In this document: positions 1 to 64,000 of the stretch, in pieces
Position numbering within the stretch: the stretch's first letter is position 1
Layout of the letters: each line of letters opens with the position of its first letter
DNA from: Tubiluchus corallicola
Lineage: Eukaryota; Priapulida; Priapulimorpha; Priapulimorphida; Tubiluchidae
DNA: 64,000 nt
Assembly: GCA_030141605.1 (NCBI GenBank)
Contig: JAQGDQ010000675.1
Location: forward strand, 1 to 64,000
Direction: 5' to 3'
The notes under the pieces: generated by a model
Told to the model about the DNA's origin: nothing
What the model saw: only the letters and a program-made list of their open reading frames with translations
The model's database searches: none
Translations under genes and position numbers: made by a program

Positions 1-242
1 GGAAAAAAACTCGAGATATGCCTTACTAATGTAATTCTCAACCGTCTGTCAATGGAATATACAAATCATACCTTTGCTCTTATGAACGCTTTAATATAGG
101 CTTTTCTTGTTAGACAACCAGTTTTTTCAAAGTAACGATCTGTATTCAGTTAGTAGTACTTTATCTGTATCTGTATCTGTCTTAGTACTTATTGTAAATG
201 CGTAATCAATTACACGGGTAAAAGTAATTAAATTCGGAGTAT
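1..242. other. Flank 3' of zinc-finger array 1, no gene seen
   Basis: AT-rich sequence with a short tandem of ctgtat near 165-180. I see no coding region or recognisable element. It lies downstream of the minus-strand finger array and may include its 3' untranslated region. Confidence 0.5.
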
Positions 243-1572
<1,330 letters not shown>

Positions 1573-1651
1573 CTCGCTGAGAAAATGATTTGTCACATTT
1601 GTGGGGTTTGATTCCAGTATGAGTGTTCATGTGACTGAGAAGATGACCTCG

Positions 1652-2821
1652 CTAAGAAAATGATTTGTCACATAATTCACATTTGTGGGGTTTCAATCCA
1701 GTATGAGTGTTCATGTGCTTGAGAAGACTACCTCGCTCAGAAAATGATTTGTCACATAAGTCACATTTGTGAGGCTTCAAACCAGTATGAGTGTTCATGT
1801 GACTGAGAAGATTACCTCGCCAAGAAAATGATTTGTCACATAAGTCACATTTGTAGGGTTTCAATCCAGTATGAGTGTTCATGTGCTTGAGAAGACTACC
1901 TCGCTCAGAAAATGATTTGTCACACAAGTCACATTTGTGGGGTTTCAAACCAATATGAGTGCTCATGTGCCTGAGAAGATGACCTCGCAGAGAAAATGAT
2001 TTGTCACACAAGTCACATTTGTGGGGTTTCAAACCAATATGAGTGTTTATGTGACTGAGAAGATTACCTCGCTCAGAAAATGATTTGTCACATAAGTCAC
2101 ATTTGTGGGGTTTCAATCCAGTATGAGTGTTCATGTGCTTGAGAAGACTACCTCGCTCAGAAAACGATTTGTCACATAAGTCACATTTGTGGGGTTTCAA
2201 ACCAGTATGAGTGTTCATGTGCCTGAGAAGATGACCTCGCAGAGAAAATGATTTGTCACACAAGTCACATTTGTGGGGTTTCAAACCAGTATGAGTGTTC
2301 ATGTGACTGAGAAGATTACCTCGCCGAGAAAATGATTTGTCACATAAGCCACATTTGTGGGGTTTCATTCCAGTATGAGTGTACATGTGCTTGAGAAGAT
2401 TACCTCGGTGAGAAAATGATTTGTCACACAAGTCACATTTGTGGGGTTTCATTCCAGTGTGAGTGTTCATGTGCCTGAGAAGATTACCTCGCTCAGAAAA
2501 TGATTTGTCACATAAGTCACATTTGTGGGGTTTCATTCCAGTATGAGTGTTCATGTGAGTAAGAAGATTACCTCGCTGAGAAAATGATTTGTCACATAAA
2601 TCACATTTGTGGGGTTTCATTCCAGTATGAGTGTGCATGTGCTTGAGAAGATTACCTCGACGAGAAAACGATTTGTCACATAAGTCACATTTGTGGGGTT
2701 TCATTCCAGTATGAGTGTTCATGTGCGTAAGAAGATTACCTCGCTGAGAAAATGATTTGTCACATAAGTCACATTTGTGGGGTTTCATTCTTGTGTAATG
2801 TTCAGGTTTCTTACGAAGCAT
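1652..2821 (-). CDS. C2H2 zinc-finger protein, array 2 (truncated by a stop)
   Basis: The open frame of 389 codons starts at ATG 2821 with MLRKKPEHYTRMKPHKC, the same start as array 3. It holds 13 complete C2H2 fingers and the first half of a fourteenth. The frame ends at TAG exactly where other fingers have CAG, the glutamine at helix position -1. Beyond the stop, one finger continues to about 1600 and another has lost its first cysteine pair, so the 3' end is eroding. Residues at -1, 3 and 6 vary between fingers (for example QNT, RNK, ENR, HNK, LHR, ESK, WNS), while the scaffold is almost fixed. No KRAB, BTB, SET or other effector domain is in frame. The codons just upstream of the ATG contain TGA where array 3 has TGG, so that stretch is probably untranslated. 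Likely a nuclear DNA-binding protein if expressed; it could equally be a pseudogene. Confidence 0.6.
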   Translation of the reverse strand: MLRKKPEHYTRMKPHKCDLCDKSFSQRGNLLTHMNTHTGMKPHKCDLCDKSFSRRGNLLKHMHTHTGMKPHKCDLCDKSFSQRGNLLTHMNTHTGMKPHKCDLCDKSFSERGNLLRHMNTHTGMKPHKCDLCDKSFSHRGNLLKHMYTHTGMKPHKCGLCDKSFSRRGNLLSHMNTHTGLKPHKCDLCDKSFSLRGHLLRHMNTHTGLKPHKCDLCDKSFSERGSLLKHMNTHTGLKPHKCDLCDKSFSERGNLLSHINTHIGLKPHKCDLCDKSFSLRGHLLRHMSTHIGLKPHKCDLCDKSFSERGSLLKHMNTHTGLKPYKCDLCDKSFSWRGNLLSHMNTHTGLKPHKCDLCDKSFSERGSLLKHMNTHTGLKPHKCELCDKSFS

Positions 2822-3310
2822 GCTTCAATAGCAAAAATATTTATTGTACCGACCACAGCTGCAAGCTTTAAGTACGTTTATCCACAACTGCCGACACTCG
2901 GTTTCCTAAGATTGTAGATCACAGTTGCGAGACTTCAATTCACGTGCAGGAGGTGACAACTATATTGAAAAGAAACCAAAAATAAAATTTACAGTTAATA
3001 GTGCAGCATCCATATTGAGCGCGTTATTATTACAGTAAACTTTGCATAAAACATGATCAAACAACTCAAATTTTCACGCAACTCAAAGAATTTCAGCAGA
3101 AAGGATGAAATCTTTCGTTTTTCCGGAAAAAACATCAACTAAAATTTTTGCCTAACTCAAATAAAAAATTATGGTCCATTTAATCAAAAAACAGGTAACT
3201 TACTTCTCCTAACTAAAAAAATGCAATTTGTACTCTAGAAAAATGAAAAAGTTTTGTACAACTCAAAAACAGAATCATCTTTCGGGAAAATTCTGATGTC
3301 TTACAAGTCG
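2822..3310. repeat. 5' flank of array 2, duplicated at 13616-14110
   Basis: Near-identical to the sequence 5' of array 3, with only scattered substitutions. It should contain the promoter or 5' untranslated exon of the finger gene if the gene is active, but I cannot identify a TATA box or splice donor with confidence. Similarity to the other duplicate is lost after about 3370. Confidence 0.75.
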
Positions 3311-3569
3311 TGCCTCCCCCCAAATATTTTCTCTGGGATAAATCTTTCCGTGTTGTTCACGTGTCCTTTTCCTCACGATAATGAAAAGAGGTACCTGAGA
3401 ATACAAGAACGCGAAGGACAGCAGACAACCTACAAGCTAATAAAAATGAACAAAAGACACAAAGTGAAAGTCTGGTTGAGCAGATTAGTTTTTTAAGGAG
3501 GGAAAAAACTGTGGAATTAGGAAAAAGTAAAAGTGAAAAGATCTCAGAAAAAGAAATTTAAAAATTTTA

Positions 3570-3700
3570 ATGTAGTGCATACAAATTGCCAAGAATGAGT
3601 TTAAGGATCAGTTATTATGCCCAGTGTGTGGGAAAGATGATGATACTACTGAACATATGCTTAAATGTAACAGATACGAAGAATGGAAAAAATTTTGAAC
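3570..3700 (+). pseudogene. Non-LTR retrotransposon (LINE) C-terminal fragment
   Basis: One frame reads CPVCGKDDDTTEHMLKC followed by NRYEEWK (3618-3690). This is the C-x2-C-x9-H-x4-C motif found after the reverse transcriptase in several LINE clades. The frame is closed on both sides and no reverse-transcriptase core is present. It lies in the part of this duplicate (about 3370-3735) with no counterpart in the other copy, so it probably came in after the duplication or was lost from the partner. Recognition rests on one short motif. Confidence 0.45.
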
Positions 3701-3881
3701 TCAAATATTTAATGCAAAATGCAAATCCAAAAATGCAGAGAAATGTACAAGATTTTACCTAACCCCTTGAGAACCAAAAAAGAACACAACAGGTAAACAA
3801 TTTCAAACACAGAAACAGATCAAGTGCTCTCACCATAGCGCTCATACATTTTGCACCATTTACAAAAAGGGGAACTACAAT

Positions 3882-3886
3882 ATGGG
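3882..3886. repeat. Target-site duplication, left
   Basis: ATGGG immediately outside the left LTR, matched by ATGGG at 7874-7878. The unoccupied duplicate at 15004-15008 carries it once. Confidence 0.85.
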
Positions 3887-4005
3887 TGTTATGTATTAAT
3901 GCGTCAGAACGCATTGTAAATAAAGTAGTTCGGTAACACGCATAATGGTGTACTATGTTTCGTTATTTCTACTAGATAGAAATCCAGGTACATCAACATA
4001 AAACA
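3887..4005 (+). repeat. LTR, left, inverted relative to the element body
   Basis: The 119-bp sequence begins TGTTATG and ends CATAAAACA. It is the reverse complement of 7755-7873 apart from two substitutions (a T/G near base 18 and a T/C near base 68). In a normal provirus it would be a direct repeat. Confidence 0.9.
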
Positions 4006-4023
4006 TGGTGTCAGAAGTGGGAT
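4006..4023 (+). other. Primer-binding site copy, 18 nt, at the inverted junction
   Basis: TGGTGTCAGAAGTGGGAT is complementary to the 3' terminal 18 nt, CCA included, of tRNA-Leu(CAG) as I remember that tRNA. The match ends exactly at nt 18, and integrase antisense sequence follows at once. Confidence 0.75.
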
Positions 4024-4559
4024 ATTCTCTTGGTGTATTTCTGCGATTAAGTAGCGCCAAGTACGGATCTTTTCTAGCTTCGTAGCATTTAATAAGTATG
4101 TTCTTCGCTATACCAACTGATTTCTCTACTAATCCATTAGCTTGTGAGTGTCTTGGTGATATGCGGCTATGATCAAAAGCAAATTGATGTGCAAATTCAG
4201 CAAACTCATTGCTATTGAACTCTTTTTGGTATGCCGTGAGTACAAAACCATTTTTTGAGCTGTCTTATGACCGTAGATGCTTTGAATCTCGTTCTAATTT
4301 CTCAATCTCAAAAAATTCACTGTAGTAGTCAGTACAAATTAACCACTTGTAACCTAAGCAGTCAAACAGATCAGATGCTACATGTATCCAAGGACCTTCT
4401 GGAATTTCTGAAGGCATTAGTGGCTCTTTTTGTTGCTTCATTCTGTGTGCTTAACATGTTGCACATTTTGATACAATATCTTCTATCTGTTTGTTGATAC
4501 CTGGCCAATAAACAATATCTCATTCTAGTTGTTTACATTTAACCATACCTAGGTGGCTT
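4024..4559 (-). pseudogene. Retrotransposon integrase, truncated
   Basis: Translated fragments in shifting frames show the zinc-binding region with WPG and a C-x2-C pair (about 4500-4430). The first catalytic aspartates lie in a region near 4380-4290, and the signature SPRHSQANGLVEKS near 4110 contains the catalytic glutamate. Coding similarity stops at 4024 against the 18-nt primer-site copy. In-frame stops and frameshifts are present. Integrase would join element DNA to the host chromosome; this copy cannot. Confidence 0.75.
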
Positions 4560-6196
4560 TCATGAAATTATATCTAGCGTTCGTTTCTGCATTGATTTTG
4601 GCACAACCACTCTTCCACCTTTGAAGATGATTCCATCTATGTAGCTAAGCTCTTCTTGGAAGTCAAAATATGGCCTTACAAAAGGACTAACTTGTAATCT
4701 GTGTTCAGGCCATCCTTCGGGTGAAGTAATTACTCGCTTTAATTCTTGCAGTGCTTCATCTGTGACTGTTTCTCTTTTCATTTCTTCCAATCTCTTTGGA
4801 TTGATGTTCGATGTGCTAACAACTTCTTCTGCAGAGATACTAAAGATGTGACTGAAATCATCTGTTAAGTTTGGACCACTATCTGCAAGATATGCACGAC
4901 TTAGCGCATCTGTAACTGATATTTCTGTGCCTCTTTTAGCCACTAGTTTGAAGTCATATTGCTGCAATTTTAGTCGCATTCTTTGGAGTCTGAGTGGTAC
5001 TTGATATAGTGGTTTCTCTAAAATTCTGATCAAAGGCAGATGGTCAGTCTCTACTACTATGTCGCTTCTTTCGTATACAAAAGTATGGAACTTCTTCATT
5101 GCAAATACAATTGCCAGAAGTTCTTTCTTTATTTGTGCATATGCGCACTCTGCATCTGTAAGTGCTTTTGAGCCATAAGCAACTGGTTGCTGATTTTGCT
5201 GTAAGACACATCCTAGACCAGACATGCTGGCATCACAAGAGATAGTAATTGGCTCTGTTTGGCTGTAAAATTTCAAGGTTGGTGCTGTAGTCATCACTTT
5301 TTTAATTTGACGGACTGCTTCTATATGAACTTCATCGAAGTGCCATGAGAACTGTTTTTCGCTACTCTCTTTAATTAGCTGTCTGAGAGGCTCTGTTACA
5401 GTTGACAAATTGGGTAAGAATTTACATGTGTATGTAACCATTCCTAATAGCGTTTGGACTTCCTTTATGCACTTTGGCATTGGCATGTCAGTAACTGCTT
5501 TGACTTTGTCTGGATCGATCTGAACGCCTTTGCTACTGATAATATGGCCTGCATATTTAACACTTTCTTGACATAATGCTAGTTTTCTCGGTGAAAATGT
5601 GACATTATTCTCTCTGGCTCTTTGTAATATGCATCTTAGCAACTCAATGTTCTTTGACTGCTACTGAGTCTGCAAGTAAGTCATCAGTTATAATGTTCAA
5701 TTTCTCTATGTCTCCAAAGATTTCCATCATCTTCCGTTGATATAGTTCAGGGGCGGAAGATATGCCCATTGGAAGTCTCCTGTACATGTATCGGCCAAAC
5801 GGTGTGTTGAACGCTGTTAACAAGCTTGACTCTTCATCAAGTTCTAATTGGAAATAACCAGAGTTGGCATCTAGCACTGTGAAATGTTGGCTTCCACTGA
5901 CACGAGTGATTATATCATCAACAGTATTAATTGGGTAATACAAGTAAGGCTTTGTTTAAATCCTTAGGGTCAATTGTTAATCTCACATCAACATCTGGGC
6001 TTAACCCTTTCTTTTTCACAACATGTAATGAGCTGCACCAAGGTGTGGGAGTTCCTACTGGAATTTTTTCAATAATTCCCATTTCAACTAGTTCATCTAA
6101 TTTCCTTTTTGCAGGTTTACGTAAGGCTGCAGGAATGGGCCTTGGAGGGTGAGAGGGAAACTTTGCCAGGCATTTTTCCAATACCCTGAAACACAT
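4560..6196 (-). pseudogene. Retrotransposon reverse transcriptase and RNase H, frameshifted
   Basis: Three consecutive open pieces (6196-5927, 5943-5644, 5642-4560) together carry the Ty3-type order. The first has the RT N-terminus with GTPTPWCSSLHVVKKKG. The second has FTVLDANSGYFQ, the PFG/LPMG block and the active site as ITDD instead of the usual YxDD. The third has the thumb and connection, then RNase H with CDAS, an E in KKELLAI, DHLPL and TDALSRA. Two frameshifts separate the pieces. They would have been one pol polyprotein acting in cytoplasmic particles. Confidence 0.88.
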
Positions 6197-7010
6197 CTAT
6201 ATATTCATACAATAAAGCTGTAACTGCAGGAAATGGGCATTTTTCAATGCTTTCATGCACTTGTGCATTTGATGTAGGCCTATGTTCAACATGATTAACT
6301 CTTTGCAACAATTTTAGCTCAAGACAAGTTTCTAAACTAAGTATATTTGGTACACTGCCGTTTACTAGCTCACATTTCAACCAATAATTTGCTCCTTTGT
6401 ACACAACTGGTAATTCAACAACACGTAAAGGTTTAATGGGAGCACTACCAAAACCATACATAACTGTATTAGATTTAGCTATTTTAGGTTTAACGTATAT
6501 TGTATCATACTGCTTTTTCGAAATTACATTTACATCTGCAGCTGAATCTATCTTAAAGCTCATATTGCCGCCATCACGAAGTTTGAAATTCACAGTCCAG
6601 GCTTTCTTGCTGTCATCTGATCGACATGAAGCCTGATTTGTTTTGCTACACAAAATAAATGACTTATCTACACAGTTGTCATAATTATAAGTATTTCTTG
6701 AGTCATCATTTACACTTAGATTATTTACAGACCTACTCAGATCATGTTCACTATACATGCAAGCATCATTATGTGAAACATTCTGTGATTCTACACAGTT
6801 TACTCTTTTTCTGCATACTCTTGCAAAATGATTGTATCGTTTGCAAAAATTACATTGCTGCTGCCATGCTGGACATTTTCTCGGTGGATGTGAGTAACCA
6901 CAGCTGTAGCATGTACTATCATGCATTCTGAAACGTTGATTAAAACTGCGGTCACATTTCTGCGTGTATTTTCCTCGCTGTGAAGTATTGCTACGCTGTT
7001 GCTGGAACAA
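6117..7010 (-). pseudogene. Retrotransposon nucleocapsid knuckles and aspartic protease
   Basis: Open frame of 297 codons. Near residues 30-70 are two zinc knuckles, CYSCGYSHPPRKC (C-x2-C-x3-H-x4-C) and CNFCKRYNHFARVC (C-x2-C-x4-H-x4-C), for RNA binding. Near residue 150 the protease active site reads IDSAADVNVI, with DSA in place of the commoner DTG/DSG. The frame overlaps the RT piece and shifts into it near 6150-6120. Confidence 0.8.
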
Positions 7011-7028
7011 CGCTAAGTCACGACGCTG

Positions 7029-7710
7029 CTAATTTTTGCTACTCGGCAAAACTGACTGTTGTCGGTCATTTGTTGAAAAATCATGTCGATGAATGTTGTG
7101 GTACCCACTTCTGCTTCTTCCACGACCACGAACAGTATTTATATTCACGTGCTGGTCTCCACTATTAATTGCTGTGTACAAAACACGAGACTGTTGTTGT
7201 TGCTCAAATAACTGCGCCCTTTTAAAATTTCGTCCAAGTTCAAATCTTCGCTCCACAGTTTTTCTCTTAACTTTGAGTCTCTTACACCATTGCTAATTGC
7301 AACACACAATTGGTTATTTAATCCATCACCAAATTCGCAACTGACAGCTATGTCTTTCAATGCAGTAATAAAACTAATGAATTCAGCAATACTCTCATAC
7401 TGACCTTGTTTTCTCTGCTGAAATTGTGTAATGTACCCTTTACGTAATTTTCGTGGTTCGAAATAATTGTCAAATTTAGTGGTGACTGCTGTATATTCAG
7501 ACTTTTCTTCGTCTGTTAAGTTAAGTTGTTGAAAACTTTTTGATATTCCTTGCCAATTGTGTACAGTAACAACGCAACTTTCTGTTCGCCATTAGCATTC
7601 TGCTTACCAGCGGGTGTCATGAACACGTTGAATTCGGCTTTAAATTCTTTCCAGTCCTGGGCGAGGTTCACTTTATCCGTGGAAAATTTTAGTGGCTTTA
7701 GATTCTCCAT
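7029..7710 (-). pseudogene. Retrotransposon gag, frameshifted
   Basis: The probable gag start is MENLKPLKFS at 7710, 32 nt inside the right primer site. The frame breaks near 7516, continues in a second frame to about 7230, and in a third to 7029, ending in an RGRGRSRSG-rich stretch. The order after the right LTR and primer site shows that the right end is the element's true 5' end. Confidence 0.7.
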
Positions 7711-7741
7711 ATTCTATTTACTTTGTTTTCACTAAATTTAT

Positions 7742-7754
7742 ACTTCTGACACCA
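7742..7754 (-). other. Primer-binding site, genuine 5' copy
   Basis: On the minus strand directly after the 5' LTR, TGGTGTCAGAAGT matches the tRNA-Leu 3' end for 13 nt and then diverges, in contrast to the 18-nt match at the left junction. Confidence 0.7.
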
Positions 7755-7873
7755 TGTTTTATGTTGATGTACCTGGATTTCTATCTAGTAGAAATAACGA
7801 AACATGGTACACCATTATGCGTGTTACCGAACTACTTTATTTACAATGCGTTCTGCCGCATTAATACATAACA
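7755..7873 (-). repeat. LTR, right, the true 5' LTR
   Basis: 119 bp on the minus strand, TGTTATG to CATAAAACA, followed by the primer site and gag. It is bounded outside by ATGGG. Confidence 0.9.
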
Positions 7874-7878
7874 ATGGG
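7874..7878. repeat. Target-site duplication, right
   Basis: ATGGG, the partner of 3882-3886. Beyond it the sequence continues in register with the unoccupied duplicate at 15009. Confidence 0.85.
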
Positions 7879-8660
7879 AAATCAGCAACATGAGAATGGG
7901 ACACAGAGATTAAACCCACCAGGAAAAACTTCGAGGGACATAGTGAAACAAATTTCAAACACAGAAACAGATAGAGTGCTCTCGCCACTTCGTTCATTAC
8001 ATAATTCCATTCTGAAGCACTAAATATTTTCTTTATCATACGATTCACTTCAAATTTTCAGATTATTTTCATTACTTTTTTTTCTTTCACCGTGTGGGAC
8101 AATCTAACCAGCCCTGCTTTTTGATTACCCAAAACACATTTACATTTGTATATAGGTGAACAGTGTGAGGTTTTTCTTTTGCAGAAACAATTAAAACTTA
8201 TTTGTATTGTGCTCATTGTAGGCCCTTTCACTATATATTGTACAAGAAACTATTGTAAATGTGTAATGGGAAATAAATAACTTCTGAGAGTACGATAAGG
8301 TACCACCAATGACAGTTGAGTATTAAGAATTAAGCCATGCTTCAAAAAAGATGTATAAGTACCTTGAGATCTTGACCATTACTTGTACTATAATTATAAC
8401 ACTCTAATTGAAATGCTAAATGCAAAGTTGAAGCCAATCCAATCACCTCTGCATGCAGTATGGTGAGAGCCAAGCTGGCTTTTGCAATGCTCCCCAATTT
8501 TAGTACAAGGACGATGACCGGCACACAGCACTTGAAGAACTTGCCAAGTCGTTCACACTTGTTAGTTCACTTTCAGAGGGGAATCTCTACGTCTGAACAT
8601 CATCGTCATCTTAGGGGCTTCCGTTATCCAAGTGTTGGGCTTGGAATAGGGCACTAGCCG
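7879..8660. repeat. Segmental duplication block, partner of 15009-15780
   Basis: Alignable by eye over about 780 bp with small indels, sharing phrases such as agattaaacccaccagga and cctctgcatgcagtatggtg. No convincing gene: the short frames here are neither long nor conserved between the two copies. It extends the finger-locus duplication across the retrotransposon insertion site. Confidence 0.8.
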
Positions 8661-8773
8661 AAAAAGGGCAATTGGTGCAAATAGGCTAGCCCAAGTAGGA
8701 TGCGTAGTAGATGTGTTAGCCCAAGTATATTGGCTAATTCAGTTTGCAATGAATAGTAAAATAATGGTATTTC

Positions 8774-9325
8774 TTAAAGGAAAACCGGATGATCCTGTAA
8801 ACATTACTTAAGAATAAAGAATGCTTTAAAATATTGAAAATTACAATAGTTTTTTTTAAATCAGAGCTAAGATTAAATAATAATTACCTCGGATACTCAA
8901 ATTTTGTTAAGCATTCAAAGCTACACACGGCTCAGGAAATCTACTAAGATTGGCAGTGGTGGTTTTTGTCACGTGCGCGTGGCCGACAAATAGAAGGCAG
9001 TACCGTGATAACCTTGATCATGAACTCCAGTGTTAGTTTCAAGACGTCATATAATGTAAAGCAAATTTTTGTGACATAAATTTAAATAATACTGTAACAC
9101 TTATGCAAATGTGCTTGACATGCAAGGGAAGTCGCCTGTCATTACACAAGCTGTGGTTAGTTTCTGACGTAAGCAATAGCTATGTTCGGTTGCCGTTAAT
9201 TAATTTTCTAAGTTAAGTATTCAAATATAAGGAACAATTGTTAACTTTTATAGGCAAGAAAATGTACATTTTGGACAGTAAATTAAAATGAGTTTGAGTC
9301 TAAACAATCGTCCATCTTCCTTTAA
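8774..9325. mobile_element. TTAA-flanked non-autonomous DNA element, copy 1
   Basis: TTAA on both sides; the ends read AGGAAAACCGG on the left and AGGAAGATGG on the reverse-complemented right. The internal sequence matches 25246-25730 over most of its length, with an extra stretch near 9010-9090. No transposase. The TTAA target suggests piggyBac-type mobilisation, but the tips are not the usual piggyBac ones. Confidence 0.6.
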
Positions 9326-9594
9326 AGAATATTTTTATTGATAAAAAAAAGATATTTATTCTAGTTTATTTAAAGAAATTCAAACTTTGTAAATGTCACT
9401 AAAATATAACACGAGTAAAAAATATCTAGGACGAGCAAGTTAGAGGGCAGCTCCATCTGAGAGGGCCTATAATTTCATTATTCTAGCGGCCCTAAAAGGT
9501 CATAATCCAGCCCTGATTACCAGGTGTATCTTTAGTGTCCGGATCAAGTTGGTACGGATGTCGTTTACAACAGTCATAAAGCAAAGCCATGGAT

Positions 9595-9865
9595 ATACGT
9601 GCTAATAGTCGAGTACAAATACGTGTTAACAGTCGTGTACAGATACGTGTTGACAGTCGTGTACAGATATGTGTTGACAGTCGTGTACAGATATGTGTTG
9701 ACAGTCGTATAGAAATACGTGTTGACAGTCGTGTACAGATATGTGTTGACAGTCGTGTACAGATATGTGTTGACAGTCGTGTACAGATATGTGTTGACAG
9801 TCGTATAGAAATACGTGTTGACAGTCATGTACAGATATGCGTTGACAGTCGTGTACAGATTTGTT
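9595..9865. repeat. 24-bp minisatellite
   Basis: About eleven copies of a 24-bp unit built on gttgacagtcgtgtacaga, with variants tatagaaata and tgtacagata. Because 24 is a multiple of 3 and the unit has no stop, both strands stay open as 8-residue repeats. I do not regard these frames as genes. Confidence 0.9.
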
Positions 9866-10576
9866 AATTGATACTTGTGAATGAATATTAACTATGAAAA
9901 GTCAAAGGAAAATGTATATACCGTGTGATGTGTTTGAAAAACATTGATGGCTCACTGCTTAACAAAAGCATCTGTAGCTTTTACTCGATAAATGAATCTG
10001 GTTTGGCAGGTTCTTCAAGTTTTAGTTCATGGTTTTTAACACGTTCATTTTTGGATATTGTTGTGTTGTAGTTGTTAAAACATGAAGTGTGTAATACGCT
10101 TTTAGTCTATATAGCTTGAGATGAACCATCTCTGTTGCCAACGTTGGAACATGTTTTTCATATACTAATGCTACTGCTTTCTCAAGTCGTCAAATCCAAG
10201 CCGTTTTGCAATGTTCGCAAATGGCAACTGTAGATGGCAGCAGCTGCAGCATTAAAGTGAACAGTGGCTCTATACATGGTGTTTTATTATAATCTCTTCC
10301 ATTTGTAAACATGATTTAAATTCTCCGTTAAAACAAGTGAACCACAAACGTTACAAACGCATCTGGGTTCTTGTAAAATCCGAAGTTTAAATCTGGAAAT
10401 TCATATTTTTATGTTAATTAATTAGAACTTGGTCATAGTAAAAATAAATTATTATTGTGCATATAAAAAAAATCTGTACTTTTTTGTTTGAAAATCGAAA
10501 GTGAAACCCAAAGACTTAATTACTTATTTTGCTTACAATTTTGTGGTGAAGGACTTATCATTTTAATTTTATTCCT
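9866..10576. other. AT-rich intergenic stretch, nothing recognised
   Basis: No open frame of note, no tandem repeat and no terminal repeat found. The only structure is scattered short A/T runs. Confidence 0.5.
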
Positions 10577-11090
10577 AGTGGCGGCTCGTGTATAGGTACT
10601 GTGGAACTGCAGCACCCCCTGGTTTCACTCAATACTATCAATAATATTTGATATAATAAGTCTTTTTTCTTTAATTCTTTTTGTACGGATTCAGACCATA
10701 TGAGGGTAGTATTGTTTGCTTCACAGTTCACCCCAGTGGTGTTTGGCTGGTGTGCGCATGCGGTCATGCACACATGTCTGAGCCCAAGTAGAGAAAGTAC
10801 TGTCCCTCATGCAGTTTGTTGTCGGTTATCATGTGCTTAAAAGTCGTGTACCAACATACTCTTGAACTACGACAATTTAGGCTATTCGTAAGCAAAATTT
10901 TTTTTGTTTAGGATTTTATCAAGTTTATGTATAAACTTCCACGTTTTTTTCTTTAACATACAAATTACAACATAAAATTTACATTTGTTTTTCTTACCCA
11001 GTATTAGAACAACGACTAAAAATGTTCTGAAGCAGCCCCCCCCCCCCCCACTAAGTTTAGCAAGCCGGCATTGTTCCCATGTTTGATTCC
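10577..11090. mobile_element. Possible hAT-like element remnant
   Basis: The left tip TAGTGGCGGCTCGTG resembles common hAT tips. A degenerate inverse (GCCGGCATTG) lies at about 11065-11085 beside a C homopolymer (11036-11050). No 8-bp target duplication is evident, so the limits are uncertain. Confidence 0.3.
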
Positions 11091-11740
11091 GACAATGCGT
11101 TACAGAAACAACAAAATGTATTATACACAGCACTGACATATAACACTTTTATGACGTCACATTTTATGTCAAAAATTATTTATTTATTGAACGAGTTAAA
11201 AAACATTTCGTGTTACACAAAATTTGCACACATTAGTATAAAAATACATCAAACTATAATAAAAGTCTTCAAGAAAAGGATGCAGTTAAAACTTTTATTT
11301 TCCTTCTCTTTTTAGTTGTCATTATTCTATCCAAATCTAATTTTTTTGATCTTATTATCTGTGATTATAGAGTATACATTATATTACACATTTCATGCGC
11401 GCACACACACACACACGCACACATTAAATGGTATAAAAATACACTACACTATATCAAATATATTAAACTAAATAATACATATTAAATTATATTTTACTTT
11501 TAAAATTGTTTTATATTGAAACTCACACATTACATCATATAATAGCACTACATCTAAAATTACATATTATGCTAAAAAGTTAGTACTTTTTAAAATCGTC
11601 TACTAATACAGTGTATAGGCAATTTTCGGTAGGACAGTATTTATAATAGAAACTTTAATTTAGTTTACGATATACAGATCAACAAAATAACAGACAATTT
11701 TGCATCAATTTTGCACCCAAATGTTGTCTATGGATACATA
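11091..11740. other. AT-rich intergenic stretch with CA microsatellite
   Basis: A short (CA)n tract at 11401-11424. The rest is AT-rich with no coding signal that I trust. Confidence 0.5.
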
Positions 11741-12075
11741 CACTCAACCTTGGATATAAGGGACACCTCCGGAAAAAATCGTCCCTTATATCAGATGTCC
11801 CTTATAGCCGAAACCAAGCTGTTCGAGGGCGGAGGTTAAATTGAGGTTAAAAATCGATCAATTTTGCTTTGATCAGAAGGGTCCGTTATATGCGAGGTAA
11901 TTTATCTGGGTTTCTATTACGCGGGACCCAAAGATGGATACATACACTCAACCTTGCATATAAGGAACACTTCCAGAAAAAATTGTCCTTTATCAGATGT
12001 CCCTTATAGCCGATGTTGAGTCAGACCGAGTGTAGACCTGTACTTTTACCCATATTTTTATGGATTATTGCTACG
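11741..12075. mobile_element. Tandem partial copies of a TA-type MITE (related to 43948-44389)
   Basis: Two head-to-tail partial copies, beginning at 11741 and 11945 with cactcaaccttg and containing the atataaggga / tcccttata words. Both match the reverse complement of the complete element at 43948-44389. The second copy is cut after the phrase ttattgctac, where the zinc-finger array begins. Confidence 0.7.
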
Positions 12076-13615
12076 TATGAGTGTTCACGTGACTGAGAAG
12101 ATGACCTCGCTGAGAAAATGATTTTTCACACAAGTCACATTTGTGGGGTTTCATTCCAGTATGAGTGTTCATGTGCCTGAGAAGGTTACCTCGCAGAGAA
12201 AATGATTTGCCACATAAGTCACATTTGTGAGGTTTCATTCCAGTATGAATGTTCATGTGGCTGAGAAGGCTACCTCGCAGAGAAAATGATTTGTCACATA
12301 AGTCACATTTGTGGGGTTTCATTCCAGTATGAGTGTTCATGTGCTTGAGAAGATTACCTCGGAGAGAAAATGATTTGTCACATAAGTCACATTTGTGGGG
12401 TTTCATTCCAGTATGAGTGTTCATGTGACTAAGAAGATGACCTCGCTGAGAAAATGATTTGTCACATAAGTCACATTTGTGGGGTTTCATTCCAGTATGA
12501 GTGTTCATGTGCGTGAGAAGATTACCTCGCTGAGAAAATGATTTGTCACATAAGTCACATTTGTGGGGTTTCATTCCAGTATGAGTGTTCATGTGCTTGA
12601 GAAGATTACCTCGGAGAGAAAATGATTTGTCACATAAGTCACATTTGTGGGGTTTCATTCCAGTATGAGTGTTCATGTGCGTAAGAAGATGACCTCGCTG
12701 AGAAAATGATTTGTCACATGAATCACATTTGTGGGGTTTCATTCCAGTATGAGTGTTCATGTGCGTGAGGAGACTACCGCGCTGAGAAAATGATTTGTCA
12801 CATAAATCACATTTGTGGGGTTTCATTCCAGTATGAGTGTTCATGTGCCTGAGAAAACTACCTTGGAGAACAAATGATTTGTCACATAAGTCACATTTGT
12901 GGGGTTTCATTCCAGTATGAGTGTTCATGTGGATAAGAAGATGACCTCGCTGAGAAAATGATTTGTCACATAAATCACATTTGTGGGGTTTTATTCCAGT
13001 ATGAGTGTTCATGTGCTTGAGAAGATTACCTCGGAGAGAAAATGATTTGTCACATAAGTCACATTTGTGGGGTTTCATTCCAGTATGAGTGTTCATGTGC
13101 GTAAGAAGATTACCTCGCTGAGAAAATGATTTGTCACATAAGTCACATTTGTGGGGTTTCATTCCAGTGTGAGTGTTCATGTGCATGAGAAGACTACCTT
13201 GCTGAGAAAATGATTTGTCACATAAATCACATTTGTGAGGTTTCATACCAGTATGAGTGTTCATGTGCTTGAGAAGATTACCTCGAAGAGAAAACGATTT
13301 GTCACACAACTCACATTTGTGGGGTTTCATTCCAGTGTGAGTGTTCAGGTGCGTGAGAAGATTACCTCGCTGAGAAAATGATTTGTCACATAAATCACAT
13401 TTGTGGGGTTTCATTCCAGTATGAGTGTTCATGTGCGTGAGAAGATTACCTCGCTGAGAAAATGATTTGTCACATAAGTCACATTTGTGGGGTTTCATTC
13501 CAGTATGAGTGTTCATGTGCGTAAGAAGATTACCTCGCTGAGAAAATGATTTGTCACATAAGTCACATTTGTGGGGTTTCATTCTTGTGTAATGTTCAGG
13601 TTTCTTACGAAGCAT
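12071..13615 (-). CDS. C2H2 zinc-finger protein, array 3 (18 fingers)
   Basis: From ATG 13615 (MLRKKPEHYTRMKPHKC) the frame is open for 514 residues and holds 18 tandem C2H2 fingers in 28-residue units, the last ending at THT then TAG. Linkers are TGMKPH rather than the canonical TGEKP. Helix contact residues at -1, 3 and 6 differ between fingers (QNT, LNK, QSM, QHI, LSR, QST, QHT, QHS, LSS, LNR, among others), while glycine at position 2 and leucine at 4 are almost constant. Finger 9 is the most divergent (SFVLQGSFLRH). Upstream codons stay open to 13681 but lack an ATG and are closed by TGA in array 2, so I start at 13615. No effector domain is in frame. Probably a nuclear DNA-binding protein. 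The stop codon lies at the junction with a MITE, so the original C-terminus may be lost. It is the best candidate for a live gene in this family. Confidence 0.75.
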   Translation of the reverse strand: MLRKKPEHYTRMKPHKCDLCDKSFSQRGNLLTHMNTHTGMKPHKCDLCDKSFSQRGNLLTHMNTHTGMKPHKCDLCDKSFSQRGNLLTHLNTHTGMKPHKCELCDKSFSLRGNLLKHMNTHTGMKPHKCDLCDKSFSQQGSLLMHMNTHTGMKPHKCDLCDKSFSQRGNLLTHMNTHTGMKPHKCDLCDKSFSLRGNLLKHMNTHTGIKPHKCDLCDKSFSQRGHLLIHMNTHTGMKPHKCDLCDKSFVLQGSFLRHMNTHTGMKPHKCDLCDKSFSQRGSLLTHMNTHTGMKPHKCDSCDKSFSQRGHLLTHMNTHTGMKPHKCDLCDKSFSLRGNLLKHMNTHTGMKPHKCDLCDKSFSQRGNLLTHMNTHTGMKPHKCDLCDKSFSQRGHLLSHMNTHTGMKPHKCDLCDKSFSLRGNLLKHMNTHTGMKPHKCDLCDKSFSLRGSLLSHMNIHTGMKPHKCDLCGKSFSLRGNLLRHMNTHTGMKPHKCDLCEKSFSQRGHLLSHVNTHT

Positions 13616-15003
13616 GTTCCAATAGCAAAAATATTTATTGTACTGACCACAGCTGCAAGCTTTAAGTACGTTTATCCACAACTGCCGACACTCGGTTTCC
13701 TAAGATTGTAGATCACAGTTGCGAGACTTCAATTCACGTGCAGGAGGCGACAACTATATTGAAAAGAAACCTAAAATAAAATTTACAGTTAATAGTGCAG
13801 CATCCATATTGAGCGCGTTATTATTACAGTAAACTTTGCATAAAACATGATCAAACAACTAAAATTTTCACCTAACCCAAAGAACTTCAGCAGAAAGGAT
13901 GAAATCCTTTGTTTGTTTCGCAAAAAACATCAATTAACTCAAATTTTCGCCTAACTGAAATAAAAAATTATGGTCCATTTAATAAAAAATGGGTAACTTA
14001 CTTCTCCTTACTCCAAAATGCAATTTATACTCTAGAAAAATGAAAAAGTTTTGTACAATTCAAAAACAGTATCGTCTTCCGGGAAAATTCTGATAAGGCA
14101 TACCCCACTTCCAATTATTTTCTGTGGGATAGATCTTTGCGTGTTGTTCACGAGTCCTTTTGCAACATGAAAAATGGTGTTTCCCTACATAATTTGTTAA
14201 ATTTTATATAATTGTCACCAAATCTCGTCGTTTATGTCTAGAAGGGTCAACTTTCTGTCTTCTATTTAGCTCGCCATCTGGAGGAGAGGTTTAGAGTTTC
14301 TACGCTGAAAAAAGGTCTTCATCACCAAACTCAAAATGTTTTTTTCAGTCGTTTAAATTTGAGTTATGCGGATTTTACTGTATAACTATGCAACAGGTTT
14401 CAACTTTAAGAACACAATCTAGAAACTTTGTCTACTGGCACTAAAGCAAATAGTGCTAATAAACCTCATGGAGGCAGCGACAAATTAACCATTGGGCTAA
14501 CTAGGCTATAGACTTAAGCCCTAATTTATAATAGGGCCCCAAATTCCTGAGACTGATGACCAATCAAACAGAAATTATGCAATTTAGTAAACGGGATAAC
14601 AAAATCATCTAAACAGAACATGCTAAAGATGAGTTTGTTTCAACTTGTTTATTTAGCGACTAGTGAAACCATAATTAAACTATAAATCAAGCCAAAAAGA
14701 AGAATAAGAAATATATTAATAATAGAAAAGTGCAAACTGAAACTACATTTTTACAAAAGACTAGACGTGAACTTGTCAAAATAAACAAGGTTGTACCAGA
14801 AAAAATGCAGAAAAATGTACAAGATTTTACCTAATCCTTGAGAACTAAAAAAGAACACAACAGGTAAACAATTGATCCAAGTTTACAATGAAACACCGCA
14901 GCAGTAGGCAATATAAGAATAAAACACAACTCGCACATTTTGCATCCTTATCATATATATCATTCGCCTATCACGCATCATTTCCAAAAAAGGTAACTAC
15001 AAC
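13616..15003. repeat. 5' flank of array 3 and duplication arm
   Basis: 13616-14160 duplicates 2822-3370. 14810-15003 duplicates the left flank of the retrotransposon (3735-3886), with an internal replacement. The middle part (14170-14800) has no partner here and no recognisable gene. Confidence 0.7.
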
Positions 15004-15008
15004 ATGGG

Positions 15009-15790
15009 AAATCAGAAAGATGAGAATGAGAAGCAGAGATTAAACCCACCAGGACCACTACAAACATCGAGGGACAGTCAAACAAATTTGAAACACAGAA
15101 ACGGATAGAGTGCTCTCACCGCTTCATTCATTACATCATTCCATTCTGAAGCACTAAATGTTTTTTTATCATGTGATTCACTTCAAATTTTCAGATTATT
15201 TTCATTACTTTTTTTCTTCCACTGTGTGGGACAATCTAACAAGCCCTGCTTTTTGATTGCCCGCAACACATTTACATTTGCATATAGGTTAACAGTGTGA
15301 GGCTTTTCTTGTGCAGAAATAATAAAAACTTATTTGTATTATGTTCATTGTAGGCCTTTTCACTATATACTGTAAATGTGCAATGTGAAATAAATGACTT
15401 AAGAGAGTGCGATCAGGTACCACCAATGATAGTTGGGCATTAAGAATTAAGCAGTGCTTCACAAAAAATGTATAAGACTGCCGCTACCTTGAGATCTTGA
15501 CCATTACTTGCAATATAATTATAATGCTCTAATTGAAATGCTAAATACAAGGTTGAAGCCAATCCAATCACCTCTGCATGCAGTATGGTGAGAGCCAAGC
15601 TGGCTTTTGCGATGCTCCACAATTCTAGTACAAAGACGATGACCGGCACACAGCACTTGCCATGTCGTTCACACTTGTTAGTTCACTTTCAGAGGGGAAT
15701 CTCGACATCTGAACATCACATCATCTTAGGAGCTTCCGTTATTCAACTGTTGCGCGTGGAGTAGGGCACTAACCAAAACAGGGCAATTGG
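15009..15790. repeat. Segmental duplication block, partner of 7879-8660
   Basis: Continues directly from 15004-15008 ATGGG, the empty retrotransposon target site, and aligns with the right flank of the insertion. Small indels and substitutions; no conserved frame. Confidence 0.8.
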
Positions 15791-18295
15791 TGCATATGGG
15801 CTAGCCCAAGTAGGATGCATCATACATGGACTGTCCAAGTAGGAAACTAGACACGGATCACAAATGGAGTCGTTAGCCATACTGGCAGCATCTGTTGTCC
15901 TTGTTTATTTAATAATTGAAAACGTCAATATACATTGAATAATCTATTATACATTTGATAAAATCTTATTGTGAACTAGTAGAATGGCCAGTATTAAATT
16001 TGGTTTCAACATTAATCATCTTGAAGTGAAAAAAGCCCGCTTTTTAAGTGACTCCAAAATTTTCTTAAGGTATATCATTTTTTATTTTGTCTCACTTCAC
16101 AGACAGGTGATTAGTTTCACTCCCTCTTGGACACGTAACTCAATTTCTTCTAAGTAAACGGGCTAGTGAGCTATGTGCCCTACGTAGTTTCTCTCTTTAC
16201 AGCATTAAATTCTTAGTTTAATGTTATGATGACATTCATTGAGCTAATAATAATAATGATGACATTATTGTAAAAAATACATTTGTAAATTGTCAAGGAC
16301 TATCCATCATTATTATAAAGTTAGTTTTTTTAAAACAAATTTGGTTTTATGTTTTTGCGTCAAAATTCTCTATTCTAGACAGAAATTGCCTTGCCCTACT
16401 TGGGCTGCCGAAGTACGACACTGTTTTTCGGCAATTTAGCACATGCGCTTTAGCCGAAGTGTCTTGCTTCGGCTTGAGGCGTACGCCACGCCCTACACAA
16501 CATATCACCACTCATAATTTGATGCCATGTTCCCAAATCTTAAGCTCACCTTCAAAGCCTCATCTGCTGCCACGTGCCAAGTATTCATGTCGTTTAATCA
16601 GAAATGGTGCTGATAAGTCGCTTACTTTTGTTTTATTGTAAATTAAAGTTTAAATGTCGAATCAGTCACTTTCTGTGCTACGTCTCCATATTGTTTTACG
16701 GCTGAATGCGCCTTTGGAATCTGGTCGTGCTTTGTCATGCCACAGTTGATGAAGATTTCCCGTATTCACTATGCATCATGTGCACAAACGAGTTGTGTAA
16801 ACAGTTATTTAAAGCAAATTAATTTGTTGTAATAATATGAATATTTATATTACTTGTCTTATTATGGATAGAATTTACTGTGTCTTGTGGTGCGTTTAAA
16901 GTTGCAAATGTTTTCTCAACTATGTCTTAAGCAGCTGTTTTATGGGGCTAAATTTCACTCGTGTCAGGTGTCAGGGCTGCAGAAGGTAGTAGAACTCGCT
17001 CGTGTGTTAAGCCTACATTATTTTCACCAGCGTCAACTTTTCACCTCTTTAAACAAGTACACATGTACTGCTTCTGAACATAGCGTTGTTTCAATGCCTC
17101 ACGCTAACGAATTGTCTATAGTAATATACTAAGAGCGTGGGCTTACCACAATGATCTACAGCAGGTTTCCCCTTCCACTGTATGTTGAATAGGTTTCCCT
17201 TCTGATTGAAAAAAGACAAATGTTCAAGCCTGCGTTACCTAACACTGGCATAGCAAGTGGTTATGGCACTCGGGGCAAAAAAGAAAACTTTCGGAGCTCT
17301 ACCCTTTTAATGTTTTGATCATTCGTTTCGTGGGTGAGTCCACAAATTGGGCGTTTTTTGTGTCCCTGAGCCCGACTTTCCTTTTCTGACAAAATAGGAC
17401 AAAGATAAACAAATTTTGCTAAGAATCACTTTGAGTTTGATTTGTGGTACTGCAGCAGAGTAACTCTTTTCTCTGCATTAGTTGCACGTAACACGACAGT
17501 CGTTAAACATTCAGCTCCAGCATTAAAACATTCAAAGATTATGAAAGATACAGAACACTTCAGGTTTTCACAATAATCCAGTAAGCATTTAGAGAGACCT
17601 CTCTGTTTCTGCTAAAATTATCGATCTGCTAAGACACGCCGTACCCTACACAGGGGGTGAAGTAACAACATTAGCCTTTTTCCTAGGCTGTTTAGTAATT
17701 ACAATGATCTCTGACTAGACAATTTTGTTGTAGCTTGAAACTTTTATTAATAGTTTATTAATGATCACATTAGTAATTAATAATCAACAGTCAGTGAACT
17801 ATAGAATAGAAGAACCGTACAGCGATTACCCCCTCCCCCCCGTCTACCCCACCTTGCCCCGCCTCTGTTACCTAAGAAAATACAGTAGTCTGCTATACGC
17901 AGCGAGTTGAAAAAAGCCAAACAGTGAAAGTTGTGGGTTTTATTGTTGAAAAACCGACGGTTGTGAAGCTGCATCTTCAAAGTTTGTAGAAATTTTCCGA
18001 GCTTGTAAAAACCTGTTGGCAGAGACGGGGTCGACAGGGAGGCAATCGCCCCAGGGTGCAAGAGTGAGAGGGCGCAAAATTCTTCTAGGATTCAATGACT
18101 GTCAAAACGGTGTCACGTTGGGGTAAAATAGATTAGCTATAATTGCTTAAAATGCAATCTACTGTTGAATGGAAATTTCAAATTCTGTAATTTGTCAAGA
18201 GTCACATGATCGGCCAAATACGTTAATAGGATGCAAAGAGAGTGGCATCGCGCATCTACTGTTTTCAGCGACCAATAAGAGTCGTAACTGTGATA
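15791..18295. other. Intergenic stretch, no gene recognised
   Basis: AT-rich with scattered short frames, none with a recognisable domain. Words such as cccaagtagg recur near 8690, 15800 and 16395, hinting at an old dispersed element. A C-rich run sits at 17828-17870. Confidence 0.45.
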
Positions 18296-18392
18296 GTGTG
18301 CATGTGTGTGTGTGTGCCTGCGTGCGTGTGTGTGTGTGTGTGCGCATTTGTGTGTGTGCGTGCGTGTATGTGTGTGTGTGTGTGTGCATGTC
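18296..18392. repeat. TG microsatellite, interrupted
   Basis: Interrupted (TG)n/(TGCG)n, about 95 bp. Frames through it are low-complexity artefacts. Confidence 0.9.
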
Positions 18393-18889
18393 TGTGATTT
18401 TATTTGTAATGATAATTCACGTAATCTGGACTTTCAGTGGTGTATGATACACAAATAATACCTAGTGTTTCGCACAGCAATGTGTGTTTATGACACCCAG
18501 GTTAATAAATGTACTATTGCCTTCAAATTAAGCATTATTTACATACTATTATTTTCTGTGTTGCGTCTACCTTTAGTAATACATATAGGTAGTAAGATAT
18601 GCTGATATAAGAAACATAGCTGACAAATTTTTTCTCTCTCTCTCTCCCTCTCTCTCTCTTTTGGTTTAATGTTCTAATCATAATAATAATTTTAAATACA
18701 TAAAGTTTAATTTAATACTTAAAGATAGCCATGTTTGTCTCAAGATAGCCATGTTTGTCTCTTTGTTCCAGTTATTGAACATTATTTCATTAGAAACTAA
18801 AACTTTTGTATCATAATTCACAATCAACAATCGTCTTACATGCAAAATCTGATAATTTTTAATTACCTGGTACATGCACATTAATTAAT
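18393..18889. other. Intergenic, with short CT tract
   Basis: (CT)n at about 18631-18660, and a duplicated phrase agatagccatgtttgtctc at 18723-18760. No gene recognised. Confidence 0.5.
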
Positions 18890-19080
18890 TATATTGGTAA
18901 CAATTCTGAGAGGGTGGCTGACCTCGATAACTTGTAGTTCTTTCGCCACCCTTTCACCACTAATCAATAATTACTTTTGCACTTTGTAATATTATTGTAT
19001 GTTGTATAGATTTATAAATCACTTAGTTATGTATTTTGCTATTATAAAAGTGATGATAAACTATTAAACTTACCTATTAA
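18890..19080 (+). mobile_element. Possible non-LTR element 3' tail
   Basis: The segment with gggtggctgac followed by a cacccttt-like phrase resembles 48730-48775 inside the inverted repeat and its partner at 47640-47690. That points to a dispersed family. No coding part is present. Confidence 0.35.
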
Positions 19081-19479
19081 CTTAACATTAGCAGTGATTA
19101 TGGCTATCACTAACATTCTGCGTAAGGCGAGGATCAAGCTAATCTAGCCACAAGGACGGGGCCTGAACTGAACAGGTGCCGGAAGGCGGGAATCAAATTT
19201 ATTTACAAAATTTACCCTCGCAGAAGAGATAACCAACTGAATAAGTAATGATTACATTGAATTACAGAAGTCTAGCAGCTGTGTTAATGAGATTTTATTA
19301 GCTTAAATAAAAAACATGCACAAACACAAGTGTCCATAACAATGAAGCAGCCAGTAGAGGTACAGAAATTATCTCAGAAAATATGTTTACAGCAATATTT
19401 ACCAACAGTGAATAAAATTGCTTTTAAAACACAAGAAAACCCTCCACTTACACAAAGCTTAAAAATTCGACTTGAAATT
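19081..19479. other. Intergenic, nothing recognised
   Basis: No domain, tandem repeat or terminal repeat found. Confidence 0.4.
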
Positions 19480-19905
19480 TTATACCGCTTACATACACCC
19501 TTTTTGCACGCAGGGCTTGCATCAGCAGTAACGTTGTATAAAACTTATAAATTTAAACTTGCCCGATCGTTAGGTTCAACCATTTTAATGGTAGGTTGTC
19601 TGAAACACGTTTAGACAACAGTGAGCAAAGTTTGGAAAAATAATCGTTCGTAGTGCACATGTTGTTAACTAAGTAAAATTTTAAATTACTGTATCTTGCC
19701 AATAAAATAAAAAATGTGTTTTTGGTTAGAGAGTGGCGCACCCTGGGGGGTGAGCCAGCGACATTTTACCAACTGACGCAAACATTTTAAAACGTTATTA
19801 CTAGTTGCATAAGTCTTTCCAGCAGGTAAGCAAAATGCTAAGTAATATAGATTTACATGGAAACTTTTTTGAGATATAATTTAACATTTCCTTTTCTTCC
19901 CTTGA
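19480..19905. repeat. Dispersed repeat, related to 56770-57175
   Basis: Shares an ordered series of phrases with 56770-57175 in the same orientation (ccattttaatggtagg, aaacacgtttaga, ttacataagtct). Overall similarity is moderate. The 94-codon frame starting at 19330 runs into it and is probably not a gene. Confidence 0.65.
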
Positions 19906-20365
19906 TTTACGTTTGCGTATATGACGTCACGTAATGGCGCAGTTGGAACAGTATTGCGGGAGATTTGTATTGAAAACAAACAAAAATTCCCTTTAACGTA
20001 AATACGATATATGCATAAAATTGATGTAAAGTAACACCATTTTTTAAGGTGATTTTTCTGAAAACTACTTCAGGTACCCCTTTCTTCTCCTTTAAAGTCA
20101 GTGAGAATGATTTGTTTACTGATAGCAATGTTTAGCTATAGTGAATAATATTAGTCTACATGATTTGTTTAATAACTCAACTCACAAATGTAACTGCTTC
20201 AATTAAATCAATTAACAGTTGCTAACCCAAATATCCTATCCCGGAACCTTATTTACAACATGCGAAAAAACGCAGTTTAACTCCACTCTCTGTGATGCGT
20301 GGTTCCACTTGTGGCACGACTGGTACTGTGGCAATACAAGCGAGTGAAGGGGAAACTCGGTCGAG
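19906..20365. other. 3' flank of the fucose synthase gene
   Basis: No further exon, repeat or element identified. The poly(A) signal of the gene must lie here, but no single AATAAA stands out. Confidence 0.4.
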
Positions 20366-29228
<8,863 letters not shown>

Positions 29229-29397
29229 TCTTCTACATAAAACAAATAAGAAATAATTTACTTTTGAAACCCATTAATTTCCAAAAATGTATCAAACATA
29301 AAGAATCTTTCAAAAGACCTAATATAATTAAAGTGAAAACTTCTGGCTTGTAATCAGAAACAGATCACGTATAGCTTTGCAAAACACAGTAGCTAGT

Positions 29398-30885
29398 AAT
29401 AGGACGCAACGATGCATCGTGATATCTTTTGTGACAATACGTGTAACATCAAGTGCACCAGTACTGCAATAATCGGTATCATTGATATTTAGCACAAGAT
29501 TGACTGTCCGCTGATAAAAACGGAATGTAATGTAGATACGTAATGTTGTAGGCACAAACCTTTTGCTCCATTACCTCTTCCCAGCCAGTGGTATATATGA
29601 ACTAGAAGCCACAATAGGTTAGACTGTACTATTACGAGCTAGACTACTTTTCTACTGTTACATTAGGCTGCAAATGGCTAATTTCTGCCGACATACCGGC
29701 ATTTCTGAACTCAGTATTGGACTAACAATGTATGTATGAATTTTAGCTTTCTAGTCTAGTGCAGTACTCTGTAAAATGTATTTTTCTAGTACGTATTTCA
29801 GTAGTTTGCAGAAATAATACTTGTAGCTAACCAGTACAATTACGTAATAATTTTGTAGACAAGAACAAATTTGTATTTTTGCAGAATAAACAACTTAGCT
29901 ATGGAAATGCAACACTGATTTGAGTGTGTGCATTACATGTAAAAATCAGTGCAGTGAGTGCAGCATTAGCAGACTTGACCATGACAGAGATTTACCTGCT
30001 GCTAACAAAGTGAAGCTGTGGAAGTTGTAATTGTACATTTTTAATTAGGTGCTGCCATCTATGAACTAATCCTGTTACATTCCACCAGCTAACTTTCCGC
30101 CAGTATAATTGTACGGTCATTCACTGGTTCTCCCCCTATTTTAAAGTAATGGTTTTGTGAAGCCTGTGCAAGTCTGCAGAGTCACCTATACCTATATATA
30201 CTGACTGGTTTTACTTTCTAGTCACTCTCTCACTCTCAGTGCAGTGCAGCAGTCGTGCTACTCATGTTTCTTTAGACACTCAACTCTCAGTGTTCAGTGC
30301 AGCAGTCATGCTACTTATGTGTCTTTAGTTTAATAAACACTTTTCTGTTTATGCAGTGCAACTATGTATTATAGATTTTTATTCTTGTTCATACTTCTGT
30401 GCTTAAACACAATCATTACAAAGTGAGTGATCTACAACTTTAAACATGACTTTCACAGAAGCAGTTGAAAGCACAATGTGTTTATAATAATGTATAGAAG
30501 GCAAATTACATTTTTGCTTATAGGTTTCTGAAATGGCTTGCACCAAATGTAAACTAGAAAACACATCAACATATTTTAAATCAAAAGTACTGAGATGTTT
30601 TGCATTTCTGGTGGCTCACAATGCAAACAATACAAAAGTATCTAAACAGAAATCAACCAGCTTGCTGAATTATTTTAACACTAAACATACATATAAAATA
30701 CATCCACAGCTTAATCTAGATTTTTTACTAAAGCCTGCAACGTTAACTCAATGTGTATCATGATACGCGTCTTATCACGTTGTTAGTATTGATGTGTCGT
30801 ATCGTGAGGTTAGTATCGTGAGATGTATCATATTGTGAGGTTAATATTGTGACTTAGGTGTATTGTTACAGCCCTAGCCACAAAA
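29398..30885. mobile_element. Possible decayed hAT-like element
   Basis: The right end reads ...tattgttacagccctag, preceded by gtatcgtgag words. This is the reverse complement of the hAT tip CTAGGGCTGTAACAATA. A degenerate left counterpart, taggacgcaacgatgcatcg, begins near 29396. No 8-bp target repeat is clear. It may contain an LTR-like insertion (next entry). Confidence 0.35.
30069..30420 (+). repeat. LTR-like sequence with TATA and poly(A) signals
   Basis: Begins TGTTACATTCC and ends ATCATTACA. It contains ctatatata at about 30193 and a duplicated approximately 55-bp segment (ctctcagtg...catgctact), followed by AATAAA at about 30333. Looks like a solo LTR, but I find no target-site repeat, so this is tentative. 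Confidence 0.3.
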
Positions 30886-33335
30886 TAGTGCATCACTGAT
30901 TAACAAAGAAATTTGGTTTACGTAGTTCCGAGCAAACATATATGCACACTACAAACCTTCCAATAAATATTATAGTATCGATATGATTGTAGTGAGTAGT
31001 TAGTGTTTGGATGGGTGACCTCCAAGAAAACTGTTCCTCATCATCTTCAACTGTTATACTGCCTTTGGCTATTCGAACAAGGCTTGTAGTTGGATGCCAG
31101 TATTTTAAATTTCAATTTCAAACTCTACACTACTGACTAACAGTTTTCTGTTTCACCTCAGAAGATTTATATTATCCTTTACTAGGTATAATTATTGTTA
31201 GCTAGAATGAGTCCTACCACAACTATAAGTTGCCGGTGAGTTTCGGTTCATGGTTTGCAGAGTTCCATTTACTTAGATAACATTAACAATAATCGGCGTA
31301 TCAAAATGAATTGAGCTTAAGAAGTTTTAAATGCAATAGTAGTTAAGTATGACGGCAGTCCCAACTTCCACATAGCTTTATAAAGTGAGAAGAAATAAAT
31401 GACAAGACGTATTAGAGAATGAAATATGAAATTGCATATTTCATAACGATATACTATAGCACACTTAGATTGAACTTCAGAAATTTTATGCACTACAGCG
31501 GTGTCCACTTTCTGCATTGATTTACAAAGTGAAAGTAAAGGGTAAGACGCATTAAAGAACAAAATATGAAACTGCATAACTGATAATTATCTAGTAATTA
31601 GCATTAGGTTTAGTAAAATATTTAACTATAATAGGTACACAACCTGATAGTACAGCAACTGTTGCCTACGGCGTGCCTTACTGCCTGCCACGTGTGACGC
31701 TTGCGTCTCCATCTGCCGATGAATTTTGAAAATAAAATCAAACGAGTGCAGAACTATGATTATTATGCCAAACAGAAATACTAAGTCTAAACAGAAAAAC
31801 TGCATGTGAAAGCTAAAAATTCTTCTCTCAACATTATGAACAATCCTCTCCAAGCAGTGTGAACACTAACTGTGGCCTGTGAGTTTATTCTGATATGGCA
31901 CTTCAGTTCTCTGAGTGAATATTTATTTCTCAACTGCTATTACTAGGCTCATAATTGTTAAAATTACAAGGCAGAATATCCATAATAAAAAATCACAATC
32001 CAAGCACACTAGCCCATGAAACCGTACGATCGTACAACATTATTAGCATTTGGCAGTCCAATGACTTGTCATTAAGTCACACGAAAAAGGCTGGCATGGA
32101 AAAACTTGCAAATTTGGTTACGAAAATTCACTCGAAAAACGTCACTATTAATTTTAGCTAAGCTTAGGGTTATTAATTTTTCCTGCGACTTTTCTCTATG
32201 ATTGCCAAAGATTCTTCAATCCTTTCCATTAATTTTCAGTCATTTAACACTGGAAGGCTCGCATTGGATAAAGAATTAAACATTAAAAACAACTTTTGCA
32301 AAAACACGAAGAAAAGTAACCAGGAGGACAAGATGTTTTAGCCATAAAGTCATAATGTTAGGTAACAAAATGTCTGCCAGTAAATGAATGGGCAGCCATC
32401 AGAAATTTTATTTATCTGCCATACTGACAAAGTGACCATAACTAGTTGTCTGTAATGAATCCATTACTGTACCAAGAAAAAACCAAGTCAGTATTTGCAA
32501 TAACAATAACCGGTTTATTTATCAATGACTAACAAAAGAAAAAAATATCGAAAATGTCAGCAAAATGCACAGAAATGTCCAGGAAAGAGTAAATAACTTA
32601 AAAATAATTGCAGAAAATAATTCCTTGCAACATCAAAACATGTACAAAGAGAGAAAAGTTTGGTAAACATAACTAGTCGTTTACAACTGCTAGTACAAAT
32701 CATTGAAAAATAAGCATAATGAATCTACCTGTAAACCCAGATTTTGCAGCTAAACTTTTTGTTACCAAAAACTTAGCTGCTAATAAGTAAAAGCTTTAAT
32801 TCAAGTTCCAGAGTGGCCTATACAAAGAAGTGTTCTTTCGCTTTGAGAGGAAAATGTTGTCAAGCCAAATTCTACGACAAACCCAAGAAAACACAAAAGC
32901 ACATTTTCTCAGTGGCGAATTACAGCATTTAGTTATCAGCAAGGCCTATAGTCAACTCATCACTAACTTTGTAAAGCCGTCCATTTAGTACAATCCTTTC
33001 TGTAATCAAATAGGGAAGAAACACACTAATACTCAAACTACTGAACTGTACGTTTACACAAATAAACTAACTGCTCTCTTTTGTTACCAGTCTGTTGTTG
33101 TTTCAACACATAATAATAGAATCATGAAGTCTTACTCCCAGTACCATTTTTTACGCTAGTAGTAAAACATACAATATTAAAATATCTGAAAACAAACAAG
33201 TAAAAGCGATTTCCCTTTCTTTCTGAATATGTAAGTGATTATTCAAGTAACCGTAGAAAATGGAAATTATTAATGGAACTGAAAGGGACAGATTGAGTTA
33301 ACAAGTAATTAAGACAATCACTGCTGCAGTAATTA
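30886..33335. other. Intergenic between GFUS and transaldolase, nothing recognised
   Basis: About 2.4 kb of AT-rich sequence. A pair of related segments near 31370-31450 and 31500-31580 share aaatatgaaa and gcattgatt-like words. No frame has a domain that I recognise. Confidence 0.4.
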
Positions 33336-33938
33336 CAGTCTAGCCTCGTTATCTCGCCACTGTCCGTCTACGGCAAATTCTTGGCGAGAGGCGAATATGG
33401 CAAGATAACGGGAATATAACGAAGTTAGTCTATATGTATATACATAATAGTTGATTAACATAGTGTTCAGGATTAAGACAAAACAGTTTTCGCTTAAGAG
33501 ACATCATGTAAAGTTGCTCACACTTTGTGGAAACTCAAACTTAAACGCAGCTTCGGTGTTATAGAGTAAGGATATCGGTGACGCTTTAGTTTCTGTGCGC
33601 ATTAACCAACCACAGCACTCCTAATCTAATCCTGGTGAGACACACACTAGATTAATTATGTCTGTCTATCGAGTACAGCAGCATTGTCTACATACCGCGG
33701 TTATATTGATCGACACGCGGTATATGTATTGGTCGATTCACCTCTGAGTTTGTCTGTTTGGCGACATAACGAATATAGTTTACATAAGCACTCATCCTAG
33801 CATGACGTGGCGAGGGCGAGAAGCGAGGGTGGCGACTTAACGAGGTAAATATCAAAGCAGGAAATCCGTCCTGGTACTTTCTATGACGAGAGACGAGTTT
33901 GGCAGCATAACGAGGGGCGAGATAACGAGGCTAGACTG
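33336..33938. mobile_element. TA-flanked MITE (Tigger/pogo-like ends)
   Basis: 603 bp with perfect 23-bp inverted ends starting CAGTCTAGCCTCGTTATC, flanked by TA (33334-33335, 33939-33940). It sits inside a dispersed repeat whose intact copies at 28670 and 58095 show the uninterrupted ...attacaatagcatggg, an empty-site control. No transposase. Confidence 0.88.
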
Positions 33939-34060
33939 TACAATAGCATGGGCTGCGAGGTATTGTCAAGCGTACACTAATGCATTGTCTGGCACACTTA
34001 ACCTTTGACCTTTTAACGATCGTCATCAATCGCTGGAACTGTGAAAAGGCTTATTGAATG
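33939..34060. repeat. Dispersed repeat fragment (family of 28555 and 57890)
   Basis: Right part of the repeat interrupted by the MITE: caatagcatgggctgcgagg, then ttaacctttgacctttt and atcaatcgctg. Confidence 0.75.
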
Positions 34061-34640
34061 CAACTTGAGTTAATAAGTGAACAAGTAATTAAGATAATTA
34101 GTTTTGCAAATTGCACTGTCGGCATCACTGGTACAAAATGGAAACAATTAAACAAAAGCGAAATTCTAGAAAAAATCTTTAGGTTTCATTGCGCAATTAA
34201 ACTCATCATTGATTGTCACTATATAGTTAAGGACTACGCATTCTACATCATACAAAACAACAAACCCGCATAACAAATTTTGCATGCAGTTTTAAACACA
34301 CTGCAAACAACTAAAATTAACAATATTTATGACTCCATCAGGCAAACTACACCAAGCAATCAAGGACCCCAGTTTGTACTTGAAACCGCTCATACAATTA
34401 TTAATGAATGCAATGCAAATATGACGATTTGGCTGCTACGAACACTGAGGAATATCCCAGTACTATAATGACCCAGCAGAACTATTGCTTGACATTGAGT
34501 GCTATTTATTGGGTAGAAGTCCAAACAGTATGAGAAATAGTTGGCTTGTCAACTTGTTACCATATGCAGCTTCAGCATCAATAGTAAAGAATCACTGTGT
34601 TAGAACTGTAGACCAGTTTCTTTAGCAATATAACTATTGC
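34061..34640. other. Intergenic, nothing recognised
   Basis: AT-rich; two 60-70 codon frames without recognisable domains. Confidence 0.4.
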
Positions 34641-35190
34641 AATTGCACTTACATTTCTGAAAATGTAACTCATTACAGTTACAAGTTACATTGTCAAAAA
34701 AGCAACTAATTACAATTACAAGTTACAAAAAAGTAACTACACTTACAAGTTAGACTGCCAAAAAGTAACTAGTCACAGTTACAAGTTACATTGCCAAAAA
34801 AGTAACTAGTCACAGTTACAAGTTACACTGCCAAAAAAGTAACTAGTAACAGTTACAGTTCTTTTAAATACTAACTGTTGTACATGAAGTTTTACTATAT
34901 CTGGTCTGGTACCGGGTGCAAGACTGTCAAAATTACACCAGAATGAAGTCGTGTTACTGAAATTACAGCAGAAACTACAGTATAACAACAATCGACTGTA
35001 CGGTATTGAAAGAACAGTATAATGGATAGAACACAATACTTATACGATATGAGTTAATAAATTTTTTGTTTGTTACCGGATGAACGTAACGGTAAAACAA
35101 ATTCACAGTAACGGTAAAATTAACCGCTGTAATGGGAGGCGTTATTTCTTTTTCAAGTTACAACAGTTACTAGTTACAATTCCACAATTT
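34640..35190. repeat. GTAACT/AGTTAC-rich repetitive element
   Basis: On the left, tandem irregular units of about 40 bp containing agttacaagttaca and aaaaagtaactagt. On the right, caacagttactagttac again. AGTTAC and its complement GTAACT alternate, so the strand can fold on itself. Probably a DNA-transposon remnant with subterminal repeats. Confidence 0.5.
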
Positions 35191-35549
35191 TGCAGCTAGC
35201 TACACTTGCTAACATGCTACTCCTATCAATGAATACAGGAAGCTCAGTTACTCAGTAAAAAAACTAGCTCACCTTTCTTCACATGTTGCATGCAGCTAGA
35301 TGAAAAAAATGCAAACTGAACCAAATGATTCAAGAACCTGAGCTTGCAAACGACACTTGGACTCAAAATTGACAACATTTCGCAAGCCGTTATTTAATCT
35401 ACTACGAAGACATCACAAAGTCTATTAGTTACGCTATAATTATAAGGTGAATCACGGCTACCATCTTGCCAGAAACATTTTTATACAGCAGTAGTACAAA
35501 TTAACTTTATGCATAATAAACAGGTTTTTTTGCAAATTTCTTTGTTACA

Positions 35550-35980
35550 TTTTTTCTAAGATTAAGTGATAACAGTAGAATAAACCCAACATGCTAAGTG
35601 ACTTGTCCTTTCCTTTAGCACACCACAAACAGTTTAAGTGATAACAGTAGAATAAACCCAGCATGCTAAGTGATTTGTCCTTTCCTTTAGCACACCACAA
35701 ACAGTTTAAGTGATAACAGTAGAATAAACCCAGCATGCTAAGTGATTTGTCCTTTCCTTTAGCACACCACAAACAGTTTAAGTGATAACAGTAGAATAAA
35801 CCCAACATGCTAAGTGACTTGTCCTTTCCTTTAGCACACCACAAACAGTTTAAGTGATAACAGTAGAATAAACCCAGCATGCTAAGGGATTTGTCCTTTC
35901 CTTTAGCACACCACAAACAGTTTAAGTGATAACAGTAGAATAAACCCAACATGCTAAGTGACTTGTCCTTTCCTTGAAAA
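35550..35980. repeat. 72-bp tandem repeat, six copies
   Basis: Period exactly 72 bp, with nearly identical copies and an open minus frame of 24-residue units. The first unit and about 40 bp before it resemble a single dispersed sequence at 54785-54890, so one internal unit was amplified here. Not a gene. Confidence 0.92.
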
Positions 35981-36226
35981 CTCAGAGAACATGAAGTAAC
36001 TTTGTCAACTATCTAACAACCATTGACATATTACTAACAAAAGATTCAACTTAACAAACCTAAAGATACCATCATAAAATTTGAATTCTATTAACTGATA
36101 GCAATAACATACATAACAGCATTGAAAGCTTACAGTTTTAGCCTTGCATGATTCTAGTATTTCTACTTACATTTCACAGGCACCTAATTTATAAACTACC
36201 CTGATTAATCAAACGATCGCATCAAA

Positions 36227-36393
36227 TTAAGCAGCTTCCAAGCGGGATTTCAGCAAAGCATCCAACTTCCTAGAGTCTGCGTTGAATTTACGAATTCCCT
36301 CCGAAAGTTTGTCATTGGCCATCTGATCTTCGTTCATTTCCCAACGGAATGTTTTTTCATCAAATGTGACCTTTTCCAAGTTTAAACTTTTGG
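36227..36393 (-). CDS. TALDO1: TALDO exon 9 (last)
   Basis: Encodes [36 protein letters not shown] and the end LKSRLEAA, then TAA. Confidence 0.95.
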
Positions 36394-39300
36394 CTGCAAA
36401 AATCAATTACCAGTCAAAACCAAGAAATTTCTTCTAATTTGAATGAGAACTTTTTAAACAAAAACGAGTTCTTTTTAAAACGCTTTACATGCATAAATCT
36501 TTCCCGAATTTTAAACATGAAAAGCGAATGATGTGCAGTCGTGCATAGTTTCAAGCAAAATTTCTTCGAAGTTAACTAGATTTTTAATACCTATTACTGT
36601 TTTTGGACAAATTTCATTACATTTCAGTACGGCAATGATTGTCCCGCACGCAAACTAGCAACTGACTTGATTTTAGCTTGAATGCTTAAATGAGCAAAAT
36701 CAACCAAATAACTCAACCATGCTGAACATGCCCATTTGCACACCAAGATCTGCCATATTGTTTCAAATGAAGACAGCATGATTTTTGATATACTGCCACT
36801 ATTTTAAATCTGATAAAAAGTATATATTTTAACAGAATTAATACTGCAAAAGCATTTCTGATAATTAGATAATAGATTAAAAACTTAATTAACAGCAGGC
36901 CAGCCCAGCCGTTGATGACATCACAAACTAACATGATTTGCAACAGCAAAAATATTCCACGATCGCGTTGCATGTGTTTGTGAAAGAGAAAATTGAAGTA
37001 CAGTGCTACTGTAAACTATTCAGTGTGTTGTACTAAAACTAGGCAAGTTTTAAGATAAAAATTCAAATCGCAGATTTATCGCTGTGTTCACGCATAAGCT
37101 GTTGAACGTGTGTAGTTTGTCACAACCTGTTTTTTGTGCAACGCGTCTTTGAAATACAGATGCTAGTGTCCGTGTAACTATTGAATGGCAAAATGCATGT
37201 GACAGCGAAGAACTACTGGCGCGAACGTGAAATTGTGTTTGTGTGGTAATAATACTTTCACGTAAGTAATTTACATAAGCAAATGCCATCCAAACTAGCA
37301 CAACACTGGCATGGTTTTCAGCCAGAAACAGAAACTTATAGAACTAATGAAGAAGAGAACAACTAAGCCGTCATTTCACCAAGCTCAGTACCCAAGACCA
37401 GATCTAAATGCTAAATAAAGCAGTCAACACCAGGCCTTGAGATAGTTAGGCTCTTTAACTAACCATTTAAACGTTACTAATTGCAGTCGAATAACCGTCT
37501 AACTCTTTCTGATGATGTCATACATTCACTCATTCATTCCCTGAACGAGTAAGCAGTGGGGTTCAAATCTAGCACGCGCCAGCGAGAATGTCCAACATGG
37601 CGACATCCTCGTAACCGACGCGAGTGAAAAACATTTTACACTGTTTGGGCAATCAGATTAATTGAAACAATATTGTAAATAGTACAGTTTTATGTAAGCG
37701 GGACATTGCTAACTGCGTACGCCAACTCAGAAAAGAAACAAGGTTTCATTAATACGGATACGTAGAAAACTTGGCTAAGTGATGGTTAAACGGTTAGTGA
37801 TTTTCTAGACGGTTACACAGGTTAGCAGTCGGCTGAACTGTAATTGATTTTCTAAATGGTTACACCAATTAGAAGTCGGGTAGTAGTTTAAACTGTCTCA
37901 ACTGTTACACATATAAATTTATAGCATTGTAACAGCACAGAGTTAAGCACAAAATAAATAAAATGTTCAAAAACTAAAAAAAACTAGTTTTACCTGTGTC
38001 AGGACAAAGATGGCGTGTAACTGAGGTCTTGCTTGCTTCTAATTCACCAAGCAGCTTGGGACTATAAAAACACAAACTGTCAGAGAAGCGGCAAACATGT
38101 GTTGAAGGTCCACAGTAAACAAAATGTACTTTAACCCTTTCACTACGGAAGGCGACACAGTGCCGCCTATGTTTTTCATGTAAGGGATGGAATGCAAAAC
38201 ATTGTAGAAAAGTTTAACAGCCCTAGGACTGGCGTTGCTTCGCAACAAGTAACTCAATCAGTGTCTGAAACCCGGTGCATTTCACAATACTGTACTGTAT
38301 GGTAAGTTCCCATGCAAAATCACTTGTAGATCGTTGATGAAACGTATGTTTAGTTGATTGTTCTGCATTCTTATCAAATGATTGCATATTATGGATTAAT
38401 ATTGTGTCTTTTGTGAAAACTGGTTTCTAAATATAAGTACATGCTTATTTATGATTGTGAGCACATGTGTGTGGGTGCGTGTGTGTGCGTGCGTGCGTGC
38501 ATTAGTGCATGTGTGTGTGCTCGCATGTGTGTGCATGTGTAGGAATAAAACTGATATTTAGTATTAGTACTCAGCAACGAACAATTATTTGTTTATTTAC
38601 AAAATTCTGTTTTAGTTACACACCACAAGAAGTTATTGTCAAATGTGCAAAAGTCAATGTGGCCCAGTTAAAAAGCAACAACGTAGCAAAAGGGTTAAAT
38701 TAACTCACAGTTACACCAGATCAATAATGTACCAGTCCGTCCGGTACGAAATTGATAAAAATTCTATCAGACGTTCTTTTATAATGAAATAAGCAACACT
38801 ACCTGATGGTCAGGAGGTCACATCCGGCCAGGGCTAAAATTTCTCCAATGTTTCTGAACGAGGCACCCATCACGACGGTCTTGTAGTCAAATTTTTTATA
38901 GTAGTTGTAGATTTTAGTGACGCTCATGACACCTGGGGGAGAGCAAAATAAACATTCATCGCAAGTTTTTACGCAAAATGGACCAAAAAGTCGCACATTT
39001 TCAGAAATAAACGTCCTCAGATTTGTACTATAGCTGATGGTAATACGTCTCATGCATGTATGATCATCAATGATACCTACTACGTCTCATGCATGTATGA
39101 TCATCAATGATACCTACTACGTCTCATGCATGTATGATCATCAATGATACCTACTACGTCTCATGCATGTACGATCATCAATGATACCTACTACGTCTCA
39201 TGCATGTATGATCATCAATGATACCTACTACGTCTCATGCATGTATGATCATCAATGATACCTACTACGTCTCATGCATGTACGATCATCAATGATACCT

Positions 39301-42300
39301 ACTACGTCTCATGCATGTATGATCATCAATGATACCTACTACGTCTCATGCATGTATGATCATCAATGATACCTACTACGTCTCATGCATGTACGATCAT
39401 CAATGATACCTACTACGTCTCATGCATGTACGATCATCAATGATACCTACTACGTCTCATGCATGTACGATCATCAATGATACCTACTACGTCTCATGCA
39501 TGTATGATCATCAATGATACCTACTACGTCTCATGCATGTACGATCATCAATGATACCTACTACGTCTCATGCATGTACGATCATCAATGATACCTACTA
39601 CGTCTCATGCATGTACGATCATCAATGATATCTACTACGTCTCATGCATGTACGATCATCAATGATACCTACTACGTCTCATGCATGTATGATCATCAAT
39701 GATACCTACTACGTCTCATGCATGTATGATCATCAATGATACCTACTACGTCTCATGCATGTATGATCATCAATGATACCTACTACGTCTCATGCATGTA
39801 TGATCATCAATGATACCTACTACGTCTCATGCATGTACGATCATCAATGATATCTACTACGTCTCATGCATGTACGATCATCAATGATACATACTACGTC
39901 TCATGCATGTATGATCATCAATGATACCTACTACGTCTCATGCATGTATGATCATCAATGATACCTACTACGTCTCATGCATGTACGATCATCAATGATA
40001 CTACTACGTCTCATGCATGTACGATCATCAATGATACCTACTACGTCTCATGCATGTACGATCATCAATGATACCTACTACGTCTCATGCATGTATGATC
40101 ATCAATGATACCTACTACGTCTCATGCATGTATGATCATCAATGATACCTACTACGTCTCATGCATGTACGATCATCAATGATACCTACTACGTCTCATG
40201 CATGTACGATAATCAATGATATCTACTACGTCTCATGCATGTATGATCATCAATGATACCTACTACGTCTCATGCATGTATGATCATCAATGATACCTAC
40301 TACGTCTCATGCATGTACGATCATCAATGATACCTACTACGTCTCATGCATGTACGATCATCAATGATACCTACTACGTCTCATGCATGTATGATCATCA
40401 ATGATACCTACTACGTCTCATGCATGTACGATCATCAATGATACCTACTACGTCTCATGCATGTATGATCATCAATGATACCTACTACGTCTCATGCATG
40501 TATGATCATCAATGATACCTACTACGTCTCATGCATGTACGATCATCAATGATACCTACTATGTCTCATGCATGTATGATCATCAATGATACCTACTACG
40601 TCTCATGCATGTATGATCATCAATGATATCTAATATCTGCACTTGCAAACAGAAATCGTTCATAAGTTGGCATAGTTCAAACTACGCTATGATGCTTCAC
40701 AGTGGGATACACCAAAAATTTGGTCAAATGTTAATTTTTTGTTTTATGACAAACCAACGCTAAATATATTGGACTTTATATTCTAGCACCAAATTGTCAA
40801 GAAAATGGTTAAAAAATACCGAAAATCTATTTTTAAAACCCTGTACTCTCTTTTCTGTCTAGAAACTAGTAATGCAATCGAGAAAAACTTGTATTTTCAA
40901 ACTCCGGTAGTAGCTCACGGAAGCAATCATTCTGCCTCAGTTTTTTTTCTGTTGCCAAGCCCAAATCTTCATCAGAAAGAGCCATCTACTGGATTTAAAC
41001 GTAACTTCAACGTGTTCTTGCAAAGTCTGTAGCAACCAACATTTGTACGGTTGCTAAGTGTTTTGAAGAAACACGACAAAAAACAATGGTTAACTTTAAC
41101 AACGATTTTCTCAAGATTATATTTTTCAGTGCGTAGCCTGCACCTCAACTTCAATGTGGATTATCACAGCTTAGAAATAACACAGAGCGATGAACTTGGT
41201 ATCAAAATGATCCTCTTGAAATGGAGATTCAGGATATGTGAATAACTAGAAAAGCTTAATTGCCGACTTATGGACGATTTTGCTATCCAAGTACACTTAT
41301 AGTCTTATTCATCAATTTTATCATAAAGTTACTGTTTCATTTTAGCACTAACAGACCAAACACAGTTTAATTAGAATTGCAATCATAATAAAATTTTCGA
41401 ATGTCGTTGAATATATTTAAAAAATTAGGCAGAGTTGAGTACTAGAGGTATTTCTTCAAACCCGTTGAAACGGCCAAAACCATATGTGCAAAAGTTCTAC
41501 GTAAACAAAACTTATAAACACAGTAAAAAAGTCAAACTAAAATAAATACATAAATAGTACTTGAAAAGCATAATTAGAAGATATTTTATCACTTAGGTAG
41601 AGTTCATTAGCTAGTTCATTGCTTATGGACGACTTTGCTATGCAAGCACACATATCATTCTTAAACAATGAGTGAATACCATTTGTTCATATACTCTCGT
41701 TTGAAATTCTACTGAATTTTCAAAAACAAAATTTTCTAGAAAATTAGTCAACAAAAATGTAACGTGTTAAAGATAAGTAAGTTTGACGGCTCACAGCAAT
41801 GGCTAAAAGTATCTTCTTGACCACATGACACATGTCCGATTTTTGTTGGATAACTACGACGGACATTTTTGTTAGACAGCAAAAACTGGAAGTCAAAAGT
41901 CAGGTAGATCTCAGAGCCCACCAATAAAAAATGGAATCGTAATTATAACAAAGCATGAAAACTCGTTAATTAGACTCACCTGGATCTTGCAAAGGTTCAA
42001 AAGACTTCTGCGCCGTATTGGCAACGAACCAGTCTAAAATCCTTCCCACAAACGGGGAGATTAATGTAACGCCTGCCTCTGCTGCCGCAACCGCCTAGAA
42101 ATGAGAACATATAATTAGACATTATAGGTCCACATTATAGGTAAATTAAGTTCAGATCACAAGGTTAACAAAATGAATTTACCTTACCTGAGCAAAACTG
42201 AACAGTAAGGTCATATTACAATGAATACCATCTTTCTTTTCTAATTCTCTGCAAAAGACACAAAAGCAAATAAATATTGATTTATATATTAATAAACCTT

Positions 42301-45300
42301 CAGCGTCTACTGCACAGGTACTATTACTAACGCTGTATTACACTGGGCACTGAACTCAGTTATTTCTCACACAAAGCACTATGGTGTATGATTTCTGTTG
42401 TACATCTCATAAAATATTATTAATTGCCAATCTTTTCTTGACTAAACTGTAGCATACGTTCAGAACAAATAAAAACTAACAAGGCACTCTTGATATAATA
42501 TTTTTTTATAAATCTAAGCACATTGTAAGTATCCAGTATTCAATGGCAAGTCTGCTTAGGTTATCGTTTTAGACACAAACTACACGGACACAGACACAGA
42601 CATCTTGGATACATGGGTTATTTGGAGTCAGACACAGACAATTTTGGACATAACATATTTGGGCAAACAGGTCATTTCAACACAGGTATTTTGGACACAC
42701 AGCTCATTTGCACACAAGGTAATTTGGATGTGGGTTATTTGGATAAATAGGCTATTTAGTTACTCGGTGTTTTGGAGACATAGGACATTTGGATTCTAGG
42801 CATTTTGAGCAAACTCCCCCAAAAAGATCATTTGGATACATATGACATATGTTATGTGGACACATATGCAATTTGGACAGACGTGGCCAAATACCTATAG
42901 TGTCCAAATGGCCTACATGTTCAAATGACCTATATGTCCAAATGTCTTGCGGTCCAACTGTCCATGGGTCTAAAGGAACCTGTGAACAAATTACCTATGT
43001 GCCCAAGACACATAGGTGTCAAAATTACCTATGTGCCCAAGACACATAGGTGTCAAAATTACCTATGCAACTAAAACAGTCGGTGTCGACGTTGCCTATG
43101 TGGCAGAGACTACCCGTGGGAAATGTTTTGTGATGAAACATCCTGTGTCCAAATGCTCACACACTCCTACTTAGATATTATCTTATTCCAGTTTTACGAT
43201 TTTAGCAAAATGTACTTAGCCATATCTCAGGTAAATAAATTAAATTCATATGAAGCTATTCTTACTCTGCAGCTTTTACTCCTTCCCATGTGGTAGCAAG
43301 CTTGATTAGAATACGTTCTTTAGGTATACCCATTTCTTTATACATTCCAATAAGCTTGCGAGCCTTAGCGATGGACCCTTCTGTATCAAACGATAATCTG
43401 CAAAAATAAACAGTCTTTACCTCTATGAACTTTCCGTGACCGCAGACTAGGTTTGACACAGTTACGCTTCTTACTAACTGCTTAACGTTATTAATTGCAG
43501 TCAGCTAACCGTTTAACCGTTCCCGACGATGTCATACGTTTAACAGAACATTGAATCCACACGATGAACTAACATGAAGAAATTGCCCAACTCTAACCCC
43601 ATTATATAGTCATAGAAAGTCACACAACATGGTATTTCTTCAGTGCGTGAACAAATAACGAACCCTTTTGAATGTTTGATAGTTTTTGAACAACAAAATT
43701 CAATTTATAAAGGAATGATGCAATGACTCCCTCCGAATGAAGCCATGTTTATTCACACATCATGGAATCACCATGTGTGCTGTTATGCTGTTAATACACA
43801 CCTGCTGTGTGGCAGGTAAGTAACTGTATCCGACTGCATCGTGAGAAGTTAATGTAACAGAGTTTCAACAAGTACAAATAAATCTCCATGTACATTTTCG
43901 TGTTAAAAATATCGAAATACTAACCGCATACATTTTAGTTAAATATACAGACAACCTCGGGTATAAGGTACCCGCTTATAAGGGACCACCAACACCGGTC
44001 CCGATTTTTTGCAACGGTTTTCCTTATAAAAATCTTCGTATATAAGGGACGATGTCTTTAGGTCCAGCGCAATAGAAACCCAGGTAAATTACCTCGCATA
44101 TAAGTGACCCAATGATCAAAGCGAAACTGATCGATTTTTAACCTCAATTTTTCGCAAACTCTGCCTTCGAAGAGCTTTGTTTTCGTGGTCACACAATCAC
44201 TGAAGGAGTTTCCTACATACCGTTTGCAATGAACGTGTAGCAATAATTCATAAAAATATGGGTAAAAGTACAGAAAATTACAGGTCTAGATACACCCTCG
44301 GTCTGACTCAACTTCGGCTATAAGGGACATCGGATATAAGGGACAGTTTTTTCCGGTCCCGAGGTGTCTCTTATATCCGGGGTTGACTGTATTTGTATTT
44401 CGTCTGCTTTCACTTACCTTTTCATTTTTTAAAATTAATAATTCATTCATTCTTTTCACAAATAATCTGTGTGGTTTAAATGCGGCATATGCCAGTGGAA
44501 ATGTAAAACATGGCATCCTCATAACATACGCGAGTGAAAAACTTTTTGCTATTTACCGTTTAGATGCTACCTAGGCAAGCAGATTAACTGAAACCATGTT
44601 GTAAATAATACAATTTTATGTAAGCGGGACATTGCTAACTGTGTACGCCGACTCAGAAAAGATACAAAGTTAACTGTCTCAGCTTTAGTACAAAAAGATT
44701 AGAAACAACATGCCTGAAACAATAGGCTAGTCAAGTTTGTCACTTTATTAAACATTATTTCGTATTAGTAGGTCTGTCATTTTGTCAAGACACGAATGCG
44801 TCATTACACATATGCTCACCTACGTCAAACAAATATACTCAAACAAAAAGCAAGACAAAGCTGACATACCAATAGCTTTTTTTATCTTGCGGTATATTTT
44901 CCGTGGTGTATATGAGTTTCAAGTACAGCAAAATCACAATGTGAGTCAATCGGTGGCCTCTGTTAGCATGATAGATTTTGCAGCTATTCAGGCTTTAGAA
45001 GTCAGCTCACAGGTCTGCTGATGACCAAAATTTTGTTTCTCTATGAAACCATTTACTGTCATGTCATTTATAAAAAAAATTATGTAATGTAATACGTGTT
45101 ATGTTAGTTTTGTAATGTCAAATGTATAAATAGTGTCAATGTAATGAGTGAAATTTATGTAATGTAAAGCATGTTTCTGTTAATTGTGTCATGTCAAATG
45201 TATGTATAGTGTTAAATATGTCATGTAGAATTTAATGTGCTTTCGTAAAATTGTTTTGTAAAAATATTTTAATATGATGTTTGTAAATATGTTCATTTAT

Positions 45301-48300
45301 TGTATATAGTTTTGCACTTTAGTTTTTTTAGTATGCACTGGACGCATTTGTCTTGAACAGTGTTGTTATGTTAACATTACGCTTAGGCTTAGTCAATTTT
45401 ATTATAATGAGTGAACCATTTTAATGACAAATAAAGAATTAATATATATATATATATGTTTTTGTTTGGATTCATAAGTGCATGATTTGCACATTCTTTT
45501 ATATTGGGTTATTCCATGTCAATTCACCCAAAATTTTGGATCATCTTCACTCGACCATCTTAGATTTCGATGAAACTTAACATCGGTATTGGGCCTTATG
45601 AGAATAGTTTATGTTCAAGATTTTAGGTCAATCGGTCCATCGGATCAGAAGTTGTGAGAATTTGAAATTTTGGGCTTTTCACACTCTTTCGCGTTTGCCT
45701 GAAATTTCAAATATTCACATCTCAATACCTACTGGAACAAAATTCACGGGAGAGATTAACAAAATACCTCGCATCAACTTCTGTAGAAACACGACCTGGC
45801 ACTATTTTCAGTATTTCCGAACCAAAAAGAACAAACAGCTTGTCAGCAGCTTCCGAAACTTGCTCAGCAACAGTCCTAGGGATAAAAAAAACATCGAAAT
45901 GAAATCATTCGTCAATGATTCATTTTTCAAAAGTTGGTAAATTTCAACGAGCTAGAAAAAAGTTACATAAGAAAACATCAAATTCTGCACTATCATTTTA
46001 TTTACAAAGCTTAGAATACTGTTACTTGAGCTTTAAATAAGCAGTTGTACAACAGTAATCTATAATAATAATAATAACAACAACAACAACAGCAACAACA
46101 ACAACAACAACAACAATAATAATAATAATAATAATCTTTATTTAAAGTCGGCTTTTGGGTCAACAATTAACATTAGCTCAAAGAGCTATTATCGCCGACT
46201 GTAAATAACAACCTACAACTGCATAACAGAGACTATTATTACCCCACTTTTACCCTAAATACCACGCGTCAGGCAGGGCAACAGCAGGTACCATTTTTAA
46301 AGTCTTTGGTATGACCCGGCTGCTGGTTCGAACTCACAACCTCCCAGACGGAAAGCACACGCATTACCACTAGACTAAACCGTCTGGTCAAGTATGCAAT
46401 CTGGGTCGATATCAAGCATAATTCTCTAAGTTGTAGGCTTGCCATATTAGAAAACTAGCAATACGGGACACTCTTAAAATCCCTTTCTATATTACTTTAT
46501 TTACAAACTTATACATGCCTACAAACCCGGACAAACATACTATACAAAAGTAGAGACATAAGCTAAAAACATAAAGCAAGGATTTTAATGGGTTATGAGG
46601 AAAGCAAAAGTATAATCATTTGAACATTATTTAATACAAGCTAAAACAATTATGTAAAGACGAAATCATTTGAAAATATTTATTTAATACAAACAACAGA
46701 GAAATATCATTATTATTATTTAATACAAGCAATATAGGTAATAAAAGAAATTCTGAGAAAGTGAAATTACTGCAAAATTCTTATTCAATAGAAACAATAT
46801 AAAAAATATATAAAATAATACAATATACAATATACAATATATATAATATACACAATACAATACAATACAATATAAAATTATTATTTAATACAAACAATAC
46901 ATAAAATAAACTAAAAAAGTTGTTTCATATGGAGACAAACAAAACTGAAAAATAGTTTCTCTTATGAAAAATATTTTTACGAAACATTTTACGAAATCAT
47001 ATTTTTATTATGAAATTATAATATTACAAAATTACAAATACTGAAATTATTACAAAACACGGGACATTTGGGTGTCCCAGAAAGATCAGTATGGGATAGG
47101 GGTCAAAATTACCAAATATGGGACATGTCCTGCATGTAAGGGGGACATCTGGAAACTCTGCTAAGATGAGACAAAAAAACAACCGTAAGTGTAAATGGTG
47201 CGGTGCATTTTAAAAACAATTAGTTCAGCTAACAAGAAAAGAAAATTAGCAGAAAGTGCAACGTTTTTATAACTAAAAATTTTCTAAAGTTGTCAAGTTT
47301 CTACGTAACATCAAATAGTATCAAGAGTTCAAGAGTTTTGCAAAAATTAATTAATGAATCTGTATTTGCAAGAAGGTATAGAAATTATATTATAGTATGA
47401 TTATTATTTGTACATACTTTCCATGCGTCTTCCCATATTGTATTGCACTATCAAAAAGTGGCTGGTACTGAGGCATTTGCGAGGCAGCCAGTACAAGGGA
47501 TGGATTCGTGGTTGCATCCGTTGGCTTGTATTGCTTCATGGCTAAAACAGAACAAAATTCAATTCAATTTATTTATTAACTCCGCAAGAATGATAAAAAT
47601 ACAGTATCAGGAATACATGCAATATTTCGAAGCAAAGGAGAAGGGCAGCGAAGAACCCGTAAGTTATCTAGTCAGCCACCCTTAAATAGCTATGATTAAA
47701 TAAAATTAATTTTGGCATCGTTCTCAATTTAAATTTGTATTCGGTTGATGTGTGTAATTGGCAATTAAATGATAGATATCGTAATACTGTAGAACATTTT
47801 AGTTTAAATAACGAAAGATTTACAATTCTAAAATACTGTGAATCATGCGAAGCAAACACAATAAAAATAACTTAAGATTTATAACATAACAGAAAATGCA
47901 TAATTTGAGCATTAACTAAAAAATCCGGCAAAAAAACAAAAAACAGTAGAATGATCAACCAAAGTTGTCGAGAAAAAATATAATAGATTAAACCAAGGAA
48001 AAATAAGGCAAATATAAAATCTATTGTTAAAATTTACGATTATTTGTCCATTAAATATTGTCAAGGTGTTATAGGGCTACAGACTTCTCTGTTATTTTTT
48101 CTGAAGTATTTCCAGCTTCTTGTTTTGAACAAACTATAGCCAATAGAACATTGATTAGTAATTACTTGTACCAAGCGGAACCTCATGAATGGCACCTAGT
48201 AAAAAAGCTTTCTGATCCAATGAAGCATTTTACTGTTAAAAAAGGTAACGAAAAAGCTGACAAAGAGGCAGTAACTTTCGGGCAGCCACTCTGTAAACAG

Positions 48301-49780
48301 TTTGTCTTTCGTGCACTCTGTCTCTGGTGAAGCAGACTTTAAACTACTTCACAGTTTGGCTAATTGGAAAAGGTTATCTCTTATCATTCATATCTCTTAT
48401 TTTTCCTTATTATCTTATTTTTCCTTAGCTTAACTTATTATATTCTGTTTATGAACATCTTTGGTTGATCATTCTACTGTTTTTTATCGGATTTTTTTAG
48501 TTAATGCTCACATTATCCATTTTCTGTTATGTTAAAAATTTTAAGTTACTTTTATTATGTTTGCATCGCATATTTACAGTATTTTAGAATTGTAAATTTT
48601 GGTTATTTAAATTATAATGTTCTACAATATTGCATTTCCCATCAGTTAATTGCCAATTACACACGTCAACAGAATTCAAATTTAAATTGAAAACGGTGCC
48701 AAAATTAATTTTACTTAATCGTTGCTATTTAAGGGTGGCTGACTAGATAACCTACGTGTTCTTCACTGCCCTTCTCCTTTGTTACGTAACATTGCATGCA
48801 TTCCTAATACTGTATTTTGTTAATTCTTGAGGAGTTAATAAACGAATTAAATTGAATCTTATCAAATTGTTATGGTTGCAATAGTGAAAACAGAGAAGTG
48901 ATTTATCTCAAAATAAACAGACTTGAACTCTGTTTATAAAAATGGCAGTTCAGTGCACTTTTACCGACACAATGTACTACAAAACGATCGTGGAAGAGAG
49001 CCGTTACAAAAGATTACAATAGCAAAGGTTTTGCTACTTTTTTTCAGTACTGATGATGGTAGCACTCTTCATGTAATAATCAATTGTACAGTCTGTAAAA
49101 TAAAAAATAGTAGTTCATGTAGCAAAGTAAAAATGAACAGTAGATTTTAAAAAGTGCTAAAATAGACACATTATTAATGTTTTGTCTTGAAGTGACCTCC
49201 TGAAAAATGAGATTTTTGCTACAGTGAAGGATAAGAGGTGAATAAAGTGAAATATTAATATTGAAGGAGATTCATAATTTCTTCAAGCTTTTCAGATGGA
49301 GGGGTCATTCGCATACCACTTATCGTATTACCACCTTGTAAGGCAACAGATAAACGCTGGAATAAAAAGCTTGTAGACCTAGTCTCCCCTGTGGCACAAC
49401 TGAATTCGTTTAACAAAAGTACCAAGATATTTTTCCTTCAGCGCCAATAGTGCCAACAGTTTCAACAGCAATTGGTATAAAATTGAAATTTGGCAGAAGA
49501 TTGTTGTATTTCCTACATTTTCTGTTTTCGGCTAACTGAGCTGCATAACCAGCGTAACTGGATGAGCCAACCAAATTTGAGTGTGCCAATGTATCAACAC
49601 AAGTAAAATCCCAAAGTTAGTTCCAAACTATCAATGTGTTACAATTCATTACAAGTACAGGAATTTGTTATGCAACAAATGAAAGGTGGTGTATTTTATT
49701 AAAGCTGTCTCACCTTCAAAGTCTCCGGTGTCAGCAACCACAGTAGTCACTGCTTTCAACTGCTCTAGCTGACTTGCCAT
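36227..49780 (-). CDS. TALDO1: Transaldolase, complete, 9 exons
   Basis: Class I aldolase-type enzyme of the cytosolic pentose-phosphate pathway, moving a dihydroxyacetone unit from sedoheptulose-7-phosphate to glyceraldehyde-3-phosphate. Minus-strand exons: 49780-49714, 47541-47418, 45875-45768, 43397-43266, 42248-42188, 42094-41980, 38932-38803, 38061-37994, 36393-36227. All junctions are GT-AG and in phase; 972 nt = 323 residues. Asp17 (VADTGD), Asn35 (DATTNPS), Glu96 (RVSTEVD) and the Schiff-base Lys132 ([12 protein letters not shown]) fall at the numbers known for E. coli TalB, which supports both the start and the splice model. [21 protein letters not shown] and [11 protein letters not shown] follow. 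The start ATG has the context gccATGG. A possible acceptor lies 28 nt upstream (49808), so a 5' non-coding exon is likely. Introns are rich in repeats. Confidence 0.97.
36700..37300. repeat. Dispersed repeat in TALDO intron 8 (family of 52659-53228)
   Basis: Ordered similarity with 52780-53140 (gaagtacagtgctactgtaa, tcagtgtgttgtacta, gcgcgaacgtgaaattgtgt). Its left part is similar to 60450-60640 (gcgtttctgataattaaata-like). Ends not defined here. Confidence 0.7.
37994..38061 (-). CDS. TALDO1: TALDO exon 8
   Basis: Encodes [18 protein letters not shown] then CPDT. Acceptor ttatag, donor GTAAAA. Confidence 0.94.
38463..38540. repeat. TG/TGCG microsatellite
   Basis: Interrupted (TG)n with cgtgcgtgcgtg blocks, in TALDO intron 7. 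Confidence 0.85.
38803..38932 (-). CDS. TALDO1: TALDO exon 7
   Basis: Encodes [31 protein letters not shown] and LAGCDLLTI. Acceptor ccccag, donor GTAGTG. Confidence 0.95.
39052..40630. repeat. 37-bp satellite array, about 43 copies, in TALDO intron 6
   Basis: Unit ctacgtctcatgcatgta + [tc]gatcatcaatgatac, 37 bp, nearly invariant apart from one T/C site and rare variants (atatc, a one-base loss near 40001, tatgtctc at 40560). Begins about 120 bp from exon 7. Confidence 0.97.
41980..42094 (-). CDS. TALDO1: TALDO exon 6
   Basis: Encodes [20 protein letters not shown] then [18 protein letters not shown]. Donor GTGAGT. Confidence 0.95.
42188..42248 (-). CDS. TALDO1: TALDO exon 5
   Basis: Short exon encoding [20 protein letters not shown]. 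Donor GTAAGG. Confidence 0.95.
42590..43110. repeat. Degenerate short tandem array that switches strand
   Basis: Up to about 42880, irregular approximately 18-20-bp units contain catttggac / tatttggac. From about 42885 the complementary words gtccaaatg and cctatatgtcc take over. The end holds a perfect 37-bp doublet (aattacctatgtgcccaaga...). In TALDO intron 4. Confidence 0.7.
43266..43397 (-). CDS. TALDO1: TALDO exon 4 (catalytic lysine)
   Basis: Encodes [20 protein letters not shown] then [19 protein letters not shown], with the Schiff-base lysine at residue 132. Confidence 0.97.
43948..44389. mobile_element. TA-flanked MITE, complete
   Basis: 442 bp between TA dinucleotides, in TALDO intron 3. 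The ends are CAGACAACCTCGGGTATAAG and, reverse-complemented, CAGTCAACCCCGGATATAAG. Subterminal copies of tataaggga / tcccttata. Same family as 11741-12075. No transposase. Confidence 0.8.
45040..45460. repeat. AT-rich tgtaatgta-type irregular repeat
   Basis: Two loosely repeated approximately 75-bp segments (tgtaatgtaa...atgtcaaatgtat), followed by aataaagaattaatatatat at 45431-45456, like a retroelement 3' tail. In TALDO intron 3. Confidence 0.45.
45768..45875 (-). CDS. TALDO1: TALDO exon 3
   Basis: Encodes [20 protein letters not shown] then [15 protein letters not shown], with catalytic Glu96. Acceptor ccctag, donor GTATTT. Confidence 0.95.
46060..46390 (-). mobile_element. tRNA-derived SINE with (ATT)n tail
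   Basis: On the minus strand the head (46388-46310) has tagtctagtggtaatgcg (A box) and gagttcgaaccagc (B box) with tRNA-like spacing. A body of about 170 bp follows, then an end aaagattattattatt that runs into (AAT/AAC)n at 46060-46135. In TALDO intron 2. The family is not identified. Confidence 0.75.
46400..47170. repeat. AT-rich repetitive stretch in TALDO intron 2
   Basis: Repeated ttatttaatacaa words (46620-46900) and ATACA runs. The flanks carry cgggacac... (about 46455) and ...gtccc / gggacat (47050-47150), possibly degenerate element ends. No gene. Confidence 0.4.
47418..47541 (-). CDS. TALDO1: TALDO exon 2
   Basis: Encodes [20 protein letters not shown] then [20 protein letters not shown], with catalytic Asn35. 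Acceptor ttttag, donor GTATGT. Confidence 0.96.
47553..48005 (-). repeat. Inverted-repeat arm, left
   Basis: Reverse complement of 48405-48862, roughly 85% identical by eye, e.g. agtagaatgatcaaccaaag against ctttggttgatcattctact. Its outer end attcaattcaatttattta resembles a non-LTR element tail. Confidence 0.85.
48006..48404. other. Spacer between inverted arms
   Basis: About 400 bp containing a 90-codon frame (48058-48330) that I do not recognise. It starts without a plausible context and is probably chance or a decayed element fragment. Confidence 0.4.
48405..48862 (+). repeat. Inverted-repeat arm, right
   Basis: Partner of 47553-48005. Ends ggagttaataaacgaattaa, then attgaat. The word gggtggctgac links it to 18890-19080. 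Confidence 0.85.
49265..49600 (-). pseudogene. Retroelement (non-LTR) C-terminal domain fragment
   Basis: On the minus strand 49596-49450 reads [20 protein letters not shown], then [20 protein letters not shown] and [10 protein letters not shown]. After a frameshift [17 protein letters not shown] follows (about 49350-49300). This order is typical of the conserved tail seen after reverse transcriptases in many invertebrate retroelements. Decayed and isolated in TALDO intron 1. Confidence 0.6.
49714..49780 (-). CDS. TALDO1: TALDO exon 1 (first coding exon)
   Basis: ATG 49780 in gccATGG; encodes [20 protein letters not shown] then FE plus one base. Donor GTGAGA. An in-frame extension upstream stops at a likely acceptor (tttag/atactcc at 49808). 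Confidence 0.93.
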
Positions 49781-50291
49781 GGCTAGTGTTCTCTTCAACC
49801 TGGAGTATCTAAAATAAATTTTAATAAATTGCTGCGTGACCACCTTAATTTATGGAAATGAAAAAATAGACTGAGATCTTGCAAAAATAATGAACAAGCG
49901 AGGTTACAATTATCAATCTTCCCAATTACCACTAACTCTATGCCATCAAACCAGGCACACACTTCCGAGGTAAAACGCAACGTGACTTTGCATTTTTTGC
50001 GTCATTTTCGCCAAGCTTTCATGTTGTACACGAACGCGATTTCTTCGACACCAGTCTTAGCTGCCTGAGGTCTTGCACATAAGGAATTTTAAGAATATTA
50101 AGGAATGATTATTAAATGTTATGATAAAGAGCTGGTCGACGTGGTCGTGTTAAGCGACGTGTTTGATGCTCTTGAAACAAACACTCTTGAATCAATCTTG
50201 CCTATAACACCATATATATCATTGCATGTTAAACTTACCAGACGAATTTCGTCTTCGTGGCTGTGAAACTACAACGCGATTATCATAAAAT

Positions 50292-50520
<229 letters not shown>

Positions 50521-50879
50521 TGGTGTTGTTGTTGTTGTTTTTGTTCTAAGGCATCGAACATTCAAGCCTGTATTGCAGACATATGAGTAAATTAGAAAAT
50601 AATAAATTTTATGAATTCACCAGAGCCAACTTGAAAGACACGCAAAAAATATACAATTTGAGTGCAAAACAACAACTTATTTCAAAAATATGACTTTAAA
50701 ACAACAAATTAAGTAAAAGTAGATTTATTAATCTTAATTGCTAAGTAGCATAAAGCTATTTTTACTCTGATTCTTAATTTTAGTTTCCTAAATCAGTGAT
50801 ATCAGTCTTTGTGGTAAATTAGCACTTGACACTTATTTGCAGGCACAGTCTTCATCATCCCAGAACTAAATTAATTTTT

Positions 50880-51120
50880 TGGCAAGCTAAAGTTTTTATT
50901 GCTGATTCGAAATACATTCGGTGCGATTCGAATTAAAAAGGCAAAAATTCGACTCAATTCGATTTCTGGTTGCGTTTGCTCACCCCACAGGCCAACCCTT
51001 ATTAAAAATGCACTAGCGGTCAGCGCATGCGTTTGAGTGAACGCCGAGACAGAAAATTCAGCCAGAAAAAGGTTCATTGCCCTTTTGGGGGGTCAAGACC
51101 CGCAGTTTGGAAACCACTGA
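50880..51120. mobile_element. hAT-like terminal fragment
   Basis: The right end, reverse-complemented, reads CAGTGGTTTCCAAACTGCGG then GTCTTGACCCCCC, a common hAT tip. To the left are attcgaattcgatt words resembling the element at 56128-56522. Only one end is clear. Confidence 0.45.
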
Positions 51121-51590
51121 TCTAGATACTAAATTTTGGGTCACGCCGAAGTGTTTTAATATATTTTATCATTTATCAGTTTTCTGTAAATTGCAGCTTG
51201 AAACTAATGTCAAATAAATTATTACTATTGACGTTGTAAGACCGTAACTGATAGTGGAGCGAACCTACTTGCAATTTTAAAATGAAAAAGCAAGATATGT
51301 GAAGAATTCAAGACTGAAGGATATTCACTTTTATGATCACTAGGCCACACGGCAACTTGTGATCAAGACAGATTGTGTACCCTCATCAGACAAATCTTAC
51401 GTGTCACCTAATCTAACATGATAATCAATTTATTTATTCACTTCATTAATTAACGTTTCTATTTTGATCGTTTTAATAGTTTCACATTTTCTCTTTTACC
51501 ATTTCTTTAGTTCATTCATATTTTTCCTGTTACCTTCAAGATTAGTCATCGTCATCATACTCATCATGAACATCTTCATCGCCATCGCCA
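51121..51590. other. Intergenic, nothing recognised
   Basis: AT-rich, with no repeat or domain seen. Confidence 0.4.
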
Positions 51591-52240
51591 TCCACATTAC
51601 CACCACTGCTACACTGCTGCTGCGACCACCACCACCGCCACTACCATCAACACCACAAGAACCACCACCACCACCTTCATCATCAATCTTACCACGGCCG
51701 TCATCAACAAAACCACCTTATCATCCACCACCATCACCACCATCACCGCCACTACCATCAACACCACAAGAACCACCACCACCACCTTCATCATCAATCT
51801 TACCACGACCGTCATCAACACCACCACCTTATCATCCACCACCATCACCACCATCACCGCCACTACCATCAACACCACAAGAACCACCACCACCACCTTC
51901 ATCATCAATCTTACCACGACCGTCATCAACACCACCACCTTATCATCCACCACCATCACTACCATCACCGTCACTACCACCACCACCACCACCACCATCA
52001 CCACCACCACCAACACCACCACCACCACCATCACCACCACCACCAACACCACCACCACCACCACAACCACTACTACTGCCATTGCCATTACCATCAACAC
52101 CACAAGAACCACCACCCCCACCTTCATCATCAATCTTACCACGACCGCCATCAACATCACTGCCTTATCATCCACCATCATCACCATATCGTCTACCACC
52201 AGTCCATCATCACCAGCTCAATCAGCACCACCACCGCTGC
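51591..52240. repeat. CCA-rich trinucleotide array with 111-bp higher-order unit
   Basis: Dominated by CCA/TCA triplets. The phrase ctaccatcaacaccacaaga recurs at 51641, 51752 and 51863 (111-bp steps), and again near 52088 after a pure CCA expansion. The 260-codon proline-rich plus frame and the valine/methionine-rich minus frame follow from the triplet repeat. No signal peptide or domain. Confidence 0.92.
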
Positions 52241-52658
52241 CACTAAGACTGGGGAGTGTTGTCGGTCTGACTGCGCATGTCTGAAGCCACATTTCGCTGA
52301 AGCCAGATCTCGTCAGGTGCGTGCAGTAACATGACCAGAACCGATGCTTCAATCAATTAATTTATCATGTCTGCATAAGCTTGCCCAAATTGCGGTGTCC
52401 ATTATAAACCATTACCAATTGCACTTTGCTTGTTACAACTGCATCTGTGAGTGACTTGTTTAATCCTCTCTACTCGACATCTGTACATGTCACGCGCCAT
52501 TCAACTACCGCACAATCAGTTGTCATTAAACAGAAATGGTCAAATCACAACTTAATTTAGAACAATACAGCGTAGGTCACTGAGATATTAAACGTAAATC
52601 AAACACGAGCTGCACTGTTATTGAATTGAATTGAATTTATAGAAATGATAAAAGCGTA

Positions 52659-53228
52659 TTAAAACAAAACTGGACCCAATCTCAAACTGCAGGTCAAAAC
52701 AATCTACTCTATAAAATATTGAAAGGAAACATACTGTTCTTTCAAAAATGACTTGCGTGAAAGAATTATTAACATAATGTTCAACAGTAAAAATATTCCA
52801 TGAGCGTGTTGCACGTGTTCGCGAAAGCGAAAATTGAAGTACAGTGCTACTGTAAGATATTCAGTGTGTTGTACTAATGTTAGGCTAGTTTTAAGATAAA
52901 AATTCAAATTTCAAATTTACCGCTGTGCTCACGCATGAGCTGTCGAACGTGTACACTTCGTCACCAACTACCATATCTGAACTGAGAGGTACAGCACCTA
53001 TTTTTTGTGCAATACATTTCAGAAATGCAGGCGCTAGTGTCCGTCTAACTGGCGAATGGCAAAATGCAAGTAACAGCGAAGAACTAGTGGCGCGAACGTG
53101 AAATTGTGTTTGTGTGGTTATACTTTTTCACGTAAGTCATTTTTGAAAAAATAGTATGTTTCATTCAATATTTTAAAGAGTGGATTGTTTTGACCAGCAA
53201 TTTAAGATCGAGTCCGGTTTTGCTTTAA
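52659..53228. mobile_element. TTAA-flanked element with about 65-bp inverted ends
   Basis: Both ends read TTAA, then A[AG]CAAAAC[TC]GGAC; the similarity continues for about 65 bp (ggtcaaaacaatc[tc]actct, aaaatattga). The interior is shared with 36700-37300. No transposase. Confidence 0.78.
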
Positions 53229-54784
53229 AGAAATAAGAAACTGTGTCAGCTGTTCTAACAAACGTTTTCACCTAGTTTGCCAAACATAATGAGACTTGCT
53301 GTAAATTTTAAAAATAATGACATACGAATTTGCCTTGTTAATTTAAAAGTTATGTATCATTGCAAAAATGCAAAAAGATGACCCTAAAGTTTTTTGACAT
53401 TTATACGTAACCGTTTGTGACGTTATAGCGGTAATTTTCAAGGTATTACACAATTTTCTTCTTAGAATATCATGACCAAAATTTTGGCGCTTTGATAATT
53501 TTCTACCACTCTCTTTTTTCGTCGATTACTCTTTCATTGGTGACTCTTCATTTCCGAGTTTAGATGAATTTAGCGGAAACGTATTTTTATCACTGTGTTT
53601 GACCATTGTGTTTCTGGCTTTTTTATACACACGCGTCAATAAATTTTTCATTATCACTTTACAATCGTTCATGGGTAGCAATTTGATATACATACTTCTT
53701 GTAAGAAAAAGCACATCGTAGCCAAAACTCTTTGTATACGAAATGCAAATGTTTGTTTATAGTTGTTGTGGTAGAAATTTGCTTTTACACAAAAACTCCA
53801 TCCACACGTAGAAAATAGACTGTTAATGTGGTTGTAGCGCTTTAAAACTCCTACGGGGCCACACTACTCGAAATAGGTCTTATATAAGACCTATGACTTT
53901 TTTGCTGCTGTATCAGTACAGACATAACTAAATGATTATAAATTAGGTACTGTTCTATTCAGGTGAATCTCCGCTATCCAATCATGTTATTTGTTTAAAC
54001 ATTTATAAGTGATTTAATTGGATAAAAAAAACACACCCTCTTCAGGCGCCCCAGCTTAGCCTATTGAGTAGCTTAGTCTGGTGTACACTTGCGTGATCGT
54101 AGAGACTATTTTATTCATCACCTCCTTGCTACAGTGAAAGCTACAGCCAAGTGATTTTCACAAAAACTATCAAATATAATTGTTGCTTAGTGAGAGCAGT
54201 TTGTTCATGAACCCCTGCAAAATGCAGCAAACGCTTATGGTCCCTCTAAAGGAGTTAATATTTCTTGTCTCGTGTAAAATACTAAAAAGACACACAGGCT
54301 CCTTTTAAAATACCCTTAAAGAAAAGGGCAACCCTTCTAGGGGGTTAGGCTTATTTCAATGTTCGTGAAAACACTTAGAAGAATTTAGTAGTTAAACTGC
54401 AATAAGCACCTCGTGTAAAAGCACTATAAAGTCGCTATCACTTCATACTTGGACGCTCCCATTTTGAATGCCCATTCTTCTTCCAATGACGTCATTCGTC
54501 TTGAAGAAAAGTAGCGCACTGTCAATCTTCATCAAAAGTTTAATAAGTTTTTACATAAAAATAGATATCCACTTTTGTGATATTTTTGCGTGAACATTAG
54601 GTAAGCTGCAGAAATTTGAATTAGTTTAAGCAACGCACGCTCACGAAAGGCCACGATGCGCTTACGAAAAGTCACGAAGTCTCTCAGTTACGTCACAATA
54701 TTCAAATGAATGGCGGCAACCAAAACGCCTGAAAATTTTCATTGAAAGGTAGAATATTTTAAATTTATGCTTTATAAGCGATTC
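53229..54784. other. Intergenic, nothing recognised
   Basis: About 1.5 kb. A 62-codon minus frame at 53526-53714 has no recognisable domain. No tandem or inverted structure found. Confidence 0.4.
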
Positions 54785-54890
54785 TTTGCAAGTTACTTTA
54801 TTACATTTTTCTTATTTTAAGTGTTAATAGTAAAATAAAGCCAACATACTGAATGACTTGTTCTTTCCTTTAAGTTATATTTAAACCTTC
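54785..54890. repeat. Single-copy relative of the 72-bp repeat
   Basis: Shares gcaagtt...ttacatttttctta and aagtg[ta]taa[ct]agta[ga]aataaa, then gacttgt[ct]ctttccttt with 35530-35620. One unit only. Confidence 0.6.
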
Positions 54891-55262
54891 ACCAGACAAT
54901 GGAACTCGCAATCATCAATCTCTTATTCAAGATTCACAAAGACGGACAAGAAAGAGACAATGCGCCCAGCGGCGGTGAGATACCGCATTCGGTCAGCGCA
55001 GATGGCCAGCTACTGTGCAATATTGACCAGTGTGACGCAACGTTGACCGTTACTGGCGAACCGTTGATGAAATAAGTAGCTCTAATGAGCGCTTTCGTTG
55101 ACGGAATAAGAGGTCAGTGAGGTGCGTATGTTAGACACAATGAGATAAGATCTGTCGAAACTTGAACAACTAGTTTTCTCATTTTAACAATGATATTAAA
55201 ATTGACAATGACGACAATGTTCATGATGCTGACGACGGCGACACTTATTATATGCCTGCATG

Positions 55263-55758
<496 letters not shown>

Positions 55759-55766
55759 CCTGCATG

Positions 55767-56119
55767 GCATAGGGCCTGATATAGTTTATTTGATACATCA
55801 CTGATTTATACAATTCGACAAGCTGCTTACTGAAATTAATTACAATATTTAGAAGTATTAGCGACTAGGCCTATATTTATATAATATATTTAAATCATGC
55901 ATATTTATGGTATATATGTAATACTAATGAAGTCATATAAATTGAAAAAAAATTATTACTAATAATAAGTTATTTTATTTACACAACATAATTACATATA
56001 TATGGTACGCATGTGAAAGGGAAAGGCTATAAGTTTATTATAATTATTACTAGTAATTATTGTATGTACACTAATTATTGAATAGTTGATGTTATCTACG
56101 AAGTCACGAATATTAGATC
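55767..56119. other. AT-rich intergenic, nothing recognised
   Basis: No gene or repeat seen. Confidence 0.4.
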
Positions 56120-56127
56120 TGTAATCA

Positions 56128-56522
56128 TTAGGGGTGAACATCGACCGTCGAGTTCGATTCGAACGAGTTTTTTAATTCGAAATTGATTCGAATCTAAAAT
56201 TATAGTTTCGAATAATTCAGTACTTGAACCACATACGTTCTTTTGTCATTAAAACGTTTAAACGTCACGCAATTAGCACAATTTAGTAGCGACCTCTGTG
56301 CGCAATTTTTAAACTAATTATCGGTGCTTCTATTGCAGAGCAAAATCGAGTAATATGCACGATCTTCGTAAAACCGCGTTACGCTGAGGGTTCGAAAACT
56401 TGTTCGAAAATCTTTCAAACTCAATTCGCATTCGAAATGCTGAAATTCGATTTGATTCGAATTCGAAAGTCACTAATTCGGTTTGATTCGAATTCGATTT
56501 CTGGTAGAGAATGCTCACCCCT
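56128..56522. mobile_element. hAT-type MITE rich in ATTCGA words
   Basis: The ends AGGGGTGAACAT and (reverse complement) AGGGGTGAGCAT are flanked by TGTAATCA at 56120-56127 and 56523-56530. Two extra T precede the left tip. Internal attcga/tcgaat repeats on both sides give subterminal inverted structure. Confidence 0.75.
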
Positions 56523-56769
56523 TGTAATCACTGACCATATATTTTGTTTTTTTCTAGAAAGACGTCATCTTATGTAGACAATTCAATTTGTTTTAAGTTT
56601 ATTTATCAGCTTTGGTATAAAGAAACCGTCTCATGTGCAAAACGGATTATTGTGATTCTGGTAGCGTCTAGCAGTGGATCATGAATACAATATTTGCCAC
56701 AGTCGTTTCCGGCTGTTACCGTTGCCGGGTTTAAATCAGAAGAAAACATTCGTCTTGAAATTTTACATT

Positions 56770-57175
56770 ACCTACATGCAATCTTATTGCATACAGAGCT
56801 TGTATTAGCAGTAACACTGTATAAAACTTGCAAATTTAATCTCAAGCGATGACCGTTAGACGCAGCCATTTTAATGGTAGGTCATTTTAAACACGTTTAG
56901 ATAACATTCGGTCAAGTTTGAAGAAATAATCAGAGCATTCGTAGCGCACACGTCACTAACAAGTAAAAGTATAAATTACTTTATATTGTCAATAAGATCA
57001 CTAATGCGTTTTTTGTGAACCGGTGGTGCACACTGGGATGGCTACGAAGCGAATATTTTAAATTATTATTTTTGATAATTACATAAGTCTCTCGAAAACG
57101 CAAGGTAACGGAAGTAATATAACTTTGTGTGGGAAATTTTTGTGACATAATTTAAAGTGGCCTTCCCTTCCCTTC
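56770..57175. repeat. Dispersed repeat, partner of 19480-19905
   Basis: Same order of phrases as 19480-19905. It ends about 25 bp downstream of the bZIP stop codon, so it may supply the gene's 3' untranslated region. Confidence 0.65.
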
Positions 57176-57198
57176 CCTCCCTTTTAAAGACTAGAATT

Positions 57199-57729
57199 TT
57201 AATGATTAAACAGCATGTACTGTAACTTTGCTGTCTCATTTTTCAAGACAGCTATTTGTGCACGTAATTTCAAATTCTCCTGCTCTAAAATAACAGCTCT
57301 CATCGCGATCTCCTCTTCCTTCTGTCTGCGCATATCACGTGACCTCTTAGCTGCGTCGTTGTTCTTGCGACGTCTCTCCCAATAAGCGGCGTCCTTTTTT
57401 TCTTCCGGCACCGGTTTTACTTTACGTTGTTCGGAATCGGACGACAGCCGTCGCTTGCGGAACAAGCCGGATATAGTCGCGACGGGTCCAAAAGCAGCCA
57501 TATTGGATGCATAACCGGGATATGATGACGTCATTGTTTGATGATAGTGGGGGTAGTGTTGTGAGAGGGGTGCATCGGAGTATTGATAGAGTGAAAACGG
57601 AGGATGAAATGTAAGTTCTTGAGCTTGAGTAACCACCAAGGGAGCATCTTCTGTTTTCCCAGTTACAACTTTCTGAGGAATCGGCTTCTGAAGCCCTTTT
57701 GTTGAACTATAAATGATAGATCCCTCCAT
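57199..57729 (-). CDS. bZIP transcription factor, PAR/NFIL3/CES-2 type
   Basis: Nuclear DNA-binding dimer. From ATG 57729 the frame codes 176 residues: a proline/tyrosine-rich N-terminal part, basic stretch RKRRLSSDSE at 91-100, then the bZIP from about 112. Basic region YWERRRKNNDAAKRSRDMRR (117-136) contains the N-x-A-A-K-R-S-R signature. The leucine zipper (about 140-173) has heptad positions held by I/L, and the protein ends at FNH. YWxRRRKNNxAAKRSRDxRR is typical of PAR-bZIP, NFIL3 and nematode CES-2. The frame is open to 57876, but tttacacttag/G directly before the ATG is a strong splice acceptor, so I take upstream codons as intron and this as the last exon. An upstream coding exon is possible; a canonical PAR domain is not seen. 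Confidence 0.85.
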   Translation of the reverse strand: MEGSIIYSSTKGLQKPIPQKVVTGKTEDAPLVVTQAQELTFHPPFSLYQYSDAPLSQHYPHYHQTMTSSYPGYASNMAAFGPVATISGLFRKRRLSSDSEQRKVKPVPEEKKDAAYWERRRKNNDAAKRSRDMRRQKEEEIAMRAVILEQENLKLRAQIAVLKNETAKLQYMLFNH

Positions 57730-57889
57730 CCTAAGTGTAAAAAATTCACGAGTTAAAAAAGTTAGTACACGATTATATTCAGTGTTATCATAAATACGAT
57801 TAATGAGTCTTTTCACAGTTTCGTTGTGCGCACGCGCATGTTGCTGTAGATCAAAAGTTAAGTGTATCTGTACCACAGCAACAGGTCTT

Positions 57890-58215
57890 ACTCTTAACTA
57901 CAACAGTCAAGAGACGTGTCTAAAGCGCAGCCGTCTGCCGCATCAGTTCAGTAACTTCAGTTGTTTTACGTTGACCTTACGTACTTAATTATGCATTAGG
58001 CTATGCGTAGAGTGATTTACTAACAGGATCTTGCTTGGGAACAAGAAAAAATGAATTAGGCAATGTTCTAGCTAGCTGTTAAAAATTGTTACTATTACAA
58101 TAGCATGGGCTGCGAGGCGTTGGTCAAGTGCACATAAATGTGTTGTCTGGTACTCTTAACCTTTGACCTTTTTCACGATCATCATCAATCGCTGCAACTG
58201 TTAAAAGCCTTAATG
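57890..58215. repeat. Dispersed repeat upstream of the bZIP exon
   Basis: Inverted relative to 28555-28995 (gaacaagaaaaaatgaa, caatagcatgggctgcgagg). It sits just 5' of the exon, in what is probably intron or promoter. Confidence 0.7.
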
Positions 58216-58229
58216 CGGTAATTAAAGGC

Positions 58230-59335
58230 ACTAATACAACAAAAGAACCAAAGAAAAAATAAGTAGATCTATAGAAATTAAAAAATAAAAATAAATAAGA
58301 AAAGAGAAAATATTAGCATAAAAAATCAGACAGAATTAAAATGCATACAAAAATACAAAAATAAAAATATAAAAATATGAAAGGAGGAAAAATAAGAAAA
58401 GCAATAATGAGAACAGACAAGGAAAAAACAAAAAGGAAAAGTAGAGAAAAAGATAAAAAGAAAGAACGAAAGAAATAGGCGAAGAAGCAAAGGAAAGAGA
58501 AAAAAGTCAAAAAGTAAAATGAAAAGAATATTTGGAATAGAAGAAGAAGAACAGAATTGGAGCAGAAGGGAAGAGAAGAGAGGTGAACAAAGAACTGGAG
58601 GGTTACAAGAAGGAAAGAGAGAAAAATGAAAGAAAAGAGAAAATAAAAGTAGAAAAGAGACGACGAAAAAATAAAACAGGAGTGAAAAGCAAAGAAGAAT
58701 ATATGGGAGAAGAAAAGAAGAGGAAAGAAAATATTCAAGAAAAGAAAAGAAGAAGAAAAAAGAGAAGAAAAAGAAAATGAAAAAGGAAAGGAAAATGAAA
58801 AGAAAGCAAAAGGAAAGAAAAGGAAAGGAACAAAAAGGAAAGAAAAAAGAAAAGAGAAAACAAAACAAAACAAAAAAGAGAGGAAAGGGAAAGCAAAAGA
58901 ACTCAAAGGAAAAGAAACGAGATAGAAAAAGAAGATAAGAGAAACATAAATACTGAAAAAAGCAAAAATAAGAGAAAAGAACAAGATAAAAATGAATAAA
59001 ATGAAAAGAGAATAAAAGGAAAACGGCGAAAAACAAAGAATTGATAAAAAGGTAAAGTAAAGAAAATGAAAAAGTAAATACAGGAAATAAAAGAAAAAAG
59101 AAAAACAAAGAAAGAGAAATTCAAAAGTGCAAAAAATCTGAGGTAAATATCACGATGATGGTCAATTAAGATGCACTTGTAAGCATAATTACCTAACCAC
59201 TTAATATGTAAGAAACAAATTAAAAAGATATTACAAAAGAGCAAAAAACAAAAGAAAGGATATGAAGGAAAAAGAAGGGGTAAAATAAAGAAAATCAGAA
59301 AAAACATTGTTTCCCAAAGAAAAAATTAGAACTGA
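58230..59335. repeat. Polypurine (A/G) strand, about 1.1 kb
   Basis: The plus strand is overwhelmingly A and G in irregular gaaa/agaa words, most strictly between 58370 and 59110, with a short mixed break at 59130-59220. Phe/Ser/Leu-rich minus frames (58313-59307) and the Lys/Glu-rich plus frame are products of composition. Confidence 0.9.
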
Positions 59336-60100
59336 TAAACCTACCTCGGCTTCCGGTGAAGCCTTTATGCAAAAAAATTTACAAATTAAGCAATCACAAC
59401 GTAGCTTGATTTAAATGTCGTTTCTAAAATCGAGGTTCATCATGGTTTATTTACTTAAAATGATGAAAATGTTTGCTTGTTCTGTGTAAACGGTTTTCAA
59501 AACAATTGCACAAATAAAAAGTTTTCAATCCAAAGCTGACCACAGCTGCAGTCGTAATGACTACATGTTAACAGACAAAACTACGAATGACCATATATCA
59601 CTATGTACTTATATACGTAGCTCGTTTATTATCATGAAACAATACTTGCGTCATTAGTAGAGGACGGCCTATTTGATCTCGCATCCTGTGTACTGCATCC
59701 AACCGCGCTGTCTATGTTAATGTATACGCAACCTTGGTTTTGGAGTGGCTACTCAGGATTTCTCAGAGCCCGGGGAATCCTAAGTACCGGGTTTGCGTTT
59801 ACATTATACAGTGAATGGAGCGAGAACTGGTTGTCCAGAGTGACGTAAATCCACTGCGGTTAACTTTGCGTAATCCCTTTCTGTATTAATGGTCAGCCTG
59901 TTGTGGACAGCGGTCGAAATCCTGCGCTGGATTGAGCCATATTACGCATCGACTATTAAGAACGAGTTATTGTGTAATTAATTAATTACACTGAAAGCTA
60001 CAGAACGCGTAACTCAGGTGTAGGGACCTTATTAATAGAATCCTGTTGCATAAGCTTAGATAAAATAGATATCAAACGCGCAGGCGCGCTTTCCTAAAAT
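59336..60100. other. Intergenic, nothing recognised
   Basis: No domain or repeat identified. Confidence 0.4.
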
Positions 60101-60104
60101 TAGG

Positions 60105-60317
60105 CAAGGGTTAAATTTTATGAATCGACTACTTCGACTTTCAGAAACCAGAAATTTAATGTGGAACAATTTGCCTGTTTATGTTCGAAACAGAGTTACT
60201 AATGGCAGCTTCAAGAAGATTGCAAATTATTTAGTACACGTACATGAAAGATTTTTTGTGGGTTCCAGATTTGGTCATATGCATTCAAGGCTAAGAAAAT
60301 GCAATGCAGTAAATTAA
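60105..60317 (+). pseudogene. LINE C-terminal fragment
   Basis: Reads RLSETRNLMWNNLPVYVRNR then VTNGSFKKIANYL, the WN-x-LP ... FK-x-L pattern found at the C-terminus of several non-LTR reverse transcriptases. No RT core upstream. A short isolated fragment. Confidence 0.4.
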
Positions 60318-60444
60318 GAAATGATTTTTTAACAATCACGTAGAGAGAAATCGTTTTCGTGTATGTGGTTGACAATTTGAAGATGTTCAACGCTATTTTT
60401 AAAATCTCATAGATATGATAATATTGGGTATATTAGTTTAAACG

Positions 60445-60640
60445 ATGATTCGCATAATACGCTCTTTTTAAGTATGACAAAAACTCTACATTTTAACACA
60501 ATGAAAACTGCAAAAGCGTTTCTGATAATTAAATAATAGATTAAAAACGTAATTAATGGCGGGCAAGCCCAACTATTGACGACATCACAAACTAACATAA
60601 TTTTCAACAGCGAAAACATTCCACGAGCAAAAATATACTA
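60445..60640. repeat. Dispersed repeat fragment (family of 36700-37300)
   Basis: Shares gcaaaagc[ga]tttctgataatta, atagattaaaaa and gacatcacaaactaacat with 36780-36950. Confidence 0.7.
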
Positions 60641-61132
60641 ATATGCATCAAATTACGTAAAAATGTTGTTGATAAAATAAAAATTGGCCCCAGACAAAGT
60701 AAAAAAGATCGTTGTTAAAGTGAAACAAGATGTCAAATGGTGTTAAGGTGAAAAATGTGTCAAATGTTCAACATCATTAAATGAAGTGTTGCTGAATGCG
60801 GAGTCGTTAAGTGAGAACTTACCGTGTTTGACATGCATTTACATGCCCAAGGAATCTCTTCCTAGAGCCCTACATATAATGTAAACCTGATGAAACAACA
60901 AAAATACCAAATACAGGCATATAGTATGTTGCATATAAGCGTTTAACAAAAGCAACTGTAGATTTAAGGGATGGTACAGGGGCAAACAGGGGCAAACAGG
61001 GGCAAACAGGAGAGCTTGGTGTCAGCAAGTGGGATGATTTGGAATGTTTAAACCTGTGGATCATAAGAGCCATGGCACAACATATTAAGCTGCACTTACG
61101 TATAAACAGTGGTGGATGTACTGATACACGAT
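60641..61132. other. Intergenic, short 11-bp tandem
   Basis: Three copies of aggggcaaac at 60977-61010. Otherwise nothing recognised. Confidence 0.45.
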
Positions 61133-61140
61133 ACTGGTTG

Positions 61141-61273
61141 CAGGCCCTATTTCAAGGGGGGATACTTCCCCGGGGCCTCACCCTCCAGGGGGCCCTCGCG
61201 CCGAGGTAACTTTTTTTGCTTTATGCGAACATACTGCCTCCTCTCCCCCTCTCTCTCTCTCTCTCTCTTGCTG

Positions 61274-61306
<33 letters not shown>

Positions 61307-61670
61307 CCCCCCCTCTCTCTCTGCTCCCTCTCTCTCTCTCTCTTTCCCTCTCTCCCCCTCTCTCCCCCCTCTCTCTCTCTTTCCCTCTCTCTCTCTCCCT
61401 CTCCCTCTCTCTCTCTCTCTTGCCGCACGCGTGCCGTTTGACTGGTGCGGCTCGGTGCCGATGTTCAGCTGTTTTCATTTTCGGAATTTCTAACACCGGC
61501 TTGTACGGAAGTGAGAGTACGGTATTACATATTGCAAAGATGTTGTTTTTCATTTGACTATTTGACAAGTATTAAGAACTGGTCTTGAGACTGCTCTCTT
61601 CGCCCCCCCCCCTGAGGGGGCCTCACACACCCCACTTCCCCGGGCCTCGCTTAGGCTGAAATAGGCCCTG
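61141..61670. mobile_element. hAT-type MITE with (CT)n core, copy 2
   Basis: The left end CAGGCCCTATTTCA and right end TGAAATAGGCCCTG are inverted, with 8-bp target duplication ACTGGTTG at 61133-61140 and 61671-61678. The (CT)n/(CCT)n core is at 61240-61425. Reverse orientation relative to 55263-55758. Confidence 0.92.
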
Positions 61671-61690
61671 ACTGGTTGTGTTCAAGCAAT

Positions 61691-61696
61691 TTTATT
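61691..61696 (-). promoter_or_regulatory. Candidate poly(A) signal for the LDLRa/TSP1 gene
   Basis: AATAAA on the minus strand, about 265 nt past the stop codon and 13 bp from the hAT element's target duplication. The position fits a 3' end signal; it is not proven. Confidence 0.4.
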
Positions 61697-61959
61697 TCAT
61701 CAAAATAACGTTGTGGAGTACGTTAATGGTGCATCTTCGCGCTGGGATTATTTGTACCAAACTGTATGAGGGAAGACAAGTCATGTTAAATCTCAATCAC
61801 GAAGATCTACCACTACGTACTCAACAGCATTCTATTGTTATTTTAATGAAATCTAATAGTTTGAAAAAAACAACGTCATGCATTAGCACAATGCAAAGGC
61901 TATGCTTGATTTTAAAGCAACAGGTAAACAAAACGCAAAGCCATATATTTGAACCGTGG

Positions 61960-64000
61960 TCATCTGAACCACGTGATCGTTATCGTGAAAATTCTTAGTA
62001 CAAACACAAGGGTTATTAAAATAATTAAAATACAAATAGTTATCACAAGAATGATAATGGGAATAAGATACTTCATTCGATCCAGTTGTCCTGAGCACGA
62101 CTGTTCTTTGCCGTCTTTCAACACACCTTGCTGCTTCTCAGTCTGGTGTTCTGGGACAATGGCTGATAATAAGGGATGTTCTGTTGTACCGTTTTCTAGC
62201 TTCTGCTGCTTCAGTGTTTCATTCTGAGCCTTTTGTTCTTGCAAAAGTTGTTCTTCATTGGGCATGTCAATGCACTGTCCGCTTTCGACATCTAGCACGT
62301 ATCCTTTTTTGCAGTATTTTTCGCAGTTGTGCTTTTTGGAAAATATACCAGCTTCACGGATCGTGCAGTTTTTGGCTTCCTCGGGATCAGCTTGGCAAGG
62401 AGTACTGCAGTTGAACTCTTTGGATTCTTCTGTTTTGTTTTCTGCGCTACAGACATTTCCTCGTGGTTTGCAATTTCTAACTTTAGTCTGCCGCCCAGAT
62501 GAAGTTCCACAGGGGCTGCAATCTGTGTTAGGGATCCATTCACCCCATGTGCCTTGCTCTTGCTGAATTTCTGGTTTCTCTGTTTCTTGTTTTGGTGGTT
62601 GGTATACATTTTCAGTGGCATGTTCTTGCACGAGTTGTTGGCCATCAGGTAAATCAAGACATTCTTCTTTGTCAATATCAAGGGCAAATCCTTTCCTACA
62701 GTACTTCTCACATTGGTTTCTTTCAGAAAATATACCACTTTTATAAACTACACACACTTGGCGATTATTAGATCCAGCTGGGCAGGGATCTTTACAAACC
62801 ATCTCTTCGGATTCTTCCAGTTTATATTGTGGACCACAAAGTTTTCCTACTGGAGTGCATGTTCTGGTTTTAGTTCTTGTGCCAGACGAAGTCCCACAAG
62901 GACTGCAGTCGTCCTTAGAAATCCATTCACCCCACGAACCTGGTGAAATAAAAAACAAGTCTTCCTCTGTTGATGATTTCTGCCCTAGCCAAGATCCTTC
63001 AACTTGTGGCGGTAGTAGTACATCATCTGGTGAATCAATACATTCTCCTTTGTCAATATCAAGTGCAAACCCTTCCTTGCAGTACTTTTCACATTTCTTC
63101 CTTTCAGAAAATATACCAGCTTCGTGAACTACACACACTTCACGATAATTAGATCCAGCTGGGCAGGGATCTTTACAAACAATCTCTTGAGATTCTTTCA
63201 CTTTATATTGTGGACCACAAAGTTTTCCTACTGGAGTGCATGTTCTGGTTTTAGTTTTTGTACCAAATGAAGTTCCACAAGGACTGCAGCCTTTTTTAGA
63301 AATCCATGCACCCCACGAACCTGGTGAAATAAAAAACAAGTCTTCCTCTGTTGATGATTTCTGCCCTAACCAAGATCCTTCAACTTGTGGCAGTAGTTGC
63401 TCCTTGTCAGGTATATCAATGCATTCGCCTTTGTCAACATCAAACGCAAACCCTTCCCTGCAGTACTTATCACACTTTTTCCTTTCGGAAAATATACCAG
63501 CTTCGCGAACTACACATGCTTCACGATTATCAGGACTAGCTCGGCAAGGATCTTTACAAACAGTTTCCTCAGATTCTTCTCTTTCGTTCAAAGGGCCACA
63601 AAATCTTCCTGAAGGAATGCATGTTCTGGTTCTAGTTTTAGTGCCAGTCGATGTTCCACAAGGGGTACATTCTGCCTCAGTAACCCATTTACTCCATGAA
63701 CCGGGTGGTGGAACATGACATGTTGAGTTGTCGAAGTTGATGCACACTACTTTATTTCGGCATTTTAACAAGTGTTTTGGGCAGTTGTAGTTGCAGAATT
63801 CTTCGTCGCTACCGTCGGAGCAATGCGGATATCCGTCGCATTTGAGAATCTCCCGGTAGCACTGCTGACCATTCATACACTGAAGAAAAGTCTCTTTGCA
63901 CCAAAACAGTTCACAGTTCCTGTTCTTAGTGCAAGTGGGAAAAATATCACAGTCAAACACATCAGGAAGACACTGAACCTCACCTGGGTATTTATCCAGA
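61960..64000 (-). CDS. LDLRa/TSP1 repeat membrane protein (3' part, N-terminus outside window)
   Basis: One uninterrupted frame enters at the window edge and ends at 61960. Counting residues from the codon at 63960: a cysteine-rich start; an LDL-receptor class A domain (about 21-56, ending CDGYPHCSDGSDEEFC with the calcium-binding acidic cluster); then four TSP1-type modules at 87-139, 214-266, 341-393 and 470-522, each opening with WxxW and CxPCGTSxG. Each is followed by a second module of form C-x13-C-x3-C-x12-C (149-180, 276-307, 403-434, 532-563) containing AGIFS and a KYC core. Modules repeat every 127-129 residues. A hydrophobic helix at 631-655 and an 11-residue tail (RIFTITITWFR) predict a type I surface protein with almost no cytoplasmic domain. 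Several N-x-S/T sites are present. The function is unknown; adhesion or ligand binding is inferred from domains only. Confidence 0.88.
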   Translation of the reverse strand, partial: LDKYPGEVQCLPDVFDCDIFPTCTKNRNCELFWCKETFLQCMNGQQCYREILKCDGYPHCSDGSDEEFCNYNCPKHLLKCRNKVVCINFDNSTCHVPPPGSWSKWVTEAECTPCGTSTGTKTRTRTCIPSGRFCGPLNEREESEETVCKDPCRASPDNREACVVREAGIFSERKKCDKYCREGFAFDVDKGECIDIPDKEQLLPQVEGSWLGQKSSTEEDLFFISPGSWGAWISKKGCSPCGTSFGTKTKTRTCTPVGKLCGPQYKVKESQEIVCKDPCPAGSNYREVCVVHEAGIFSERKKCEKYCKEGFALDIDKGECIDSPDDVLLPPQVEGSWLGQKSSTEEDLFFISPGSWGEWISKDDCSPCGTSSGTRTKTRTCTPVGKLCGPQYKLEESEEMVCKDPCPAGSNNRQVCVVYKSGIFSERNQCEKYCRKGFALDIDKEECLDLPDGQQLVQEHATENVYQPPKQETEKPEIQQEQGTWGEWIPNTDCSPCGTSSGRQTKVRNCKPRGNVCSAENKTEESKEFNCSTPCQADPEEAKNCTIREAGIFSKKHNCEKYCKKGYVLDVESGQCIDMPNEEQLLQEQKAQNETLKQQKLENGTTEHPLLSAIVPEHQTEKQQGVLKDGKEQSCSGQLDRMKYLIPIIILVITICILIILITLVFVLRIFTITITWFR

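Follow-up and report, generated by a model that had tools for sequence, protein, structure and literature searches.

An integrated Ty3-type element with inverted LTRs and a primer-tRNA match at its internal joint in the priapulid Tubiluchus corallicola

Plus-strand strong-stop DNA carries a copy of part of the tRNA primer, and sections of one review state that its synthesis stops after 18 nt, at m1A58 of the tRNA (PMC13191261). The closest described counterpart of the element reported here is found in yeast, where a displaced, dead-end, tRNA-tagged (+)sssDNA of Ty3 is described in part of a second review (PMC5371799, which has Lauermann and Boeke in its reference list). As far as those sections go, the yeast Ty3/Ty1 systems share with our locus a Ty3-type element, a first strong-stop DNA bearing a tRNA copy, and progeny that keep the RNA-type primer site and do not inherit the tRNA sequence; in yeast, however, 12 nt are copied and the product is a dead end, whereas here a tag of 18 nt or longer lies in integrated elements that are inverted, palindromic or deleted.

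Abnormal LTR insertions have also been attributed to reverse transcription in other lineages. For complex LTR insertions in Triticeae, an error of this kind was deduced, as here, from abnormal LTRs flanked by an intact 5-bp duplication, but the products set out in the relevant sections are three-LTR fusions of two elements made by template switching (PMC1950507, whose text contains no occurrence of inverted, strong-stop, PBS or tRNA). Aberrant transfer of plus-strand strong-stop DNA has been proposed, in passages of PMC9278108, to give integrated HIV-1 proviruses with asymmetric LTRs; these have an intact 5' LTR and a deleted 3' LTR, and the strand is transferred to the primer site normally used, on a template with a deletion, rather than in reverse to an ectopic one. 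DIRS-1 resembles our locus in being a retroelement with inverted LTRs at its ends, but according to parts of PMC5633606 such LTRs are normal there and a tyrosine recombinase is used, in contrast to the integrase and direct LTR pairs of relatives of our element and to its 5-bp duplication. The portion of PMC11226609 consulted contains nothing on strand transfer, and open-licence PMC titles and abstracts include, among the matches listed, no report of an integrated inverted-LTR element with a tRNA-copied joint.

Here we describe such an element in a 64,000-nt stretch of T. corallicola DNA (the window; contig JAQGDQ010000675.1), together with rearranged relatives elsewhere in the same genome. Its features are collected in Table 1. 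The inverted arms, 3887-4018 and 7742-7873, are 132 nt long and 98% complementary, and consist of a 119-nt LTR plus a 13-nt primer-binding site. The left and right LTRs differ at two of 119 sites (3904, T vs G; 3954, T vs C), as a preliminary description of the locus had found, and across loci with matched sequence contexts the right-LTR variants are the rarest (G in 1/31 at the first site, C in 1/32 at the second).

Table 1. Features of the inverted element and of the related unoccupied site, in window coordinates.
Feature	Position	Strand	Basis
Target-site duplication ATGGG, left copy	3882..3886	.	Single copy at paralogous empty site
Left LTR, opposite in orientation to the element, with the U3 end (TGTTATG) on the outside	3887..4005	+	LTR comparison
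TGGTGTCAGAAGTGGGAT, 18 nt complementary to tRNA-Leu 59-76 including CCA	4006..4023	+	Positions counted back from CCA end
Two extra bases, AT, between tRNA copy and integrase sequence	4024..4025	+	Comparison with other copies
Integrase region, cut off at junction, broken reading frame	4026..4562	-	Homology to C409 pieces
RNase H region of pol	4563..5660	-	PF17919 2.2e-26, PF17917 1.1e-25
Reverse transcriptase fragment	5647..5955	-	PF00078 8.4e-13
gag, nucleocapsid-like, protease-like and N-terminal RT pieces; several broken frames	5930..7713	-	By eye
Primer-binding site of the element itself (13 nt, complementary to tRNA-Leu), then ATAAATTTAG leader	7742..7754	-	tRNA comparison
Right LTR (element's 5' LTR); U3 end outermost	7755..7873	-	LTR comparison
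Target-site duplication ATGGG, right copy	7874..7878	.	Single copy at paralogous empty site
Paralogous unoccupied target site, one ATGGG	14801..15258	+	In-window paralogue

The assignment to Ty3/Gypsy (Metaviridae), already proposed in outline, is supported by the order RT-RNase H-integrase, read from coordinates with RT and RNase H in the window and integrase in the relative C409, and by TG...CA LTRs, a tRNA-complementary PBS, a PPT (AAAGAAAGGAGA, read in relatives) and a short target duplication. The C409 pieces homologous to the integrase region carry PF17921 above the cut-off and PF00665 (rve) below it; a Pfam scan of the window copy's own two short pieces of that region gave no integrase domain. 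A scan of five pieces from 5930..7713 gave no matches, and the labels in that interval follow a CCHC-like knuckle and a DSAAD motif, which we take to be characteristic. We presume a resemblance to the mag lineage. The LTR query has at least 52 matches in the genome (40 of 63 candidates scored) and thus represents a genuine repeat family, hereafter family A, in which 10/14 single LTRs are flanked by an exact 5-bp duplication. Because the LTRs of the window copy are inverted rather than direct, it is a derivative of a Ty3/Gypsy family and not a normal member. A DIRS-like identity was rejected on the 5-bp duplication, the integrase of C409 and the lack of a recombinase in a Pfam scan of nine pieces; DIRS-like elements, to our knowledge, make no target duplication.

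The ATGGG shared by both flanks, and the paralogous site with ATGGG once and the element absent, together show that one integration put the element in already inverted, as had been suggested; the same two observations rule out nested or adjacent insertions. None of the five other copies found of the integrase region has the joint at 4023/4024 that would have marked an inversion after insertion: all run on past the window breakpoint, one with a small deletion there. Both outer ends are indeed U3 ends. The preliminary description saw in their joining by integrase the peculiarity of the locus, which holds for the ends used but not as the whole anomaly, since the internal joint shows the molecule itself to be abnormal. 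It overlooked the key feature, an 18-nt tRNA match adjoining the inner end of the left LTR.

This 18-mer is complementary at 18/18 nt to the 3' end of tRNA-Leu(CAG) plus CCA, as against 13 nt on the right side, and the match breaks off at nt 19, just before A58. The tRNA-Leu(CAG) gene is present in the genome and is recognised by both ARAGORN and Rfam. An LTR followed by a tRNA copy that ends before a presumably methylated A58 is the arrangement of plus-strand strong-stop DNA, and by its sequence the segment looks like the 3' end of such a molecule. Across family A, the tRNA-copied GGGAT follows the LTR end and primer site at 11/11 loci without a gag leader, whereas all six places with the leader have ATAAATTTAG instead (Fisher 8e-5); C1349, with further changes, is one of the six. 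Left out of this count were an unrelated match (C1757), a locus without the 18-mer (C1741) and a leader without a recognisable LTR and primer site before it (C2085). A search for the LTR-PBS pattern found 21 places, compared with 0 for a reversed control. All counts are lower bounds from one genome.

Rearranged relatives are varied. Four inverted pairs were read in family A (the window copy, C1736, C106 and C1741, some with partial arms), beside several direct pairs or arrays. C1736 is a U3-U3 palindrome of 242 bp with an exact 5-bp duplication, GACCA; of two other palindromes, C106 has the scar, a truncated left end and no duplication, and C1741 has neither the 18-nt scar nor a duplication. 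In C1335 the LTR, 18 nt and 8 further bases were inserted with the 5-bp duplication GTGAG, and in some short copies (the C2118 array, C2235 and C1112) the 18-mer sits between a pair of LTRs. Family A copies rearranged without the scar also exist (tandem partial LTRs in C1632, a deletion in C1991, an internal inversion in C2214), so the tRNA-tagged donor is not the sole source of error. A second family, B, has a 14-nt primer site at 5/5 leader-bearing LTR ends, which are nearly identical over the stretch read. Its C440 is a U3-U3 palindrome with the exact duplication ATGGG, and C440, C281, C2154, C2252 and C330 have longer tRNA copies or an 18-mer fused to sequence of LTR or RNase H-like type. 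An A stands opposite tRNA position 58 in C1952 and C2154.

At the joint itself, other copies read CACCAAGAGA directly followed by TGA, and the window copy CACCAAGAGA, then AT, then ATCCC. A terminal AT is common to the strong-stop end and the acceptor in six of seven mapped junctions, the window being the exception (binomial P 1.8e-6 at an AT frequency of 0.081, in a post hoc test that assumes independence). The seven exclude C1335, C2118b and C713, where no acceptor was matched, and C1952; the C2118 array junction maps well against other copies only, not against C409 or C675. Derivation of the 8-nt tail of C1335 from the 13-nt primer site was considered, but only 7 nt match and the junction was counted as unmapped. 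The copy in C2235 has two steps, the first of 12 nt inverted and the second direct.

We put at roughly three in four the probability that the window insertion is a wrongly made Ty3-type cDNA, in which tRNA-tagged plus-strand strong-stop DNA was joined ectopically and the product was integrated by two U3 ends. Since the internal joint is abnormal (LTR plus 18 nt, reversed onto a truncated integrase region), the primary error most likely lay in reverse transcription. Reverse transcriptase would start plus-strand strong-stop DNA at the polypurine tract, copy U3-R-U5, continue for 18 nt into the tRNA-Leu primer, and halt ahead of A58, where we infer both the methylation and the stop. As the element's own primer site pairs with 13 nt of the tRNA only, the last five bases, GGGAT, would be unpaired at the normal transfer site. 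In place of normal transfer, the 3' end may have been joined to plus-sense template within the integrase region; it would then have been elongated like minus-strand DNA, across pol and gag and as far as the 5' primer site, the other end probably being completed by a normal second transfer with another strong-stop DNA. The linear product would have U3 at both termini, the ends that integrase presumably used as presented after the faulty reverse transcription; its insertion with a 5-bp duplication is shown by the duplication itself and by the empty site. Elsewhere, the same donor would have been joined directly, giving internally deleted and tandem-LTR copies, or inverted, giving LTR palindromes.

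The main competitor, itself unlikely, is that host repair end-joined a double-stranded piece of LTR plus 18 nt to an integrase-truncated cDNA, before or after integrase use of each U3 end and with no priming across the junction. With its two extra bases and no shared AT, the window junction fits end joining or template jumping as well as mispriming, and C1335 is an example of an LTR+18 nt piece, extended by 8 bases, that was inserted with a duplication, GTGAG; however, the shared 3'-terminal AT at 6/7 junctions is better predicted by polymerase priming (microhomology end joining could favour AT too), and the two-step copy in C2235 is what template switching would be expected to give. We consider polymorphism of the 18-nt primer site within the family improbable, with the left part deriving from a subfamily that has the 18-mer in its RNA: the C2118 array, C2235 and C1112 could transcribe an 18-mer held between their LTRs, but sequence beyond it varies by locus, the short site is present in all six leader-bearing places found, and the additional 5 nt are tRNA sequence whose match ends before A58.

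With many LTR copies in this genome, a normal provirus might later have recombined with one of them, losing its 3' part and acquiring an inverted LTR. We rejected such a later event as very improbable given the perfect ATGGG on both sides, its single occurrence at the empty paralogous site, an inverted LTR that stops exactly at the U3 end by the duplication and, on its inner side, exactly at the tRNA stop, and the likewise U3-U3 structures of C1736 and C440 with their duplications. The chance of a false inversion or chimera in the assembly is equally slim: the window form is known from assembled sequence, but independent contigs follow the same logic, the duplication and empty site fit insertion, and the C1736 palindrome is merely 242 bp. 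Autointegration, an attack of a cDNA end on its own interior, yields inverted LTRs in retroviruses; here it is barely conceivable and was discarded on the position of the joint, which falls where the 18-nt tRNA copy stops rather than at a CA terminus of the LTR; moreover, both U3 ends of the product stayed free and integrated.

If ectopic joining of the strong-stop DNA is correct, the locus preserves in natural sequence an intermediate whose study has otherwise relied on virus-like particles and in vitro work. The primer tRNA would then be copied over 18 nt by this Ty3-type element, the tRNA copy would not be inherited by leader-bearing copies, as in yeast, and the intermediate, when transferred to the wrong place, could give rise to integrated elements with two U3 ends. 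Integrase use of U3/U3 ends, the short primer site as driver of the error, and the origin of some non-autonomous mini-LTR elements become testable, and LTR finders demanding direct LTRs would overlook inverted copies of this kind. We lean, by a small margin, towards a broader view, in which tRNA-tagged strong-stop DNA, rather than being a dead end in this genome, has primed ectopically time and again, and has done so in two LTR families or more. Short primer sites of 13-14 nt would leave its 3' tail unpaired, yielding U3-U3 palindromes, inverted elements, tandem LTRs and mini-elements accepted by integrase, and the scars would mark where reverse transcriptase halted at, or misread, methylated tRNA (the 18-nt stop; A opposite 58).

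A tRNA-like match at 22823 in the window carries 3 mismatches. C-type copies (TGG...GGGATCCGAA), which may be the normal leader of another family, account for 23 of 39 exact matches; 17 more matches have one mismatch.

The Ty3-like retrotransposon of the window carries its two LTRs in inverted orientation, as the preliminary description held, within inverted arms of 132 nt that are 98% complementary. Its coding direction is the minus strand, on which the LTR and short primer site are followed by the leader ATAAATTTAG and then by broken pieces of gag and pol, and Pfam detects RT and RNase H domains in the element. Integrase domains were detected in homologous pieces of another copy in the genome (C409), and none in the short pieces of the window copy itself. 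The left end has its order reversed, reading on the plus strand ATGGG, LTR, TGGTGTCAGAAGTGGGAT, AT and then antisense integrase sequence, which is truncated at this inner joint.

Features of the window element, and acceptors at the junctions that follow the tRNA-identical 18-mer in its LTR family (family A)
Feature	Position	Strand or orientation	Remark
Left LTR	3887-4005	plus	119 bp
18-mer	4006-4023		last five bases GGGAT
Primer site, 13 nt	7742-7754	minus	TGGTGTCAGAAGT; directly after 5' LTR
5' LTR (right LTR)	7755-7873	minus	119 bp
Acceptor, window		inverted	integrase
Acceptor, C1736	LTR position 108	inverted
Acceptor, C106	LTR end	inverted
Acceptor, C1714	LTR position 29	direct
Acceptor, C2118 array	just before PPT	direct	reference = other copies
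Acceptor, C1112	3' interior	direct
Acceptor, C2235		12 nt inverted, then direct	via short overlap

The element is a single insertion, made in inverted form as originally proposed: the duplication ATGGG stands at both ends, and the joined flanks align to a paralogous region of the same window (14801-15258) where the element is missing and ATGGG occurs once. BLAST detected no further LTR or interior copies within the window. The right-LTR variants each occur in one matched context (of 31 and 32, respectively), and both therefore probably arose during the event or later.

The inner sequences of the two LTRs differ in their match to a tRNA. A tRNA-Leu(CAG) gene lies at C144 in the genome (ARAGORN, and Rfam tRNA at 54.6 bits); its 3' end, extended by CCA and reverse-complemented, agrees with 18 nt on the left and 13 nt on the right. 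Counted back from the CCA end, the 18-nt copy reaches position 59, and therefore stops just before A58. According to a review, plus-strand strong-stop DNA ends after the 18-nt primer sequence because of tRNA modification, which in HIV-1 is m1A58 (PMC13191261); we infer that A58 is likewise methylated in T. corallicola. Two papers on human material (PMC12025293, PMC10559169) include among their small RNAs the 22-mer TCGAATCCCACTTCTGACACCA and the 18-mer ATCCCACTTCTGACACCA.

The same scar recurs across family A, for which the LTR query gave at least 52 matches in the genome (best 40 of 63 candidates scored), so that the counts are lower bounds; flanks were read in the 30 loci of this search and in stretches around other places. 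An LTR end plus primer site occurs at 21 places with up to two mismatches, and at none with the reversed control. Where the gag leader follows (at least six places: window right, C675, C2087, C1349 with an altered primer site, and C2163 twice, one with the LTR end only), ATAAATTTAG comes after the short site in 6/6, whereas the primer site without leader continues with GGGAT in all 11 of at least 11 loci (window left, C1736, C106, C1714, the C2118 array, C2118b, C2235, C1112, C1335, C713 and C1952). These counts exclude LTRs lacking any primer site (single and 3' LTRs), as well as C1757 (unrelated), C1741 (a palindrome without the 18-mer) and C2085 (a leader with no recognisable LTR plus primer site). 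The C2118 array (C2118:174045-174864) comprises five LTRs, each separated from the next by some 56 bp made up of the primer site, roughly 26 nt and the PPT, and has a 5-bp duplication at its flanks.

Downstream of the 18-mer the sequence varies from locus to locus, and seven junctions could be mapped to family A sequence; no acceptor in the family was mapped for C1335, C2118b or C713, and C1952 was left out. In six of the seven, the AT that ends the 18-mer also stands in the acceptor right before the joint (three bases are common at C1736), giving P = 1.8e-6 for an AT frequency of 8.1% among acceptor positions, a post hoc value that treats junctions as independent. The donor end is accordingly ambiguous at these junctions (16 to 18 nt). 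The window, with two extra bases instead of the shared AT, is the sole exception, and its donor end is unambiguous.

These features point to a tRNA-tagged strong-stop DNA joined at the wrong place as the origin of the inverted element, a reading to which we give a probability of roughly three in four. A strong-stop DNA with the 18-mer at its 3' end would have primed on a plus-sense template, and a second strong-stop DNA would have completed the other end; a plausible driver is GGGAT left unpaired, as the element's primer site matches only 13 nt. The interpretation in the preliminary description is thereby supported in part: the Ty3-like identity, inverted LTRs and single insertion stand, and the use of two U3 ends by integrase, which it also put forward, would be the final step. 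Exact 5-bp duplications surround the window element, palindrome C1736 (GACCA) and a palindrome of a second LTR family (C440, family B; ATGGG), and are absent at palindromes C106 and C1741; among single family A LTRs, 10/14 have them. At C1335, the duplication GTGAG surrounds LTR, 18 nt and 8 nt. Confidence is slightly lowered because scar-free rearranged family A copies exist (C1741, C1632, C1991 and C2214); the last has a large internal inversion in its 3' interior, probably another template switch. In yeast Ty3, the strong-stop DNA made first, which bears the tRNA tag, becomes a displaced dead-end product, and the tRNA does not pass on the primer site (PMC5371799); the family pattern here fits that scheme if the dead-end product re-enters erroneously. 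The event would thus be a form of the aberrant strand transfer known for LTR retrotransposons, marked by a diagnostic tRNA scar.

A search with the tRNA 3' end found 14 exact places in the genome. Among the eight loci scanned, ARAGORN and Rfam both identify L059 as a tRNA gene, and L057 is identified by Rfam alone; L070, outside these eight, resembles by eye an intron-bearing tRNA-Leu. The remaining 11 are tRNA-like stretches adjoining other sequence, which in C281 and C440 is an LTR present elsewhere in the genome. C440 is an LTR palindrome enclosing a tRNA-Leu copy of about 50 nt, and C281 repeats that LTR in tandem, with tRNA copies between units and the duplication GTTAT. Twelve further family B LTR ends were read, chosen from at least 42 matches (best 40 of 126 candidates scored): five have a leader and 14-nt primer site, near-identical across the stretch read; in two, the 18-mer runs into sequence coding RYAQIEKEVLSCVFAVTKFHQYVYG, which by eye looks RNase H-like (one of these two was translated); in one (C2154), a longer tRNA copy abuts LTR sequence; and four have no primer site. 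Copies of tRNA-Leu exceeding 18 nt lie beside LTR-like ends in C281, C440 and C99 (L060, L062, L058), ending by eye close to anticodon-loop position 37, possibly stops at another modified base. In C588, C1361 and C2081 (L063, L066, L069), a repeat with 250 bp in common lies upstream of a tRNA-Leu-like copy extending through the anticodon.

The tRNA copies in C1952 and C2154 (L071, L083) run past position 58 with A for the expected T and then match again, a change that would fit misreading of m1A58 by reverse transcriptase. A genome pattern across this position gave 56 matches, 39 of them exact (T 10, A 5, G 1, C 23), and we regard the base pattern past A58 as a lead, not a result. The 23 places with C are the multi-copy sequence TGGTGTCAGAAGTGGGATCCGAA, which may be an ordinary leader of another family.

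Elsewhere in the window, arrays with an 84-bp period form at least two blocks (289-2925 and 11991 onward), of which the stretch 1652-2821 encodes, by eye, C2H2-like zinc fingers; the neighbourhood of the second block is where the insertion's flanks align. A minisatellite with a 37-bp period and about 98% likeness in most copies runs from 38892 to at least 40300, and inverted repeats lie at 28555-28645/33966-34056 (91 nt, 87%) and 47554-47816/48598-48860 (263 nt, 86%).
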